A stretch of DNA of 64,000 nucleotides. It comes from Arthrobacter sp. MYb214 (GTDB lineage: Bacteria; Actinomycetota; Actinomycetes; Actinomycetales; Micrococcaceae). Location: NCBI RefSeq assembly GCF_002979865.1, contig NZ_PCPZ01000005.1:186001-250000 (forward strand), read 5' to 3'. Within the stretch, counting starts at the first letter, position 1; the number at the start of each line of letters is the position of its first letter. The position numbers and the translations under genes are program-made. Shown here one piece after another: positions 1 through 64,000 of the stretch. The notes below the pieces were generated by a model, which did no database searches, was not told the origin of the DNA, and saw only the letters and a list, made by a program, of their open reading frames with translations.

Positions 1-483
1 GGTCAGCATGTCAGCATCCGACACAACAGCGTTCAGGTCTTTTTCTGGAATGGCCTTGAATGCGTCATCCACAGGTGCGAAGACGGTGAACTCATCGCCG
101 TTGAGCGTGTCCACCAGATCCACGTCCTTGTTCAGCTTTCCCGACACGGCCTTGGTCAGGGTGGTCAGCAACGGGTTGTTGGACGCTGCCACGGCTACCG
201 GATCCTGGGCCATGCCTGCAACGGAGCCGTCACCTTCGGGCACTGCTTCTGCGTACGCCGCACATCCTGAACCAACAAGGTTGGCGGCTGGATCCATGGC
301 CGATTCGCTGGCCATGCCCGAATCCTCAGATGCTTCCGGGCTGCTAGAAGCCATGCTCGATGCCGAACTTTCGCTGCTGGGAGTGGACTCGGCGCTGTTG
401 TCCATCGAGCAGGCGCTCAATCCGAACGCGGCTACCGCGGCAATCGAGAGCAGTCCTACCGTCTTGCGCTGCATGGTTTTCAT
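1..483 (-). CDS. Fasciclin (FAS1) domain lipoprotein, C-terminus cut by window edge
   Basis: The minus-strand frame starts at ATG 483 behind an AAGGAG box and runs off the left edge, so only about 160 residues are visible. It opens with a lipoprotein signal (hydrophobic stretch, then GLSAC with the lipid-acceptor Cys at residue 25), followed by a Ser/Ala/Glu-rich low-complexity linker. The FAS1 fold then begins, with the typical DPVAVAASNNPLLTTL opening and the FTVFAPVDDAFKAIP motif. FAS1 lipoproteins (MPT70/MPB83-like) are anchored outside the membrane and are thought to mediate adhesion or matrix contacts. The domain end lies outside the window, so completeness cannot be judged. Confidence 0.88.
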   Translation of the reverse strand, partial: MKTMQRKTVGLLSIAAVAAFGLSACSMDNSAESTPSSESSASSMASSSPEASEDSGMASESAMDPAANLVGSGCAAYAEAVPEGDGSVAGMAQDPVAVAASNNPLLTTLTKAVSGKLNKDVDLVDTLNGDEFTVFAPVDDAFKAIPEKDLNAVVSDADMLT

Positions 484-641
484 GTCGAACTCCTTACCTG
501 GCGACCCCGTTGGGCCAGTTGGTTTTCCAAACCTCTTGGTTTGGGTTTTCACAGGGCATTCGGGGCAAAGTGGTTCGCGGATTGGAACTTATTTAAAGAT
601 TTTCTGTTCCGCACATTAGGGGCTCATATCATGACTGATTG

Positions 642-2504
642 CTAGCGCTTAGCCGAGGCATAGAGCTCGTTGACGAAGCCGTTTGCTCTCTCAAGAAACT
701 TACTTCGCTTGAGTTTCAAAGTCGGTGTCAGCAGTTCACTGTTTTCCCCTAAATCGGTAGAAAGCATAAGAAACTCTTTGACTTGTTCACTTCTTGCTAC
801 CCGCTTATTGGCTGAGCTGACGGAGTCGAGGACGACTTGAAACAAGAGCCCGTTTCTAATCCTGTCAATTGACCCTTCTGTGCGAGGCTGAAAAAGGGAT
901 GCGTCTGTAATCCCTTGGCTAGAGGCCCACTGTTTGACTGCTTCCGGGTCAATCAGTACGAGGCATCCCAAGAACGGCTTACCTTCTCCAACCATTACCG
1001 CGTGGGCAATCAATGGCTCAGTTTCGACGTATCCTTCCCATATGCTGGGGGATATTGTCTTCCCTCCCGCAGTTACTATGACATCTTTGATTCTTCCCTT
1101 CAGCGTGATGCGCCCAAGGTTGTCCAAGGATCCCAGGTCTCCTGTGCGGAAGAAGCCATCGGTGAAAGCGTCGGCGTTGTCGTCGGGATTGGTATATCCA
1201 GCAAATACGCCGATTCCTTGTGCGAGCACCTCACCGTCGTCCGATATTCGTACAGTGGTCCCAGGCATCGGAACTCCCACGGTTCCAGACTTGATCGACC
1301 CGGGCATATTTCCCGTTAGCGGCGCTGTAGTTTCTGTCAGCCCATAGCCCTCGATTACTGGCAAGCCAATACCCCTGAAAAAGAGGGAAACTTCTCTATC
1401 TAGGGTTGCAGCTCCTGATAGCAGGTACTCAAGACGACCGCCGACTACTTTTCTTAGACGCGAGTAGAAAATCCGATCAAAAATGAAATGTCTCATCCTA
1501 AGGCTAGGAGAAGCTTGCTTCGACGAAGCGGTATCGTGTCCCTCAGCCATCGCGCCCCACTGCGTTGCCGTGTCGCTGGCCCACTTCCAAATACGATTCA
1601 GGCGTTTCTGATTGGCGGCCTGTGCTGCGGAGTCTTGGATCTTCTGTAGCACCCGTGGCACTACTACGAGAAATGTGGGTTTGAGGAATTCCAAAGACGG
1701 TATTACTTCTTTGGGTTCTGAGAGATGCGCGATGCGCATCCCGTTAGCCAAACAAATCAGCTGTAGACCACGAGCCAGAACGTGGGCCATGGGAAGGAAA
1801 ATAATCGTATTTCCTGTCTCCTTAACCACTTCAGTGTAAGCGGCAGCAACATTGAGTACTAAGCCAACGAGGTTACCGTGCGTAATTAAAGCGCCCTTGG
1901 GTGCTGCCGTCGTTCCCGAAGTGTAGACGATAGTCGCTATCGTCTCTGACGTTGCCAACAATCGTCGTTCTTCAACAGCACCATCGGTGATAGATTTCCC
2001 TTCGTCAACAAGATCCTCAAGATCGAGATCGTTCCGGGTGTCCATTGTCCAGATTCTCGACCCGCATATTCCCGCGCCACTTAGCCCGCGCTCGAGAATC
2101 GAGGCGTGGTCGGTGCTTCCAGCAACTATAAATTTTGGGGAGCAATCGGCAAGTATGGCTGTGACCTGATCAAGCGACGAAGTTTCATAAATAGGGACCA
2201 CGACCGCACCTGCAAACCATGCCGCCATATCCACCTGAGCCCATTCGTAGCGTGTAGGTGACATAATCACAAGCTTGTTTCCAGGTTGCAGCCCACTAGC
2301 GATGAGCCCCTTAGCCAATGCCTGCACTTCGAGAAAAAATTCTCGAGTAGTTATTTGCTTCCAGGGGGCAGCAACGGGACCATCAGCAGATCGAACTTCG
2401 AATGCTATATGTTCAGGCGAATTCTTCAGGCGCTCCATCAAGAGATCGGTGGCATTCCTGTGCATGTGCGAAGTGGCCAATAGCGGCGTCGCAAATTCCC
2501 TCAT
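642..2504 (-). CDS. Long-chain fatty acid-CoA ligase (AMP-forming)
   Basis: A 620-residue acyl-adenylate enzyme of the FadD15-like type, which activates fatty acids with ATP and CoA. The P-loop motif YTSGTTAAPKG is at about residues 194-204. The GYGLTETTAPLT motif, the TGDLG motif and the late KGRIKDVIVTAGGKTISP segment (hinge region) are all present. The frame is open to 2591, but ATG 2504 (MREFATPLL) is preferred because a GAAGGA box sits 7 nt upstream and family members begin near here. It is a single gene, divergent from the DUF1295 gene to its right. Substrate range cannot be read from sequence. Confidence 0.9.
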   Translation of the reverse strand: MREFATPLLATSHMHRNATDLLMERLKNSPEHIAFEVRSADGPVAAPWKQITTREFFLEVQALAKGLIASGLQPGNKLVIMSPTRYEWAQVDMAAWFAGAVVVPIYETSSLDQVTAILADCSPKFIVAGSTDHASILERGLSGAGICGSRIWTMDTRNDLDLEDLVDEGKSITDGAVEERRLLATSETIATIVYTSGTTAAPKGALITHGNLVGLVLNVAAAYTEVVKETGNTIIFLPMAHVLARGLQLICLANGMRIAHLSEPKEVIPSLEFLKPTFLVVVPRVLQKIQDSAAQAANQKRLNRIWKWASDTATQWGAMAEGHDTASSKQASPSLRMRHFIFDRIFYSRLRKVVGGRLEYLLSGAATLDREVSLFFRGIGLPVIEGYGLTETTAPLTGNMPGSIKSGTVGVPMPGTTVRISDDGEVLAQGIGVFAGYTNPDDNADAFTDGFFRTGDLGSLDNLGRITLKGRIKDVIVTAGGKTISPSIWEGYVETEPLIAHAVMVGEGKPFLGCLVLIDPEAVKQWASSQGITDASLFQPRTEGSIDRIRNGLLFQVVLDSVSSANKRVARSEQVKEFLMLSTDLGENSELLTPTLKLKRSKFLERANGFVNELYASAKR

Positions 2505-3055
2505 AGCTCGTCCTTCCGGGCAGGGGTAACGGTGGATATCAAATACGGACAGGACTAGCCTGCTGTGGACTACTTCTCGGTCAGGCGTCATTCAAGGTAG
2601 GCATTGTTGGGCGCTATCATCTCAGATAGGCAGCATAAGCAGGGACGAGGCAAGGTTCGCATAGCTTGGTTTCAAGCTTGTTTAATGTGGGGCTTGAAGC
2701 CAAGCTATGCGTTCCGTTTCGACGTAACAACTAGTCAATCGAGATTAGAACGGTTTTCGTCCAGCATTCAGAATGCTTGATTTGTTCAGTCCGGCCAATT
2801 TACAGGTCGTGAACAGTTCTGGGGACGAAAGCTGTTTCTGCGATCCTCCGCCAACAGTAAGCATCTCTTAGACGATAGCCCCGCGAAGAGATGCCATGAG
2901 AAGCGTCAAGCCGCGATTCCGTCAAAAGCTTTGGCTCAACCTGTGTCCAATAGTATTGCCCGGTCCCAGAGAATATGATGAGGCGACTCTTGGATAAAAG
3001 TATCGCAGGATCCCTGGATTGTCTCTGAGGGAAATTTAACGGAGGAAACCTCATA
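2505..3055. other. Divergent intergenic region, 551 bp
   Basis: It separates the acyl-CoA ligase (left, minus) from the DUF1295 gene (right, plus). It contains one large hairpin (2658-2711, listed separately) and no convincing coding sequence. A 139-codon minus-strand frame overlapping the start of the DUF1295 gene has no family features and looks like a shadow. A GGAGGA ribosome-binding site for the DUF1295 gene lies at about 3041-3046. Confidence 0.6.
2658..2711. repeat. 20-bp inverted repeat in a divergent promoter region
   Basis: Left arm 2658-2677 and right arm 2692-2711 are complementary at 19 of 20 positions, around a 14-nt loop. Neither side has a T-run, and the flanking genes point away from it, so it is not placed like a terminator. 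It could be a mobile-element relic or a large regulatory palindrome. Confidence 0.6.
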
Positions 3056-3925
3056 ATGAAGAGCAAGGAACGCAAGGCGCTGACCGCTATGCCTGTAGTG
3101 CTTCTGCTAGGTGTGCTGCTTGCATTGTCCGGTAGTGATGGCGGGATTACATGGGGTTCGATGCCCCTCTTCGCTCTGGCTGTACTGGCGTCCTTTATAG
3201 CCCAATGGATCGCATTCATACCTTCATTCCTAAGGCAAACAGAGAGATTCTACGACCTGACCGGAACCCTGACCTATACAGCAGTCACATTGCTCCTGCT
3301 TCTCTTAGTCCCTGAAGTTCATTCAAGATCGCTACTACTGGCATTCATGGTCCTGGCCTGGACTCTTAGGCTGGGAATCTTCCTCTTCAGCCGTGTCACT
3401 AGGGACGGCAAAGATGATCGCTTCGACCAGATCAAACCGTCTTTTATCCGGTTTCTCAGCGTCTGGACCATTCAGGGTCTCTGGGTCTCTTTCACTGCTG
3501 CTACTGCTTGGGCTGCTATGACCTCGGAATACTCTAGTGAATTGGACGGATTCGCACTGGTCGGACTCGTCATCTGGGCGATTGGGTTGGGTGTGGAAAG
3601 CCTAGCCGATCACCAGAAATCAATTTTCAAACGCGACCCGCAAAATCAAGGGAAATTCATCTCCTCCGGACTCTGGTCCAAATCTCGCCATCCCAACTAT
3701 TTCGGAGAGATTCTGCTTTGGATCGGCGTGGCTGTTGTGGCCGCTCCGGCGTTGCAGCACTGGCAGTGGGTTGTGATGATCTCACCGGTATTCGTCGCCG
3801 TGTTGCTCATCAAGATCAGCGGAATCCCGCTGCTTGAAGCGAAAGCTGAATCAAAATGGGGAGGCCGCGCCGACTATGAAACCTACAAGGAAAACACGCC
3901 GGTGCTTATTCCTAAGTTCTGGTAG
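3056..3925 (+). CDS. DUF1295 / steroid 5-alpha-reductase-like membrane protein
   Basis: A 289-residue protein with about seven hydrophobic segments. The C-terminal signature SRHPNYFGEILLWIG is typical of the DUF1295 family, related to steroid 5-alpha reductases and isoprenylcysteine methyltransferases. Family members are integral membrane proteins and most are of unknown substrate. ATG 3056 follows a GGAGGA box at good distance. The gene stands alone between a divergent acyl-CoA ligase and a long spacer. Confidence 0.85.
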   Translation: MKSKERKALTAMPVVLLLGVLLALSGSDGGITWGSMPLFALAVLASFIAQWIAFIPSFLRQTERFYDLTGTLTYTAVTLLLLLLVPEVHSRSLLLAFMVLAWTLRLGIFLFSRVTRDGKDDRFDQIKPSFIRFLSVWTIQGLWVSFTAATAWAAMTSEYSSELDGFALVGLVIWAIGLGVESLADHQKSIFKRDPQNQGKFISSGLWSKSRHPNYFGEILLWIGVAVVAAPALQHWQWVVMISPVFVAVLLIKISGIPLLEAKAESKWGGRADYETYKENTPVLIPKFW

Positions 3926-4217
3926 GAAACGGTTTGCTGAAATAGTTGCTGATGCTCTCTAGACTCTGGCACTTCTAGAATTTGCTCTATGTGAAGTCGT
4001 CGAGATGCAAAACGAATCTAGACCAGATAAAGCGGGCTGCGCATCGTCGACAGGCGTAGGTTGCCCTGCATCGCAGGTGACAGCGCGGGCCAACCTGGCC
4101 AGTGCGAATCTGCCAACCGGCCATGCTGGATAGTGGGTCTGATTGCCACTGCGATGCTGAGCCTCGGAAATTTATGATGCTTCCGCCACTAAGCGGAAGG
4201 CGCGAATGCTTTAACGG
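3926..4217. other. Intergenic spacer without recognised gene
   Basis: No frame here has a ribosome-binding site and a recognisable protein. The spacer lies between a plus-strand gene end and the convergent DJ-1/PfpI gene and ends in the terminator hairpin at 4218-4257. Confidence 0.5.
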
Positions 4218-4257
4218 AAAATTCCTCGTAGGCCTCTGTCGACCTACGAGGAATTTT
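4218..4257. terminator. Bidirectional rho-independent terminator
   Basis: A perfect 15-bp stem (4218-4232 with 4243-4257) has A-rich and T-rich outer ends on opposite sides, so it can serve both converging genes. Confidence 0.8.
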
Positions 4258-4319
4258 GGCCGGATGCAGCCGCTTATGAGATATCCGCAGGGGTAGGGAA
4301 GCGCTACCCACAGATGTTT

Positions 4320-5060
4320 TTAGTCTTCCTCGGACTGGGCAGCGTCATTTTCTGAGGAAGCTTCCTCCCTGGCCTTTTCTTGATGGATCACCGCGGCCAG
4401 CAGTTTTTCCATTTCCTTTGCAACACCGGCAGCCGAGGCAGGGTTCTGACCGGTGACCAGACGCTCGGATACCTGGACATTTTCCTCGAAATCATCGGCG
4501 GCGATATGGTTGGCCCCCTGCTCAACAAGTTTGTCGGCCAATGAGAATGGAATGATCTTGTCCTTGCCGACCGCGACTTCTTCATCGTTGGTAAAGACAG
4601 CAACATCCTTGCCGCTCAGCAACTTGATTCCGTGGTGCAGTTCTACATCCAGTAACCCTGCCGGACCGTGGCATACTGCGCCAACTATGCCTCCACTGTT
4701 GTAGACGGTCCCGATGAGCTTTTGCAAGAATTCGTTGTTGGGGAAGTCCCACATGGTGCCATGACCACCGACAAGATAGATGGCATCGTACTGGTCCGGA
4801 TCAACTACCTCGACCCTGGCCGTGTTGTAGAGGCCTGCTCTCGTGGTTTCGTCTTGGGTGAACTGCACCTGAATCGGATCATCGGTATCGACCGTATCTT
4901 GTGGCGGCTGCCCGCCCTTGATGGAGGCGAAGTCGACGAAATGTCCCGAATCCCGGAAAACCTTCCAGGGATGAGCCGCTTCTGCGACGTTGTATCCGGT
5001 GGGTTCCCCTCCTGCACCGAGTTCGGAAACGCTGGTGAGGACCATGAGGATTTTCTTCAC
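4320..5060 (-). CDS. DJ-1/PfpI family protein (type 1 glutamine amidotransferase-like)
   Basis: A 246-residue protein with the class I amidotransferase-like fold. The nucleophile elbow AVCHGPAGLL contains the conserved Cys-His pair, and YDAIYLVGGHGTMWDFP precedes it as in Hsp31/HchA-like members. This family includes glyoxalase III/deglycase-like and chaperone proteins, and the exact activity here is uncertain. The C-terminus is an acidic tail rich in Glu and Asp, unusual for the core fold. It lies next to the envelope-stress locus, which fits a stress role by inference only. Confidence 0.85.
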   Translation of the reverse strand: MKKILMVLTSVSELGAGGEPTGYNVAEAAHPWKVFRDSGHFVDFASIKGGQPPQDTVDTDDPIQVQFTQDETTRAGLYNTARVEVVDPDQYDAIYLVGGHGTMWDFPNNEFLQKLIGTVYNSGGIVGAVCHGPAGLLDVELHHGIKLLSGKDVAVFTNDEEVAVGKDKIIPFSLADKLVEQGANHIAADDFEENVQVSERLVTGQNPASAAGVAKEMEKLLAAVIHQEKAREEASSENDAAQSEED

Positions 5061-5281
5061 GTTAATGACCTTTCATAAATTTCGGCTCCCCAGTTTCCAT
5101 TTCCTATGCTGAGGGGGAATCTGTGGAAGATATCGTGAATCTTGTTCTGAATCGTGGTCTCGCTCCGTGCTGTAGTCTTGCAGACCGCGGAAGACTTGCA
5201 GATCTGCTGCTGGCTTCTCACGCTGTCAAGCTACACGCATGAGGGCTGATTCTCGAAGTGTTTTAGCGCTTGAATCAGCGA

Positions 5282-5485
5282 TCACGGATTATTAAACCTA
5301 GAATTGTTTTTGGCATCTTTGATAGAGTCCTTGACGTCCTCCGCCGATTGCTTCGCCTTAGCTGCGGCTTGGTCCTTGAGCCCTTCGGCCTGCAGGTCCT
5401 TGTTGTTGGTGGCATCGCCCATGCTTTCTTTGGCTTTGCCGGATACTTCCTGGGCTTTGTTCTTAATTTTGTCTCCGAGTCCTAT
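5282..5485 (-). CDS. CsbD-like stress protein with apparent non-canonical (ATA) start
   Basis: This minus-strand frame encodes a 67-residue, Lys/Ala/Glu/Asp-rich protein. It begins with the typical CsbD opening GLGDKIKNKAQEVSGKAKE and carries the SMGDATNNKDLQAEG repeat-like segment of the family. CsbD-like proteins are small general-stress proteins of unknown mechanism. The usual Met codon before GLGDK reads ATA here (5485-5483), preceded by ATC, with a reasonable AAAGGAAG box upstream. No in-frame ATG, GTG or TTG lies before the upstream stop. Either ATA/ATC is used, or initiation has been lost by a single G-to-A change. It closes the Asp23/AmaP gene cluster. Confidence 0.75.
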   Translation of the reverse strand: MGLGDKIKNKAQEVSGKAKESMGDATNNKDLQAEGLKDQAAAKAKQSAEDVKDSIKDAKNNSRFNNP

Positions 5486-5521
5486 GATGCTTCCTTTCGA
5501 TTGGTTGACTAATACAAACTA

Positions 5522-6103
5522 TTAGGTCAGGGTCGTTCTAGCGGATGGCCCGGATTTTTTGGGCTGAAAATCAATGTTCACGTGTTTCTCCGCGAACTGG
5601 GCACCGAGAGCTTGCTCCATCTGAGGAATAAGAACGTCCCGAACCAGGCCTATGCCATCGATTGGCCGGGCATCCGCACGCAAAGTGAAGCGTGCGTAGA
5701 GTACGGGGTTCTTCGCTGCTCCATTGATGCGGATATCTGCGATGTCGACCTCGGGGGTGCTTTCAGCTGCTTCCTCGGCGGCCATGGAGACGGTCCTCGA
5801 ATCAACGGTGGAGACACCAGTGCCGTTACCGGAACGGTAGATGAAAGTTCGTTTGCCTGGTTTCTTAGGTAGAGCTGACATCATTACAAAGATCAAGATG
5901 ATCGTCATCAGGGCTAGTGCGCCGGCCAGGTAAATACCTAATTCTGGCATTTGTGCAGAAAAGGTATCGATTAAACGCGTCTGCGCGAGTCCGTTTCGAG
6001 TTGAATCCCAGCTTAGCCAGGCCACGGCAGCGCCACTTGCCATAAGAAGCAGCCCGAGAAGCGCCAGCATGACTCGTTGCCGAATACTGTTGGGTTTCCA
6101 CAA
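5522..6103 (-). CDS. amaP: Alkaline-shock membrane anchor (AmaP-like) protein
   Basis: A 193-residue protein with two N-terminal transmembrane segments (about residues 11-31 and 55-76) and a soluble cytoplasmic C-terminal domain. This is the arrangement of AmaP, which anchors Asp23 at the membrane in Firmicutes. It starts with TTG 6103 behind a strong GAGGAGG box and follows the DUF6286-like gene by 2 nt, so it is translated from the same mRNA as two Asp23 proteins. The assignment rests on topology and neighbours more than on a sharp motif. Confidence 0.7.
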   Translation of the reverse strand: MWKPNSIRQRVMLALLGLLLMASGAAVAWLSWDSTRNGLAQTRLIDTFSAQMPELGIYLAGALALMTIILIFVMMSALPKKPGKRTFIYRSGNGTGVSTVDSRTVSMAAEEAAESTPEVDIADIRINGAAKNPVLYARFTLRADARPIDGIGLVRDVLIPQMEQALGAQFAEKHVNIDFQPKKSGPSARTTLT

Positions 6104-6105
6104 AT

Positions 6106-6657
6106 CTACTGTCCTCCTCGGGTAGTTGCTTTGACGCTGACTCTTATCGAATGCGCCAGCGGGATTGCGGATAGCTTTTTTTGGACGTTCGCTTGCACCG
6201 ACTGTGAAATATCGCTAGTTTCATGCACCGGAGTGAAAACGCTGACATGCAGCCTCTTACCCCGCAATGTCGGCGAGGCGCCACCCACCCCATCAGTGCG
6301 CTCTGCTTCATAACGGGCCAGGTTGGCCAAGCCGCGGTTATCCGCAACCCACTCTTCTTGTTCGTCGACTGAGTCCCATTCAAGCAACGCTGTGCTGTGC
6401 TTTCCCGGGACTAAGGCAACAATGAACAGAAGCAGTCCGAGAATTGCAACGCCCACAGCTACGGCGATCAAATTGTTATTCGCCCAAACAATGTTCTTGG
6501 CAGAATCCAGAAATCCGGTTACCCAGCTCGGCCAGGAACCGCTGTCCAGTCTGATCAGGCAAATCACCAGGGACGTAGTTGAGATGCCTAATAGCACTAT
6601 GCAGGTACTGAGCAGGGTTGCAGTTCTGGCACTGCGGACATGCCAAAATCTGCTCAT
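6106..6657 (-). CDS. DUF6286-like membrane protein of the Asp23 operon
   Basis: A 183-residue protein with two hydrophobic segments (about 13-35 and 63-85) and a C-terminal soluble domain containing a RGKRLHVSVFTP strand. Actinobacterial Asp23 operons often carry such a DUF6286-type protein next to AmaP. Its start ATG overlaps the stop of the upstream Asp23 gene (ATGA), which indicates translational coupling. Its function is unknown. By position it probably helps assemble the Asp23 layer at the membrane. Confidence 0.65.
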   Translation of the reverse strand: MSRFWHVRSARTATLLSTCIVLLGISTTSLVICLIRLDSGSWPSWVTGFLDSAKNIVWANNNLIAVAVGVAILGLLLFIVALVPGKHSTALLEWDSVDEQEEWVADNRGLANLARYEAERTDGVGGASPTLRGKRLHVSVFTPVHETSDISQSVQANVQKKLSAIPLAHSIRVSVKATTRGGQ

Positions 6658-7034
6658 AACAGACTCCTCTCCTCAGCGTTTGCTGAAACTGCATGAAGCC
6701 AAGCAACGTCGATGTCGACTTGGACAGACGAGACCCCCAAGAATTGAACGAGCTCATCTGTCACTTGTTGACGTATGGCCTCGCAAGTTTGCTGCAGGCA
6801 CAACGGATATCGGATGCCGACTTTCAGCTTGACTGCTACGGTACCCCCGAGAACTTCGGCCGTAGCAGCAGGCTTCCCTGCGATAGCGCGAGGTTTGCCC
6901 AATTGCAACAGGCCGCCAGAGCTGGCTCCGACTCCAGGGATCTTGGAGGCGGCTTTGGCTGCGATCTTGGAATAGATCTGGTTATCCACAGTAGTAGCAC
7001 CCACAGTGGCACTTTTTGTTTCCACCCTGGTCAC
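6654..7034 (-). CDS. Asp23/Gls24 family envelope stress protein (short copy)
   Basis: A 126-residue Asp23/Gls24 domain protein: VDNQIYSKIAAKAASKIPGV near the N-terminus, then a basic loop and the VAVKLKVGIRYP strand, ending in VQVDIDVAWL. Family members are abundant cell-envelope stress proteins. It starts at GTG 7034, overlapping the stop of the small membrane gene upstream (GTGA). It is the second Asp23 paralogue of this operon and shorter than the 7245-7751 copy. Confidence 0.85.
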   Translation of the reverse strand: MTRVETKSATVGATTVDNQIYSKIAAKAASKIPGVGASSGGLLQLGKPRAIAGKPAATAEVLGGTVAVKLKVGIRYPLCLQQTCEAIRQQVTDELVQFLGVSSVQVDIDVAWLHAVSANAEERSLL

Positions 7035-7207
7035 CGCCTACGGGTAATGAATACACGCTCCCAATCGACGCGGGTCTGCAGGAACCAGCCGACCACACCA
7101 CCGATGAGCACGAAGAATGCTACGACTATGAACTGGGTGAATGAGCCGAACGCTATGAACAGTCCGGCCACTAGCCCTATTGCCAGTCCCCACCTGAGCT
7201 TATCCAT
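7031..7207 (-). CDS. Small DUF2273-like membrane protein (58 aa)
   Basis: A 58-residue protein starting at ATG 7207. It has two hydrophobic helices (MDKLRWGLAIGLVAGLFIAF, then a second ending GGVVGWFLQT) and a basic C-terminus. Size, topology and position between two Asp23 genes match the DUF2273 small membrane proteins that accompany Asp23 and AmaP. Its stop overlaps the GTG of the next Asp23 gene. It is easily missed because it is short. Confidence 0.75.
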   Translation of the reverse strand: MDKLRWGLAIGLVAGLFIAFGSFTQFIVVAFFVLIGGVVGWFLQTRVDWERVFITRRR

Positions 7208-7244
7208 GGGTATTCCTTTCGTTGCCCATCGGCAGTGTTGTGGC

Positions 7245-7751
7245 CTACTTCAAGTCTTCGCGCGGCTCGTCGTCTTCGTCATCTTCTGGCAGGTGGACGT
7301 CGGTGACATCGATGTTCACTTCGATGACTTCCAGTCCGGTGGCACGTTCCACCTGGGAAACAATGTTCGCGCGGATGTCCTCGGAGACCTCCACAATTGA
7401 GAATCCATAGGAGACGACGATGGAGACGTCGATCGCGGTCTGCTGCTCGCCCTTTTCCACGCTCACCCCGCCTGAGGTGTTCGCCGAGGCACCTGGGATG
7501 CGTTCTGCCAGGGAATTGAAAGTTCGGCGCGCAGCGTTGCCCATTGCGTATACCCCGGGCACTTCGCGTGCTGCGATGCTGGCGATCTTCTGAACAACCC
7601 GGTCTTCAATGGTCGTCTTGCCCAATTCGGTGTGCAGTGGGCCCGTAAGGTGCTCTTCCTGAGCATCCTGGTTCCCCTGGCGCTTGGCTTGACGTTCCAG
7701 TTCCTCGCCAGTTGGCTTGATTACCTTGTCGTTCGACATTGGCTGTGCCAT
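7245..7751 (-). CDS. Asp23/Gls24 family envelope stress protein
   Basis: A 168-residue Asp23/Gls24 protein. The domain runs from TTIEDRVVQKIASIAAREVP through AIDVSIVVSYGFSIVEV to GLEVIEVNIDVTDVHLPED, with an acidic C-terminus. ATG 7751 is chosen over the longer frame (to 7829) because a TAGGAG box precedes it and the extra residues are unlike the family. It is the first gene of a minus-strand operon (Asp23, DUF2273-like, Asp23, DUF6286-like, AmaP-like, CsbD). Its promoter must lie in the 113-bp divergent region shared with the sigma-factor gene. Confidence 0.88.
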   Translation of the reverse strand: MAQPMSNDKVIKPTGEELERQAKRQGNQDAQEEHLTGPLHTELGKTTIEDRVVQKIASIAAREVPGVYAMGNAARRTFNSLAERIPGASANTSGGVSVEKGEQQTAIDVSIVVSYGFSIVEVSEDIRANIVSQVERATGLEVIEVNIDVTDVHLPEDDEDDEPREDLK

Positions 7752-7836
7752 GTTCTTCACTCCTATATCGAGGGAAACTCTTTCGCTTACACTCATACAG
7801 ACGAGGTCCGTACCAATATCCTCACACATAATTTAA

Positions 7837-7852
7837 GTGATCTACATCACAA
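7837..7852. promoter_or_regulatory. Candidate CRP/GlxR-type site in the divergent stress promoter region
   Basis: The sequence AGTGATCTACATCACA has perfect GTGA-N6-TCAC symmetry and differs from the CRP/GlxR consensus TGTGA-N6-TCACA at one outer base. It lies between the Asp23 operon and the sigma gene, 12 nt before the sigma GTG start. Confidence 0.5.
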
Positions 7853-7864
7853 TAGGGGGATTGT

Positions 7865-8406
7865 GTGGATGAATTAAAACGGTTAGCGGTCGTGGGCCGG
7901 TCCCGTGAGGGTGATTCAGAAGCTTTCGGAATGCTCGTTGCCGAACTGACCCGGGGCTTAGGAGATACTGCCGTTCCTTTTTTGAGAATTGGCAAGATGC
8001 GGATGACGCGGTGCAGGAAGCTTGGATCAAAGCCTGGAGAAGCATGCACACCCTCCAGCAGAATGGCGCCTTCAAGACGTGGCTTTTTCGAATGACAAGG
8101 AATATTTGCCTGGAGCGAGTTCGTTCAGCCCAAAGTCGTGTTCACGTAGTTGATGCCGAAGAATTCTCCGGGCAGCCGGCAGCGAAGCACCTTTCGCCCG
8201 AATACCTAGCTGTGCAGCGAAGTGAGGTTGATAGGGCGTGGAATATCGTCGCCAAGCTACCATCGACCTTGAAGCAGGCTTTTGTTCTGGTATGCCTTGA
8301 GGACATGACCTATGAGCAAGCAGCTACAATCGCCAACACGTCAGAATCAACTATTCGAGGACGGGTCGCGCGGGCCCGCAAGGCAATTATCGAGGCGGTG
8401 TCATGA
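7865..8406 (+). pseudogene. ECF-like sigma-70 factor interrupted by one frameshift
   Basis: GTG 7865, behind AGGGGGA, opens a frame reading DELKRLAVVGRSREGDSEAFGMLVAELT. The rest of region 2 (LRRYCRSFFENWQDADD, then AVQEAWIKAWRSM) and region 4 (LKQAFVLVCLEDMTYEQAAT) continue in a different frame. The switch falls in the cccgggg run at about 7950-7956. One extra base would give a continuous 180-residue sigma factor. This may be a true inactivation, a homopolymer error or, less likely, programmed frameshifting. It is divergent from the Asp23 operon and overlaps the next gene (ATGA), so it probably controls this stress locus. Confidence 0.8.
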
Positions 8407-8972
8407 AAACCCTTCCCTGCGGACGCACGATAGAAGACATACTCCACAAGCTAGATGACTCACCAGACCCTCATGAGCTCGAATGCCGCTGGTGCCATCA
8501 AGAACGGCGCCACTTAAAGGACCAAACCAGAATCGTTCTGGATCAGCTTAGAAGCGAAGATTACTCTGCGGGCAGCAGAGACTTAAGTAGCAATGTTCTG
8601 AACAGGATTTCCAAACTACGACCCACGCAGAGGACTTGGGAAGCAGTCGTACGAGAAACAGGAGACGATGTGCGCATTTCCTCAAGCGAGATTATCAGCG
8701 ACATCAGGCAGCAGTTCTCGCGATCCCAAACTGCGCAATTGAACTACGCCGAAGTCAAGGCCACGGACGCGAGAATCCCCCATGTTCAGTGGCTGGTCCG
8801 ATGCACCATCAGCATGCTCAGCGAAGCAACTGTCCAGCAGATCGAGCAAGAGATCTTGGAATATGTTCAGGTCGGCCTCAGTACACGGTTGCTCGTAGAA
8901 CAATTACGAGTTGAGATAACGGTGGAAGATGTCCATGGAGAAATTCTCAGTTATACGGAAATTACACGCTGA
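8403..8972 (+). CDS. Probable sigma-associated protein with H-x3-C-x2-C motif
   Basis: A 189-residue protein translationally coupled to the sigma gene (ATGA overlap). Near the N-terminus, HELECRWCHQE gives an H-x3-C-x2-C arrangement like zinc-binding anti-sigma factors. There is no transmembrane helix. The C-terminal half (VQWLVRCTISMLSEATV, then LLVEQLRVEITVEDVHGE) resembles an Asp23-type alternating strand-helix domain. I infer an anti-sigma or co-regulator that might sense Asp23 status. The family is not firmly recognised. Confidence 0.6.
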   Translation: MKTLPCGRTIEDILHKLDDSPDPHELECRWCHQERRHLKDQTRIVLDQLRSEDYSAGSRDLSSNVLNRISKLRPTQRTWEAVVRETGDDVRISSSEIISDIRQQFSRSQTAQLNYAEVKATDARIPHVQWLVRCTISMLSEATVQQIEQEILEYVQVGLSTRLLVEQLRVEITVEDVHGEILSYTEITR

Positions 8973-9308
8973 TTCCCTCGGCCCAAAGGTAGACCGCGGA
9001 TCCTAATATAGCTGCCCCCGATGTTACGTCTCAGTGCCCGACAAGCAGCGCTTCGGCCGAAGCGCAAAAGTTCACCTATCCGGCGAATCATCAGGAGAGT
9101 TTCTTCGATGGCGCTGTAGAAAGTGGATCGCGCGGGACACACGAAATCGCCAACGAGCTGAGCCAGGGCTATCTGGTAAATGCGACCACTTATCTTGACA
9201 CCGGAACTAGATCAGGCTGATGTCTGCATAGCTATAGAGAACCCAGCTGAATTAGTTTCGGCGTAAGGCTAACCCCGTAGAGCGGGACGTTACCCGAAGC
9301 TTCGTTAT
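8973..9308. other. Intergenic region with a start-less open frame
   Basis: Between the sigma-associated gene and the GNAT gene. A plus-strand frame from about 8993 to 9219 is open (containing AEAQKFTYPANHQESFFDG and HEIANELSQGYLVNATTYLD) but has no ATG, GTG or TTG start and a stop just before it. It may be a gene remnant. Confidence 0.35.
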
Positions 9309-10082
9309 GTGCGGCAGAAGCAAATTGAGTATTTACTGCTTTACAGAACTCCAATTGAATCGTCCCGGGTTTTATGCCGTTTTCTATTGAGAGAATGGAA
9401 AGCATGCCCAAGCAGTACGCCCCTGAAGTCTAGGTACGCGCAGTCACCAGGGGGTGAGGACCGCGTTTATCGCGAGAAGAACGATAGCTCGGTACTCATG
9501 TTCGTTTCATTATTTGGCACCGGGGTTTTGGTTGCTCCTTCATGGGCGTTAGAAGCTGGCAGAGAGCTACCCGATTCTGAACTGGCCAGCCACGCGAAAC
9601 TTTTGGAACTCAGCACTCCCTATGGTGGGCGGGCTCTGGGGGTGGCGAAGCTGTACTTCAGTGATTCAGCTCCATCATTGCCAAACCCAAACCCAAACGC
9701 CGAGCTGAGCCGTGCACGAACGGACGCTGTTGATCTAGAAACAGCCTGCCCAGACGAGGACACCGCGGAAGTCGGATTGAGTGAGATGGAGAATACCTTC
9801 ATATTGCTCAGCGAATCAGAACGTGATTCGCTTCCTGTGGCGGGTGCTGGCTATGACGTGTGGGAAGAAAAGCTGGCCCACCTCGGCGCGCTCGTAGCAC
9901 CTACCAATCGTCGAAGTGGACTCGGTTTTCAATCTGTCGCTTTTGCTCAGAAGCATGCAATGGACGCCGGCCTGAGTCCTCAATGGCGCGTGCACGTTGA
10001 TAATGCAGCGTCAATCAGAACGGCGCTGCGCGCCGGGTTTAAGTATGCGGGGACCCAAACCCCCGTAATTCTCAAGAACTAG
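9309..10082 (+). CDS. GNAT-family N-acetyltransferase-like protein
   Basis: A 257-residue frame. The C-terminal half is a recognisable GNAT core: VAGAGYDVWEEKLAHLGALV, then the acetyl-CoA binding region APTNRRSGLGFQSVAFAQKH and a final QWRVHVDNAASIRTALRAGF strand-helix. The N-terminal half (FGTGVLVAPSWALEAGRELP, LLELSTPYGGRALG) matches the extra N-terminal domain of some actinobacterial GNAT proteins. The start is uncertain: GTG 9309 has no clear ribosome-binding site, and the first 40 residues look poorly conserved, so the N-terminus may be degraded. Substrate unknown. Confidence 0.65.
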   Translation: MRQKQIEYLLLYRTPIESSRVLCRFLLREWKACPSSTPLKSRYAQSPGGEDRVYREKNDSSVLMFVSLFGTGVLVAPSWALEAGRELPDSELASHAKLLELSTPYGGRALGVAKLYFSDSAPSLPNPNPNAELSRARTDAVDLETACPDEDTAEVGLSEMENTFILLSESERDSLPVAGAGYDVWEEKLAHLGALVAPTNRRSGLGFQSVAFAQKHAMDAGLSPQWRVHVDNAASIRTALRAGFKYAGTQTPVILKN

Positions 10083-10096
10083 CGCAGCTCCTATGT

Positions 10097-11290
10097 TCAG
10101 TGGGCGGTGCGTTTGAAAGCGATGGCAGCCAGAGCTGCGGCCTGAACTGCGAGCACCGCGTCATCAAAGACGACACGTGGCGAGTGATTCCACTCTGCTT
10201 CCGACGCGCTCAATTCCGGTGGAGTGGCCAGTAACGCGATGAATGTGCCGGGAACTTCATCGAGCACAAAAGCGAAATCCTCAGATCCCATCATTGGTGA
10301 TGGCATGATCGCCACACGCTGTTCACCGTAGATTTCGCGCATCGTTTCCAGTGCCGCTTCGGACTCAATCGGATCGTTCACGGTCACCGGGTAGAGCGTT
10401 TCAAAACTCACGTCTGCGGTGAGCTCATGGGCTGCTGCCACACCATTGATGACACGTGGCAGGCTTTCCTCCAAAACAGCCAGCGATTCGTGGGACATGG
10501 TGCGGATAGTGGCCGCCAGCTCGACACTTTCCGGGATGACGTTGATTGCACCGTCTCCGGTGGACAGTCGGGTGATCGAGAGGACCACCGGGTCGAAGGC
10601 ATTGAACCGTCGAGTCACGAAGCTCAGCAGGGCCAGGACGAGCTCGGCCGCGGCAGGAACTGGATCCAAGGTGTGGTGGGGTTGTGAGCCATGTCCGCCG
10701 CGCCCTTTCAGCTTCACGGTTAGCTGATTTGATCCAGCAGCTACGGGGCCGCTTCGTGTTGCAAAGACTCCTCGCGGGCCGGGGCCCACATGGATCGCGT
10801 AGGCGGCAACTGGAGGTTCTCCGGCTGCGGAGAGCAGTCCCTCTTCGAGCATGATCTTGGCGCCGCTGTGGCCTTCTTCGCCTGGCTGGAACATGAAGAT
10901 GACCGAGCCACGAAGTTCACTTTGGCGAGATGACAGCAACTTAGCTGCGCCAACTAGTCCTGCAGTATGCAGATCATGGCCGCAGGCCTGCATGTTGCCG
11001 TTGGCAGAGGCAAAGTCCAGATTGGTTTCTTCGGTGATCGGCAATGCGTCCATGTCGCCACGAAGCAACACCGTCGGGCCGGGCCGTTCTCCTCGAAGTA
11101 CTGCGGTGACCGAGCTGGTGCGCGTGCCGGTGGTGATTTCCAATGGCAGCCCTCCGAGCGCGTCGAGCACCTTTTGCTGGGTGCGGGGCAGATCGAGCCC
11201 GAGTTCGGGGTCCGCATGCAACGCGCGGCGCAGTTTAATCAGTTCGGGAAGTATGGTTTGCGCATCAGCAGTAAAGTCGGCAGTGGTCAT
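10097..11290 (-). CDS. M20 family amidohydrolase (hippurate/IAA-amino acid hydrolase type)
   Basis: A 397-residue metallopeptidase-like amidohydrolase. Metal-binding features include LLRGDMDALPITEET, the MQACGHDLHTAGLVGAAKLL motif and QPGEEGHSGAKIMLEEGLL. The dimerisation domain carries GRGGHGSQPHHTLDP, and MGSEDFAFVLDEVPG supplies a late metal ligand. Such enzymes cleave N-acyl amino acids in the cytoplasm. The gene is monocistronic and converges on the GNAT gene. The exact substrate is not readable. Confidence 0.9.
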   Translation of the reverse strand: MTTADFTADAQTILPELIKLRRALHADPELGLDLPRTQQKVLDALGGLPLEITTGTRTSSVTAVLRGERPGPTVLLRGDMDALPITEETNLDFASANGNMQACGHDLHTAGLVGAAKLLSSRQSELRGSVIFMFQPGEEGHSGAKIMLEEGLLSAAGEPPVAAYAIHVGPGPRGVFATRSGPVAAGSNQLTVKLKGRGGHGSQPHHTLDPVPAAAELVLALLSFVTRRFNAFDPVVLSITRLSTGDGAINVIPESVELAATIRTMSHESLAVLEESLPRVINGVAAAHELTADVSFETLYPVTVNDPIESEAALETMREIYGEQRVAIMPSPMMGSEDFAFVLDEVPGTFIALLATPPELSASEAEWNHSPRVVFDDAVLAVQAAALAAIAFKRTAH

Positions 11291-11492
11291 GAATCAGCCT
11301 TTCGTAGGCGTCGTCGACGGACGGGCAGGGCGCCTCAGGATGCGAAGAGTTGACTATGCTGATTATTCAAAATTTAAGTATTCACTAATCAAAGCGTTTA
11401 TTCCGAACGATTTGAATGTTATTAGCACGCGAGTGAGTATACGCCTCGCAGTTGTGCCATCGTCAAGTTGCCAAGACGCTTTTTGCTGCATC

Positions 11493-12452
11493 TCACAACT
11501 TTCCAGATTGAGAGGAAAAATTGAACGACCATAAGTCGAGCAGTTTCCGCAGTTCCCTCGGATACACCTCGCTGACCCTGGCCTCGCTCATCGCAAGGCC
11601 GAACGCCGCCCAGCGCAGATCCATATTCTCGGTGCGCACGAGGCAGCTGTTCTCACCGATCTGCTGGATCTGGAACCAGCGGCCAATGAGCGGCTCCAGC
11701 TTTTCGGCGCTTGCCTGAATCCGAGCGCTCACTTCTGGTTGCCCGCTGCCGCGCAATCCTACGCGCACAAAGGCCGCCGCATCGCCACCTGGCACTTCAC
11801 GCGGCGCAAACCGCAATGCCCTGGGTGAGGGGTTCAATGCGCGATCCACCCGGAAACTGCGCCAGTCATCGCGGTCCAGATCAAAGGCCACCAGATAGTA
11901 GCGGTTTCCCACGTTCACTAGCTGGACCGGTTCTACGCGGCGCGAGGTTTCTGCTGACTTGGCATCCTTGTAGTCGAAGGCGATTCGTTCATGATCGCGG
12001 CACGCCTGGGCCAATGCCACCAGTACCGCCGGATCCACCGGATCCGTTGCGGAGGACTGGGAATTGAGCGGGACAGTGCTCGCGGTCAGCGCCTGCGCCC
12101 GCTTCCTCAATCTGGCTGGCAGCACGGGCACAACTTTTCCCATGGCCCGCAACGCGGCCTCGGCCAGCGCAGAAGAACCGCTGTGCACGGTGGATTGCAA
12201 TGAGACTACCAGCGCGACGGCTTCCTCATCGTCGAGCACCAAGGGAGGCAGCGCGGTGCCGGAGGCCAGCTGGTAGCCGCCGCCCACGCCGCGATCAGCC
12301 TGCACCGGATAACCGAGATCGCGCAGCCTGTCGATGTCCCGGCGAACGGTGCGCAGGCTGACATCCAGGCGTTCGGCGAGCTCGTCTCCTGACCAATAGC
12401 GATGGGTCTGCAGCAGCGAGAGCAGGCGCAAGAATCTGGTGCTGGTACTCAT
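11493..12452 (-). CDS. HTH-WYL transcriptional regulator (YafY type)
   Basis: A 319-residue regulator. The N-terminal winged helix (RFLRLLSLLQTHRYWSGDEL, then VSLRTVRRDIDRLRDLGYPV) is followed by a WYL ligand-sensing domain containing RIAFDYKDAKSAETSRRVEP and NRYYLVAFDLDRDDWRSFRV. ATG 12452 is taken instead of the longer frame because the family starts with this MSTSTRFL-like sequence. It is divergent from the DinB gene, a common pairing that suggests it controls that neighbour. Confidence 0.88.
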   Translation of the reverse strand: MSTSTRFLRLLSLLQTHRYWSGDELAERLDVSLRTVRRDIDRLRDLGYPVQADRGVGGGYQLASGTALPPLVLDDEEAVALVVSLQSTVHSGSSALAEAALRAMGKVVPVLPARLRKRAQALTASTVPLNSQSSATDPVDPAVLVALAQACRDHERIAFDYKDAKSAETSRRVEPVQLVNVGNRYYLVAFDLDRDDWRSFRVDRALNPSPRALRFAPREVPGGDAAAFVRVGLRGSGQPEVSARIQASAEKLEPLIGRWFQIQQIGENSCLVRTENMDLRWAAFGLAMSEARVSEVYPRELRKLLDLWSFNFSSQSGKL

Positions 12453-12556
12453 GCAACAAGTCTGCCTTGATTTAGGACAAAAACTGGCACTTTTCACTTC
12501 TACTCTGGTTACTACCAGCTGGAAATACCGGCTGCAGCTTATGCCAGGAGGCAATC

Positions 12557-13102
12557 ATGAGCACCATGTCCATCACCAACACCACCCTCACCGGGGAACG
12601 CGCGGACCTGCTCCAGGCTCTGGCCAACGCGAGGCATTTCCTGCGTTTCACTGTCCAGGGCCTGAACGACGAGCAGGCATCGCAACGCACCACGGTGAGC
12701 GAGCTGACCCTCGGCGGGTTGATCAAGCACGTGACCGCGGTCGAAAAGCAGTGGCAGGGATTCATCGTCATGGGCCGGGCGGCCATGGCCTGGGACGGAG
12801 CGGATTTCAGCCAGATGCCGCCCGAGGCGGTCGAAGCCTTCCTCAATGAATTCCGCATGCAAGACGGAGAAAGCCTGGAAGAGCTGCTGGAGAACTACGC
12901 GCAGATTGCCGACCGCACCGACGCGCTGCTGGCAGAGGTGGACCTGGATACCGTGCATGAGCTGCCCTCGGCCCCGTGGTTCACCGACAAGCAGTGGTCG
13001 GTGCGCCGCGCCTTGCTGCACATCATTGCCGAGACCACCCAGCATTCGGGGCATGCGGACATCATCCGCGAATCCCTGGACGGGCAGAAATCGATGGGCT
13101 AG
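12557..13102 (+). CDS. DinB/DUF664 family protein
   Basis: A 181-residue four-helix-bundle protein of the DinB/YfiT superfamily. It has the early [18 protein letters not shown] helix, [16 protein letters not shown] with the first metal-binding His, and the C-terminal [20 protein letters not shown] with a His-x3-His-like arrangement. Members are often thiol-dependent transferases (mycothiol or bacillithiol); activity here is unproven. It lies divergent from a WYL regulator and its end overlaps the moaA gene end by 4 bp. Confidence 0.85.
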
Positions 13103-14139
13103 CCCCCGATGTAGGACATCTCGATGCGCTTGCGGTTGCCTGGGGTCAGCGCGGCGCGCAGCTCCGAGTAGTTGTCATCGCGCTTGCGCCAGTGCCCGGT
13201 CAGTGCCTTGGCAAGATCCTCATCGCTGATCCCGTCGCGCATGAGCTGGCGCAGGTCGTAGCCGGAGCCGGCGAACAGGCAGGTGTAGAGCTGGCCTTCG
13301 GCCGAGACCCGGGCGCGCGAGCAGTTGCCGCAGAAGGCGTTGGTGACGCTGGAGATCACACCGATCTCTCCGGCGCCGTCCTTGTAGCGCCAGCGGTTGG
13401 CCGTTTCACCCGGTTCGGTTTTAGTCACCGGTTCCAGCGCCCAGCACTTATTGACCATGGCCACGACCTCGGAGGAGGGCAGCACCTCATCCAGCTTCCA
13501 GCCGTTGGTGGTGCCCACATCCATGTATTCGATGAAGCGCAGGATCGCCCCAGTGCCGCGGAAGTGCTCGGCCAGCGACAGGATCTCCGAGTCATTGACC
13601 CCGCGCTTGACCACGGTATTGATCTTCACCGGGCCCAGGCCCACTTCACGGGCCACGTCGATGGCGTGCAGTACCCGGGAGACCGGGAAGTCCACGTCGT
13701 TGATGGCCTTGAACTTCTCGTCATCCAAGGAATCCAGGGATATGGTCACGCGGTTCAGCCCGGCTTCCTTCAACGCAGGTGCGAGCACCGGCAGCGCCGA
13801 CCCGTTGGTGGTCATTGCCAGATCCACCGGCTGGCCCTCGGGGGTGCGCAGCTTGGCGAGCATGCCCACCAGGTCCACGATGCCACGGCGCAGCAGCGGC
13901 TCGCCGCCGGTCAACCGCAGCTTGGTGACCCCCAGCGAAACGCTGACGCGGGCCAGCCGCTCGATCTCCTCGAAGCTGAGCAGCTCGGAGCGCTCGCGGA
14001 AAACGAAGTCGCGGCCGAAGATCTCCTTGGGCATGCAGTAGACGCAGCGGAAATTGCAGCGGTCTGTCACCGAAATCCGCAGGTCATGCAGGGGCCGTCC
14101 ACGGGCATCGCCCAGGGTGCCGGCCGCTTGTGCTTTCAT
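13099..14139 (-). CDS. moaA: GTP 3',8-cyclase MoaA
   Basis: A 346-residue radical-SAM enzyme performing the first step of molybdenum cofactor synthesis (GTP to 3',8-cH2GTP). The N-terminal cluster motif CNFRCVYC gives Cys 28, 32 and 35. [14 protein letters not shown] follows. The C-terminal second-cluster cysteines lie in [12 protein letters not shown] and LYTCLFAG. The chain ends in the conserved Gly-Gly. ATG 14139 follows a GGAG box; the upstream extension of 8 residues is unlikely. It is divergent from modABC-moeA-mobA. Confidence 0.95.
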
Positions 14140-14276
14140 ACACTCCACAGTAGCCCCCGGCACCGTTGCGTGGAAGACGGTTAACCTGAAAGTAACAAAT
14201 CAAGTACGCAAAATGGATCGGCCCCGGTTGGCTCGACGGTAGCATTGGCACCAGCCCCCGATTTCAAGGAGATCCC

Positions 14277-15048
14277 ATGCAGCACCGCCCGTTTCCACGG
14301 TTCCGAGCCCTTGCCGGGCTCGCGGCGACCGTGCTGGCTTTGGCGGGCTGTTCGGCCAGCGGCTCTTCCGATCAGGCCGCGTCCGAACCCATCACCATCT
14401 CCGCGGCAGCCTCCTTGCAGAGCGCCTTCGAACAGATCTCCGAGGAGTTTACCGCAGAACATCCGGAGGTGCAGATTGCCGGCATCTCCTATGACGGCTC
14501 TTCGACCCTGGCCACGCAGATCCTTGAAGGCTCAAACGTGGATGTCTTCGCCTCGGCAGATGAACGCAACATGCTGGAGGTGACCGAGGCCGGGTTCGGC
14601 CACGAGCCGGTGATCTTCGCCAGCAACACCATGGTGATCGCGGTGCCGCAGGAGAACCCGGCGGATATCGATTCGCTGGAAGACCTTGCCGGGGCCACCA
14701 CGGTGCTGTGCGCGCAGCAGGTGCCGTGCGGCTCGGCCTCACGCCAGCTGCTCCAGGCCCAGGGCGTCGAAGTGGTCCCGGCCAGCGAGGAGCAGAATGT
14801 CACCGCGGTGCTGCAGAAGGTGGCCGCCGGCGAAGCGGATGCCGGACTGGTCTACGCCACCGATGTGCTGGGTGACGAAAACGTCGCCGCGATCGTTCCG
14901 GAAGGAGCCGACGAGGTCGTGAACACCTATCCGATCGCCACGCTGGGCCAGAACCCCGGCGCGCAGGCGTTCGTGGACTTCGTGATCAGCGAGCGCGGCC
15001 AGGAAATCCTGGCAGAGCACGGTTTCGGCACCGGGGCTGCGCAGGCCA

Positions 15049-15056
<8 letters not shown>
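14277..15056 (+). CDS. modA: Molybdate ABC transporter substrate-binding lipoprotein ModA
   Basis: A 259-residue lipoprotein: signal peptide with lipobox LALAGC (Cys 25), then the periplasmic-binding-protein fold with ITISAAASLQSAFEQISEEF and FASADERNMLEV. The Ser residues after ITISAAAS and GSSTLATQ suit oxyanion binding. It captures molybdate (or tungstate) outside the cell for ModBC. ATG 14277 follows a plausible AAGGAGATCCC box. It overlaps modB by 8 bp, so the four genes downstream form one operon. Confidence 0.93.
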
Positions 15057-15851
<795 letters not shown>

Positions 15852-15855
<4 letters not shown>

Positions 15856-16604
15856 CATTGAAGGTTGCGCTGCGCGTGCCGCGCACCGGATTCGACGTGG
15901 CCGTTGAATTCGAAGTGCCTGCCGGCACCACGCTGGCGATGATGGGCCCTAGCGGCTCGGGCAAGTCGACCATTGTGCATGCGATTGCCGGGATCCAGAA
16001 GATTGCCGAGGGGCGCATCGAGCTTTCCGGTTCCCTGCTGGCTGACGCGAAGCAGCACCGCCCGCCGCACCTGCGCGAGGTGGGCCTGCTGGGCCAAGAC
16101 CCGCACCTGTTCCCGCACCTGGATGCGCTGAAGAATATCGCCTTTGGCGCCCGGGCCGGGGGACTGGACAAGGCTGCCGCCAAGGCCGTGGCCGCCGAAT
16201 GGATCGGGCGGCTGGGACTGGAAGAAATCGCCACCCACCGGCCCGAGGCCCTCTCCGGCGGGCAGCGCCAACGCATTGCGCTGGCCCGGGCCTTGGCCGC
16301 CCAGCCCAAGATCCTGCTGATCGACGAGCCCTTCGCCTCGCTGGATGTCGAAGCCGCCATGGACATGCGCGCATTGGTGCGCGAAGAGCTGGAACGCACC
16401 GCGACCAGCGCCATCGTCGTCTCGCATTCGGCCGCCGACACCTTGGCGCTCGCCGATGACCTGCTGGTGCTGGAACGGGGAAGCATCATTGCGCAGGGAA
16501 CCGTCGAGCAGGTCTTCGCCGATCCGGCCAACCGTTTTGTGCGCGCGGTGGTGGCTACCTTGCCAGCGCAGCACCCCAGGAGCATCCAGGGAGAGCAGCC
16601 ATGA
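15852..16604 (+). CDS. modC: Molybdate ABC transporter ATP-binding protein ModC (short form)
   Basis: A 250-residue ATPase starting at ATG 15852, which overlaps the modB stop. Walker A GPSGSGKST is at residues 32-40, the signature is LSGGQRQRIALARAL, and Walker B is ILLIDEPFASLD. It lacks the C-terminal TOBE (molybdate-sensing) domain of the longer ModC proteins, so it ends soon after the ATPase core. It powers uptake through ModB. A much longer frame opening at 15246 is the modB coding strand read out of frame. Confidence 0.92.
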
Positions 16605-17848
16605 GCACCGTCAATGAACCCGTGGAACTTGAAGTGCACCGCGCGCGGCTGCTGTCGCAGGTCGTGCCGTTGGCCCCGCAGCAGATCGAGGTGGCAGGCG
16701 GTTTCGCCCTCCTGCACGGCGCGGTGCTGGCCGAGGATGCCACCTCCACGCACCCGTTGCCGCTGTGGGACAACTCGGCGATGGACGGCTATGCGGTGCG
16801 CTCCGAGGATACCGCTGAGGCGCCAATTGCCCTGGAAGTCGTCGGCGAAGTGCCCGCGGGCAGCGGCTGGGACCCGAAGCTGGAACCGGGCCAGTGCGTG
16901 AAGATCATGACCGGTGCTCCGATCCCGACGGATGCCGATGCCGTGGTGCGCATCGAGGACACTTCAGCCGCTGCAGATGGCTGGGATGCCGCCACCGTGC
17001 AGATCCATGGGCCGGTGCCAGCAGGCAAGGACATCCGCCGCAGCGGCGAGGACAAGGCCGCCGGTGACCTGGTGGCCTATGCCGGCGAGCAGCTCACCGC
17101 GGCCCGTCTTTCCGCCTTGGCGGCAGCCGGTGCCAGCAAGCTGTCGGTGCGCACACGGCCCAAGGTGGCCGTGCTGGTCACCGGGGCGGAATTGCTTGCG
17201 CCCGGTGAACGGCTCTCGCGCGGGCAAATCCCGGAAACCAATTCGCTGCTCATGGCAGGGCTCCTGGCTGAATCCGGCATACAGGCAGCTACCGTGGTGC
17301 ACTGCGTGGATGACACTCAAGCGGTCCGCGAACAGCTGGAGGTGCTCGGCTCCACGCATGATGCCATCCTGAGCACTGGGGGAGTAGGCCCCGGCGCCTA
17401 CGATGTGATGCGCCAGGTGCTGGAAGCCGAACCGGCAGTGCAGGCGGCCCGGGTGAAGATCCGCCCCGGCCAGCCGCAATGCGCGGGCCGTTTGGAGGCC
17501 GGTGCGATGGTCTTCGCCTTGCCCGGCAACCCGGTCAGCGCAGCAGTCAGCTTCGAGCTGTTCGTGCGCCCGTGCCTGCGGGCCATGCAAGGCCACCGCG
17601 AGGTGCTGCGCCCGACTTTGCGCGCCATCGCCGCGGTGGGATGGAAAGCCGCGGCCGGACGCATGCAGGTCATCCCGGTAGTCTTCGAGCCTGGGGAGCA
17701 ACTGCGGTGCGCCCCGGCGGTTCACGCCAGCAGCATTTCCCACTCGGTGGGCGGGTTCGGCGCTGCCCAGGGCTACGCGCTGGTCCCGGCTGGCGTCAAC
17801 CAGATCCACCCCGGCGATGAAGTCGAGGTACTGGGGATGATCCCATGA
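16601..17848 (+). CDS. moeA: Molybdopterin molybdotransferase MoeA
   Basis: A 415-residue enzyme that inserts molybdate into adenylated molybdopterin. Key regions are PLWDNSAMDGYAVRSEDT, GQCVKIMTGAPIPTDADAVV, the MoCF-biosynthesis domain core VTGAELLAPGE and LSTGGVGPGAYD, and a late ALPGNPVSAAVSFELFV. The order subdomain III, then IV, is typical. It overlaps modC and mobA by 4 bp (ATGA-type), so synthesis is coupled to uptake. Confidence 0.94.
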   Translation: MSTVNEPVELEVHRARLLSQVVPLAPQQIEVAGGFALLHGAVLAEDATSTHPLPLWDNSAMDGYAVRSEDTAEAPIALEVVGEVPAGSGWDPKLEPGQCVKIMTGAPIPTDADAVVRIEDTSAAADGWDAATVQIHGPVPAGKDIRRSGEDKAAGDLVAYAGEQLTAARLSALAAAGASKLSVRTRPKVAVLVTGAELLAPGERLSRGQIPETNSLLMAGLLAESGIQAATVVHCVDDTQAVREQLEVLGSTHDAILSTGGVGPGAYDVMRQVLEAEPAVQAARVKIRPGQPQCAGRLEAGAMVFALPGNPVSAAVSFELFVRPCLRAMQGHREVLRPTLRAIAAVGWKAAAGRMQVIPVVFEPGEQLRCAPAVHASSISHSVGGFGAAQGYALVPAGVNQIHPGDEVEVLGMIP

Positions 17849-18723
17849 GCACGCGGCAGCTCGCCAACTTCAATGCCCTGGTGCTCGCCGGCGGCAGGGG
17901 CTCTCGGCTGGGCGGCGAAGGCAAAGCCGAAATAGAGCTGCACGGACAGCGCCTGGTTGACCGCGTGGTCGCCGCGGCCCGCACAACCGGCGCACTACGC
18001 GTCGTAGTGGTCGGCCCGGATTCCGCTGGTGCCAAGGCCGATTCCGTTCTCCGGGAGGATCCGCCATTCGCTGGTCCCTTGGCAGGCATCGCTGCCGGGC
18101 TTGCAGAACTAGCTGCCAGCGCAGGCAGTGAATGGACCATGGTTCTGGCCTGCGACCTGCAACGGCCGGTCGCGGTGGCCACTGCGTTGATCAACGACTT
18201 TGGGCAACGCGCAGCCGATGGCTTGCTGCTGGTTGACGCGCAAGGCCACACCCAATGGCTGGCTGGAATCTATCGCACCTCGGCACTGGCTTCGGTCTGC
18301 GCAGAGCTGGGCGGGAACCTGGTCAATGCCCCGGTGCGCCGAGCCTTGAATCAGCTGCAGCTGGCGCGGGTACCGGTGGATGATGAAACCAGCAGCGACA
18401 TTGATACCCCGCAGGCACTGGAAAGCGCCCGCCAGAATGAAAGGAAAGCCATGGCACAGCATCTGCCACCCGAAGCACTGAACGATTGGCTGGAAGCAGC
18501 CGCCAAGGAATTGGGTCTGGACTCCGGCGAAGTGGATATCGCTACCGTGCTTGATGTTGCCAAGCATGTAGCTCACGAGGTGGCCCGACCAGCAGCACCC
18601 CTGAGTACCTTCCTGCTCGGACTTGCGCTGGGCAGCGTCAAGGGAGACTTGTCCGGGCTGTCGGAGCAGCTGGTTTCCCGGGCGCATCGATGGGCCGACG
18701 AGCATCCGGAGGGCGTTGCATAA
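17845..18723 (+). CDS. MobA-like nucleotidyltransferase fused to a DUF6457 domain
   Basis: A 292-residue two-part protein. Residues 1 to about 195 form a MobA/NTP-transferase fold (ALVLAGGRGSRLGGEGKAEI, then DPPFAGPLAGIAAGL), predicted to attach a guanosine moiety to molybdopterin. From about residue 205 (HLPPEALNDWLEAAAKELGL onward) it carries a DUF6457 helical domain, which in many actinobacteria is a separate small gene beside molybdoenzyme genes. This is the last gene of the modABC-moeA operon. The activity is inferred from the family and the neighbours. Confidence 0.88.
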   Translation: MSTRQLANFNALVLAGGRGSRLGGEGKAEIELHGQRLVDRVVAAARTTGALRVVVVGPDSAGAKADSVLREDPPFAGPLAGIAAGLAELAASAGSEWTMVLACDLQRPVAVATALINDFGQRAADGLLLVDAQGHTQWLAGIYRTSALASVCAELGGNLVNAPVRRALNQLQLARVPVDDETSSDIDTPQALESARQNERKAMAQHLPPEALNDWLEAAAKELGLDSGEVDIATVLDVAKHVAHEVARPAAPLSTFLLGLALGSVKGDLSGLSEQLVSRAHRWADEHPEGVA

Positions 18724-19325
18724 GTAGCACCGTGTTCCCTTCGCCTCAGCAGGGACCGGCCGTCATGGAAGGCCAGCTGCACCGGGTGGTCGACGGAAGC
18801 GGATTCCGGATTACTCACCAGACCCACCTGTTATCTGGGACTTTGCAACCAGCGTGAGCGGAGGCCAGAGGGCCCACCGGACGGGCAGTTCGCGGCGCGG
18901 GGATGTTCAGGCAGATGTATGGCTATGGACCAGCTTCTTGCGCTGCGCTGGTTAAAGGCCCGTCGATGGCAGGCCGGCGCTCCAGATATCCCGGAAGCTC
19001 ATCGGATCCCCAGCAGGTGGCCAGTGGGCCTCAGTGTAGACCATGCTGGCAGGATGTGAAGCCCAAGAAGAATCGTGGCGTCGGTAGCGGTTCCGTGTGC
19101 TTGGGTCGGGCGCACCACGAGGTGCGCGTGCACCTCGTACTGGTTTTTCGGTATCAGCCGGTGGATAGCGCGACGCTGGCTGCCAGATGATAATGAACGG
19201 AGTCCCGGTAGCTGCATGCCCGATACTGTTGAGCGCTTTTGCCAGTGGCTCAAGGGCTGAGTGGAAAAACTGCCACCGTCTGGATATGTCTTTTATCCGC
19301 GAGCTGTATCAAATAGGATGTATTT
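18724..19325. other. 602-bp intergenic region
   Basis: No frame here has a recognisable family or good start context. It contains a small perfect hairpin at 19117-19138 (9-bp stem, 4-nt loop). The region ends with an AGGATG box for the small membrane gene at 19326. Confidence 0.4.
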
Positions 19326-19481
19326 ATGAAGACCCTGTTCGTTGTTTCTGCCATTCTTTTTGCTGTTTGTTCGGTGCTTTCCTTTAGCGGAAATCCGATG
19401 GTTGGCATCTTTGCGGCCGTGGCCAGCTTGTCATCGCTGGCGGGATTCTTCGTGGTTCGAAATCGCGAGGCGAAGGCTTAG
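19326..19481 (+). CDS. Small membrane protein (51 aa)
   Basis: ATG 19326, preceded by ATAGGATG, opens a 51-residue frame that begins MKTLFVVSAILFAVCSVLSF, followed by a second hydrophobic segment ending SLAGFFVVRNREAKA. It has two predicted transmembrane helices with a basic C-terminus. Good start context and codon use support it being real. No family is recognised. It sits 53 bp before YaeQ. Confidence 0.55.
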   Translation: MKTLFVVSAILFAVCSVLSFSGNPMVGIFAAVASLSSLAGFFVVRNREAKA

Positions 19482-19520
19482 CCCACGTACCTCTCGTCGA
19501 TGGAGCCGTGGCGTTCACGG

Positions 19521-19543
19521 TAAACTCGAGAACTATGGCTATC
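19521..19543 (+). promoter_or_regulatory. Leaderless-type promoter for yaeQ
   Basis: A TAAACT box (19521-19526) is followed after 8 nt directly by the ATG at 19535, without a Shine-Dalgarno sequence. This is the typical spacing of actinobacterial leaderless transcripts (TAnnnT about 7 nt before the start codon). Confidence 0.45.
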
Positions 19544-20077
19544 GGCGCGACTATACACACCTTTGAAGTTCAACTTGCTGATGTAGATCGCGGGGTTTAC
19601 GAGGATCTTTCGCTCCGTGTTGCGCAGCATCCGTCAGAAACCGATGCCTACATGGTCACCCGTGTGCTGGCCTACTGCCTCGAATATGAAGAAGGCATCG
19701 CCTTCTCGGCCGGAGGCGTTTCCACCGGGGAAGAGCCAGCCATTTTGGTCAAGGACCTGACCGGACTCATCACCGCGTGGATTGAAGTCGGCGCCCCCGA
19801 TGCCCAACGCCTGCATTTGGGCAGCAAGCGGGCAGACCGCACCGCCGTCTACACGCACCGCGATCCTGCCAAGCTTCTGGCTTCTTGGCGCGGCAAAACG
19901 ATCCACCAGTCGCAGGAGATCATGGTGCGCTCCTTCGACCCCAAATTCATTGATGCAGCGGCCCAAGCATTGACCCGCCGCAACACCATGTCCGTCTCGG
20001 TGACCGAGGGGCAAATCTACCTTGAATTGAACGGGACGAATCTGGAAACCCAGTTCAGCACGCATGAGATTGAGTAG
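19535..20077 (+). CDS. yaeQ: YaeQ family protein
   Basis: A 180-residue protein with the YaeQ (PD-(D/E)XK-like) features: MAIGATIHTFEVQLADVDRG, ETDAYMVTRVLAYCLEYEEG, and WIEVGAPDAQRLHLGSKRAD. Start ATG 19535 fits the family N-terminus; an upstream GTG (19508) would add nine unrelated residues. YaeQ in E. coli is a suppressor of an RfaH defect, with unclear biochemical function. The residues D-x..E and Q/K of the nuclease-like core appear preserved. Confidence 0.88.
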   Translation: MAIGATIHTFEVQLADVDRGVYEDLSLRVAQHPSETDAYMVTRVLAYCLEYEEGIAFSAGGVSTGEEPAILVKDLTGLITAWIEVGAPDAQRLHLGSKRADRTAVYTHRDPAKLLASWRGKTIHQSQEIMVRSFDPKFIDAAAQALTRRNTMSVSVTEGQIYLELNGTNLETQFSTHEIE

Positions 20078-20174
20078 AAAAGCTTAATCTCTGATTCAGC
20101 TCAGTGTGGGGTCGCAGTCATCAGCGCGCAGAAACATGGCCGGTGTACACCAATGACACCGACGGAAGTGCTCC

Positions 20175-21377
20175 ATGAAACTGCGCAATATCACCCTTGG
20201 CACGGCAACTCTGGCTTTGGCCGTCACCCTGGCAGCTCCCGCCGTGGCTGCTCAGATCGAACCGACTGGATCTGATCCACTGATCATCGGCCACCGCGGA
20301 GCAGCAGGCGTGGCACCGGAGAACACCTTGGCTGCCATCAAGGCAGGCAGCCAGTCCGGCGCCGAATTCATCGAAATTGATGTGCAGCTGTCCAAGGACG
20401 GAGTACCGTTCATCTTCCACGACGGTACGCCCTCCCGCACCACGAACGTGGCAGAGGTCTTCCCTGACCGCGTCAATGACCCCATCACGTCATTTACCTG
20501 GGAAGAACTGCAGCAGCTCGATGCCGGTTCCTACTTCTCAGACGAGTTCGAGGGAACGAAAATTCCCCATTTCGATGAGGTTCCAGGTGCACTGACCGGT
20601 GGCACGGGAGTATTCATCGAAATCAAGGATCCAGCCAAGTCCCCTGGCGTGGAGAAGCTGGTAGCCGACGCGCTGGCTGAGGATCCTGAATGGAAGGCAC
20701 TGGCAGAGGCCAACAAGATCGAGGTCCTTAGCTTCGACGCAGCATCCAACCAGATCTTTGCCCAACTGGCACCTGAAGTACCACTGCAGCAGCTGACCGG
20801 AACCGTGCCTTCTGCCGCGGAACTGGCAACCTACGCGACCTACGCGGATTCTTTCGGCACTAGCTACCGCACCCTTGACGCCGCCGGTGCGCAGCGCGTG
20901 AAGGACGCAGGCTTGGGCCTGGGCGTCTACACCGTCAACGCCGTCGAAGCAGCCGATGCTGCACTGGCCCTGGGTGTTGAGCGAATCACCGGCGACTTCC
21001 CAGCACAGGTGAACCGCCACATCGCTGGCCAGAAAGATTTCCCTGCCAACAATGGCGTGGTGATTGCCAACGCGATCAATGACGTGCCGGGAGATGACAT
21101 CGCCCCGGAAAATGGCGAGCACGTTATCCTGGAGAACACCGGAAAGCGCACCATCGATGTCAGCGGCTACATCATTCGCGATGCCGCTAACAACATCCTT
21201 GAAATTGGAGAAGGATACGAGCTGGAGACAGGAGATCAGCTGCGCGTGTACTCGGGTCCGGGTACCAACAGCGAAGAAGCCTACTACGTGGACGGACCGG
21301 GAATCCTGAACAACGGTGGCGACTCGCTGGCGCTGTGGGATGCCAAGGGCAAGCTCACCGATACCTTCGCGAACTAG
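20175..21377 (+). CDS. Secreted glycerophosphodiester phosphodiesterase with lamin-tail domain
   Basis: A 400-residue exported protein. The signal peptide (MKLRNITLGTATLALAVTL, cleavage near AVAA) is followed by a GDPD domain with HRGAAGVAPENTLAAI (catalytic His), EIDVQLSKDGVPFIFHD (metal Glu/Asp and second His) and VFIEIKDP. It hydrolyses glycerophosphodiesters, giving glycerol phosphate. From about residue 290 a lamin-tail domain is visible (VILENTGKRTIDVSGYIIRD, then LRVYSGPGTNSEEAYYVDGP), a surface-attachment module. Confidence 0.9.
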   Translation: MKLRNITLGTATLALAVTLAAPAVAAQIEPTGSDPLIIGHRGAAGVAPENTLAAIKAGSQSGAEFIEIDVQLSKDGVPFIFHDGTPSRTTNVAEVFPDRVNDPITSFTWEELQQLDAGSYFSDEFEGTKIPHFDEVPGALTGGTGVFIEIKDPAKSPGVEKLVADALAEDPEWKALAEANKIEVLSFDAASNQIFAQLAPEVPLQQLTGTVPSAAELATYATYADSFGTSYRTLDAAGAQRVKDAGLGLGVYTVNAVEAADAALALGVERITGDFPAQVNRHIAGQKDFPANNGVVIANAINDVPGDDIAPENGEHVILENTGKRTIDVSGYIIRDAANNILEIGEGYELETGDQLRVYSGPGTNSEEAYYVDGPGILNNGGDSLALWDAKGKLTDTFAN

Positions 21378-21411
21378 CTCTAGGTAGAGCGAACCCCCGG
21401 GAACCATTGTG

Positions 21412-21465
21412 GACTGCTCCCCAGAATTTGGATAGGGAAACCAGTACTACTTCCGGGGAGCAGTC
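21412..21465. repeat. Imperfect inverted repeat, terminator or IS-end relic
   Basis: GACTGCTCCCCAGAA (21412-21426) pairs with the 15 bases ending at 21465 at 14 of 15 positions. The sequence resembles IS3-type terminal repeats, but the 28-bp interior holds no gene. It may also be the terminator of the phosphodiesterase gene. Confidence 0.4.
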
Positions 21466-21595
21466 TACAAAAATGGGGCGGTTTTCCGTATTAAGGCAGG
21501 CAACCCGCCAGCACTTGGGCGACGCTGACGGGTTTCACCAGCGTGAGGCCGCTCTTGGGGAAACGAACTCAATGCCTGACTGGTGACTTTTCGTA

Positions 21596-21611
21596 ATTGG
21601 CCTAGGCCAAT
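21596..21611. repeat. 16-bp perfect palindrome
   Basis: The sequence ATTGGCCTAGGCCAAT is a perfect palindrome outside any gene. Confidence 0.35.
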
Positions 21612-21813
21612 AGCTACTGTAGTTGCAGGAGAGTGAAAGGTGAAGTGGGCGGGGATAAAATAAAAACTTTTCCCAATTCCAAAAATTCTCTAGGCGTTAT
21701 GGGCTTGACGAAGTATTCTGTGCATAGGTTTCACGCCGGACTAACGTTTTTTGGGGAATCGGAAGTCTTTGGGGAGATGGATGGGGATCCATCGCCCAGC
21801 GCAAAACTCGCAA

Positions 21814-21849
21814 CCAGCCCTCGTTGATGATCGAATCAGCGAGGGCTGG
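21814..21849. terminator. Terminator-like hairpin
   Basis: A 10-bp GC-rich stem (21814-21823 with 21840-21849) is extended by four inner base pairs. T-run support is weak. Confidence 0.4.
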
Positions 21850-22456
21850 ATTAGTTTAAGTGACAACACGCGGGTGGATTCTCACGAGCAACAAGGCCGC
21901 ACTCCCCAGTACGGGTCGGGATTTGAATCTGTTGTGGATTCCCAATGAATCAGACCAGCCTCTTTGCCTACACCTCGCTCGACGCTAGGGTGATTGATAG
22001 GCGGCCTGACCCAATGCACCGGGAAGGGTCCGCTGTGATCGGTTGCACCGTTTGTTTGCCTTCTTGCTTACCGTTTGTTGGCAGCAACTGTAGCTGGGAA
22101 CCCCTATCGGTGGTTCCGGTGTTGTAGTAGGCTCCGGGACCACCGCCAGCTTGGAACGCGGACACTAGCTGTTTGGATTCAGCTAGTATGAGAACGACGG
22201 TCATGGATGCCGTCAGTTTGGTGATCCGTAAGTGCAAGCGAAACTGCGACTGCGATCTTTCGCCTTGTCTTCGTCATTGTTGTATGTACGTTGTTGGAGA
22301 GTTCCATCCGGTTCCCGCCAAACGACTCGATAACTGTAACCGTGCTTTAGCTCTCGTCGTTGTACCGTCGCCACTTCTACCTTTAACCCGGTTGTTCTAT
22401 CTTTAATGCAACAGATCCGGAGTTTAAGGCAACAAGCCGATTTGAGATAAGAAAAA

Positions 22457-22481
22457 CCCCGGAATCACAAGGATTCCGGGG
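22457..22481 (-). terminator. Terminator, probably of the displaced tRNA-Ser 3' end
   Basis: A 10-bp perfect stem (22457-22466 with 22472-22481); on the minus strand it is followed by a T-run. It sits directly beyond the duplicated tRNA fragment at 22491-22515. It probably was the tRNA-Ser terminator before the island inserted. Confidence 0.75.
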
Positions 22482-22490
22482 CTATTCAAC

Positions 22491-22515
22491 GCGGTGACGG
22501 TGGGATTTGAACCCA
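22491..22515. repeat. Distal att core: duplicated 3' end of tRNA-Ser
   Basis: The 25 bp are identical to 25200-25224, the acceptor and T-arm portion of the intact tRNA-Ser(CGA). Identity stops abruptly after the final A. This is the direct repeat expected from tyrosine-recombinase integration into a tRNA 3' end. Confidence 0.88.
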
Positions 22516-22619
22516 TTATCCTATCCGCGCCATTACTGCTAGCTCCCGAATATCCCTTGTGTTTACTGGCATCTGGGCTCATTGGCTCACAGGTGCGCAC
22601 CACGTCCCACAGGTATTCC

Positions 22620-22646
22620 TGCACCAAAATGCACCACAGTGCACCA
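22620..22646. repeat. Three TGCACCA repeats at 10-bp period, candidate integrase arm sites
   Basis: TGCACCA occurs at 22620-22626, 22630-22636 and 22640-22646, exactly one helical turn apart, just after the integrase stop codon. The same motif recurs twice at the other island end (25131-25148). Confidence 0.65.
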
Positions 22647-22649
22647 CCG

Positions 22650-22931
22650 TTAGAGCTGTTCGGCGCGCTGCTTGCTGAGGGCTTCGACCACGTTGTCGAG
22701 GTCGTCGGGGAACAGTGCCGCGTAGGTGTCCAACGTGACCTTGGCCGACTTGTGGCCGAGCATGCGCTGTACCACCTTGACGTTGGCCCCGGCGCTGATT
22801 GCCAGCGATGCCGCCGTGTGCCGCAGGTCGTGGGGCGTGACCCTGCGGAACGACTTGTCGGACGCCTGGGCTCGCTTCACGGCTCCGGTGAACCATCCGG
22901 TCTTGGCGTTGCCCGGGTTCGCCCCTCCTAC
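22650..22931 (-). pseudogene. Tyrosine recombinase (integrase), C-terminal fragment
   Basis: About 93 codons are left. The catalytic C-terminus is preserved: HDLRHTAASLAISAGANVKV (Arg box with His-x2-Arg), VVQRMLGHKSAKVTLDTYA (His and the nucleophile Tyr). The frame is closed upstream by a TAA at 22932-22934. Nothing of the core-binding or arm-binding domains remains, so this is a truncated gene. It lies 135 bp from the distal att repeat, the normal place of an integrase in a tRNA-targeted element. Confidence 0.88.
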
Positions 22932-23119
22932 TTAAGTAGTATTTACGCCGTTCTTATTTAATGGTGATTATTAAACGTGCTCGTATCTGAGGCAATTCGA
23001 TCCAGACCGAGGACTTTTGTTGCGGAGGCTCGATTTCGGTCGACCCCCGCTTGGCACGGCAGATGATGCGCCGATCTTTACGAAGATGTAGATTTCGATT
23101 CATTCAAAAGGTGATAGTC

Positions 23120-23869
23120 GTGAAGCTCAAACTTCACTCGATTGCGGTCAGGTCAAATGAAGACCACTGCATTCCAATCCCAACATCAAGACAACAATCC
23201 AGCTCCGGGGTCACGTACCTCGCGATCGCTTTCGTGGCAATCGCTTCCCTGGTCCTGAGCCTGAGTACGGCTTTGACTCAGCCAGCGGCGGCCGCTTCGT
23301 CTCCGGCTGTGACCAGCATCGCCAGCTTCGGCGAGAACGCAGAGATTCTGTCGAAGTCGGAGGCCCTCCAGTTGGCCAAGAATGCCGATCTTCCAACAGA
23401 GTCGCTCTCAGGTCTGAAAGTTGACCGTTCCGGCGTCCAAGCATGGTCGATGTCAGACGGGACATCGTATGTGAGCTACCCGCTCGTCGGCGACGGCGTC
23501 CAGCTCGCCACAGTCGGTGCACTCCTGGACAACTCAGGCAACGTTGCGCAGCGCACAGAGATGGCTTTCGTTGGCGACGATGCATCTGGTCATGCCCGCA
23601 TGTGGGTTGACGGAAATCTGACCATGGACAATCAATTGACCACTGCTGACGCGGCAAACAACGTCACCACATATGCCGGTTTCTGGGACAAGCTCAACAA
23701 CTGCCTTGCCAACGCGGGCATCCCTGGCTGGGTTATTACCGCCATCACTATCGCCTGCGCGGCGGTCTGCGTAGGAACCGTTGGGCTCGGCTGCGTGGGC
23801 TGCATCGCGGCAGCTGCGGGCGTCTGGGGCGGCCAGGTCGGCTATTGCATCGACCAGGCCCAGAAATAG
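23120..23869 (+). CDS. Secreted precursor with C-terminal six-Cys hydrophobic domain (bacteriocin-like), paralogue A
   Basis: GTG 23120, behind AAAGGTGATA, gives 249 residues. A long basic N-region precedes a hydrophobic signal (TYLAIAFVAIASLVLSLSTA) and a likely cleavage near QPAAAAS. A soluble region of about 110 residues follows, containing ARMWVDGNLT. The last 55 residues are very hydrophobic, Gly/Ala-rich and have six Cys at 195, 213, 217, 225, 228 and 243. The overall plan (exported leader region plus Cys-rich C-terminal peptide) resembles halocin C8-type bacteriocin precursors, whose N-terminal part acts as immunity. That function is inferred. Paralogue B starts 12 bp downstream. Confidence 0.7.
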   Translation: MKLKLHSIAVRSNEDHCIPIPTSRQQSSSGVTYLAIAFVAIASLVLSLSTALTQPAAAASSPAVTSIASFGENAEILSKSEALQLAKNADLPTESLSGLKVDRSGVQAWSMSDGTSYVSYPLVGDGVQLATVGALLDNSGNVAQRTEMAFVGDDASGHARMWVDGNLTMDNQLTTADAANNVTTYAGFWDKLNNCLANAGIPGWVITAITIACAAVCVGTVGLGCVGCIAAAAGVWGGQVGYCIDQAQK

Positions 23870-23881
23870 GAAGTGGTCAAC

Positions 23882-24574
23882 ATGAAAAAGATTTCGAAAG
23901 CAATCATCGCGATGGTTGCAGGCTGGGGGATGCTCTTCGCGGTTGCTAGTCCGGTCAACGCTTCCGAAAGCTCGTTCTCAACCAACCGGCCGCTTTCGGA
24001 TTCAACTGTTGAGCGAGCGATCGCAATAGCTGAGCCGAGTTTCGACGCTCAGCTGCGAAACGGCGCAGAAGTCGATATCAAGCAGGCGAACGTCGCCCGG
24101 ATCAATGGCTCCAGTTCGTTGATGGTGGCAGTGGCTACGTCTGGCGACGGCCACGACGAGGGTTCGTTCGCCGTTGCCGTCGTCGACGCCGCGGGAGACG
24201 TTGTCCAGAGCTTTGCGCAGGTTCAAGCTACGTACACCAGCGACAGCACTGCCGATGTGAAGCAGTGGGTCGATGGGAGTCTCCTTAAGCAGTGGACTGT
24301 TGAAGCCACTCCCGAAGCTGAAGCTCAGGCTGCGAAGGCTTTGAGCGCCATGTCTCCTGCAGACTCGTCGGTGGGCGTTGCGGCCGCTGGTAACGAGGGT
24401 GTGATCAAGTGCCTCAACGCGCTGGGCATCTCCACCATGGCGGCGCTCGTGATCATCTCCACCTGTGCGGCATTCTGTGCTGTTACCGTTGGAACAGGCT
24501 GCATCATCTGCGTGGCTGGGTTCACCGCTGTCGCTGGCGCATCCGTAGGACAGTGCCTGAGCGGTGCCAGCTAG
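23882..24574 (+). CDS. Secreted precursor with C-terminal six-Cys hydrophobic domain (bacteriocin-like), paralogue B
   Basis: ATG 23882, after an AGGAAGTGG box, gives 230 residues with a clean signal peptide (KKISKAIIAMVAGWGMLFAV, cleavage near VNA-SE). The middle region shares with paralogue A a segment containing KQWVDGSLL. The C-terminal 54 residues have six Cys at 177, 195, 199, 207, 210 and 225, exactly the same spacing as paralogue A: C-x17-C-x3-C-x7-C-x2-C-x14-C. Sequence between the Cys differs, so this is an old duplication under conserved spacing. The likely product is a disulfide-stapled hydrophobic peptide released by proteolysis (inference). Confidence 0.7.
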   Translation: MKKISKAIIAMVAGWGMLFAVASPVNASESSFSTNRPLSDSTVERAIAIAEPSFDAQLRNGAEVDIKQANVARINGSSSLMVAVATSGDGHDEGSFAVAVVDAAGDVVQSFAQVQATYTSDSTADVKQWVDGSLLKQWTVEATPEAEAQAAKALSAMSPADSSVGVAAAGNEGVIKCLNALGISTMAALVIISTCAAFCAVTVGTGCIICVAGFTAVAGASVGQCLSGAS

Positions 24575-24595
24575 GCACGAGAAAGGAAACGGCAA

Positions 24596-24811
24596 ATGAC
24601 AAAGCAACCTAGCAATTCGTCTGCCGCCAGGAAGAGTACCGTGGTGGTGCTTCTGTTCCTTGCGGTAGCCGCGATCAACCTGCCACGGGTCCCTCAGCTT
24701 ACCGGCTACGCCGTGGTTGGATGGGCTGTTGGCGGAGTACTGCTGCTAGCAGCGCTGATCCTGGCGTTCACCAACTACCGCCACCACTCAAAGACCAGCA
24801 CTTCACGATAG
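24596..24811 (+). CDS. Two-helix small membrane protein, candidate immunity protein
   Basis: ATG 24596, preceded by AAAGGAAACGG, encodes 71 residues with two hydrophobic helices (about residues 14-31 and 38-60), a polar N-terminus and a basic C-terminus (TNYRHHSKTSTSR). It follows paralogue B by 21 bp in the same orientation and is likely co-transcribed. Small membrane proteins in this position usually protect the producer of membrane-active peptides. No family is recognised, so the immunity role is inferred from position only. Confidence 0.6.
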   Translation: MTKQPSNSSAARKSTVVVLLFLAVAAINLPRVPQLTGYAVVGWAVGGVLLLAALILAFTNYRHHSKTSTSR

Positions 24812-25168
24812 TAGGTAACGCCGGCTCGTTCGTCGAATGAGCCGAGACGAGCAATGTCCAGATCCGCTGAGCCTAACCCGAAGAGATCCCCTTGCCGCAT
24901 ACAGCAGCAGGGGGACCTTTCTCTGTGCCCGGCTTCCTGAAGGCAAGCGCGCGCAGCAGGTGCGGCAGCCGGCGGGAGGCTAGAGATCTTTTTCGTCCTG
25001 CTTGCGCGATGCCCAGTATGGTCAATCTTCGTTGTGGTTCACCCAGTCGCAGGCGTGCGGGCCTGCATGGTGGTGGTAGCCGTGTTCACAACGAAGGATG
25101 GGCATGTCGTAACTACCCTCCGGTGAAATATGCACCATAAGTGCACCATGTCAGATCTTTAAAAGAAG
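24812..25168. other. Non-coding end of the island
   Basis: It follows the candidate immunity gene. A hairpin (24822-24844, 10 of 11 pairs) and a second weak hairpin around 24886-24925 followed by a pyrimidine-rich stretch may end the three-gene transcript. Towards the tRNA it holds two TGCACCA repeats. Confidence 0.4.
25131..25148. repeat. Two TGCACCA repeats near the tRNA-side island end
   Basis: TGCACCA is at 25131-25137 and 25142-25148, 11 bp apart and about 50 bp from the att core, matching the triple repeat at the other end (22620-22646). They are probable integrase arm-binding sites. Confidence 0.6.
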
Positions 25169-25194
25169 AAAACCCCTGGCTGACCAGGGGTTTT
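25169..25194. terminator. Terminator downstream of tRNA-Ser(CGA)
   Basis: An 11-bp perfect stem (25169-25179 with 25184-25194) and a CTGA loop, A-rich and T-rich outer ends in both directions. It ends the minus-strand tRNA and probably came with the island. Confidence 0.8.
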
Positions 25195-25197
25195 CAT

Positions 25198-25288
25198 TGG
25201 CGGTGACGGTGGGATTTGAACCCACGGTACGGGGTTACCGTACACAACATTTCGAGTGTTGCACCTTCGGCCGCTCGGACACGTCACC
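25198..25288 (-). tRNA. tRNA-Ser (anticodon CGA)
   Basis: The acceptor GGTGACG pairs with CGTCACC, discriminator G, and CCA is encoded (25200-25198). The anticodon loop CTCGAAA gives CGA, with a long variable arm as in serine tRNAs. Its 3' half is duplicated at 22491-22515 and served as the integration target. Confidence 0.94.
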
Positions 25289-25382
25289 AGACCTGATAAC
25301 TCTATAACGAACATCAGGCGAAAACAAAAACGAGAGCGCTGTTTTTGGCCTGAAGTGTTCCGAAACACATCAACGTCGGTTT

Positions 25383-25859
25383 CTAGCCGCGCTTGCTCCG
25401 GAAGAATTCACGCAACAGGTCACCGCATTCTTCTTCCTTGACCCGCGAGTACACCTCGACCCAATGGTTCAATCGCGGTTCACGGACGATATCGAAGACC
25501 GAGCCGCACGCGCCGGCCTTCTCGTCCCAGGCCCCGAAGACCAATTTGGGAATGCGCGAAAGGACTATTGCCCCGGCGCACATGGCGCAGGGCTCAAGGG
25601 TCACCACCAGGGTGCAGTCGGATAAGCGCCAGCCATCATCTTGTCCCTTGGCTTCCAAGGCCTTGACCGCATTGCGAATGGCGACCACCTCGGCATGCGC
25701 CGTGGGGTCCTTGATGGCCTCGCGCTCGTTGCGTCCGGTGGCCAGGACTTCGCCTTCGGGGGAGAGGATGACGGCGCCGATGGGTACGTCATCAGTGGCC
25801 AGCGCTTCGCGCGCTTCAGCCAAGGCGAGGTCCATCCAAGCATCAAATTCGTGCACCAT
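25383..25859 (-). CDS. tadA: Nucleoside deaminase TadA (tRNA-adenosine deaminase)
   Basis: A 158-residue zinc deaminase. The catalytic HAE motif is at His 55/Glu 57 (DPTAHAEVVAIRNA), and the PCAMC motif provides Cys 91 and Cys 94. In bacteria TadA converts A34 to inosine in tRNA-Arg(ACG), and this window carries two copies of that tRNA. The N-terminal DDVPIGAVIL segment and the C-terminal ECGDLLREFFRSKR helix are typical of TadA rather than cytidine deaminases. Confidence 0.92.
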   Translation of the reverse strand: MVHEFDAWMDLALAEAREALATDDVPIGAVILSPEGEVLATGRNEREAIKDPTAHAEVVAIRNAVKALEAKGQDDGWRLSDCTLVVTLEPCAMCAGAIVLSRIPKLVFGAWDEKAGACGSVFDIVREPRLNHWVEVYSRVKEEECGDLLREFFRSKRG

Positions 25860-26028
25860 AGTGCTTTCACTTTACGTGTTTTGGGACGGTAGCCGGGCGC
25901 TCGGAGTGTGGTGCACTGCGCACTGCACTGAAGTTTGCTGTTTCCTTGGGCACACCAAAGTGCTTTAACGGCGGGAAATCGGGGATATCTCTCGATTTGC
26001 CTGAGTCGGTGCTGATAGATTTCTACTT

Positions 26029-26676
26029 ATGCGCGTACAGGTAGTCGACCACCCACTGGTGGCACACAAGGTTTCGGTTCTTCGTGATAAGAACACCCCA
26101 TCCTCGATTTTCCGCCAGCTGACCGACGAACTGGTCACCCTGCTGGCTTATGAGGCAACCCGCGAGGTGAAAACCGAAAACGTTGAGGTGCAGACCCCGG
26201 TCGCCACCACCACCGGTACCTCCATTGCCAAGCCGACCCCGCTGGTTGTCCCCATCCTGCGCGCCGGCCTGGGCATGCTCGAAGGCATGACCCGCCTGGT
26301 TCCGACCGCTGAGGTCGGCTTCCTGGGCATGGCCCGCAACGAGGCAACCCTGGACATCATCACCTACGCTGACCGCGTGCCAAATGACTTGGCCGGCCGC
26401 CAAGTGTTCGTGCTGGATCCGATGCTGGCCACCGGCGGCACCCTGGCCGAGGCCATCAAGTTCATCTTCGAACGCGGCGCAGAATCCGTTACCTGCATTT
26501 GCCTGATCGCTGCCCCTGAGGGCATCGAGCGTCTGAAGGAAATCCACGGTGGCGATCATCGCGTGCACATCGTGCTGGCAGCGATGGACGAAAAGCTGGA
26601 CGAGAAGTCCTACATCATCCCAGGCCTGGGCGATGCCGGCGACCGCCTGTATGGCGTGACCCCGCCCATTGCCTAG
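26029..26676 (+). CDS. upp: Uracil phosphoribosyltransferase Upp
   Basis: A 215-residue enzyme that makes UMP from uracil and PRPP (pyrimidine salvage). It has [20 protein letters not shown] near the N-terminus, [19 protein letters not shown] and the PRPP-binding loop [18 protein letters not shown], ending with the [10 protein letters not shown] uracil-binding segment. It is monocistronic and converges on the histidine kinase gene. Confidence 0.96.
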
Positions 26677-26695
26677 TTCCAGCTAAGCGATGTGC

Positions 26696-26729
26696 CCGAA
26701 GGCTGCGGTGACTACACCGCAGCCTTCGG
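26696..26729. terminator. Convergent terminator of upp and the kinase gene
   Basis: A 15-bp stem (26696-26710 with 26715-26729) with a 4-nt loop. The right arm overlaps the last codons of the histidine kinase; TTTC follows on the plus strand. Confidence 0.65.
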
Positions 26730-28223
26730 CGTTTCTTCACCGGTTTCGGGCGTGTCCAGCGGAAGCCGGACCTCGAAGACGGTATCTCCTGGCTGGGAGG
26801 TGACCGTGACGGTGCCCCCGTGGGCTTCGACGATGCTCTTGGCGATCGGCAGGCCCAGCCCGGTCGTGCCATCGGAGCCAGAACGCGCCTTGTCGGCGCG
26901 GGTGAAACGTTCGAAGACCCGAGGCAGGAATTCCGGGGCAATGCCCTCACCGGTGTCGTGAACCCGGATGATGGCTTCATCGGTGTCTTCGTCTTGGTCC
27001 ACCGAAACGGTGACGGTGTTTCCGGCCGTCGTGTGCTTGCGGGCGTTGGCCAAGAGGTTGGTGATCACCCGGCGAAGCGAGGCCGAGTCGCCATTGACAA
27101 TGGTCTGCGGCGCCTGGCAGTCGAACTCCCAATGGTGGTCGCTCGCGGTGAGCTTGAAGTCCTCGGTGATATCCGATGTCAGCGAGCACAGGTCAATTTC
27201 GCTGCGCTTGAACGCATTCTCCTCATCCAGCCGAGCCAGGAGCAGCAGATTCTCAACCAGTGAGCTCATTCGGCTGCTTTGCTGCAGAACGCGGTCCACC
27301 GAGCGCTGCCCGTCCGGGGAGAAATGCTCAGTGGCCGAGAGCAGCTCGGTGTAGCCGCGGATCGCCGAGAGCGGAGTGCGCAGTTCGTGCGAGGCATCGG
27401 CGACAAATTGGCGCATCTGGGCCTGGGACTTCTCGCGGGCGGTCAGTGCGGTGGAGACGTTGCTGATCATCGCGTTCAGCGCATTGCCGACATTGCCCAC
27501 CTCGGTGCCGGGGACTGCATCTTGCGCCGGGACGCGCTGGGTCAGGTCCACCTTTCCTGAATCAAGCTCTTCGGCGGCAACCGAAGCAGCCACGGTGGCC
27601 ACGCGCTTCAGCGAGGCAAGCGAGCGGGAGATCAGCCACGAACCGGCCAGGCCCGCACCGGCGATCAGGATCAAGGCGATGAACAGCGTCAGCCAGGCCA
27701 TGCCGCGCAACGCCAGATCGGTGCTGTGCAGGGGCAAACCGACAATCAGGATGCCGTTGGATCCAGAGTCCTTGACTGCGACGAGGTAATAGTCGCCCAC
27801 AGTCAGGTGGGCACGTACCGGCTTGAACTGCCCGCCGGCACGCAACGTGCTCAGCTCCAGATCCACCATCGGGATGGCATCTTCCTGGCTCAGCTGCTTC
27901 AGCACGCCGGTGCGTTCGTCCAGCACCCCGCCGTTGAAGACGTATTTGTCGACGAACCGCGCGGTCAGCGTGCCGGCGGACTGGCCGGGGGCATCAAGCC
28001 GGGAGTTCACCGCTGGTGCACCCTGCGAATAATTCAGCGCGCGTTCGGTGGTGAGCCGCAGCTGGCTGTTGAGCTGGTCCATCAAGGTCTGGCGCATGCC
28101 CGCGTTATAGAGCAGGCCGAGCAAGACAGATACGGCGGTGACCGAGGTCAGCAGGATGAGCAGCAGTTTGCGCTGCAGCGCGTGCGGCGAGCTCACCCTG
28201 GTATTCGGGGAAAAGAAACTCAT
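26712..28223 (-). CDS. Sensor histidine kinase (OmpR-system type)
   Basis: A 503-residue membrane kinase: transmembrane segment 1 at about 19-39, an extracellular sensor region of about 130 residues, segment 2 at about 174-198, then HAMP. The HisKA motif ASHELRTPLSAIRGY has the phospho-acceptor His 279. The ATPase domain shows the N box (LLANARKHT), the DTGEGI box and GLGLPIAKSIVEAHGG. Its start overlaps the stop of the response-regulator gene (ATGA). The overall pattern resembles TrcS-type kinases. The signal sensed is unknown. Confidence 0.93.
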   Translation of the reverse strand: MSFFSPNTRVSSPHALQRKLLLILLTSVTAVSVLLGLLYNAGMRQTLMDQLNSQLRLTTERALNYSQGAPAVNSRLDAPGQSAGTLTARFVDKYVFNGGVLDERTGVLKQLSQEDAIPMVDLELSTLRAGGQFKPVRAHLTVGDYYLVAVKDSGSNGILIVGLPLHSTDLALRGMAWLTLFIALILIAGAGLAGSWLISRSLASLKRVATVAASVAAEELDSGKVDLTQRVPAQDAVPGTEVGNVGNALNAMISNVSTALTAREKSQAQMRQFVADASHELRTPLSAIRGYTELLSATEHFSPDGQRSVDRVLQQSSRMSSLVENLLLLARLDEENAFKRSEIDLCSLTSDITEDFKLTASDHHWEFDCQAPQTIVNGDSASLRRVITNLLANARKHTTAGNTVTVSVDQDEDTDEAIIRVHDTGEGIAPEFLPRVFERFTRADKARSGSDGTTGLGLPIAKSIVEAHGGTVTVTSQPGDTVFEVRLPLDTPETGEETPKAAV

Positions 28224-28960
28224 GCAGCCGGCTTCAGCACGTAGCCAACGCCACGCACGGTGTGGATCATCGGCTCTGCGTCAACGTCAATCTTCTTGCG
28301 CAGGTACGAGATGTACAGTTCGACGATGTTCGCCTGGCCGTCGAAATCGTAGTGCCAGACGTTGTCCAGGATCTGCGACTTGGATACCACGCGGCGGGCG
28401 TTGTTCATCAGGTAGCTGAGCAGGTCGAATTCGGTGGCGGTCAGCGAAATTTCGCGGCCTGCGCGGGATACGTCGTGCGAGTCCATGTTCAGCACCAGAT
28501 CGCCGACCACCAATTCAGCGGAATCCGCAGTGGCCGCGCCTGAACGTTCCACGAGTCGGTGCAATCGGATCAGGACTTCTTCGAGGCTGAAGGGCTTGGC
28601 GACGTAGTCGTCTGCACCGGCCCCCAGGCCCTCGATACGGTCTTCAACCGCGTCCTTGGCAGTGAGGAAAAGTACGGGGATTTCAGGGAAGTGGGTGCGC
28701 ACCTTGCGCAGCACCTCGGGGCCGTCGAACCCAGGCAGCATCCAGTCGAGAACCAGTACGTCCGGCGCCAGGGAGCGAGCGGTGGCTACTGCTTCGGGCC
28801 CATCGTGGGCCATCGTGGCTTCCCAGCCGAGCATGCGGGTTCCCATGGCGACCAATTCCGCCAATGAAGGTTCATCATCGACCACGAGAACTTTGATTGC
28901 CGTGCCATCAGGGTGAGTCAGCCGGGGCAATTGCGAAGGGGAGAATCGTGATTCATTCAT
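28220..28960 (-). CDS. OmpR-family response regulator
   Basis: A 246-residue regulator. The receiver domain has the acidic pair in VLVVDDEPSLAEL, phospho-acceptor Asp 72 in VLVLDWMLPGFDG, and the conserved Lys in DDYVAKPFSLEEVL. A winged-helix DNA-binding domain follows (SLTATEFDLLSYLMNNARRV, then NIVELYISYLRKKID). It is first in an operon with the histidine kinase and most resembles TrcR-type regulators. A 20-residue extension precedes the receiver. Confidence 0.93.
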   Translation of the reverse strand: MNESRFSPSQLPRLTHPDGTAIKVLVVDDEPSLAELVAMGTRMLGWEATMAHDGPEAVATARSLAPDVLVLDWMLPGFDGPEVLRKVRTHFPEIPVLFLTAKDAVEDRIEGLGAGADDYVAKPFSLEEVLIRLHRLVERSGAATADSAELVVGDLVLNMDSHDVSRAGREISLTATEFDLLSYLMNNARRVVSKSQILDNVWHYDFDGQANIVELYISYLRKKIDVDAEPMIHTVRGVGYVLKPAA

Positions 28961-29328
28961 GTTAATCAGCTTGTCCTATTGCCATGGGCCGAGAATATGT
29001 TTTTGCTGTGTGCCAGCTATGACTATAAGTCGATTTTATGCGGGGAAAACCCGAACCGATAGTGGTTAATTTGGTCAACCCCTAAGAACGACGAATGATT
29101 GAAGCGTGGACGGACCATAGTGATGAATGAATATTCAGGCCTATGAATGGACCGAACATAATGACGAAGTTCTATTGATATGTTGACCATATTGTTTAGT
29201 TAAGCGCTTAGGTAGCCTAGAATTGTCTAAAGTGTTGTGCGTCACGTTTGGAAACATTTGTCTCACTATGTGGACGCAGGTGTTCATTGTTACTTGCAAG
29301 TTGCCAATGTTACGAGGAAACTAGAGGT
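28961..29328. other. 368-bp AT-rich divergent regulatory region
   Basis: It lies between the minus-strand two-component system and the plus-strand small frame and winged-helix gene. It is distinctly richer in A and T than its surroundings and contains the perfect palindrome TAAGCGCTTA (29201-29210). No gene was recognised. Confidence 0.5.
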
Positions 29329-29439
29329 GTGAGTACGGCGCAGGACGGTAAAAGCACCTCGGATTCCAACATCGAGTTGCCCAAGATCGTCCTCAACGAA
29401 TGCTCGGCGTCCATGGCCTCCAAGCCGAATTATGAGTGA
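29329..29439 (+). CDS. Candidate 36-aa peptide gene
   Basis: GTG 29329, 9 nt after a GAGGAA box, opens a 36-residue frame with a polar Ser/Asp-rich N-terminal half and the end IELPKIVLNECSASMASKPN. The single Cys among Ser residues is reminiscent of some ribosomally made peptide precursors, but no modification enzyme lies nearby. It could also be a leader peptide. It is too short to judge by coding bias. Confidence 0.35.
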   Translation: MSTAQDGKSTSDSNIELPKIVLNECSASMASKPNYE

Positions 29440-29574
29440 TTTGTAATCCGATTTTGGGAGTTATTGACGGGAAACCCAACTGCTGAACGTGGACGAAGGC
29501 CGCGAACAGCGCAAGCAAAACCCGAAGCATGAGCGCCAAACCACTTGGCCTTCGCACTAAAAGAGGAAAAGATT

Positions 29575-30360
29575 ATGTCGGCTGGTTCCGGATACGTCCA
29601 CGTTTCAATTCGCAATGCGCAGAACCGCGCAGCAGCTGCACAGCGTTCAGCTTCTGGCAGCTATGCACCAGCGGGTTACCGTCCGCTGCGCGCGGTTTCC
29701 AATGTTCATGAAACACGTGATGCATCGCATCAGCCGGCTAGCACTCCAGTGCAGTCAACAGGCCAGCCAAGCGCCGACACCTCCGCACGCGGCTTCGTGC
29801 TCTACGTGGGCCTGGATGAAACTGCCGCCCAGGCGCAGGGCACCTCGCTGGGCAAGCTGGCCACCCAGGTCCGCGCCTTCCTGGCCACCTTGTCGCCGCA
29901 AGCGCAGACCCATGCCGCCGTGGCACTGGCTCCAACTAGCGCCCAGGGTGAGCCCATCGATGTAGTTCGCCAGGCTTTGGGCGATCCGACGATTTCCCGC
30001 CGGCCACGCGCTGAAGCCCGTCCATCCACCCCGCGCCCATCTGGCGTGCTGATCGACCTCTCGCGCCGCGAAGTCTACCTGGATGGCGAAACCCTGAACC
30101 TGACCTTCAAGGAATTCGAGCTGCTGAACTTCCTCGTGGAAAACGGCACCCGCACCGTAGGCCGCGAAGAGCTGCTGGAAAACCTGTGGCGCAATGCCGA
30201 AGAAGTCCCTAACGAACGCACCATCGACGTGCATATCCGTCGTCTGCGTTCCAAGCTGGGACGCCTGGCCAATACCGTGCGCACCGTACGTGGCCAGGGC
30301 TACCGCTTCTACGAGCACCCAGAAGTTGTTGTCTGGGCAGCTCCGGAATACTCCATCTAG
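29575..30360 (+). CDS. Winged-helix DNA-binding protein without receiver domain
   Basis: ATG 29575, 9 nt after GAGGAAA, gives 261 residues. An N-terminal part rich in Ala, Gln and Ser has no recognised fold, apart from a GFVLYVGLDETAAQAQGTSL segment. The C-terminal 100 residues form an OmpR/PhoB-type winged helix: LIDLSRREVYLDGETLNLTF, then NERTIDVHIRRLRSKLGRLA and VRGQGYRFY. No phospho-acceptor domain is present, so activity must be controlled otherwise. An upstream ATG (29545) would add ten residues but lacks a clear ribosome-binding site. Confidence 0.85.
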   Translation: MSAGSGYVHVSIRNAQNRAAAAQRSASGSYAPAGYRPLRAVSNVHETRDASHQPASTPVQSTGQPSADTSARGFVLYVGLDETAAQAQGTSLGKLATQVRAFLATLSPQAQTHAAVALAPTSAQGEPIDVVRQALGDPTISRRPRAEARPSTPRPSGVLIDLSRREVYLDGETLNLTFKEFELLNFLVENGTRTVGREELLENLWRNAEEVPNERTIDVHIRRLRSKLGRLANTVRTVRGQGYRFYEHPEVVVWAAPEYSI

Positions 30361-30370
30361 CATCAGCTGG

Positions 30371-30414
30371 CAGCAGTGGCGGGCAAACCGGGTTCGGTTT
30401 GCCCGCCACTGCTG
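30371..30414 (+). terminator. Strong terminator after the winged-helix gene
   Basis: A 19-bp perfect stem (30371-30389 with 30396-30414) with a 6-nt loop, just after the winged-helix stop codon. Confidence 0.75.
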
Positions 30415-30429
30415 TCTTAAGCTGGAACA

Positions 30430-30957
30430 ATGAACACCATGCATTCCCGCAAGCTCATGCTGATGCGCCACGCCAAAGCCGACTACCCGCTGGGCGTCGC
30501 GGATCACGACCGGCCGCTGGCGGCCCGCGGGCACCGCGAAGCCCCGGCCGCCGGAGCCTGGCTTGTGGAGAATGGCCTGATACCGGACTACATCATCTGC
30601 TCCGACGCGCTGCGTGCGCGCTCCACCTGCGCCTGGGTGCTTTCCGAACTCGGCGAGAAGGGCCCGACCCCCTATGTCGATTCGCGCATTTTCACCGCAG
30701 GAGTCTCGCAGCTGTGCTCCATCATCAATGAAGTTCCCGATACGGTCAGCAACCTGCTGGTGATCGGGCACCAGCCGGTGCTCCAGGAATTGGCGCTGCG
30801 CTTGGCGGCAATGGACTCGGATGAAGAAGCCGTTTACGAGCTGGCGATGAACTATCCGACCCTGGGAACCACGGTGCTGGAAACCAAGCATCCGTACTCG
30901 CACCTGGATGCCCGTGATGCGCGCGTCACGCATTTCACCGCACCGCGGCCCGCATGA
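30430..30957 (+). CDS. SixA-type phosphohistidine phosphatase
   Basis: A 175-residue histidine-phosphatase superfamily protein. The catalytic RHA motif is in KLMLMRHAKADYPLGVADHD, followed by RPLAARGHREAPAAGAWL. The second conserved His lies in NLLVIGHQPVLQELALRLA. SixA-type proteins are short, as here, and dephosphorylate phosphohistidine proteins. A second ATG is at 30439, so the start could be three codons later. Confidence 0.88.
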   Translation: MNTMHSRKLMLMRHAKADYPLGVADHDRPLAARGHREAPAAGAWLVENGLIPDYIICSDALRARSTCAWVLSELGEKGPTPYVDSRIFTAGVSQLCSIINEVPDTVSNLLVIGHQPVLQELALRLAAMDSDEEAVYELAMNYPTLGTTVLETKHPYSHLDARDARVTHFTAPRPA

Positions 30958-31049
30958 GAGAAGTCTCATCAAGTTTTTTCTAATGCACTAGTCAGCCTGT
31001 AAATAAGCGGTGATCTGCCTTTATGAGAAGCAGATGATAGGCCTCTCAT
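30954..31049. promoter_or_regulatory. Two ATGAGA/TCTCAT inverted-repeat pairs upstream of the P-loop gene
   Basis: ATGAGA-N4-TCTCAT spans 30954-30969 at the sixA stop codon, and ATGAGA-N15-TCTCAT spans 31023-31049. Four half-sites of the same hexamer within 96 bp suggest an operator for the downstream gene. Confidence 0.45.
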
Positions 31050-31184
31050 CGAATACACCTCGCCGCCTCATGAACCGTTCACTTTCAGTTAACCATTGCT
31101 CGTTTCACTGGGAATCGTTGGCAGCACGGCCAGCACCGGCAAACCGCAACGGCGGGCCGGAAACACTGAAAGAGGAATAGGCAG

Positions 31185-32312
31185 ATGGCCATCATCGCAG
31201 AATCACTTCCAACGCAGACCCCCGCAGCGCGCAATGAAGTGCAGCAGCAGATCGATGCACAGCGCGCCCGCACCATCCGCGCTGCCTACACCACCCGCTT
31301 CGTTGCAGCCGAGCTGCAGCGCAATCCGCAGGATTTCGAGATCGTGCGCCGCGCAAACATGGTGCCGCGTGCTGGTGACGTCGTCATCGCGGCTGTGACC
31401 GAGCTAGGCAAGCACACGCGCCTGCAGTCCCCGGTTTCCCGACGCCAGCTGATATTCGTCGGACAGGAAATCATGGTCGCCTACGGCCACCGCTACGCAC
31501 CAGACCAGTTCCTGGCCCATGTGCCGGATAACCTGGGTCCATGCCAGCTGGTTGCAGGCGGCGGTGTCGCCAGCGAAGTCATCGAACAGCACGCCTCGAT
31601 CGATATGGCGACACAGCTGCAGCCCGCAGGCCTGCTGATGCGCCACGGCAAGGTCGTGAACCTGGTGGACTTCGCTCCACTGGGCATCGAGAACGCATCG
31701 CCGCGCGCAGCGCAGGTTGCCGCGCCGCGCCCGCCGGTGATCGCAGTGCTGGGCACCTCGATGAACTCCGGCAAGTCCACCACCCTGGGATGCCTGGTCA
31801 ACGGACTGGTCAACTCCGGCATGGAAGTTGCCGCAGGCAAGGCCACCGGCACGGGTGCCGGCAATGATCCGAACCTGTTCACCGATGCCGGCGCCTTCAG
31901 CGTCTGCGACTTCACCGACTTCGGCTTCCCAACCACCTACCGCTTGGACTACGAAACCGTGCGCGACCTGCTGGTGGCGATGATCCGCGAGCAAAGCGCC
32001 ACCGGCGCAGACGCAGTGGTCATCGAGATCGCCGACGGGCTGTTCCAGGGCGAAACTTCCCGCTTGCTGCGCGACCCGATTTTCGCCGAGCATGTAGACC
32101 GCGTGCTGTTCAGCGCCCAGGACGCTTTGGGTGCCCAGGCCGGAGAGCGGATCCTGCGCGAAGCAGGCCTGGATGTTGCCGCGGTTTCCGGGGTGCTCAC
32201 GGCCTCCCCGCTGGCCGCGATGGAAGCCCAGGCGCAGCTGTCCACCCCGGTCATCGGGACCTTCGACCTGTGCCAGGCAGAGGTTGCCGCCGCCCTGCTG
32301 CCAACCCGCTAG
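31185..32312 (+). CDS. P-loop NTPase, DUF1611/MobB-like
   Basis: A 375-residue soluble protein. The N-terminal domain (about 1-180) has no recognised motif. A Walker A GTSMNSGKSTT is at residues 190-200, followed by EVAAGKATGTGAGNDPNLFT and DAVVIEIADGLFQGETSRLL as a Walker-B-like region. The arrangement resembles DUF1611 proteins and the MobB/dethiobiotin-synthase P-loop group. It precedes an ABC protein by 8 bp and is likely co-transcribed. The substrate is unknown. Confidence 0.65.
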   Translation: MAIIAESLPTQTPAARNEVQQQIDAQRARTIRAAYTTRFVAAELQRNPQDFEIVRRANMVPRAGDVVIAAVTELGKHTRLQSPVSRRQLIFVGQEIMVAYGHRYAPDQFLAHVPDNLGPCQLVAGGGVASEVIEQHASIDMATQLQPAGLLMRHGKVVNLVDFAPLGIENASPRAAQVAAPRPPVIAVLGTSMNSGKSTTLGCLVNGLVNSGMEVAAGKATGTGAGNDPNLFTDAGAFSVCDFTDFGFPTTYRLDYETVRDLLVAMIREQSATGADAVVIEIADGLFQGETSRLLRDPIFAEHVDRVLFSAQDALGAQAGERILREAGLDVAAVSGVLTASPLAAMEAQAQLSTPVIGTFDLCQAEVAAALLPTR

Positions 32313-32320
32313 GAGCCAAG

Positions 32321-33934
32321 ATGCTGGACCAGAAGATCGCCGTTGAGCAGCCGGCGCAGCCTGGGCGCCTGCCGGCGCTGGTAGCGCCGGGGCGGCGGAT
32401 GCTGCTGGCCGGATTGCTCAGCCTGGGCATTCTCGCCGGCTTGCTCTCGATTGCCATCGGCTGGCTGATCGGACAGCTTTCGGCCCGCATCAGCTGGGCA
32501 GCTCTTGGCGCGGTCCTGGGCTTGGTGGGATGCTTCTTCCTGGCCAAGTACGCTGAACGGGTGCTGGCCGAGAAGCTCGGCCAGCATTATGTGGCCCAGC
32601 TTCGCCGCGGGCTGGTCACGCACGCTTTGCGCAGTGCACGCGGTCCGTCCATGGGCATCACCATCGCCCGTTCCACCAACGACCTGTCCTCGATCCGCAA
32701 CTGGATTGTGCAGGGCATGGTCCCGCTGGTCGCCGGTTTGCCATTGCTGATTGTCAGCGGTGCGGGCCTGTGGTTCCTGCATCCGCTCCTGGCCCTGAGC
32801 TTGGCCGCGACCCTGGTGCTCGAGGGCGTCCTGCTGGCGGCCTTGGCCGGGGGTACTTTCCTGAGCGCCAGGACCTTGCGCCGGCACCGTGGGAGCCTGG
32901 CCTCGCGCATTGCCGATACCGTCGCGGCGCGGACAGCTATTGCGGCCGGCGGCGGCGTGGAACGTGAAGTGCAAAGGGTGCAGGACTCCTCGCAGAAGGT
33001 GATCGATGCTTCGGTGCATCGCGCCCGGTTCGCCGCCGCCCTGCGTGGCGGGGCGCTGGCCATTCCGCTGCTGGGTACCGCGCTGGTTGTGGCGGCGGCC
33101 TCGATGGCGCAGCTTCCGCCAGCCGCCGTGGCGACCGCCCTGACGCTGATGGGAATTTGCGCAGGAACCCTGGGCGAGTGGGGCCGCGTGGTGGAGTACC
33201 GGCAGAATTACAAGGCGGGCCGGCGAATCATCGCGCCGCTGCTGGCCGAGCAGGAACGCTGGCGGGCCCGCGAAGAATCTTCGGCAAGCACCCGCGATGC
33301 CAAGGAGCTGATGCTCCAGCCTTCCTCGGTGCGCATCCAGGTGCCCGCAGGGATTGCCGACCAGTTTTCCACCCTGCGGGCACAGCCCGGGGAGCGAATT
33401 GCGCTGCGTGGAAGCCAGGGCCAATGCGCGGCGCTGCTTTCGGCCATTGCTACCGGCGCCCTGGTGCACGGCGCCGACCCGCAGGCCGGGGTGTGGATCG
33501 CCGAGGGGCGCAGCGAGGATCTGCCTGCTGCCGGCCGCCGCAAGCTCGTGGGCTCCGCGTTGGAATCCATGGTTCCCGAGCGCGGAAGCGTCGCCCGTGC
33601 GCTGCGGTATCGCCATCCGGGCGCTTCGCTGCGCAAGGCCGTGGCGCTGGCTGAAACCTGCGGTTTGAAGATGGCCGATTTGCCCGGTGGAGCGGAAGCC
33701 CGCTTGCGCCGGGGCGGCGAACCGCTTAGTTCCGGGCAGCAAGCATCGTTGCTGGTGGCACGGGCGCTGTTGCGCGAACCGCCCTTGCTGGTGGTCGATT
33801 CGCTGCTGACCCGCTTGCCCGATGGAGCCTACGGCGACGTGGCCGAACTGCTCAACGGCTATCCCGGGGTGCTGCTCTTCAGCGCCGGACTGCCTGGCAT
33901 CAGGGAAACCGCCAGCTGGGACGCGCAGGCCTAG
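32321..33934 (+). CDS. ABC exporter-type protein with degenerate ATPase domain
   Basis: ATG 32321, after AGGAGCCAAG, gives 537 residues. The first 310 form an ABC-transporter transmembrane domain (about six helices, with VAQLRRGLVTHALRSARGPS as in CydD/AprD-like exporters). The C-terminal part has the ATPase outline but key residues are missing. The Walker A position reads RGSQGQCAALL, without Gly-Lys-Ser/Thr. Walker B is LLVVDSLLTRL with Ser instead of the catalytic Glu. Only the signature LSSGQQASLLVARALL is near normal. It is probably not a working ATPase and may act as a partner or regulator of the P-loop protein encoded just upstream. Confidence 0.8.
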   Translation: MLDQKIAVEQPAQPGRLPALVAPGRRMLLAGLLSLGILAGLLSIAIGWLIGQLSARISWAALGAVLGLVGCFFLAKYAERVLAEKLGQHYVAQLRRGLVTHALRSARGPSMGITIARSTNDLSSIRNWIVQGMVPLVAGLPLLIVSGAGLWFLHPLLALSLAATLVLEGVLLAALAGGTFLSARTLRRHRGSLASRIADTVAARTAIAAGGGVEREVQRVQDSSQKVIDASVHRARFAAALRGGALAIPLLGTALVVAAASMAQLPPAAVATALTLMGICAGTLGEWGRVVEYRQNYKAGRRIIAPLLAEQERWRAREESSASTRDAKELMLQPSSVRIQVPAGIADQFSTLRAQPGERIALRGSQGQCAALLSAIATGALVHGADPQAGVWIAEGRSEDLPAAGRRKLVGSALESMVPERGSVARALRYRHPGASLRKAVALAETCGLKMADLPGGAEARLRRGGEPLSSGQQASLLVARALLREPPLLVVDSLLTRLPDGAYGDVAELLNGYPGVLLFSAGLPGIRETASWDAQA

Positions 33935-34542
33935 GAGACGGCCGCCGGACGGGTAGCGCGAAGCCCATCCACGGTGAGCAGCACGGCGCGCACCGTTTGC
34001 CCGCGATCCAGGCCGGTCTGCCCCGAGGCGCGCATCCGGGCGGTAAACAAGGCGGCACCGAAAATACTGGTGGCTACCGAGAGCTTCTGGTCGGGCTCGA
34101 GCACGACCAGGCGTTCGAGCACCTCGATGATCAGCCCGGTCACCTGCGTGTGCAGCGGGGTGCTGGCGAACGCAGTGGCGGTGTCCGCGCTCAGCTGCTC
34201 CTGCATCCACAGATGGGCAAAGGAGGGGTAGCTGGCGACGAAGTCCATGGAGAATTCCACCATCTGCCTCAGCGCAAGGTAGGGGTCTTCCCCGGAGGCC
34301 GCACGTGCCAGTTCGCCCATGAGCTTGTGCGCGCCGTAGCTGAGGATCTGGCTGACCAGCTCGTCTTTGGAACCGAAATTGTAGTAGACCGTGCCCTTGG
34401 AAACGCCGGCCGCGGCCGCGATCTCGTCCACCGAGACGGACTCGGGGGAGCGCGAACCGAGCAGCTGCATGGCCGCTTCGAAGAGCTTCTCCTTCGAATC
34501 CGTGGCCCGCACACGGCGGCGTTGGCCCGTTGGCGTTGTCAT
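33931..34542 (-). CDS. TetR-family transcriptional repressor
   Basis: A 203-residue repressor. The N-terminal helix-turn-helix is clear: KEKLFEAAMQLLGSRSPESV, then VDEIAAAAGVSKGTVYYNFG, and SKDELVSQILSYG. The C-terminal domain binds an unknown ligand. It is the last gene of a minus-strand operon (ABC-like, YhgE, TetR) and overlaps the YhgE gene by 4 bp. The large palindrome at 37665-37694, upstream of the operon, is its likely operator. Confidence 0.92.
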   Translation of the reverse strand: MTTPTGQRRRVRATDSKEKLFEAAMQLLGSRSPESVSVDEIAAAAGVSKGTVYYNFGSKDELVSQILSYGAHKLMGELARAASGEDPYLALRQMVEFSMDFVASYPSFAHLWMQEQLSADTATAFASTPLHTQVTGLIIEVLERLVVLEPDQKLSVATSIFGAALFTARMRASGQTGLDRGQTVRAVLLTVDGLRATRPAAVS

Positions 34543-36869
34543 TCTTTCAGCTCCGGTTGCAGTGTTTTCAAGCTCCAGGTCTTGTTCTTGCGTACCGCAA
34601 GCATACTCAAGACTAGTCCAATGGCGGTGTAGAGCAGCAAAGAACCGGCAACCGATGGCAGCACTGCCAGATCCGCGCCGTACATCAGGTGGCGCATGCC
34701 GATCACCACATTGCTCATGGGCAGGATCCGGTGCAGCAGGTGCAGCGAATCAGGCAAGGTCTCCCAGGGGAAGGTGCCGCCTGAGGTGACCAGCTGCAGG
34801 ACCATCAGTACCAGCACCACGAACTTTCCAGCGGTGCCCAGCAGCGCGAAGCACCCCTGGATCAGCGCACTGAAGCATAAGGCAGAACCGGCCAGCAAAG
34901 CCCAGATCAGCCACGGGTGGGCGGCATGCAGTCCCAGCCCGAATCGCACCACCGCGTAGAGCAGGCTGGTTTGCAGTACCGCGATGGCGGCGAAGGGCAA
35001 CCAGCCGCCGATGGAAATTTTCCAGTTGCTGCCGTTGGAAGCCAGCGCGCGCTTGGTCATCGGGCGCATCACCTGGGTCAGGATCAGCACGCCGATAAAG
35101 GTCGCCAGGGTCATGAAGAAGGGGGCAAGGCCTTCGCCATAAGCCTGTGCTTCGGCCTGCTTGCTATTGGAGACAGCTACCGGATTGCCCATGACTTCGG
35201 CCAGTTGCCCGCTGGTGGACTCATCGGGGTTCGGCACCTTCCCGGTGCCGTCCTCCAGGCCGGTGGCCAATTCATCTGAACCGTCTTGCAGTTCTTCGGT
35301 GCCGTCCGAGAGCTCGCCGACTCCATCGGAGAGCTGCACCAGTCCGTTGTGCAGGGCTCCGGTGCCGGCGAGCAGCGTGCCGGCACCCTGATCCAGTTGG
35401 CTTGCGCCGTCAGCCGCGTCGGTGGCGCCATTCAATGCGGACTGCTGGCCCTCGGCCAGGGTCTTTGCCCCGGTGTGGGCTTCGGCGGCGCCGGAGGCGA
35501 GCTTCGCCGAGCCTTGGGCTGCCGAGCCGATGCCCTTCGCGAGTGCAGGCATGGCGTCATCCAACGCCTTGGTGCCATCCGCGAGGGTGCCCAGGCCGGT
35601 GGCCAGCTGCTGGTTTCCTTCGGCTACCTGCGCCGATCCGTCGGCGAGGGTGTGCAGCTGCGTTTGCAGGGTAGATAACTCGGTATTGACCTGGGTCACT
35701 TTGGTATCCAAGGCATTGCCGAGCGTAGAATTCTGCACGCTTTGGCTGACCGTGCTCTGGATGGAATCAGCCTGGTCCTGGGTGAGCACGCCACTGCTGA
35801 CCAACTCGTCCAGGCGCTGCTGCGTATCTTCCTTGACGCTATCCAGCTGCGTTTTCGTGTTGGCCTGCAGCTGGTCGATTACCGCGATGGCCTCATCTGC
35901 CGTGCTGGCCAGCTGCTGGTTGCCGTCTGCGACCTGCTGTGAACCGGCAGCAATCTGGTCGGCGGCTTCTTTCGCGCTGGCGGCGCCTTGATCCAGCTTC
36001 GAGACGGAACCGGGCAGCGCTTTGGTCTGCGTCTTCAAGGTGTGCAGACCGTCGCTCAGCTCTTTGCTGCCGTCGGCCAGCTGCGCGGTGCCGTCGGCCA
36101 GTTCGGCGCTGCCGTCGCGCAGCCGGGTTTGGCCGTCGACCAGTTGGCCCAACCCTCCCGACAGGTCGGCGGTGCCATTCTTCAGGGTCTTGGTGCCCGA
36201 GTTCAGCTCGGTGCTGCCATCGACGAGCTTGGTGGTGCCATCGGCCAAGGTGACCACGCCATCGCCCAGTCGCAGGGTGCCATCGTAGAGCTTCCCGGCG
36301 CCGTCTGCGGCTTCGCCCATCGAATCGTGGATGTCCACGAATCCGGCGATCATCGCCGAAGCCGTTTCGGTTCCCACTTCCTGGGCGACCGAGGTGCGCA
36401 CCGTGGTAGCCAGCGTTTTGGCGAAGTTGGAAACCATGAAGTTATTGGCATCGTTGGTCAGCAGCTCGATATTGGCCTGTTCGGCATCATCGAAATCGCC
36501 CGGCGAGACCAGGGCCGAGGAAAAGTCCTCGGGCAGGATCAGCGCAAAGGCGTACTGGCCGGTGGCCACGGCCTGCTCGGCTTCCGCCTTGGAATCCACG
36601 TGCGCCCAGCTGAAGGTGCCGTCGTCTTCCAATTCCTCGACGACGTCGTCGCCGACTCGGGTTTTCTCGCCGTCCTGTTCGGCGCCTTCATCCAGATTGA
36701 CCACGGCGGCCGTGACCTTGTCGAGGTTTCCCTGGGGGTCCCAGTTGGCGTAGAGGTAGAGCGCGCCATAGAGCAGCGGAACGCAGGTGACCGCGATGAG
36801 CGCCAGTTTGGGCAAGGTGCCGCGGCTCATCCGCTTGAGCTCGGAGAGGGCAAGTCGCAAAGTTGTCAT
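34539..36869 (-). CDS. YhgE/Pip domain membrane protein
   Basis: A 776-residue protein of the YhgE/Pip (phage infection protein) family. It has one N-terminal transmembrane helix (about 20-38), then a long extracellular region. That region is dominated by LADGTxxLxDG-like repeats (for example LRDGSAELADGTAQLADGS), which form a coiled-coil-like rod. About five to six helices at the C-terminus (from about residue 595) resemble ABC-2 permeases. Such proteins are phage receptors in lactococci or export-type proteins. It is encoded with a degenerate ABC-like protein and a TetR repressor. Confidence 0.9.
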   Translation of the reverse strand: MTTLRLALSELKRMSRGTLPKLALIAVTCVPLLYGALYLYANWDPQGNLDKVTAAVVNLDEGAEQDGEKTRVGDDVVEELEDDGTFSWAHVDSKAEAEQAVATGQYAFALILPEDFSSALVSPGDFDDAEQANIELLTNDANNFMVSNFAKTLATTVRTSVAQEVGTETASAMIAGFVDIHDSMGEAADGAGKLYDGTLRLGDGVVTLADGTTKLVDGSTELNSGTKTLKNGTADLSGGLGQLVDGQTRLRDGSAELADGTAQLADGSKELSDGLHTLKTQTKALPGSVSKLDQGAASAKEAADQIAAGSQQVADGNQQLASTADEAIAVIDQLQANTKTQLDSVKEDTQQRLDELVSSGVLTQDQADSIQSTVSQSVQNSTLGNALDTKVTQVNTELSTLQTQLHTLADGSAQVAEGNQQLATGLGTLADGTKALDDAMPALAKGIGSAAQGSAKLASGAAEAHTGAKTLAEGQQSALNGATDAADGASQLDQGAGTLLAGTGALHNGLVQLSDGVGELSDGTEELQDGSDELATGLEDGTGKVPNPDESTSGQLAEVMGNPVAVSNSKQAEAQAYGEGLAPFFMTLATFIGVLILTQVMRPMTKRALASNGSNWKISIGGWLPFAAIAVLQTSLLYAVVRFGLGLHAAHPWLIWALLAGSALCFSALIQGCFALLGTAGKFVVLVLMVLQLVTSGGTFPWETLPDSLHLLHRILPMSNVVIGMRHLMYGADLAVLPSVAGSLLLYTAIGLVLSMLAVRKNKTWSLKTLQPELKE

Positions 36870-36872
36870 GGG

Positions 36873-37655
36873 CTATTCCTTTGCTTCGCACTGAACAGCG
36901 TCAGCAAGTTCGTTGGCTGGGAGGAAGAAATCGTGGTTGGCCGCGATGCCCTCGGCCATGGCCAGGTGATCCAGGCCCAGATCGAGTTCGCCTTGGATGA
37001 ACCCGGTGGATGGATCGGGCAGTGGGAGCACTGCTGGTTCCGGGTCGGCGGCCTGCCCGGTTTGCGGCTGCCAGCACTGGGGCAGCCGGCTGACGATAGC
37101 CAGGACTGCGAATTCCCGATGCGAGGAAGCGAAGTTCTCCAGGGTCTCGAGCCAATGCTCGTCTTCCAGATCGTGCCGGTCCGGTGAATCGACGATGAGC
37201 AATTCAAGACGGGGATTCTCGGCAGCCAGCAGGAGCTGGAGCTCGAAGAGGCGGCCCGGATCGATGGCATCGCTCCAGCAGCTGGCGATATCGTCGAATC
37301 CATGCTGCGCCATCCACTTCCTGGCGCCGGGCTTGCGCCAGCTTGGCCCCGGGATCAGCCCCAGATCTTCTGCGACAAGATCGCAAACCTTCAAGTGGGA
37401 TTCGGGTTCATTGATCCCCGGCGAATCGACCAGAGCGCTGTGCTTGCGCAGGGTTCGCAGCTTCGGATCCGCATTCCACACCACCGTCCCGGAGCTGGGT
37501 GCCATGCGTCCGCTCAGTACAAGGGCCAGCGCGGTCCGGGAAATCTGCGGCTCGGATACCAGCAGCTGCAGTTCACCTCTTTGCAGTTGCACGGAGGTGG
37601 GCCCCACGAGCTGGTCGTGGCGTCCCTTGACGGTAATGGAATCTGCGGTAAGCAC
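36873..37655 (-). CDS. Degenerate ABC-type ATP-binding protein
   Basis: A 260-residue protein with the outline of an ABC ATPase (VQLQRGELQLLVSEPQIS, then LALVLSGRMAPSSGTVVWNA). The Walker A lysine loop is absent, no LSGGQ signature is visible, and the Walker-B-like segment is LELLIVDSPDRHDLED. It is first in the operon with the YhgE protein, where normal ABC ATPases are often found, so it likely is the decayed or specialised partner. ATP hydrolysis seems unlikely from the sequence. Confidence 0.7.
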   Translation of the reverse strand: MLTADSITVKGRHDQLVGPTSVQLQRGELQLLVSEPQISRTALALVLSGRMAPSSGTVVWNADPKLRTLRKHSALVDSPGINEPESHLKVCDLVAEDLGLIPGPSWRKPGARKWMAQHGFDDIASCWSDAIDPGRLFELQLLLAAENPRLELLIVDSPDRHDLEDEHWLETLENFASSHREFAVLAIVSRLPQCWQPQTGQAADPEPAVLPLPDPSTGFIQGELDLGLDHLAMAEGIAANHDFFLPANELADAVQCEAKE

Positions 37656-37664
37656 AGTTAAAGA

Positions 37665-37694
37665 CTAATTGAACTGACCAGTCAGTTCAATTAG
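37665..37694. promoter_or_regulatory. TetR operator candidate (30-bp palindrome)
   Basis: A perfect inverted repeat: 14-bp arms (37665-37678 and 37681-37694) around a 2-bp centre, core TTGAACTGACCAGTCAGTTC. It lies 10 bp upstream of the first gene of the ABC-like/YhgE/TetR operon, which supports autorepression. Confidence 0.8.
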
Positions 37695-37876
37695 TGAAAA
37701 GGTTCCTTTGATCACTACTGGACGTAAAGCGTTTGATGACCTTTGATGGTTGTTGGGTACGTCACGAAAAAGCGGGGCAGAGTTCAGGTGCAGTTAATCG
37801 GGCTTTGCTTACCTTGGAACCAGGCCCATGCACGCGGCAGGGCCGCCGCTGCTTGAATATCTACCTAGGGAAAAAC

Positions 37877-39793
37877 ATGATCAATAGACGTCCCACTCGC
37901 ATCGCTGCCGCGGTGCTGGGAACCGCGCTTGCGGTTTCGAGCTTCTCGGCGGCGCACGCCGATACTGCCGAAATCACCCCCATCGAGCAGATCCAGGGGA
38001 CCGGCGACAGCTCACCCATGGCTGGCCAGGACGCAACTGTGCGCGGTGTTGTCACCGGAGCCTACGCCGACGGCGGATTCCGCGGTTTCTATCTGCAGAG
38101 CGCTGGCAGCGGCGTAGATGCCTCGGGCCAGGCGAGCTCGGCGATCTTCGTGTACGCGCCGGACGAGGTTTCCTCGGTGAGCGTCGGCGACCATGTCCAG
38201 GTTTCTGGCGAAGTGTCCGAATACTATGGCTTGACCCAGCTCAAGGCCGGCAGCGTCGAGGTGCTCGATGAACCGGCGCAGGGCGTCAAGCCGCTGGCGA
38301 TTTCACTGCCGAGCAGCGATGCCGAGCGCGAGCGCTTTGAATCCATGCTGATCGAGCCGCAGGGCGAGTTCACCGTCTCGGACAATTACTCGCTGAACCA
38401 GTACGGCGAGCTGAGCCTGGCCATGGGCACCAGCGAGATCCTGCCCGGCGAACGGCTGCTGCGCCAGCCAACCGATGTCTTCAAGCCGGCCAGTGCCCAG
38501 GCCAAGGCTCTCGCGGCGGAAAACGAGCAGCGCTCGATCGTGGTCGATGACGGGGCCACGCTGAACTTCTCAACCAGCAAGAACAAGCAGATCGCCCTGC
38601 CGTACATCGACGCGCAGCAGCGCGTCACCGTAGGCGCTGACGCATCCTTCATCGCACCGGTCATCTTGGACTACCGCTACGATATGTGGCGTTTGCAGCC
38701 GCAGGGCCAGGTGGTCGGCGCCGATGATGCCGATATCGCCGTGAACTTCGAGCAGGTCGACAACGACGCTCCGCAAGAGGTGGGCGGCAATGTCAGCGTT
38801 GGCAGCTTCAACGTGCTGAACTACTTCACCACTACCGGCGACATGCTCGATGGGTGCTCGTACTACACCGACCGCGAGGGCAATCCAATCAATGTCCGCG
38901 GTGGTTGCGATGCGCGCGGCGCGGCGACCGCTGAAAGCTTTGAGCGCCAGCAGTCCAAGATCGTTGCCGCACTGGGCAAGTTCACCGCAGACGTGGTGGT
39001 CCTGGAAGAAATCGAGAACTCGGCACGCTTCGGACAGAACCGCGATGCCGCCCTGGCTCACTTGGTCAACGAGTTGAACCAGGAAGCTGGCCAGAAGGTT
39101 TGGAGCTATGTCCCGACCCCATCGGTTGTGCCCGCTGACGAAGATGTGATCCGCACCGCGATCATCTACCGCGACAAGTCAGTGAAGCCCATCGACGAGT
39201 CGGTCATCCTCGACGATCCAGCATTCGTGAACGCCCGGGATCCACTGGCCCAGGCCTTCCAGCGTGTTGGCGGAAACCAGAACACCCGCTTCCTGGTCGT
39301 TGCCAACCACTTCAAGTCCAAGGGCTCGGATCCTGCTGATGGATCGGGCAATGCCGACAGCGGCGATGGCCAAGGCGCTTGGAACGAAGCCCGTGTCGGC
39401 CAAGCGGAAGCGCTGGTTGGCTTCGCGGACGGTCTGAAGAAATCGCGCAATACCGACCAGGTGCTGCTGGCGGGGGACTTCAACTCCTATTCGGCTGAAG
39501 ATCCGATGCAGGTTCTGGTTGAAGCCGGGTACGTGGACCTCGGCGCCGCAGCCGATTCCCAGAGCTACCTCTACGACGGCTTGGTCGGCTCGCTGGACCA
39601 CATCTTCGCCTCGGAGAAGCTGGCGGGCAAGGTGACTGGAGAAGACATCTGGAACATCAACGCCCTTGAATCCGTGGGCTACGAATACAGCCGCTACAAC
39701 AACAACATCACTAACCTGTTCGCGGCTGACCAGTACCGTTCCTCGGATCATGACCCGGTGCTCGTCGGACTGCAGCTGGATAAGAAAAACTGA
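37877..39793 (+). CDS. ExeM/NucH family extracellular endonuclease
   Basis: ATG 37877 after CTAGGGAAA, 638 residues. A signal peptide (MINRRPTRIAAAVLGTALAV, cleavage near AHA-D) is followed by an OB-like region (VSVGDHVQVSGEVSEYYGLT) and an endonuclease/exonuclease/phosphatase domain: GNVSVGSFNVLNYFTTTGDM, VVLEEIENSARFGQN (catalytic Glu), VANHFKSKGSD, LLAGDFNSYSAEDPM (Asn) and SSDHDPVLVGL (His). It degrades extracellular DNA, giving nutrients or dispersing biofilm. The longer frame from 37733 adds no family sequence. Confidence 0.92.
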   Translation: MINRRPTRIAAAVLGTALAVSSFSAAHADTAEITPIEQIQGTGDSSPMAGQDATVRGVVTGAYADGGFRGFYLQSAGSGVDASGQASSAIFVYAPDEVSSVSVGDHVQVSGEVSEYYGLTQLKAGSVEVLDEPAQGVKPLAISLPSSDAERERFESMLIEPQGEFTVSDNYSLNQYGELSLAMGTSEILPGERLLRQPTDVFKPASAQAKALAAENEQRSIVVDDGATLNFSTSKNKQIALPYIDAQQRVTVGADASFIAPVILDYRYDMWRLQPQGQVVGADDADIAVNFEQVDNDAPQEVGGNVSVGSFNVLNYFTTTGDMLDGCSYYTDREGNPINVRGGCDARGAATAESFERQQSKIVAALGKFTADVVVLEEIENSARFGQNRDAALAHLVNELNQEAGQKVWSYVPTPSVVPADEDVIRTAIIYRDKSVKPIDESVILDDPAFVNARDPLAQAFQRVGGNQNTRFLVVANHFKSKGSDPADGSGNADSGDGQGAWNEARVGQAEALVGFADGLKKSRNTDQVLLAGDFNSYSAEDPMQVLVEAGYVDLGAAADSQSYLYDGLVGSLDHIFASEKLAGKVTGEDIWNINALESVGYEYSRYNNNITNLFAADQYRSSDHDPVLVGLQLDKKN

Positions 39794-39817
39794 CTTTTCC
39801 CGCCTGCGCGGTGGCGG

Positions 39818-39843
39818 GGCGCTCTTCTTCCCTGAAGAGCGCC
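39818..39843 (+). terminator. Terminator after the nuclease gene
   Basis: A 10-bp stem (39818-39827 with 39834-39843) and a 6-nt loop, followed downstream by CTTCTTTT. Confidence 0.6.
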
Positions 39844-39922
39844 TGGCCACCTTCTTTTAACCCGCTTTGGGGAACCCAGAGGGGCGCTGGTTGCGGGGTG
39901 GAGAATTCTTTGGGGAAAAGGC

Positions 39923-39951
39923 TTGACAGAAAACTTCCATCGTGGAGAATT
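39923..39951 (+). promoter_or_regulatory. Promoter of the beta-glucoside operon
   Basis: A perfect -35 box TTGACA (39923-39928) and a -10-like AGAATT (39946-39951) with a 17-bp spacer. The first operator starts about 14 bp downstream, over the expected transcription start. Confidence 0.6.
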
Positions 39952-39964
39952 GTTGGAGAAGATT

Positions 39965-39980
39965 TGTGAGAGCGCTCACA
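39965..39980. promoter_or_regulatory. Operator 1: LacI-type and CRP/GlxR-like palindrome
   Basis: The 16-bp perfect palindrome TGTGAGAGCGCTCACA contains the LacI/CebR-type core GAGCGCTC and also matches the CRP/GlxR consensus TGTGA-N6-TCACA in every fixed position. Confidence 0.75.
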
Positions 39981-40052
39981 AAATGTTTGGCAGAGTCGCT
40001 TTCATCGTTTCAGGCATCCAGGAAATCGCAGGAATTTTCTTTTTTGCCGTAT

Positions 40053-40070
40053 TTTGAGAGCGCTCTCAAA
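40053..40070. promoter_or_regulatory. Operator 2: LacI-type palindrome
   Basis: An 18-bp perfect palindrome, TTTGAGAGCGCTCTCAAA, 51 bp before the GTG of the binding-protein gene. It shares GAGCGCTC with operator 1. Confidence 0.8.
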
Positions 40071-40120
40071 CTTGTTGGCGCTCGCCCGCTCGCACGATTC
40101 ATATCCGAAATGGAGTCACC

Positions 40121-41449
40121 GTGAAACCCTCACGCAAATCCCCACTGGCACTGGCCGCGGCCGTTGCCGGAAGCATCGCCCTGGTAGCAACCGGCTGCGC
40201 AGCCGACGCAAGCAAGGATGCCCAGCCGGCCTCGGCTGATAACCCGGTCACGCTGACCGTGACGACCTTCGGCACCCAGGGACTGGACCCGCTGTACGAG
40301 AAGTACCAGAAGGAAAACCCTGGAATCACCATCGAGGCCACCAACATCGACACCGGTGGCAACGCGTTGACCGACTGGAAGACCAAGCAGGCTGCGGGTG
40401 CCGGCCTGCCAGATGTCCAAGCAGTGGAAGAAGGCTGGCTGGGCCAGGTGATGTCGGTTGCAGATTCCTTCACCGATCTGCGCGAGTTCGGTGCCAATGA
40501 GGTAGCGGGGGATTGGGTTGATTGGAAGGTCAAGCAGGCCACCGACCCAGAAGGCCGCGTCATTGGCTACGGTACGGACATTGGGCCGATGGGCATCTGC
40601 TTCAATGCCAAGCTGTTCAAGGACGCTGGCATGCCCAGCGAGCGCGAAGAAGTTGCCGAGTTGCTCGGTGGCGACGACGCAACCTGGGAAGACTTCTTCA
40701 AGGCAGGCAACGAGTATGTGAAGAAGACCGACAAGGCCTTCTACGACCAGTCCGGTTTCGTCTGGAATTCCATGGTCAATCAGCTCGACGAGGGCTACTA
40801 CAAGGCTGACGGATCACTGAATATCGAGGGCAACGCCGAACTGCGCGAGCGCTGGGACCTGCTCTCCGATGCTGCGTCCAAGGGGCTGTCGGCCAACCAG
40901 ACCCAGTGGGACTGGGGCAAGGGCCAGGCCTTCGTTGACGGTTCCTTCGCCGTCATGCCTTGCCCGGGCTGGATGCTTGGCACGGTCAAGGGCCAGGTTG
41001 AGGGTGCCGGCGGAGACTCCAGCGCAGGCTGGGACTTCGCGGATGTCTTCCCGGGCGGCGCGGCCAACTGGGGCGGCTCGTTCCTGACCGTGCCGACCAC
41101 CTCCGAGCACCCGGCCGAGGCTGCGAAGCTCGCCCAGTACCTGACCAGCGCATCGTCGCAGGCGACCTCATTCGAGGAAGCCGGCACGTTCCCTTCGAAC
41201 CTGGAAGCGCAGAAGTCCGAGGCAGTGACCGGCACGAATGAGATGAGCGAATTCTTCAATAACGCACCGGTGGGCGAAATCCTGGGCAACCGCGCCAACG
41301 GCGTCCAGGCCCAGTACAAGGGCCCTCAGGATTCGGTGATCCAGGAGCAGGTCTTCGGCCCGGCTATCAAGGCGATCGATGCTGGCAGCGACAGCGAGAC
41401 CGCCTGGAACAAGGCCCTCTCCACCCTGCAGGAACTGGAAATCAAGTAA
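40121..41449 (+). CDS. Sugar ABC transporter substrate-binding lipoprotein (CebE-like)
   Basis: A 442-residue lipoprotein beginning at GTG 40121 behind a TGGAG box. The lipobox LVATGC puts the lipid on Cys 26. The extracellular domain is a solute-binding family 1 fold (PVTLTVTTFGTQGLDPLYEK, then AAGAGLPDVQAVEEGWLGQV and GWDFADVFPGGAANWGGSFL). The operon content (two permeases, GH1 glucosidase, LacI) and the operators resemble the Streptomyces cebEFG-bglC-cebR system, so cellobiose or a related beta-glucoside is the likely ligand. No ATPase gene is in the operon; these systems use a shared MsiK-type ATPase. Confidence 0.88.
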   Translation: MKPSRKSPLALAAAVAGSIALVATGCAADASKDAQPASADNPVTLTVTTFGTQGLDPLYEKYQKENPGITIEATNIDTGGNALTDWKTKQAAGAGLPDVQAVEEGWLGQVMSVADSFTDLREFGANEVAGDWVDWKVKQATDPEGRVIGYGTDIGPMGICFNAKLFKDAGMPSEREEVAELLGGDDATWEDFFKAGNEYVKKTDKAFYDQSGFVWNSMVNQLDEGYYKADGSLNIEGNAELRERWDLLSDAASKGLSANQTQWDWGKGQAFVDGSFAVMPCPGWMLGTVKGQVEGAGGDSSAGWDFADVFPGGAANWGGSFLTVPTTSEHPAEAAKLAQYLTSASSQATSFEEAGTFPSNLEAQKSEAVTGTNEMSEFFNNAPVGEILGNRANGVQAQYKGPQDSVIQEQVFGPAIKAIDAGSDSETAWNKALSTLQELEIK

Positions 41450-41468
41450 TCCCGTAGCCCGCTTCGAA

Positions 41469-41516
41469 TCCAGGCAAGGGCCGCGGCACGCAACGAGGTT
41501 GCGGCCCATGCCTGGA
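41469..41516 (+). promoter_or_regulatory. Intercistronic hairpin between binding protein and permease genes
   Basis: Arms 41469-41484 and 41501-41516 pair in 15 of 16 positions (one A-A mismatch), without a T-run. Such hairpins commonly stabilise the upstream mRNA so that the binding protein is made in excess. Confidence 0.65.
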
Positions 41517-41536
41517 CAGCTACTGCAGCAGGAAAG

Positions 41537-42709
41537 ATGCCACTGATGAGCACCACAACACACGATGCCCCGGAACAAGACCGGGACGCCAGCGCGCCCA
41601 GTCCGCAGCCCCAGCGTTGGATCAAGGGGAACAATGCTCCGGCCGGGGCTAAGCCGGCCGAGACCAGGGACGAGCGCAAGACGCGCCGCCGGCACCTTCG
41701 CGGGCGGTGGGATTTCAAGTACTCCCCATATCTCTACATCTCGCCTTTCTTCATCCTCTTCGGCCTGGTGGGCCTGTTCCCCCTGATCTACACGTTCGTC
41801 GTCTCGATCAATGACTGGGATCTGCTCGGCGGAGCAGGAGCCTGGATCGGCCTGGAAAACTACAAAGCCGAACTGACCTCTCCGCTGTTCTGGAATTCCC
41901 TGTTCAACACCTTCAGCATCTTCCTGCTTTCGGCCATCCCGCAATTGGTGATCGCGACGTTCATCGCGGCCATGCTGGACCAGAACATCCGCGCCAAGAC
42001 CTTCTGGCGCATGAGCGTGCTGGTTCCCTACGTGGTCACGCCGGTGGCCGTCACACTGATTTTCTCCTCGGCATTCGACGAGCAGTATGGCGTGCTGAAC
42101 AACCTGCTGGCCGCCGTGAATATCGACCCGATCGCGTGGAAGACCGAGGTCTTCCCGTCGCATATGGCTATTGCGACCATGGTGAACTGGCGCTGGACCG
42201 GCTACAACGCGCTGATCCTGCTGGCAGCCATGCAGGCGGTGCCACGCGAACTGCATGAATCGGCGGCCATCGACGGCGCCGGCGTGATCCGCCGCTTCTT
42301 CTCGATTACCTTGCCCAGCATCCGCCCCACGATGATCTTCGTGATCATCACTGCCACCATCGGCGGCCTGCAGATCTTCACCGAACCCAAGCTGTTCAAC
42401 CCCAGCAGCTCGGTTCCAGGCGGCCCGGACCGCCAGTACCAGACCACGGTGCTCTACCTCTGGGACCTGGCATTCAATCGCGGGGACTTCGGACGCGCTT
42501 CGGCCGTGGCCTGGATCCTCTTCCTGATCATCATCGTGATCGGCGTGATCAATTTCCTGATCTCCGGATCCATCGCTTCCTCGGCCGACAAGAAGGGCGC
42601 CGGCAGCACTGGCAGAACCCGAGCGGCACGTCGGGCAGCTGCCCGAGCCGAAGCCAAAGCAGCAAAGCCGGCCAACGGAACGCAGAGCGGAAGTGCAGCA
42701 AATGAGTAA
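41537..42709 (+). CDS. Sugar ABC transporter permease (CebF-like)
   Basis: A 390-residue inner-membrane permease. A polar N-terminal extension of about 65 residues precedes six hydrophobic segments starting at YSPYLYISPFFILFGLVGLF. The EAA loop contacting the ATPase is ELHESAAIDGAGVIRRFFSI. The C-terminal 35 residues are rich in Ala, Arg and Lys. A second ATG at 41546 is also possible. It overlaps the next permease gene by 8 bp. Confidence 0.88.
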   Translation: MPLMSTTTHDAPEQDRDASAPSPQPQRWIKGNNAPAGAKPAETRDERKTRRRHLRGRWDFKYSPYLYISPFFILFGLVGLFPLIYTFVVSINDWDLLGGAGAWIGLENYKAELTSPLFWNSLFNTFSIFLLSAIPQLVIATFIAAMLDQNIRAKTFWRMSVLVPYVVTPVAVTLIFSSAFDEQYGVLNNLLAAVNIDPIAWKTEVFPSHMAIATMVNWRWTGYNALILLAAMQAVPRELHESAAIDGAGVIRRFFSITLPSIRPTMIFVIITATIGGLQIFTEPKLFNPSSSVPGGPDRQYQTTVLYLWDLAFNRGDFGRASAVAWILFLIIIVIGVINFLISGSIASSADKKGAGSTGRTRAARRAAARAEAKAAKPANGTQSGSAANE

Positions 42710-43589
42710 TGCAACAGTGGAACGCCCCGCGCGCCAGGTCCGTGCGCCCCAGCGCCGCGGCAAGAACTTCTCCATGGACCGCCGTCCTGGCTTCCTCACC
42801 TACGGAATCCTGCTGGCCTTCCTCATCGGCAGCACCTACCCGCTGTGGTACTCGTTCGTCATCGGTTCCTCCACCGGTGCGGTGTTCGCCTCGGCGTACC
42901 CGCCGCTGCTGCCAGGCGGCCAGTTCTGGACCAATGTCGCCGAGGTCCTGGACTCCGTCGATTTCTGGGCGGCCCTGGGCAACAGCATCATCGTCTCCTC
43001 GGTGATCACCTTCTCGGTGGTTTCCTTCTCCACCCTGGCAGGCTACGCGTTCGCCAAATTGCGCTTCCGCGGGCGCCAGGGGCTGCTGGTCTTCGTGATC
43101 GCGACCTTGGCCGTGCCCACCCAGCTGGGCATCATCCCGATGTTCATGATGATGAAGCAATTCGGCTGGACCGGCTCGCTGGGAGCCATCATCATCCCGA
43201 CCCTGGTCACTGCCTTCGGCGTATTCTTCATGCGCCAGTACCTGGTGGAGAACATCCCCGATGAACTGATTGAGGCCGCCCGCGTGGATGGCGCCTCCAT
43301 GATCGGCACCTTCTGGCATGTCGGGGTTCCAGCGGCTCGCCCGGCGATGGCGATCCTGTCGCTGTTCACCTTCATGACCGCCTGGACCGACTACCTGTGG
43401 CCCATGCTGGTGGCACCGCAGAACCCAACCTTGCAGGTGGCGTTGAGCCAACTGCAGTCTGCCCGATACGTTGACTACACCATCGTGATGACCGGGGCCC
43501 TGCTGGCCACGATCCCGCTGCTGGTGCTCTTCATACTTGCAGGCAAACAACTTGTATCCGGAATTATGGCAGGAGCTGTAAAGGGCTAA
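42702..43589 (+). CDS. Sugar ABC transporter permease (CebG-like)
   Basis: A 295-residue permease with six predicted helices and the EAA loop DELIEAARVDGASMIGTFWH. ATG 42702 overlaps the upstream stop and has a GGAAG box; a GTG at 42693 would add three residues. Its stop overlaps the ATG of the glucosidase gene, so transport and hydrolysis are produced together. Confidence 0.88.
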   Translation: MSNATVERPARQVRAPQRRGKNFSMDRRPGFLTYGILLAFLIGSTYPLWYSFVIGSSTGAVFASAYPPLLPGGQFWTNVAEVLDSVDFWAALGNSIIVSSVITFSVVSFSTLAGYAFAKLRFRGRQGLLVFVIATLAVPTQLGIIPMFMMMKQFGWTGSLGAIIIPTLVTAFGVFFMRQYLVENIPDELIEAARVDGASMIGTFWHVGVPAARPAMAILSLFTFMTAWTDYLWPMLVAPQNPTLQVALSQLQSARYVDYTIVMTGALLATIPLLVLFILAGKQLVSGIMAGAVKG

Positions 43590-45007
43590 TGATGAACCAC
43601 CTATCCCAAAAATTCGCGTGGCCTAAGGAATTCCTGTGGGGCTCGGCTACGGCAGCAGCCCAGATCGAAGGCGCTGGCCATTCCTACGGCAAGGAAGATT
43701 CGGTCTGGGACGCCTTCGCCCGCAAGCATGGGGCCATCGCAGGAGGTGAGAACCTCGAAGTCGCAGTGGACCACTACCACCGCTACCGCGAAGATGTGCA
43801 GCTCATGCGCGAACTGGGCCTGGACTCCTACCGGTTCTCCACCAGCTGGGCTCGCGTGGTCCCCGGGGGCCGAACCGTGAACCCCGAAGGCCTGGATTTC
43901 TACTCCCGGCTGGTCGACGAGCTGCTGGAGAATGGCATCCTGCCGTGGCTGACGCTCTACCACTGGGATCTGCCGCAGGCATTGGAAGAGCGCGGTGGCT
44001 GGACCAACCGCGAGACCTCCTACAAATTCCTCGAATACGCGGAGGCTGTGCATGAAAAGCTCGGCGACCGCGTGAAGCACTGGACGACATTCAACGAACC
44101 GCTGTGCTCTTCGCTGATTGGCTACGCCGCCGGCGAGCATGCCCCGGGACGCCAGGAACCGGAAGCGGCGCTGGCAGCGGTGCACCACCAGCATCTGGCC
44201 CACGGGTTGGCCACCGCCCGGCTGCGCGAACTGGGCGCGGAGCATATCGGCATCACGCTGAACCTGACCAATGCGGTTCCGAATAATCCCGGCGATCCGG
44301 TGGATCTGGAAGCAGCGCGCCGCGTCGACGCATTGTGGAACCGCATGTACCTGGACCCTGTCCTGCGCGGTTCCTACCCCGAAGACCTGCTTGAAGACGT
44401 CCGGGGTTTGGGGCTGGCTGAAGTCATTGAAGCAGGGGACCTGGAGATCATCTCGCAGCCAATCGACTTCTTGGGCGTGAACCACTACCACGATGACAAC
44501 GTTTCAGGCCATCCGCTGCCCGCCGGCCAGCCGCAGCCCGTGGTGCCTACCGATTCGCCGAAGTCTTCGCCTTTTGTCGGCAGCGAGTATGTGACCTTCC
44601 CGGCACGCGACCTGCCGCGCACGGCCATGGGCTGGGAAGTGAATCCCGAAGGGCTGCGCGTGCTGTTGAACCGGTTGAACCAGGACTACGCTAACCTTCC
44701 GTCGCTGTACATCACGGAGAACGGCGCTTCCTACACCGATACGGTGACGGAGGCCGGAACCGTTGAAGATCCCGAACGCGAGGAATACATCCTCAACCAC
44801 CTTGATGCTGTGGCCCGCGCGATAGAAGACGGCGTGGATGTCCGCGGCTACTTTGTCTGGTCTTTGCTGGACAATTTCGAATGGGCTTGGGGCTACGCGA
44901 AGCGCTTTGGCATTATCCACGTCGATTACCAGACCCAGGTGCGAACGATTAAGAATAGTGGCAAGGCCTACGCGGGGTTGATTGCCGCAAACCGTACAAT
45001 GGCATAA
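43589..45007 (+). CDS. Family GH1 beta-glucosidase
   Basis: A 472-residue (beta/alpha)8 enzyme hydrolysing beta-glucosides such as cellobiose. The acid/base Glu 170 is in HWTTFNEPLC and the nucleophile Glu 377 in SLYITENGASY. The N-terminal FLWGSATAAAQIEGA and late GYFVWSLLDNFEWAWGYAKR signatures are intact. It has no signal peptide, so it acts in the cytoplasm on sugar imported by the upstream ABC proteins. Confidence 0.95.
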   Translation: MMNHLSQKFAWPKEFLWGSATAAAQIEGAGHSYGKEDSVWDAFARKHGAIAGGENLEVAVDHYHRYREDVQLMRELGLDSYRFSTSWARVVPGGRTVNPEGLDFYSRLVDELLENGILPWLTLYHWDLPQALEERGGWTNRETSYKFLEYAEAVHEKLGDRVKHWTTFNEPLCSSLIGYAAGEHAPGRQEPEAALAAVHHQHLAHGLATARLRELGAEHIGITLNLTNAVPNNPGDPVDLEAARRVDALWNRMYLDPVLRGSYPEDLLEDVRGLGLAEVIEAGDLEIISQPIDFLGVNHYHDDNVSGHPLPAGQPQPVVPTDSPKSSPFVGSEYVTFPARDLPRTAMGWEVNPEGLRVLLNRLNQDYANLPSLYITENGASYTDTVTEAGTVEDPEREEYILNHLDAVARAIEDGVDVRGYFVWSLLDNFEWAWGYAKRFGIIHVDYQTQVRTIKNSGKAYAGLIAANRTMA

Positions 45008-45016
45008 CACCTGAGC

Positions 45017-45057
45017 ATGATGGTCCGCAGCCTGCCGATGGTGCTGCGGACCATCAT
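45017..45057 (+). terminator. Hairpin after the beta-glucosidase gene
   Basis: A 15-bp perfect stem (45017-45031 with 45043-45057) separates the glucosidase from the LacI gene. The following sequence CGTGTTTC is only weakly T-rich, so readthrough into lacI is possible. Confidence 0.6.
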
Positions 45058-45101
45058 CGTGTTTCACCGACGGACTACTGCAAGGCACCTGGATAAAGAT
45101 C

Positions 45102-46121
45102 ATGATCATGCACGAAGCGCGGAGCCCGAAACCGACCCTCGAGTTGGTGGCAGAACGCGCAGGTGTCTCACGGGCCACGGTCTCCCGTGTAGTGAATGGC
45201 TCGGATCGGGTGAAGCCAGGGGCTCGCAAGGCTGTCGAATTGGCTATCCGCGAATTGAACTACGTGCCTAACCGTGCCGCCCGTTCGCTGGCGCAGGGCC
45301 GGACCAATTCCATCGCCTTGGTGGTTCCCGAGAACACCGCGAAGTTCTTCGCAGACCCGTACTTCGCCAAGGTCGTCCAGGGCGCTGCCCAGTACTTGGC
45401 CGATACCGAATTCATGCTCACCTTGCTGCTGTCCACCGAAGCGGATCCGGTGAAAACCACCCGTTACCTGCAAGGCAGCAATGTGGATGGCGCGCTGGTG
45501 CTTTCGCACCACGCGGATGACCGTTCCTATGCGGATCTCGGAACTGTGTTGCCCATGGTTTATGGCGGACGCACCATGAGCATCGATCAAAAGGACATCT
45601 ATGTTGTCGATATCGACAACATCGCCGCCGCCAGGCAAGCGACTGAGGTCATCCTTGGCCAGGGACGCACCAAGCTGGCAATTATTGCCGGGCCACAGGA
45701 CATGGGCGCGGGACTGGACCGTTTGGTGGGATTCAAGCAGGCAGTTGAACGCGCGGGCCTGGAGCCTGCGGCTATTGAGATCGGCGACTTCACCCCGGCT
45801 AGCGGACGGCGCATCATGCAGCAGCTGCTGGACGCGGATGTTGCGGTAGACGGCCTGTTTGCCGCCAGTGCCCAGATGGGCTTCGGAGCTTTGCAAGCCC
45901 TAGGGGAAGCCGGTGTGAAAGTGCCGGAGGACATTTCGGTAACGTCCGTTGATGATGACTCTTTCGCGCGAAGCTCGACACCGCCGTTGACGACCATTGC
46001 GCAGAACCCGGAGCGCCAGGGCGAAATCATGGCGGAACTGTTGATCAAACGCATCAACGGAGAAAAGGTACCCGAGTGGAGCATCATGGACACGAAATTG
46101 GTGTTGCGCGCTTCGCACTAG
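45102..46121 (+). CDS. LacI-family repressor of the beta-glucoside operon
   Basis: A 339-residue regulator: the N-terminal helix-turn-helix (LELVAERAGVSRATVSRVVN) and hinge (NRAARSLAQGRTNSIALVVP) are followed by a periplasmic-binding-like sensor domain ending with PPLTTIAQNPERQGEIMAEL. Similar to CebR/BglR repressors. The GAGCGCTC palindromes before the operon are the expected binding sites, and its sugar ligand is probably a beta-glucoside. An ATG six bases later is equally possible as start. Confidence 0.93.
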   Translation: MIMHEARSPKPTLELVAERAGVSRATVSRVVNGSDRVKPGARKAVELAIRELNYVPNRAARSLAQGRTNSIALVVPENTAKFFADPYFAKVVQGAAQYLADTEFMLTLLLSTEADPVKTTRYLQGSNVDGALVLSHHADDRSYADLGTVLPMVYGGRTMSIDQKDIYVVDIDNIAAARQATEVILGQGRTKLAIIAGPQDMGAGLDRLVGFKQAVERAGLEPAAIEIGDFTPASGRRIMQQLLDADVAVDGLFAASAQMGFGALQALGEAGVKVPEDISVTSVDDDSFARSSTPPLTTIAQNPERQGEIMAELLIKRINGEKVPEWSIMDTKLVLRASH

Positions 46122-46164
46122 TCTGTTGCGGCACCGCTGCCGTTCACCGCCGGGATTTAACAAA

Positions 46165-46194
46165 AAAATTCCCACTCGATCGAGTGGGAATTTT
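46165..46194. terminator. Terminator of tRNA-Arg copy 1 and lacI
   Basis: A 30-bp perfect palindrome (15-bp arms) with A- and T-rich ends, working in both directions. Confidence 0.85.
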
Positions 46195-46198
46195 CAGT

Positions 46199-46275
<77 letters not shown>

Positions 46276-46376
46276 ATATTCATTTATTAGCCGTCTTGAC
46301 GACTTGAATAACTTTACACGAGATTTCCGGGGAGCAAGAACCAAAACAGCAAAAAGTGCCGTGATTCACAAAATAA

Positions 46377-46952
46377 CTAGTCGACTACGAAATCACTGGG
46401 ATTGGAAGCCGAATGATCGTGCAAGATCGCTTGGTAGAGGTTGTGGTCCTGCCAGCGTCCTTCGATCTCCAGATAGTTCGGCGCCATGCCAATTCGGACG
46501 AAGCCGTTCTTTTCAAGAACGCGCTGCGAGCCGTAATTGTGGGGGAGCGTACTGGCTTCCAGCCGGTGCAAGCCCAGATCGTTGAGCGCCACCGTGCGCA
46601 AGGTGGCCACGGCTCGGGAAGCCAAGCCCCGCCCGGTGTATTCATGATCGATCCAGTAGCCCAGGCTGGCGCTTTGGAATGCGCCACGGGCCACTCCGCT
46701 GATATTAAAGCGTCCGATGAGCGCATCCCGTTCGAAGAGCCCGAAGGGAAAGGCCAATCCGCTTCGGCGAGCTTCTGAGGCGGCTGCGAGGTGTGCCGCT
46801 TGCCGCGTCTCGGTGAAGAATTCTGCGGGGCGAGCCGGCTCCCAGGGCTCCAGGTGCTGTCGATTGCGCTGGTAGGACTCAGCGATTTGCTTTGCGTCGG
46901 CGACTTCCAGCAGGCGCAGGCTGAGCTGGCCGCCTAGAGCAAGCTGTGTCAT
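46377..46952 (-). CDS. RimJ/RimL-type GNAT acetyltransferase
   Basis: A 191-residue GNAT protein. LSLRLLEVADAKQIAESYQR and LGYWIDHEYTGRGLASRAVA (acetyl-CoA pyrophosphate loop) are followed by LGLHRLEASTLPHNYGSQRV, all typical of ribosomal-protein alanine N-acetyltransferases. ATG 46952 has an AAAGGA box; the eight-residue upstream extension is less likely. It lies between two identical tRNA-Arg genes. Confidence 0.88.
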   Translation of the reverse strand: MTQLALGGQLSLRLLEVADAKQIAESYQRNRQHLEPWEPARPAEFFTETRQAAHLAAASEARRSGLAFPFGLFERDALIGRFNISGVARGAFQSASLGYWIDHEYTGRGLASRAVATLRTVALNDLGLHRLEASTLPHNYGSQRVLEKNGFVRIGMAPNYLEIEGRWQDHNLYQAILHDHSASNPSDFVVD

Positions 46953-46975
46953 CGGGCAATCCTTTGGGGGAAACA

Positions 46976-47007
46976 AAAAATTCCCACTCGAGCGAGTGGG
47001 AATTTTT
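46976..47007. terminator. Terminator of tRNA-Arg copy 2
   Basis: A near-copy of the terminator at 46165-46194: 15-bp arms (46976-46990 with 46993-47007) around AG, followed by the tRNA 3' end. Confidence 0.85.
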
Positions 47008-47011
47008 CAGT

Positions 47012-47088
<77 letters not shown>

Positions 47089-47405
47089 ATATTCTTTTGT
47101 CTGGCTCGTTCTCACGAACCTCGAATAACTATACAGGTCGATTTCGCGCTGTACAAATCGACGGGCAAAGCTAGTGGGTCCAGATGAACATAAGGTTATG
47201 TGAAGACGTTGAAAGGGTACCGGTCTACGTGACCTTCGTCACATAATCGAGTCAATTCGTTTAGACCAACCCCCGGAATTTCGGGAATTTTTTCCTTCTG
47301 GTCCTCCGGGTTTCACTTTCATGAGGTTTCGATCACACGGCGCTGGAGTTGAGCACCTAATAGCCTTGATTTATTGCAAGTTCAGCCCAATGGAGGGAAT
47401 GGATA
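47089..47405. other. Intergenic leader of pckG
   Basis: It lies between the tRNA-Arg 5' end and pckG. It contains one CRP/GlxR-like palindrome (47228-47243) and an A/T-rich stretch before the ATG; a GGAGG-like box lies at about 47391. No gene was recognised. Confidence 0.5.
47228..47243. promoter_or_regulatory. Candidate CRP/GlxR site upstream of pckG
   Basis: CGTGACCTTCGTCACA has GTGA-N6-TCAC symmetry, matching TGTGA-N6-TCACA except the first base. It lies 163 bp before the pckG start. Confidence 0.55.
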
Positions 47406-49238
47406 ATGAGCACGAGCTCGGATCAGAACGTTATCAGCGCAGCACCTACTTCGCACGAGAAGTTGGCATCCTGGGTTGAGGAAGTTGCCGCACTGACGAA
47501 GCCGGATCGTGTTTATTGGGTTGATGGGTCAGCTGAAGAAAATGATCGCCTGACTGCCGAGCTGGTTGAAGCCGGCACCTTAGTCAAGCTGACCGATCCG
47601 AACTTCCCTAACTCTTACGCTGGTTTCTCGGACCCCAAGGATGTGGCCCGAGTCGAAGAGCGCACCTTCATCTGCTCCGAAAAGGAAGAAGATGCAGGCT
47701 TCACCAATAATTGGGAAGACCCAACCAAGATGAAGTCCATGCTCAGCGGCCTGTTCGATGGCTCGATGCGCGGACGCACCATGTACGTCATCCCATTCGT
47801 CATGGGCCCGCTGAACGCGGAAGTGCCTGCCTACGGCGTGGAGATCACCGATTCCGCCTACGTCGTTGCCTCGATGCGCATCATGGCCAAGATCGGCAAT
47901 GAAGTACTGCGCAAGATGGAAGCCGAGGACGCATTCTTCGTTCCAGCGCTGCACTCGGTAGGTGCACCCCTGGAGCCGGGCCAGGAAGATGTTGCCTGGC
48001 CATGCAACGAAGACAAGTGGATCGTGCACTTCCCCGAAGAGCGCGCCATCATGTCCTACGGTTCGGGCTACGGCGGCAACGCGCTGCTGGGCAAGAAGTG
48101 CTACTCGCTGCGCATCGCCTCGGCGATGGCCCGCGATGAAGGCTGGCTCGCAGAGCACATGCTCATCCTGAAGCTGACCAGCCCGCAGAACAAGTCGTAC
48201 CATATTGCCGCGGCATTCCCGTCGGCCTGCGGCAAGACCAACCTGGCGCTGCTGGATCCAACCATTGAAGGCTGGAAGACTGAGACCCTGGGCGATGACA
48301 TCAACTGGATGCGCATCGGCAAGGACGGCGAGCTGCGCGGCGTTAACCCCGAATACGGCCTGTTCGGCGTGGCGCCAGGCACCGGCTGGTCCACCAACCC
48401 GAACGCGATGCGCGCCATCTCCAAGGGCAACAACATCTTCACCAATGTTGCGCTGACCGATGACGGCGGCGTCTGGTGGGAGGGCATGACCGACGAGGCT
48501 CCTGCGCACCTGACCGACTGGTTGGGCAACGACTGGACTCCTGAATCCGGTCGTCCGGCAGCGCACCCTAATTCGCGCTTCTGCACCCCGATCGACCAGG
48601 TCGACATGCTTTCCGAGGACTACTACTCGCCTAACGGCGTGAAGATCGATGCGATCCTCTTCGGCGGCCGCCGCAAGACCACCATTCCGCTGGTGACCGA
48701 AGCCCGCAGCTGGACCAACGGCATCTTCATGGGTTCGACCCTTTCCTCCGAGACCACCGCAGCCGCTGCAGGTGCGACCGGAGTGATTCGCCGTGACCCG
48801 ATGGCGATGCTGCCATTCATCGGCTACAACGCAGGCGACTACCTGAACCACTGGGACAAGATCTCGAACAAGCTCAACCCAGAGCAGATGCCGAAGATCT
48901 TCTTGGTGAACTGGTTCCGCCGCACGGCTGACGGTGGCTTCGCGTGGCCAGGGTTCGGCGACAATTCGCGTGTGCTCAAGTGGGCTGTCGAGCGTATCGA
49001 AGGCACCGCGGACGCCCGGGAAACCATCATCGGAAACGTCCCGACCGGCGAGTCCCTGGATTTGGCTGGCCTTGAAGGGTTCACCCCAGCCGACGTTGAA
49101 GCGGCAGTAGCTGTCAACAAGGATGAATGGGCTACCGAAGTCGAGGCCATCGAAGAGTGGTACGCCAAGTTCGGCGATGCGCTGCCGGCTTCGCTGCGTG
49201 CAGAGCTCGACGGCTTGAAGGATCGCCTGAACGCGTAG
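47406..49238 (+). CDS. pckG: Phosphoenolpyruvate carboxykinase (GTP)
   Basis: A 610-residue GTP-dependent enzyme converting oxaloacetate to PEP in gluconeogenesis. The P-loop [16 protein letters not shown] holds the hyper-reactive Cys 275 and Lys 277. The metal-binding [10 protein letters not shown] and the guanine-binding region around [20 protein letters not shown] are characteristic. GTP-type rather than ATP-type matches actinobacteria. A CRP/GlxR-like site upstream suggests carbon control. Confidence 0.97.
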
Positions 49239-49270
49239 TTGACTAGGATCTCCAGCAGATCCGCACAGTG

Positions 49271-49308
49271 AACGCCCCGGTGACTGGAATTCCAGTCACC
49301 GGGGCGTT
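49271..49308. terminator. Strong terminator after pckG
   Basis: A 38-bp uninterrupted palindrome (49271-49308), GC-rich core with AACG/CGTT ends followed by CTCG. The loop must open in the central AATT. Confidence 0.75.
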
Positions 49309-49405
49309 CTCGTGCGCCACGGAGGAATTGTCACAATCCGGGTACAGTTTCCACACGCCGGGGCAAAGTGGGTGCAAAATCAACTATTTATGAAAAGATT
49401 GCTCT

Positions 49406-49933
49406 ATGGTTTTGGCACGATTGATTCTCGGGCTGCTGTGCTTGTCGCCCATGACTGGCTACGAGCTCAAGAAGCACTTTGACTCCTCTATTAACCACTT
49501 CTGGAACGCAGACAAGGCGCAGATCTATCGCACTTTGGCGCAGCTGGTGGACAAGGGGTATGCCACCGTGCGCACCGTCGCGCAGTCGAATTACCCTGAC
49601 CGCCAGGAACACCACATCACGGAAACGGGACGTGCGGCACTGGCCCAGTGGCTTTCTGCTGGTGCGGTGCAGTCTCCCGAGCGTGATCCCTTCATGGGGC
49701 AGGTGTTCTTCGCCGCCGAACTCGAACGCGATGATATCCAGAGCTTGCTGGAGGAGCGCCGCCAAGCCACGCAGTTCATCCTCGATGACTACCTCTCCCA
49801 GCGCGAAGGCATTGACATGCGAGCCGCTGCGGACCGTCGCAGCTTCCTGATGGCTGCCACACTTGACCATGCAATCCGACAACAAGCCGCGGAGCTGGAA
49901 TGGCTCGACGCGGTATTGGAGTACTTGCCATGA
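49406..49933 (+). CDS. PadR-family transcriptional regulator
   Basis: A 175-residue regulator: winged helix (LILGLLCLSPMTGYELKKHF, then KAQIYRTLAQLVDKGYATVR) and a C-terminal helical dimerisation part. PadR proteins normally repress adjacent detoxification genes. Here it overlaps the alpha/beta-hydrolase gene by 4 bp (ATGA), so that hydrolase is the probable target. Confidence 0.9.
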   Translation: MVLARLILGLLCLSPMTGYELKKHFDSSINHFWNADKAQIYRTLAQLVDKGYATVRTVAQSNYPDRQEHHITETGRAALAQWLSAGAVQSPERDPFMGQVFFAAELERDDIQSLLEERRQATQFILDDYLSQREGIDMRAAADRRSFLMAATLDHAIRQQAAELEWLDAVLEYLP

Positions 49934-51012
49934 CTGCAGCCAAAGACCAGAACAAGACCCCTGCAAGCGGTGCCGGGCGCGATGCCACCGATTATCCGGA
50001 AGTGCATCCCGGGCGGCATCATGATGGGCAACGGTCGATGAAGACCCTGGTCTTCCTCCACGGCGGAAACGTCGGCAACTGGAGCTGGGACCCGCAGGTT
50101 CTGGCCTTTGGCGACTGCAACATCCTGACTCTGCACCTGCCGGCCTTTGGTGCCCGGTTCGAGGAGACCTGGGATGGCCTGGAATCCGCCGCCGATGATG
50201 TCGCCGCCTTGATCGCCGACGAGGTTTCCGAAGGCGGCGTGCATCTGGTTGGCATTTCCCTGGGTGGAGTGATTGCTTTGCACGTGGCCGCACGGCATCC
50301 GGAGCTCGTTGACTCCGTGCTGATTACCGGCACTCCGGTGACCGGTGTGGGGCAGGCGGCCCGGGCTTTCCAGCGGATGCAGCTCAAGCTCATTGGCAGC
50401 GAGTGGTTCTGGCGTTTCCAGGCTGGTGCCTACGGAATGGTGGATGATGAGCGCGAGCTGTTCACCGAGCACGGCGTGAAGCTCAAAGCCGAGAACATGC
50501 GGGCCATCATGGACGAGATGGACCCAGGGGGATTGCCGCAGAAGCTCGGCTCCTACCGGGGCCCGGTACTGGCCCTCGCTGGAGCCAAGGAGCCGAAAGT
50601 TGTGCAGAAATCCTTTGACGCGCTGCGCGCAAGGCTCCCGCAGGTGATCACGCGCGTGGTTCCGGGCATGCACCACCAATGGAATATCGAGAACCCGATC
50701 CTGTTCAACTCGGTGCTGCGCAAGTGGATTTCCGATGCGGGTCTGCACCAGATCCTAGTTGATCCGCAGGCTGCGAAGCCGGCACCCGGCGCGAAAGCAA
50801 CACCGGTGGAACAAGCCGCTGAAGCGCCGGCGAATCAGGACCTGGAAGCCGGGGAGCCCGCGCCGCCAGCTCAAGAAGCCGGGCAGAAGAAGTCTGGCAG
50901 GTTCGCCGGGAAAATCGATCCTCGAAAGCTGGACCCGAAAAAGTTCGATTTGAAGAAGAAGGCACCGAAACAGGGTGGCAAGCCGGATTCTCCCGCGGAT
51001 ACCGGAAAATAA
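49930..51012 (+). CDS. Alpha/beta hydrolase with long basic C-terminal tail
   Basis: A 360-residue protein coupled to the PadR gene. The hydrolase core has LVFLHGGNVGNWSWDPQV (oxyanion region), the nucleophile elbow VGISLGG with Ser 110, and a late VPGMHHQWNIENP with the catalytic His. From about residue 275 a Pro/Ala/Glu/Gln-rich linker leads into a Lys-rich end (SGRFAGKIDPRKLDPKKFDL) unlike usual hydrolases. A second start at ATG 50038 (MKTLVFLHGG) would remove 36 N-terminal residues. Substrate unknown. Confidence 0.82.
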   Translation: MTAAKDQNKTPASGAGRDATDYPEVHPGRHHDGQRSMKTLVFLHGGNVGNWSWDPQVLAFGDCNILTLHLPAFGARFEETWDGLESAADDVAALIADEVSEGGVHLVGISLGGVIALHVAARHPELVDSVLITGTPVTGVGQAARAFQRMQLKLIGSEWFWRFQAGAYGMVDDERELFTEHGVKLKAENMRAIMDEMDPGGLPQKLGSYRGPVLALAGAKEPKVVQKSFDALRARLPQVITRVVPGMHHQWNIENPILFNSVLRKWISDAGLHQILVDPQAAKPAPGAKATPVEQAAEAPANQDLEAGEPAPPAQEAGQKKSGRFAGKIDPRKLDPKKFDLKKKAPKQGGKPDSPADTGK

Positions 51013-51021
51013 AGGCAAAAA

Positions 51022-51060
51022 GTGCTGCAGGCGGATTCCCCATGGATCCACCTGCAGCAC
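51022..51060. terminator. Convergent terminator
   Basis: Arms 51022-51036 and 51046-51060 pair in 14 of 15 positions, between the converging hydrolase and hmp genes. Confidence 0.7.
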
Positions 51061-51078
51061 GGCTCTGTCACCAGGAAG

Positions 51079-52254
51079 CTAGGCGGCGAGCCATACATCC
51101 GGGCCGAAGACTTCATAGTGGATACGCTCGGCCGAGATGCCGGCTTCCAGCGCCTGGTTGCGCATTGCATGCATGAATGGCAGCGGGCCGCATAAGTAGA
51201 CCTGGGCATTGCCAGTCAGTGCGCCGGCGAGATCCATGTAGCCGGACGTGGCGTTCAGCCCCTCCGGCAATTCCCCGCGTTCGAACCAGGTGCTGATGGT
51301 GGCTTCTGGCAGCTTGCCGATGGATTCGAGCATCTGCTCGCGCAATGGCCAGGCGGTGGCCGTCTGGTCTGCGTGCAGCACGGTGACCTTGCGGGTGGAG
51401 CCGCGTGCGGCCAGGGTCTGCAACGCGGCCGCACTCGGGGTGCAGCCGATTCCGGCGGTGGCGATCACCAGCGGCGAGCCATCGTCATCGATGACCAGGT
51501 CGCCATACGGATTCGATAGCTCCACCACGTCGCCGAGTTTCAGGCCATGGTGGATCACCGGGGAGAATTCGCCGTTCACATCCAGTTTGACCGTGACGGT
51601 GCGGCGGTCGGTTCGCTCGATGTCGCCGCTCAAGGTGTACTGGCGGACCTGGCGCAGGCCGTCGGCCATCGGCATGCGGACCGAAACGAATTGGCCCGGC
51701 TTGGCGACGGTGGCAGGGGTCCGGTCAGCTGGCTCGAAGCTGAAGCAGACCGAATCAACGCCGGTTTCGATGCGCTCGACAAGCTTCCACGGGGTGTAGA
51801 TCTCGGCGTTGGCCTGCTGCGCGTACAAGCCTTTCTCGATCTTGACCAGCGCGTGGGCCATCAGCCAGTAGACCTCGGTCCAGGCCTCGGCGATCTGCGG
51901 AGTCAGCGCCTCGCCCAGGTCTTCGGCGATGGCGTCGAAGAGGTGCTTGTAGACGATGGGGTACTGCTCCTCGGCGACACCGAGGGAAGCGTGCTTGTGG
52001 GCTACGCGCGCGAGCATGGTTTCCGGAGTGGTGCCCGGGTACTTGACCAAGTAGGTTGCGAAGACTGCGATGGATCCCGCCAAGGCCTGCTGCTGGGTGC
52101 CGTTCTTCTGGTTCGAACGGGAGAAGATTCCGTCGAGCAGTTCCGGGTGAGCGGTGAACAGGCGGTTGTAGAAGTTCGGGGTAATGCTGGAAATGCGCTC
52201 TGCGATGATTGGCAACGTGGCTTCAACGACCGGGAAGGACTTCGTGGACAGCAT
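51079..52254 (-). CDS. hmp: Flavohemoprotein (nitric oxide dioxygenase) Hmp
   Basis: A 391-residue NO dioxygenase that turns NO into nitrate with NAD(P)H. The globin domain covers about 1-140 (PIIAERISSITPNFYNRLFT, then ARVAHKHASLGVAEEQYPIV with the haem-binding His). The FAD region is RQYTLSGD, and the NAD region shows VIATAGIGCTPSAAALQTL and a late YLCGPLPFMHAM. ATG 52254 follows AAGGAG; the longer frame adds 19 unrelated residues. It is transcribed away from the NsrR gene across a palindromic operator candidate. Confidence 0.95.
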   Translation of the reverse strand: MLSTKSFPVVEATLPIIAERISSITPNFYNRLFTAHPELLDGIFSRSNQKNGTQQQALAGSIAVFATYLVKYPGTTPETMLARVAHKHASLGVAEEQYPIVYKHLFDAIAEDLGEALTPQIAEAWTEVYWLMAHALVKIEKGLYAQQANAEIYTPWKLVERIETGVDSVCFSFEPADRTPATVAKPGQFVSVRMPMADGLRQVRQYTLSGDIERTDRRTVTVKLDVNGEFSPVIHHGLKLGDVVELSNPYGDLVIDDDGSPLVIATAGIGCTPSAAALQTLAARGSTRKVTVLHADQTATAWPLREQMLESIGKLPEATISTWFERGELPEGLNATSGYMDLAGALTGNAQVYLCGPLPFMHAMRNQALEAGISAERIHYEVFGPDVWLAA

Positions 52255-52279
52255 CGGGTCTCCTTGGAGTAGGCGATAA

Positions 52280-52298
52280 CTTGTATTCCAGATACAAG
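52280..52298. promoter_or_regulatory. Candidate NsrR operator upstream of hmp
   Basis: CTTGTATTCCAGATACAAG has perfect 7-bp arms with a 5-bp centre and lies 26 bp before the hmp start, where an NsrR-type repressor would block transcription. Confidence 0.6.
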
Positions 52299-52400
52299 AT
52301 TTATGATTCATTTCTACGCCTAGTAGAAAAGGATTGCAAATCCACCGGCCGGTATTCGTAACAGAAATCGGCGATGCGACCCCCGGGGGCCGCAGGGGAA

Positions 52401-52859
52401 TCAGGAAAGGGCGCGCACCGTAGGGAAGGGGAGCGCCGTGAAGGGCATCGCGGATGATGCCGGGCAGATGTCCTGGATGGTCAGCGGGTCCAGTGAAGCG
52501 TAGAAAGCTTCGCGGGCCTGCCGGAAGACTGCCCGCAAGCGGCAGCTGCCCGAAAGCGGGCAGTTGGATTGCGCGTCATGATCGGAGCAATCCACAATAT
52601 CGGTGCGCTTGTCCAACTTGCGCAGCAGTGAGCCGAGGGAAAAATCCAGTGCTCCATCGCTCAGCTGCGCGCCGCCATTGCGGCCGCGGGTGACCTGCAG
52701 GATTCCCAGCGTGCGCAGTTCCAGGACGGCTTTGGCAACGTGGTTGTAGGGAACCCCCACGGACTCGGCGATCTGGCGGCTGGTCAGTTGCCCGGTGCCG
52801 GGCGTTGCAAGGACCATGACGGTTCGCAAGCATACGTCGGTGAAGGCACTGAGTTTCAT
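52401..52859 (-). CDS. nsrR: Rrf2-family NO sensor NsrR
   Basis: A 152-residue Rrf2 regulator. The winged helix (AFTDVCLRTVMVLA, then TSRQIAESVGVPYNHVAKAV, TRGRNGGAQL) is followed by a cluster-binding loop with Cys 91, 100 and 106 (DCSDHDAQSNCPLSGSC), as in Streptomyces NsrR. NO damages its Fe-S cluster and releases the hmp promoter. Both genes are on the minus strand, and the operator candidate lies between them. Confidence 0.9.
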   Translation of the reverse strand: MKLSAFTDVCLRTVMVLATPGTGQLTSRQIAESVGVPYNHVAKAVLELRTLGILQVTRGRNGGAQLSDGALDFSLGSLLRKLDKRTDIVDCSDHDAQSNCPLSGSCRLRAVFRQAREAFYASLDPLTIQDICPASSAMPFTALPFPTVRALS

Positions 52860-52936
52860 GATTCCTACTTTACGTGGGAAAAGCCTTCCGGGGTCAGCAG
52901 AGTGACTATGCCGACCCCGGAATCACCAACTGCGGT

Positions 52937-53407
52937 CTAGAGCGCGTTGGCCCAAATGGCTTCCGCCGACTCTGCCGCTGGCTCGTCGAAGATCCATTCG
53001 CCGCCTGGCTCTGCAGGCATGGTGTACGGCTGTACGATGGCCAAGGCCGCACCGACACGGTGCTCGGCCACAATGTGGATGGCGTCCTGGTCGTTTTCCT
53101 GGAGCAGCACATCCGAGGCGACGGCGATCGCCTGGAAGTGGGTGCCCTGCTGGTTCAGCACCTGCATCAGGTCCGCAACCATGGCTTCGGTGTCGATGTC
53201 GGCTTCCGGATCCTCAGGATCATCCGTTGGCGGAACAGCGATCAAGCGCAGCTCCGGCTCGTCTTCCTCTTCCTTCGGCTCCAGCGCGATCGCAAAAGGC
53301 AGGAACACGCCCTGCTCTTCGAGCTGTTCGCGGGCCACGCCCAGGGCGGTGCCCAAGACCTTGTTCAGCGCGTCCTTGACGCCCTCATCCAGTTCTTCGA
53401 GGTTCAT
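52937..53407 (-). CDS. Conserved actinobacterial protein of unknown function
   Basis: A 156-residue acidic protein: an N-terminal helix (MNLEELDEGVKDALNKVLGT), FLPFAIALEPKEEEDEPELR, then MVADLMQVLNQQGTHFQAIA and DAIHIVAEHRVGAALAIVQP. No enzyme motif or membrane segment is visible. Its closeness to manB (12 bp downstream of that gene on the same strand) suggests co-transcription. Confidence 0.7.
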   Translation of the reverse strand: MNLEELDEGVKDALNKVLGTALGVAREQLEEQGVFLPFAIALEPKEEEDEPELRLIAVPPTDDPEDPEADIDTEAMVADLMQVLNQQGTHFQAIAVASDVLLQENDQDAIHIVAEHRVGAALAIVQPYTMPAEPGGEWIFDEPAAESAEAIWANAL

Positions 53408-53419
53408 GTCTTCCCTTTG

Positions 53420-54844
53420 CTAGTTGGTGACGTTCTTTTCACGCACGATAGCCAGAACGGCATCGCGGATGGGCTCAATGATTTCTGCGGTCCGGCCTTC
53501 GCCGTTGAAACGCAGGAATGGTTCGGTATTCGATGGGCGCAGATTGATCCACCAGCTGCCATCGGCCGCTGAAATGGTCGTGCCGTCCATGGTGATCACT
53601 TCTACTGGCTGGTCTTGGAAATGCGACACGACCCGGGCAGTAGCACCTGCCTTGTCCTCGACCTCTGAATTGATTTCACCGGTGGCAGCGTAGGGTTCGT
53701 ATTCGGCACCCAGCTCGGAGAGCGGCAGTTCCTGCTCGCCCAAGGCGGCCAGCACATGCATGGCAGCGAGCATGCCGGTATCGGCATTGTAGAAGTCGCG
53801 GAAGTAGTAGTGGGCGGAATGCTCGCCTCCGAAGACCGCGCCCTGGGAAGCCATTTCAGCCTTGATGAAGGAGTGGCCTACGCGGGTCATCACCGGAACG
53901 CCACCGGACTTGGCGACGAATTCAGGCACTGCCTTGGAAGTGATCAAGTTGTGGATGATCACCGGGGACTCTTCGCCAGCTGCCTGCACGCGGGCGATTT
54001 CGCGCACCGCGACCAGTGCGGTGATAGCCGAAGGGGACAGCGGCAGCCCGCGCTCGTCGATCACGAAGCAGCGGTCGGCATCGCCGTCGAAAGCCAGGCC
54101 GAGATCGGCCCCATGCTCCAATACTGCGGATTGCAGGTCCTTGAGGTTTTCCGGTTCCAGCGGATTGGCCGGGTGGTTGGGGAAAGTGCCATCCAGCTCG
54201 AAATACAGCGGGACAATTTCGAGCGGCAGCTCAGCGAGCACCGTGCCCCCAAGAACTGCAGGGGTAGTCATGCCGCCCATACCGTTACCGGCATCCACCA
54301 CGATCTTCAGCGGACGAATGCCCGACAAGTCCACCAATTCTCGCAGGTAAGCTGCATAGTCGGCCAGCACTTCGCGCTCGCTGATGCTGCCCTGCGGGGC
54401 GTCACCGGAGACCGGCAGTCCCTCGTCAAGGTACTGCTGGGCCAGGTCGCGAATGTCGAAAAGACCGGTAGCCGAAGAAATCGGGCGGGCGCCAGACTTG
54501 GACATCTTGATGCCGTTGTACTGGGCGGGATTGTGGCTGGCGGTGAAGACAACACCGGCGGCATTGAGCTTGCCCGATGCGAAGTACAGCTCATCGGTGG
54601 AGATCAATCCGAGCATGATCACGTTGGCGCCGCGGTAGGTGGCGCCACGAGCGAAGGCTTGGGCGAATTCTGCGGAAGACGGGCGCATGTCACCGCCAAC
54701 CAGTACTTCCTTGCCGGACAGGGACAGGACGTCGACAAAGGCCGCGCCGATGGCTTCAATTGCTTCGGCATCCAGGTTCTCGCCGACTACGCCGCGTACG
54801 TCGTAGGCCTTAAAGCTCTGATTAAGATCAATTTCTTCACTCAC
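53420..54844 (-). CDS. manB: Phosphomannomutase/phosphoglucomutase ManB
   Basis: A 474-residue hexose-phosphate mutase. The phospho-Ser is Ser 103 in GVVFTASHNPAQYNGIKMSK. The metal loop LAFDGDADRCFVIDERG and sugar-binding GGEHSAHYYFRDFYNADTG are present, and the phosphate-binding RPSNTEPFLRFNGEG closes the protein. It supplies mannose-1-phosphate or glucose-1-phosphate for envelope glycans. Confidence 0.94.
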   Translation of the reverse strand: MSEEIDLNQSFKAYDVRGVVGENLDAEAIEAIGAAFVDVLSLSGKEVLVGGDMRPSSAEFAQAFARGATYRGANVIMLGLISTDELYFASGKLNAAGVVFTASHNPAQYNGIKMSKSGARPISSATGLFDIRDLAQQYLDEGLPVSGDAPQGSISEREVLADYAAYLRELVDLSGIRPLKIVVDAGNGMGGMTTPAVLGGTVLAELPLEIVPLYFELDGTFPNHPANPLEPENLKDLQSAVLEHGADLGLAFDGDADRCFVIDERGLPLSPSAITALVAVREIARVQAAGEESPVIIHNLITSKAVPEFVAKSGGVPVMTRVGHSFIKAEMASQGAVFGGEHSAHYYFRDFYNADTGMLAAMHVLAALGEQELPLSELGAEYEPYAATGEINSEVEDKAGATARVVSHFQDQPVEVITMDGTTISAADGSWWINLRPSNTEPFLRFNGEGRTAEIIEPIRDAVLAIVREKNVTN

Positions 54845-55020
54845 GCCTTTCAGCCTACCGGTTTGACTGATTCAAATCATTGAGAACTAGGCGATTGCGG
54901 ATGGGAAATGCCTAACATTTCAGCTATTTTCCCCTGCCGGCACCGCAGCTTGCGAGAGCTCATCCACAATTAGCGGACGCCACGGGCTAAATCGTGGGCA
55001 GGAACTGAAATACTGGAGGC

Positions 55021-57141
55021 ATGGATGGCTCAACGCAAGTGGATCTGAAAACGCTGGCACTGCAGAAACTGCGCGCACTGGTGCAAAACCCGGACGCGCA
55101 GTTCCATGATGGCCAGTATGAAGCGATCAGCGCACTGGTGGCCGAGCGGCGCCGCGCACTGGTCGTCCAGCGTACCGGCTGGGGCAAGTCCGCCGTGTAC
55201 TTCATCGCTTCCCTGCTGCTGCGAGAACAGGGCTACGGGCCAACACTGATCGTTTCCCCGCTGCTGGCATTGATGCGCGACCAGGTTGCGGCCGCGGAGC
55301 GTGCTGGAGTCCGCGCTGCGGCCATCAATTCGGCCAATGTGCTCGAATGGCGTGAAATCCTCGAAAAGCTGCAACGCAATGAGCTCGATGTGCTGCTGGT
55401 GTCCCCGGAGCGTTTGAACAATCCATCCTTCCGCGAGCAGCAGTTGCCGATGTTGATGCAGCGCTTGGGCCTGCTGGTCATCGACGAGGCGCACTGCATT
55501 TCGGACTGGGGCCACGATTTCCGCCCGGATTACCGCCGCATCCGGGACCTGATCGCCCGATTGCCTCAGGGCCTCCCGGTTTTGGCGACCACTGCAACAG
55601 CGAACAGCCGAGTAGTCCAGGACGTTGCCGAACAGCTGGCCGGCGGCACCGAGGAGGTCTTCACGCTGCGCGGCACCCTGGCTCGCGACTCGCTGCGCCT
55701 AGGTGTCCTGCGTCTGGCTTCGCCGCGCATGCAGTTAGCCTGGTTGCTCAGCCACATCGAGGACTTCAAGGGCTCGGGCATTATCTACACCCTGACGGTT
55801 TCTGCGGCCGAGGATATTGCTCGCCTGCTCAAGGATGCCGGGCACGAAGTTGCTGCCTACACCGGGCGCACCGATTTGGAAGAACGCGAACGCCTTGAAC
55901 AAGCGTTGAAGAATAACGAAGTGAAAGCGCTGATCGCCACGAGCGCCTTGGGCATGGGCTTTGACAAGCCAGACCTCGGTTTCGTCTTGCACATCGGTGC
56001 CCCCAGCTCGCCCGTGGCCTACTACCAGCAGGTGGGCCGTGCCGGGCGTGGGAGCATCAACGCAGATGTCCTGCTGCTGCCCGGGCCTGACGACTCGGAA
56101 ATTTGGGAATACTTCGCCACCAGCTCCATGCCGGACCAGATACGCGCCACCCAGGTGCTCGAGGCCTTGGCCAAGACCGACGGTGCGATGAGCGTCCCGG
56201 CGCTGGAAAGCGCCGTGAACCTTCGCCGCTCGCCACTTGAGCTGTTGCTGAAGGTGCTGGCCGTGGATGGTGCGGTGGAGCGTGTTGCCGGCGGCTGGAT
56301 GCGCACCGACATGCCATGGACCTATGATGCCGATCGGTACAAGCGAGTGGCGCAGAGCCGGATCCATGAACAAAACCTCATGGTCAGTTACGAGAACACT
56401 CGCGGATGCCGCATGCAGTTTCTGACCGACGCCTTGGATGATCCCCAGTCTGCTCCCTGCGGCCGGTGCGACAACTGCGCTGGCGTTTGGTTTGACGACC
56501 ATATTCCTGACGATTCGAAGGACAGCGCGCAGGCGGCACTTGGACGGGTGGGAGTTCCTATTGAACCGCGCAAGCTGTACCCTTCGGGACTGGACCGGCT
56601 GGGGTACACGCTCAAGGGCAAAATCGCTATTGACGAGCAGGTGGCCACGGGCCGGGCGCTGGCTCGCCTGACCGACCTGGGGTGGGGCAACCGATTGCGC
56701 CAGCTCTTTGCCGACCCCACCGATTCCCCTATCGACAAGGCGATGTTCGATGCGTGCATCAAGGTGCTTGCCGAATGGAATTGGGAGGAACGTCCAGTGG
56801 GCGTTGTAGCCATGCCATCGAATAAGCGTCCCCAGCTGATCACCTCCCTTGCTCAGGGCCTAGCTGAGGTGGGGCGGTTGCGCTACCTGGGGCAGCTCGA
56901 ATATCGCGGTGCTGGACCACAGAATGGCCCGGGCGGGAATTCCGCTTTCCGTGTGGCTGCGGTTGCCGATGCTTTTGAACTTCCAACGCAGCTCGAACAG
57001 CTCATTGCCGACGCTCCAGGGCCGGTGCTGCTAGTTGATGATCTGGTTGATTCCCGGTGGTCCATGGCGATGGCTGGGCGGGCCCTGCGCATCGCCGGCG
57101 CACCGGGTGTCATGCCTTTCACTTTGGGCGTAGCCGGGTAA
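55021..57141 (+). CDS. RecQ-type DNA helicase with C-terminal phosphoribosyltransferase-like domain
   Basis: A 706-residue protein. Helicase motifs: Walker A QRTGWGKSAVY (Lys 57), VIDEAHCISDWGHDFRPDYR, GIIYTLTVSAAED, SALGMGFDKPDLGFVLHIG and QQVGRAGRG. A RecQ zinc site follows (CRMQFLTD, then CGRCDNC). The last about 100 residues look like a ComF/PRTase module (GPVLLVDDLVDSRWSMAMAG), a fusion seen in some actinobacteria. The helicase unwinds DNA 3'-5'. What the added domain does is unknown. Confidence 0.93.
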   Translation: MDGSTQVDLKTLALQKLRALVQNPDAQFHDGQYEAISALVAERRRALVVQRTGWGKSAVYFIASLLLREQGYGPTLIVSPLLALMRDQVAAAERAGVRAAAINSANVLEWREILEKLQRNELDVLLVSPERLNNPSFREQQLPMLMQRLGLLVIDEAHCISDWGHDFRPDYRRIRDLIARLPQGLPVLATTATANSRVVQDVAEQLAGGTEEVFTLRGTLARDSLRLGVLRLASPRMQLAWLLSHIEDFKGSGIIYTLTVSAAEDIARLLKDAGHEVAAYTGRTDLEERERLEQALKNNEVKALIATSALGMGFDKPDLGFVLHIGAPSSPVAYYQQVGRAGRGSINADVLLLPGPDDSEIWEYFATSSMPDQIRATQVLEALAKTDGAMSVPALESAVNLRRSPLELLLKVLAVDGAVERVAGGWMRTDMPWTYDADRYKRVAQSRIHEQNLMVSYENTRGCRMQFLTDALDDPQSAPCGRCDNCAGVWFDDHIPDDSKDSAQAALGRVGVPIEPRKLYPSGLDRLGYTLKGKIAIDEQVATGRALARLTDLGWGNRLRQLFADPTDSPIDKAMFDACIKVLAEWNWEERPVGVVAMPSNKRPQLITSLAQGLAEVGRLRYLGQLEYRGAGPQNGPGGNSAFRVAAVADAFELPTQLEQLIADAPGPVLLVDDLVDSRWSMAMAGRALRIAGAPGVMPFTLGVAG

Positions 57142-57171
57142 TCGCACAGTTAAACAAAGTAGTCTGGAAGT

Positions 57172-58089
57172 ATGGAATTTCTCATCTGGCTCGTTGTCCT
57201 CATCGCAGTGATTGCCCTGGGCTACTTCGGTCTGCAAGCGCTGCGCAAGAAGAACACTGCGCAAATCGCGCAGGCGATTTCCCGTGAAGCAGCGCAGGCG
57301 GCAAACGCGAGGCTGGATGATGCTTCACGCAATTCGGTGTACCGCAATCTGGCCAAGGGCGACGTCATGGGCGCGGTCAAGGATTTCCGCGCTGCTACTG
57401 GCGACTCGGTCAAGGATTGCGTGATTGCAGTACGCAGCCTCGACAAGTACCCGCAGACAGCCCCTGCCAAGGAATTGCCGAATGATGATGCCGAGATCAA
57501 GGCTTTGAGCGACAAACTCGAAGCTCAAGTTGAGCGCGAAGATCGTGAAGCGGCCGCCACTGCCGCAGAGGATGCCACACCAGCACCTGCCGATGACACT
57601 TGGGTTGTACCCCAGGAATGGAGCGAGCAGTTCAGTTCCCTTCAGGAACCAAGTGCTACGCACTTCAAGATGGCGTTCGAACTTGATGGCGAGAACCGCG
57701 AATTTTCCAGCGAACAACTGCCGGCAAATGAATACGACCAGCTATTCTCCATGCTGCGGGATTCCAATTTTGAAGAAGCGGCAAAGATCCTGCACGGCTA
57801 TACGGATCTGCCGGTCGAAGACCTGGAACGCATGATCGCGACGTCCCCCATGTCTGGCGCGAGCGCCAACGGCAATATTGCAGACTTCCGCTTTGAAGGC
57901 CAGGGCCCGGATGGTCCAGTGCATTTCGATGCTGCCGAACTTCCAGAAGCTGACCGCGAAGCGCTCTTCGACGCAATCGCCGATACCGATCTGGACCGGA
58001 TGTCGGAAATCATTGTTCGCCACACCTCGTTGCCAGAGGATATCGTGCAGAACATGCTGCGGACCTTCGTTAAGCGCGACGACCAGTAG
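57172..58089 (+). CDS. Membrane-anchored protein with L7/L12-like segment
   Basis: A 305-residue protein. An N-terminal transmembrane helix (MEFLIWLVVLIAVIALGYFG) precedes a short segment GAVKDFRAATGDSVKDCVIA that resembles the C-terminal domain of ribosomal protein L7/L12, as in several actinobacterial membrane proteins. An acidic linker and two repeat-like regions follow (DNFEEAAKILHGYTDLPVED-like and DLDRMSEIIVRHTSLPEDIV-like). It lies 30 bp after the RecQ gene and might be co-transcribed. Function unknown. Confidence 0.7.
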   Translation: MEFLIWLVVLIAVIALGYFGLQALRKKNTAQIAQAISREAAQAANARLDDASRNSVYRNLAKGDVMGAVKDFRAATGDSVKDCVIAVRSLDKYPQTAPAKELPNDDAEIKALSDKLEAQVEREDREAAATAAEDATPAPADDTWVVPQEWSEQFSSLQEPSATHFKMAFELDGENREFSSEQLPANEYDQLFSMLRDSNFEEAAKILHGYTDLPVEDLERMIATSPMSGASANGNIADFRFEGQGPDGPVHFDAAELPEADREALFDAIADTDLDRMSEIIVRHTSLPEDIVQNMLRTFVKRDDQ

Positions 58090-58116
58090 CGGAGAAACTG
58101 CTGTCCTGGAGTTTTG

Positions 58117-58162
58117 AAAATCCCCCGGATTCACCGAAAAATCGGTGAATCCGGGGGATTTT
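58117..58162. terminator. Strong terminator after the L7/L12-like gene
   Basis: A 21-bp perfect stem (58117-58137 with 58142-58162) with a 4-nt loop and A/T-rich ends in both directions. Confidence 0.88.
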
Positions 58163-58207
58163 CCGTATTCGGAACGTTCTCGTCGAAAAAGTGCCATATG
58201 AACGAAA

Positions 58208-58231
58208 AACCCCCTACCTGAGTAGGGGGTT
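58208..58231. terminator. Terminator of tRNA-Ser(GCT)
   Basis: A 10-bp stem (58208-58217 with 58222-58231) with loop CTGA, next to the tRNA 3' end. A run of T follows on the minus strand. Confidence 0.8.
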
Positions 58232-58233
58232 CT

Positions 58234-58325
58234 TGGCGGACACGGGGGGATTTGAACCCCCGGTCGAGTTTTAGCCCGACCCTTCATTAGCAGTGAAGTC
58301 CATTCGGCCGCTCTGGCACGTGTCC
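58234..58325 (-). tRNA. tRNA-Ser (anticodon GCT)
   Basis: Acceptor GGACACG pairs with CGTGTCC; discriminator G and CCA are encoded (58236-58234). The anticodon loop CTGCTAA gives GCT, with a long variable arm. Confidence 0.94.
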
Positions 58326-58388
58326 ATCCGCTGTTTCCAGCAGAATCTAGCCTACCCGAAGATGGGCGCGTGTTCCAAAACGAGAGAG

Positions 58389-60476
58389 CTAACGCACCTG
58401 TCGCCACAGGAATTCGTAGCTGGTCGCCAGCATTTTGGCGGTTGACTCGTTATCCGTTGACCCGGCATGGCCACCGCCCTGTGGCTCGTGGTACCGCACA
58501 TTGGCAATGCCCAGATCCATCATTTTGGCTGCCATGATGCGTGCCTGCGAAGGGCCGACACGGTCATCAGAAGTCGTGGTCCAAATCAACGAGGCCGGAT
58601 AGTCATTGGCTGGATGAGGCTGGTCGGTGAGTCGATGCACGGGGGAGAAAGTCCGCAGGAAGTCCCAGTCCCCGGGAACCTGCGGGTCGCCGTACTCGGC
58701 AATCCAGGAATGGCCGGCAGCTAGCTGCGTGTAGCGCTGCATGTCCAATAGCGGGACGCCGCAGGAAATTGCTCCGAACAAGTGCGGGTAGCCAGAGATC
58801 ATATTGCCCATGAGCAACCCGCCGTTAGAACGCCCTGTCGCGGCCAAATGCGCGCGGGACGTCACCCGGCGAGCCACCAGGTCCTGGGCGATGGCTGCGA
58901 AATCCTCGTAGGCACGATGGCGCTTTTCACGCAGGGCAGCACGATGCCAATCCGGCCCGTACTCGCCACCACCGCGAATGTTGGCCATGACGTATACCGG
59001 TTTGCGGCCCTCAACGGTACGCCGCGATAACCAACCGGTGCCCATGGCGGCTGCATAGCCAGGAGTCATGCTGTGCTGGAAACCGCCGTAGCCGTCCATC
59101 AGCACCGGGTTCTTCCCATCGTGAACCAAGTCGGATGCCGCGACTTGGAAATATGGAACCCTGGTGCCGTCCGCAGAGGACGCAAAATGCTGGGTGACTT
59201 CAAAACCACCGGCATCAAAGCGATCCGGCGATTTCTTCACGACCTTTGCTGCCGAACCAACTGTGCCGCGCAACAAGGTAGTAGGGGTAATGAATCCGGT
59301 GATGGTCATCCAATAGTCATCGCCATGCTCCGGGTCCTCATCATCAACGGCTCCCACCGAGACGCTGAGCATTGGATCCTTCAGCGGCATGTCCGACTGG
59401 CTGAAATGATCTGCGAGATCAATAATGCGCACTTGCGAAGCCACATCACACAATACGGTGAGCAGCAGATAATTGGCGGTAAAGCTCAGTGATTCCAGCG
59501 CAGTGTGCGCATCCGGGACGAAGAGAACCTTCTCGATGCTGCCGGACTCGAGGAATCTATCCAGCCGGGCGATAGCCAATGAACCCGCAGCGATCTTCTG
59601 GCCCTGGTGTTCCCAATTGGTTTGGGGAGCAAAGAGGACCCACTGCCGGTGCAGGCTGACCTGCACATCGGTTGGAACATCGATCAGATGGTGTTCCCCG
59701 TCGATGAGGACACCGGCAGTGGAATTGTAGAAGTCGATGGCATCAGTGGTGACCACGCGTTCGAATCCCGGAGTCGAATCGAAGTAGCCGAAGGCTGCGA
59801 CATGTTCTCTATCGACTTGGAAGAGAATTGGCGCTTCTTCGATCTCCATGCCGCGGCTGAGCCTTCTCAAGGTATTCGCGTAGGTCGAACGGGTTGTGAA
59901 CTGCTCGCTGCTGGCGGAACCGACAAGCAACGTATCGTGGTCAATCCACGAGGCTTGGGTCTTCGCAACGGGAAGGTCGAAACCGCCGGCAACGAAGCTC
60001 TTGGAGGCCAGATCGAATTCGCGAATGCGCACCTGGTCGCCGCCGTCAGGACTCAAGCGAAGCAGCGCCCGCTGGTAGGCGCCACCGGCCGCTGGACGCA
60101 GGAGTGCTGAACCAGCGAAATGCCATTCGTGGCCTTCCAGCTGCGCATGCAGGTCAAGATCCAATAGAATTTCCCACTGCGGGTCGTCGCTGAGGTAGGA
60201 ATTCCAAGTGGTGCGACGCCAAAGTCCAAGACGATGGGCGGAATCGCGCCAGAAGTTGTAGTAGTGATCGCCACGCTTGGTCACCATGGGAATGCGGTCT
60301 TGGGCATCCAGGACCGTTTTGATCCGCTCCGCAGTGGCATGGAACGAGTCGTCGTACAGCTCGGACTCGGTACGCTGGGTCTGATCCCGCACCCATTCGA
60401 GTGCCGTTTCGTCGTGAATTCCTTCAAGCCAGGAATACGGATCAGCGCTTGCAACCTCAGAATCATGCTCAGTCAT
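58389..60476 (-). CDS. Prolyl oligopeptidase family (S9) peptidase
   Basis: A protein of about 695 residues: an N-terminal beta-propeller domain (DPYSWLEGIHDETALEWVRD opening) and a C-terminal alpha/beta-hydrolase domain. The nucleophile elbow GRSNGG gives Ser at about 550, the Asp is in TTSDDRVGPSQARIM (about 638) and His in PQGGGHAGSTDN (about 670). It cleaves short proline-containing peptides in the cytoplasm. Two ATGs are possible (60482 and 60476). The second has TAGACT 6 nt upstream and no Shine-Dalgarno, like a leaderless start. Confidence 0.9.
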   Translation of the reverse strand: MTEHDSEVASADPYSWLEGIHDETALEWVRDQTQRTESELYDDSFHATAERIKTVLDAQDRIPMVTKRGDHYYNFWRDSAHRLGLWRRTTWNSYLSDDPQWEILLDLDLHAQLEGHEWHFAGSALLRPAAGGAYQRALLRLSPDGGDQVRIREFDLASKSFVAGGFDLPVAKTQASWIDHDTLLVGSASSEQFTTRSTYANTLRRLSRGMEIEEAPILFQVDREHVAAFGYFDSTPGFERVVTTDAIDFYNSTAGVLIDGEHHLIDVPTDVQVSLHRQWVLFAPQTNWEHQGQKIAAGSLAIARLDRFLESGSIEKVLFVPDAHTALESLSFTANYLLLTVLCDVASQVRIIDLADHFSQSDMPLKDPMLSVSVGAVDDEDPEHGDDYWMTITGFITPTTLLRGTVGSAAKVVKKSPDRFDAGGFEVTQHFASSADGTRVPYFQVAASDLVHDGKNPVLMDGYGGFQHSMTPGYAAAMGTGWLSRRTVEGRKPVYVMANIRGGGEYGPDWHRAALREKRHRAYEDFAAIAQDLVARRVTSRAHLAATGRSNGGLLMGNMISGYPHLFGAISCGVPLLDMQRYTQLAAGHSWIAEYGDPQVPGDWDFLRTFSPVHRLTDQPHPANDYPASLIWTTTSDDRVGPSQARIMAAKMMDLGIANVRYHEPQGGGHAGSTDNESTAKMLATSYEFLWRQVR

Positions 60477-60532
60477 GGCCATAGTCTATGCGTCTGGCCC
60501 ATGCCCTGTTCCAAAGGTAATAACCTAGAGGA

Positions 60533-62548
60533 GTGAACAGCGAGATAGCAACACCAAAGAACGAGTTCAGCCTGGCCCTTGTCGGGGCAGGCCCACGCGG
60601 CACGAGCGTGGTTGAAAGACTCGCTAACTTGGCGTTGAAACTCCCGGCCCAAGGCACCGTCCTGAAAGTTACGGTCTTTGATCCCTTCCCTCCGGGCTCC
60701 GGCCACGTGTGGAACCCGAAACAGTCGGAGCATTTCCTGATGAACACCCCTTCATCATTTCCGACAGTGGCCCCCGAACGGTTGGGCGATGAACCGGGGT
60801 TGAGCTTTCGCCAGTTCGTCGCACTGCGCGGCGATGGACGCAAGCTCACCGATGAGCATGCCAAGCTGATCGGGCAAATTGAACCCGGCTCCTATCCGTC
60901 ACGCGCAATCTATGGCGAGTACCTCGAGCACGTGTATGAGCGCAGCGCAGCGATACTTGCCACCCACGAGAATTTCAGCATCGAACATGTAGCCGCAGAA
61001 GTCGTTGCGGTCCGCCCCGTCGGCAACGCCTATCAGATCGATTTCCGCAGTAACCTGGAGGGTGCCGAAACCCGTCAGCTGGCCGCTGACGCTGTGGTGC
61101 TGGCCTTGGGCCACCAGCCGGCAGAACTGAACCCATGGCAGAAGCAGCTCAAGGAAGCTGCCTCCCAAGCCGGGGCCACCTACCTGCCACCGAATGTTCC
61201 AGCGGACCTCGACTACTCCCAGTTCAAGGAAGGCCAGCCTGCGTTGATCCGCGGGTTGGGCTTGAATTTCTTTGACGGCATGGTCGAGCTGACGGCAGGC
61301 CGCGGCGGGATTTTCCGTGAGGCCAGCACCGAGCCGGGGCATCGCCTGCAGTACATCGGCTCAGGCCGGGAGCCGGCACTGATCGTAGCTTCGCGCCGCG
61401 GTACCCCCTACTGGGGCAAGCCAGTAGTGGAGCAGTTCATTCCTGATGAAATTGAACTACGCTACTTCGACGTTCCGGAACTCATCGGGCGCCTTGCCGA
61501 AGCACGCGCCACCAACCCTGCCTCCTCCTTGGTGTTCTCACGCCATATTTGGCCCAAACTGCACCGGGACATCTTGTTCGCCTACTACAGCACCTGCGCT
61601 CGCGCGCATGGTGCCCCGGAAGGCCTCGATGAGCGAGAATTCGTTGATCAGCTCGACGCGATCCTCTCTGCGGAGCACCATGAAGGAAGCCAAGTGTGGC
61701 TTAGCGAACTGCGCAAGTTCGTCGGGCAGTTCCCGCAGTTGCAGTGGCTCGATGTGCCAAAGCTGGCAAGGCCATTTGAAGAACTCGGGTTCAGCTCCGA
61801 TGAGCAATACCAGCAGGCAGTACGCGACTACCTCGTGGGCAATGCCCGGCACAGCACCGGCGGGCTAGAAGACCCGTTGTCATGCGCCATCATGACGATG
61901 AATGCCGGACGCATGCTGGTCAAGGAGCTGATTGCTTCCGGCGTGATCGACGAGCAGTCGCGCATTGAAGAAATCCAAGCGCACTTCGAACCACTGGTCG
62001 AAGGACTGTCCTCAGGCCCGCCGCTCGAACGCATTGAACAGCTGCTGGCGCTCTCGCGCGCCGGGATAGTAACCTTCCTTGGCCCGGACCCGGAGTTCGG
62101 CTTCGACGAGGTTTCCGAGCAATTCACCGCATCCTCGCCCTGGGTAGATGCGGAGGTGCACACTGCGAAGACCATGTGCGAAGCGATGATGCCCGGTAAC
62201 CGCGTGCTGCAAAATAACGCGGCGCTGATAAAGCAGCTCTTGGGAGATCACGTAGCGCGCGTGCACACTTGGAAGAACACGGAAGGCGAAAGCCTGCCTG
62301 GATCCGGTTTCGACGTGGTCGGTGAACCATACCGTCTGGTCAACAGCGATGGGCTGGCGCACCGCGGGCTATTCGTGCTGGGATTGCAATTGTCATCAGC
62401 GCAGTGGGGGACCGCTATTGCCGCGCAAGCGGGCGACCTGCGCCACCCCGCGGCCCGAACCTTGCAAGACGCAGCCAACGTAGTGAACGAAGTGGCTCGC
62501 CTGGCGGGGCTGATCGCCAACGAAAGATTAAGCGCGGAGCAGTATTAA
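60533..62548 (+). CDS. FAD/NAD(P)-binding protein (NAD(P)-binding 9 family)
   Basis: A 671-residue protein. The dinucleotide-binding FSLALVGAGPRGTSVVERL at the N-terminus is followed by FDPFPPGSGHVWNPKQSEHF and LMNTPSSFPTVAPERLGDE, as in FAD/NAD(P)-binding proteins of the pfam13454 type. The reaction is unknown. Start GTG 60533 has TAACCT 6 nt upstream, so it may be leaderless. It is divergent from the S9 peptidase across a 56-bp gap. Confidence 0.8.
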   Translation: MNSEIATPKNEFSLALVGAGPRGTSVVERLANLALKLPAQGTVLKVTVFDPFPPGSGHVWNPKQSEHFLMNTPSSFPTVAPERLGDEPGLSFRQFVALRGDGRKLTDEHAKLIGQIEPGSYPSRAIYGEYLEHVYERSAAILATHENFSIEHVAAEVVAVRPVGNAYQIDFRSNLEGAETRQLAADAVVLALGHQPAELNPWQKQLKEAASQAGATYLPPNVPADLDYSQFKEGQPALIRGLGLNFFDGMVELTAGRGGIFREASTEPGHRLQYIGSGREPALIVASRRGTPYWGKPVVEQFIPDEIELRYFDVPELIGRLAEARATNPASSLVFSRHIWPKLHRDILFAYYSTCARAHGAPEGLDEREFVDQLDAILSAEHHEGSQVWLSELRKFVGQFPQLQWLDVPKLARPFEELGFSSDEQYQQAVRDYLVGNARHSTGGLEDPLSCAIMTMNAGRMLVKELIASGVIDEQSRIEEIQAHFEPLVEGLSSGPPLERIEQLLALSRAGIVTFLGPDPEFGFDEVSEQFTASSPWVDAEVHTAKTMCEAMMPGNRVLQNNAALIKQLLGDHVARVHTWKNTEGESLPGSGFDVVGEPYRLVNSDGLAHRGLFVLGLQLSSAQWGTAIAAQAGDLRHPAARTLQDAANVVNEVARLAGLIANERLSAEQY

Positions 62549-62550
62549 GC

Positions 62551-62588
62551 AGTTTGGCGGGCTGATCCAAGGATCAGCCCGCCAAACT
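62551..62588. terminator. Terminator of the FAD gene and tRNA-Ser(TGA)
   Basis: An 18-bp perfect stem (62551-62568 with 62571-62588) with only AA between the arms, between the plus-strand FAD gene and the convergent tRNA. Confidence 0.8.
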
Positions 62589-62597
62589 CGAAAAGCG

Positions 62598-62685
62598 CGG
62601 ATGGTATGGGATTTGAACCCATGAGACGGGGTTGCCGCCTACTGGTTTTCAAGACCAGCTCCTTCGGCCGCTCGGACAACCATCC
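62598..62685 (-). tRNA. tRNA-Ser (anticodon TGA)
   Basis: Acceptor GGATGGT pairs with ACCATCC; discriminator G. The anticodon loop CTTGAAA gives TGA, with a long variable arm. CCA is not encoded (the next bases read CGC), unlike the other two serine tRNAs here. Confidence 0.94.
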
Positions 62686-62735
62686 AACCCGAAAAAGTAT
62701 ACGGCATGAACCCCTGTTGAAAGGAATTGAAGGCC

Positions 62736-63725
62736 ATGAACGACGTTATGAACGCCTATATCTACAACGGTGCCGGTGGGCCAGAAGTCCTTGAACTGGT
62801 CCAACGGCCAATGCCGGTCCCCGCAGCTGGGGAAGTGCTGGTCAAGGTCGAGGCCTTCGGACTGAACCGCGCGGATGTGCAGCAGCGCAAGGGAGTGTAT
62901 CCGCCACCTCCCGGAGCCAGCGATATCCCCGGGCTGGAAGTCTCGGGCAGCATCGTGGAGATCGGCGATGGCGTCAGCGGATGGAAACCGGGAGCGCGAG
63001 TTGCCGCCCTGCTCGCTGCTGGCGGGTATGCGCAGTACGTCAATGTTCCGGCAGAACTGCTCATCGAAATCCCTGAAACGGTTTCGAGCATCGAAGCCGC
63101 CGGGTTGCCGGAAGTCGCCGCCACCGTGGTCTCCAACCTCTTCATCGAAGGCGGACTGGGCCAAGACCAGGCGTTGTTGATCCATGGCGGAGCCGGCGGC
63201 ATCGGCTCCATGGCCATACAGCTCGCCAAAGCCGCTGGCGCCCGCGTCATCGTCACCGCTTCCTCGGCAGAGAAATTGGACTACTGCCGTACCCTCGGCG
63301 CCGACGAGGGGATCAACTACCGGGAAGAGGACTTTTCTGCACGCGTCAAGGAACTGACCGACGCCAGGGGCGTGGATCTGATCCTGGATGTCGTGGGCGC
63401 CAAATACCTGGGGGAGAACGTCAAGGCGCTCGCCGTCGGCGGACGGATGGTAGTCATCGGACTGCAAGGCGGAGCCAAGGGAGAACTGAACTTGGGCCTG
63501 CTGATGAGCAAGCGGGCGCGGATCATCGGCACAACTTTGCGTTCCCGCCCGCTGCATGAGAAGGCGGAGATCGTTCGCCAGACCATCACCCGCGTGATGC
63601 CGCTGCTGGAACAGGGGAAACTGGCACTGAACGTCACCAAGGCCTTTGGATTCCCGGAGCTGGCCGCTGCCCACGAATACTTCGATTCCGGTGAACATAC
63701 GGGAAAAGTTGTCATAGAGGTTTAA
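62736..63725 (+). CDS. NAD(P)H-quinone oxidoreductase (zinc-less MDR family)
   Basis: A 329-residue medium-chain dehydrogenase of the quinone oxidoreductase/PIG3 type. FGLNRADVQQRKGVYPPPPG and IPGLEVSGSIVEIGDGVSGW mark the catalytic domain, and LIHGGAGGIGSMAIQLAKAA the nucleotide-binding loop. Structural zinc cysteines are absent, as expected for this subgroup. ATG 62736 is preferred to TTG 62727; AAAGGA lies 10 nt upstream. Confidence 0.9.
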   Translation: MNDVMNAYIYNGAGGPEVLELVQRPMPVPAAGEVLVKVEAFGLNRADVQQRKGVYPPPPGASDIPGLEVSGSIVEIGDGVSGWKPGARVAALLAAGGYAQYVNVPAELLIEIPETVSSIEAAGLPEVAATVVSNLFIEGGLGQDQALLIHGGAGGIGSMAIQLAKAAGARVIVTASSAEKLDYCRTLGADEGINYREEDFSARVKELTDARGVDLILDVVGAKYLGENVKALAVGGRMVVIGLQGGAKGELNLGLLMSKRARIIGTTLRSRPLHEKAEIVRQTITRVMPLLEQGKLALNVTKAFGFPELAAAHEYFDSGEHTGKVVIEV

Positions 63726-63749
63726 AGCAGCGGGAAACCAGTTGTAAGG

Positions 63750-63763
63750 TGACTCAGTAGTCA
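63750..63763. promoter_or_regulatory. Small palindrome upstream of cstA
   Basis: TGACT-CAGT-AGTCA lies 72 bp before the cstA TTG. It resembles half of a CRP-like site but lacks the full consensus. Confidence 0.3.
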
Positions 63764-63834
63764 TTAATGCGTGACTAGCCTAATAACCGCTGGTCGCGCA
63801 CATCACTTGCACTGTTCCTAGGAGGTTGCTCGAT

Positions 63835-64000
63835 TTGAGTACCCAAAATACCTTGCCACCAGCGGGTGTCGATCCTGAGGTTGCCGAACGCGAAGAAAAG
63901 CGTTGGACCCCCGCCAAGATCGCCATCTGGGTTGCCATCGCGCTGGTTGGCGGAATCGCATGGTCGATTCTCGCCTTCTCGCGCGGGGAAACCATCAATG
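63835..64000 (+). CDS. cstA: Carbon starvation protein A (CstA), N-terminus only
   Basis: TTG 63835 follows a perfect AGGAGG box. The visible 55 residues contain a charged N-terminus and KIAIWVAIALVGGIAWSIL, then AFSRGETIN, the well-known first helix of CstA peptide/pyruvate transporters. The rest lies beyond the window. Confidence 0.85.
   Translation, partial: MSTQNTLPPAGVDPEVAEREEKRWTPAKIAIWVAIALVGGIAWSILAFSRGETIN

What the first reader, a model, noticed from the sequence alone, without database searches (positions are those of the whole stretch)
23120..24574. Tandem secreted precursors with identical six-Cys spacing: candidate new bacteriocin family
Seen: two adjacent genes encode signal peptides, a soluble middle region and a hydrophobic Gly/Ala-rich C-terminus in which six Cys have exactly the same spacing (C-x17-C-x3-C-x7-C-x2-C-x14-C), although the residues between them differ. 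They share a WVDG-containing middle segment. Known: halocin C8 precursors join an N-terminal immunity part to a C-terminal Cys-rich peptide. Inference: the last about 55 residues are released as disulfide-stapled, membrane-active peptides, possibly working as a two-component pair.
Basis: partly seen in the sequence, partly recalled or inferred. Interest (0 to 1): 0.92.

Follow-up and report, generated by a model that had tools for sequence, protein, structure and literature searches.

The report
Six-cysteine bacteriocin precursors with immunity gene
Two neighbouring bacterial genes very probably encode secreted, disulfide-stapled antibacterial peptides, with a small membrane protein beside them that probably protects the producer and that some relatives have kept after losing the peptides.

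Summary
Two adjacent genes (23120-23869, 23882-24574) encode secreted precursors whose C-termini share C-x17-C-x3-C-x7-C-x2-C-x14-C. The spacing is a family trait: exact in 13 of 21 relatives outside the window, from Streptomyces to Bacillus plasmids. No Pfam or NCBIfam model claims them; TIGR04450 (Gpos_C8_like) matches both far below its cut-off. A homologue or look-alike is beside or fused to the precursor in 15 of 20 other loci. In five other species of the genus, and one genome of another genus of the family, the precursor is a fossil while the two-TM gene is open: the expected mark of an immunity gene. The cassette lies between 25-bp repeats of a tRNA-Ser end, beside an integrase fragment. 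Best reading: a mobile bacteriocin-immunity cassette; peptides exported by Sec, oxidised, cut free outside and acting on membranes. Immunity is inferred for the two-TM protein, not for the precursor's N-terminal part. Killing, cleavage and pair action are untested.

The parts
23120..23869 (+). Precursor A, GTG start, 249 aa: long signal peptide, middle domain, six-Cys core
   Evidence: AAGGTGAT upstream
23702..23848 (+). Core of A, Cys1 to Cys6, spacing 17-3-7-2-14
23603..23614 (+). WVDG of the middle domain of A; W162 and G165 are nearly invariant in 12 aligned sequences (A and B included)
23882..24574 (+). Precursor B, 230 aa: signal peptide, middle domain, six-Cys core
24410..24556 (+). Core of B, Cys1 to Cys6, spacing 17-3-7-2-14
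24596..24811 (+). Candidate immunity gene: 71 aa, two TM segments, net charge +7, 21 bases after B
22491..22515 (+). Left copy of the 25-bp direct repeat (putative attachment site)
25200..25224 (+). Right copy of the 25-bp direct repeat, inside the end of tRNA-Ser(cga) 25198-25288 (-)
22650..22931 (-). C-terminal fragment of a tyrosine integrase (PF00589, E 8.4e-12)

Best explanation
The three genes 23120-24811 are a bacteriocin-immunity cassette. A and B are exported by the Sec route as proproteins (inferred from the signal peptides). Outside, the six Cys of the C-terminal core form three disulfides (inferred). An extracellular protease, not encoded in the cassette, cuts in the variable linker and releases a neutral, Gly/Ala-rich hydrophobic peptide of about 50-65 residues that enters and permeabilises the membrane of close competitors (inferred). 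The middle domain acts as a pro-part that keeps the core soluble and silent (inferred). The two-TM basic protein sits in the producer's membrane and blocks the peptide (inferred; supported by conserved neighbourhood, fusions and its survival in relatives that lost the precursor). The cassette lies in what looks like the remnant of an element inserted at tRNA-Ser (shown: repeat, integrase fragment).
For: Exact Cys spacing in 13 of 21 relatives outside the window. Two-TM partner: a profile of 8 same-genus two-TM proteins, run against 2225 six-frame ORFs of 15 loci, ranked first the ORF after the precursor in L040 (2.5e-8), then the N-terminal part of the L036 precursor (6.1e-4) and the ORF after the precursor in L037 (0.0076). 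With these added, the N-terminal parts of the L040 and L038 precursors came up at 4.8e-7 and 2.5e-4. In loci found later, an ORF beside the L069 precursor scored 6e-11. A fixed rule (written after I had seen many of the partners) finds a small two-TM ORF beside the precursor in 13 of 21 loci against 314 of 7399 random places, 4.2%. Orphans: close two-TM homologues (62-97% identity) in 5 of 17 other genomes of the genus, 6 copies, all open frames; beside 5 copies lies a broken C-terminal remnant of B, and beside G017:C6 a short stretch like A's signal peptide next to the end of B. No intact core in those 17 genomes at E up to 0.01. The same in another genus of the family (G601: B fossil at 1.3e-5, two-TM 51%). 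Broken precursor with open two-TM ORF also in L034 (Streptomyces) and L074. dN/dS of the two-TM gene against the window copy is 0.08-0.23 in 5 of 7 comparisons, and 0.32 between G001 and G010, which share the fossil (Fisher p 0.018). Such orphans have a published parallel: membrane immunity proteins ExiCD occur in strains without the glycine-zipper toxin EsxX (PMC12744356, abstract).
Against: No activity data. No protease or transporter gene was noticed among the neighbouring ORFs (by eye; only some were scanned). The core is neutral, not cationic. The other two of the 7 dN/dS comparisons with the window copy are 0.56 (G017:C15, which also gives 0.83 against G015) and 0.63 (the 36% paralogue); several dS values exceed 1 and are rough. 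Between G001 and G010 the fossil differs by 16.0% and the two-TM gene by 10.6%, a modest difference. The two-TM profile is not fully specific: an unrelated GGDEF-like membrane protein scored 0.0039, level with the B. pumilus ORF (0.0041), and eight matches at 8e-5 to 9e-4 lie in open frames of 249-574 aa. Streptomyces two-TM ORFs are alike only in build; the profiles did not find them. L022 and L039 have no clear partner. L070 lacks the six-Cys pattern. 12 of 17 other genomes of the genus carry no close two-TM homologue.
Confidence: 0.72

Rival explanations
1. Halocin C8-like logic: the precursor's own N-terminal or middle domain gives immunity after cleavage, and the two-TM protein helps secretion or maturation.
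For: TIGR04450, named 'putative immunity/bacteriocin fusion bifunctional protein', matches both window proteins at its C-terminal end, below cut-off (relatives). Halocin C8's precursor yields immunity peptide HalI plus the halocin (PMC11509114, passages).
Against: All TIGR04450 scores are below cut-off (best 13.2 of 27 bits). Relatives keep the two-TM gene, not the N-terminal domain; a maturation helper alone has no reason to survive its substrate.
Confidence: 0.13
2. A secreted signal or surface protein: the Cys-rich tail is a pheromone, or a disulfide-stapled membrane anchor, and the two-TM protein is its receptor or membrane partner.
For: Secretion, a conserved Cys frame and a membrane partner would also fit signalling. 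What look like a sensor kinase and a response regulator lie at 26712-28960 on the other strand (by eye), though outside the repeat and beyond tRNA-Ser, tadA-like and upp-like genes.
Against: Nothing like a regulator was noticed between the two repeats (by eye). Patchy presence (8 of 197 family genomes matched), relatives on plasmids and repeated loss of the precursor with the partner kept are more usual for bacteriocins.
Confidence: 0.1
3. The genus orphans are decaying leftovers without function, and the two-TM gene survives only because it is short.
For: G017:C15 shows relaxed dN/dS; divergence of gene and fossil between G001 and G010 differs only modestly.
Against: Six of six close copies in the genus are open frames at 62-97% identity beside broken precursors or fragments; dN/dS against the window copy is 0.08-0.23 for five of these six. 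A further open copy lies beside a fossil in another genus.
Confidence: 0.05

Closest known systems
NCBIfam TIGR04450, Gpos_C8_like (putative immunity/bacteriocin fusion bifunctional protein)
   Same: Precursor model of 240 positions; 8 of 14 precursors scanned match it in the C-terminal register (A, B, L023, L030, L031, L033, L038, L039), a ninth (L041) in an inner part; 0 of 8 shuffles match
   Different: Never above cut-off (6.6-13.2 of 27 bits; E 0.051-5.1); none of six further relatives match it; here a separate or fused two-TM protein is the likely immunity part
Halocin C8 / HalI of haloarchaea
   Same: Secreted precursor with a released bacteriocin peptide (PMC11509114, passages)
   Different: Halocin C8 uses the Tat route, a 76-aa peptide and an immunity part HalI from the same precursor; no twin-arginine motif here, core about 50-65 aa, different likely immunity
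PAMP and propionicin F of Propionibacterium
   Same: Actinobacterial proproteins processed by proteolysis; PAMP is the C-terminal part of a signal-peptide-bearing precursor, activated outside by protease; propionicin F has a membrane-protein immunity gene (PMC5756557, passages)
   Different: No sequence relation was tested; PAMP and propionicin F sequences were not compared
EsxX glycine-zipper toxin with ExiCD (Staphylococcus)
   Same: Membrane-acting toxin end; membrane immunity proteins also kept as orphans (PMC12744356, abstract)
   Different: Type VII secretion and LXG domain there; Sec-like signal and six Cys here

Membership tests
TIGR04450 Gpos_C8_like | Score of at least the curated cut-off, 27 bits | tested here: not met
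   A 6.8, B 11.1 bits; best relative L030 13.2 bits
TIGR04450 Gpos_C8_like | Alignment in the C-terminal register better than composition alone gives | tested here: inconclusive
   8 of 14 precursors match in the C-terminal register below cut-off, three of them close Streptomyces relatives; 0 of 8 shuffles match at E up to 10, but two of the 8 are of L022, which does not match unshuffled either; 0 of 6 later relatives match
Halocin C8 | Tat signal peptide | tested here: not met
   No RR motif in the N-termini of A or B (by eye)
Halocin C8 | Match to a halocin C8 model | tested here: inconclusive
   None listed among NCBIfam matches up to E 10; whether such a model is in this library was not checked
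Halocin C8 | A part of the precursor itself gives immunity | not testable with these tools
   Comparative evidence points to the two-TM protein instead
Sec-exported, protease-released bacteriocins (works like) | Signal peptide, pro-part, C-terminal core, linked membrane protein gene | tested here: met
   Anatomy only:
Sec-exported, protease-released bacteriocins (works like) | Release of the core by proteolysis and killing of relatives | not testable with these tools
   Needs the bench
Two-peptide bacteriocin | Two precursors together, active as a pair | tested here: inconclusive
   One core per locus in L031-L041 (none in L034) and at most one in L069-L074; an A-like fragment next to the end of B beside an orphan two-TM gene (E 0.16) hints at an older pair

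The most novel reading that the evidence does not exclude
A bacteriocin family not named in the libraries searched, shared by Actinomycetota and Bacillota: Sec-exported precursors with a 17-3-7-2-14 disulfide core and a sister type with 18-3-11-2-17, each with its own two-TM immunity protein that may be encoded before, after, or fused to the precursor. It moves on tRNA-borne elements and plasmids, and leaves immunity-only scars in relatives. In this genus A and B work as a pair guarded by one immunity protein.
Probability: 0.5. Interest if true: 0.75.

Novelty: new variant of a known kind. Interest (0 to 1): 0.62.

Why it matters
If true, it gives an almost unannotated bacteriocin family with a recognisable signature (core spacing plus two-TM neighbour), and an immunity gene that can be tested by itself. 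Orphan immunity genes beside toxin fossils in related species offer a natural record of chemical competition, and the fused forms raise the question of how one protein carries both toxin and protection.

Tried and rejected
Structure prediction of the alignment of 12 precursors was switched off, so disulfide pairing and fold are unknown; no fold search could follow. PDB by sequence gave nothing usable. Plasmid and phage searches with the Bacillus prophage-edge relative gave no match. One viral-contig scan gave nothing, a second gave one relative. A phylum-wide sample with the first four-core alignment found only the own genome of 396; the broader 12-sequence profile matched 8 of 197 family genomes, so may understate the spread. 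Recent tandem duplication of A into B was considered and not supported: A and B cores are 43% identical while A is 63% identical to the Nocardiopsis core, and the tree does not join them (weakly resolved, many open forks). Weak hits to other Pfam, NCBIfam and PHROGs families were set aside as below cut-off or, for PHROGs, which has no cut-off, as weak. Two-TM proteins of genus g13 (L083-L087) score by profile but no precursor was found within about 1.5 kb; I do not count them as orphans. The same holds for L091.

The 36%-identity two-TM paralogue (G003, G017:C16) is left out of the count of close orphans, but its G003 copy is in the profile. Other Bacillus plasmid hits (H2-H4) were not opened. 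Literature: searches (TIGR04450, TIGR04449, Gpos_C8_like, 'bacteriocin fusion bifunctional') found 0 papers. Only open PubMed Central papers are held, so this does not show that the family is unpublished. Seen of papers: PMC12893001 abstract and outline, PMC11509114 passages, PMC5756557 passages, PMC12744356 abstract and outline; others as listings.

Full report
WHAT IS THERE. Gene A (23120-23869, GTG) and gene B (23882-24574) lie 12 bases apart, and a third gene (24596-24811) follows 21 bases later. A and B each have a signal-peptide-like N-terminus (by eye), a middle part with WVDG and a C-terminal hydrophobic core with six Cys at spacings 17-3-7-2-14. Both cores carry no net charge and are 35-36% Gly+Ala. 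The third gene encodes 71 residues with two hydrophobic segments and net charge +7.

THE SPACING IS A FAMILY TRAIT. tblastn of plasmid records found relatives in Bacillus plasmids and a Streptomyces plasmid. A scan of genome contigs (84,980 species) with a four-sequence alignment gave 11 loci: four Streptomyces, Corynebacterium spheniscorum, two Actinotalea, Curtobacterium, Virgibacillus, Promicromonospora citrea and Nocardiopsis. A profile search of 197 genomes of the window's family matched 8: the own genome, a remnant in G005 and six more loci, L069-L074. One relative lies at a viral contig's end. Of 23 sequences examined, 15 have exactly 17-3-7-2-14 and three have 18-3-11-2-17; the other five differ or are broken. 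The four Streptomyces cores L030-L033 are 90-100% identical, so the 15 are not all independent. The pattern fixes C-x3-C, so that step is partly selected for.

NAMED FAMILIES. Pfam gives nothing above cut-off for the precursors scanned. In NCBIfam, TIGR04450 (Gpos_C8_like) matches A at 6.8 and B at 11.1 bits against a cut-off of 27. Of 14 precursors scanned, eight (A, B, L023, L030, L031, L033, L038, L039) match in the C-terminal register, all below cut-off (E 0.051-5.1), one (L041) elsewhere, five not at all; 0 of 8 shuffled controls match (two of them are of L022, which does not match itself); 0 of 6 later relatives match. I read this as a possible distant kinship, not membership.

THE TWO-TM PARTNER. 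A profile of eight same-genus two-TM proteins was run against 2225 six-frame ORFs from 15 loci. The three best hits were the ORF after the precursor in L040 (2.5e-8), the N-terminal part of the precursor in L036 (6.1e-4) and the ORF after the precursor in L037 (0.0076); the fourth was the divergent ORF beside the B. pumilus precursor (0.22). With the first three added, the N-terminal parts of L040 and L038 came up at 4.8e-7 and 2.5e-4. So in three loci (L036, L038, L040) a two-TM domain is fused to the precursor. The profile is not fully specific: the B. pumilus ORF (0.0041) is level with a GGDEF-like membrane protein (0.0039), and an enlarged profile gave eight matches of 8e-5 to 9e-4 inside larger open frames. 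Among loci fetched later, an ORF beside the L069 precursor scored 6e-11 with the first profile. A fixed rule (50-85 aa, two hydrophobic segments, same strand, within 350 bases), written after many partners had been seen, found a partner in 13 of 21 loci, the window included, against 314 of 7399 random places. Outside the window that is 12 of 20; with the fusions L036 and L038 and with L069 it is 15 of 20. By eye, L035 and L070 also have one, and L023 has a divergent one; L022 and L039 have none that is clear. The five Streptomyces partners are alike in build only; the profiles did not find them.

FOSSIL TOXINS, OPEN PARTNERS. In the genus, close two-TM homologues (62-97%) occur in 5 of 17 other genomes, six copies. 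All six are open frames (the TAA that one search lists for G010 is the gene's own stop). Beside five of them lies a broken C-terminal remnant of B; beside the sixth (G017:C6) lie a 13-residue match to A's signal peptide (E 0.16, weak) and DNA from the end of B. In G015 the similarity jumps from window position 21398 to 24476, so A and most of B are absent. None of the 17 genomes has an intact core (E up to 0.01). In G601, of another genus of the family, a frame-broken B remnant (1.3e-5) again precedes an open two-TM gene (51%). L034 (Streptomyces) and L074 show a broken precursor and an open two-TM ORF. dN/dS of the two-TM gene against the window copy is 0.08 (G015), 0.23 (G005), 0.15 (G017:C6), 0.16 (G001) and 0.11 (G010), but 0.56 for G017:C15, which looks relaxed, and 0.63 for the 36% paralogue; several dS values exceed 1. 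G001 against G010, which share the fossil, gives 0.32 (Fisher p 0.018). Divergence of G001 and G010 is 16.0% in the fossil, 10.6% in the two-TM gene and 7.8% in the neighbouring transporter-like gene, so the contrast is modest. Part of the constraint may predate the loss of the precursor.

MOBILE SETTING. A 25-bp sequence at 22491-22515 is repeated exactly at 25200-25224, inside the end of tRNA-Ser(cga) 25198-25288. A C-terminal tyrosine integrase fragment (22650-22931, minus; PF00589, 8.4e-12) lies next to the left copy. The cassette therefore sits in what looks like the remnant of an element inserted at the tRNA gene. Relatives on mobilizable Bacillus plasmids and a (non-mobilizable) Streptomyces plasmid fit a mobile history.

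HOW IT MOST LIKELY WORKS. Export by Sec, oxidation of the core outside, proteolytic release from the pro-part, insertion in the membrane of close relatives, and protection of the producer by the two-TM protein. Shown: anatomy, conserved spacing, linkage, fusions, orphans, mobile setting. Inferred: export route, disulfides, cleavage, membrane action, immunity. Known parallels: halocin C8 (precursor gives immunity part and peptide; PMC11509114, passages), PAMP and propionicin F (PMC5756557, passages), and EsxX with ExiCD, where membrane immunity proteins also occur without the toxin (PMC12744356, abstract).

THE PAIR. No second precursor was seen in L031-L041 (loose pattern) or L069-L074 (profile). 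A and B cores are 43% identical, A and the Nocardiopsis core 63%; the tree puts B, weakly (76/86), with the 18-3-11-2-17 type. So A and B look like old relatives brought together or kept together, not a recent copy. Whether they act jointly is open.

VERDICT. It is a new variant of a known kind: not a member of TIGR04450 by its own cut-off, and not named in the libraries searched here.

Noticed in passing
22491-22515, 25200-25224, 22650-22931: 25-bp direct repeat of the tRNA-Ser(cga) end and an integrase fragment frame the cassette: a decayed tRNA-borne element of about 2.7 kb.
   Followed up: yes
L071, L072, L073: Relatives in the same bacterial family with a second six-Cys type, 18-3-11-2-17, each with a two-TM ORF directly after the precursor; L072 has two such ORFs in a row.
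   Followed up: partly
L036, L038, L040: The two-TM domain is fused to the N-terminus of the precursor; L040 has in addition a free copy downstream.
   Followed up: partly
L069:1498-2331 (-): An in-frame stop separates a signal-like stretch (2176-2331) from the precursor's middle domain and core: broken gene or sequencing error; its two-TM ORF upstream is open.
   Followed up: no
L067:158-415: A relative with first Cys gap 14 lies at the end of a viral contig, near ORFs that look like a lysin (LysM repeat, peptidoglycan-binding end) and a holin (by eye).
   Followed up: no
L035 and L039: The Corynebacterium and Virgibacillus precursors have their signal peptide in another frame than the core: broken genes or sequencing errors.
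   Followed up: no
L083-L087: Five genomes of one other genus (g13) carry a related-looking two-TM protein with no precursor found near; unknown role.
   Followed up: partly
20175-21377: Glycerophosphodiester phosphodiesterase (PF03009) with a C-terminal lamin-tail domain (PF00932) and a signal-like start, just left of the element.
   Followed up: no
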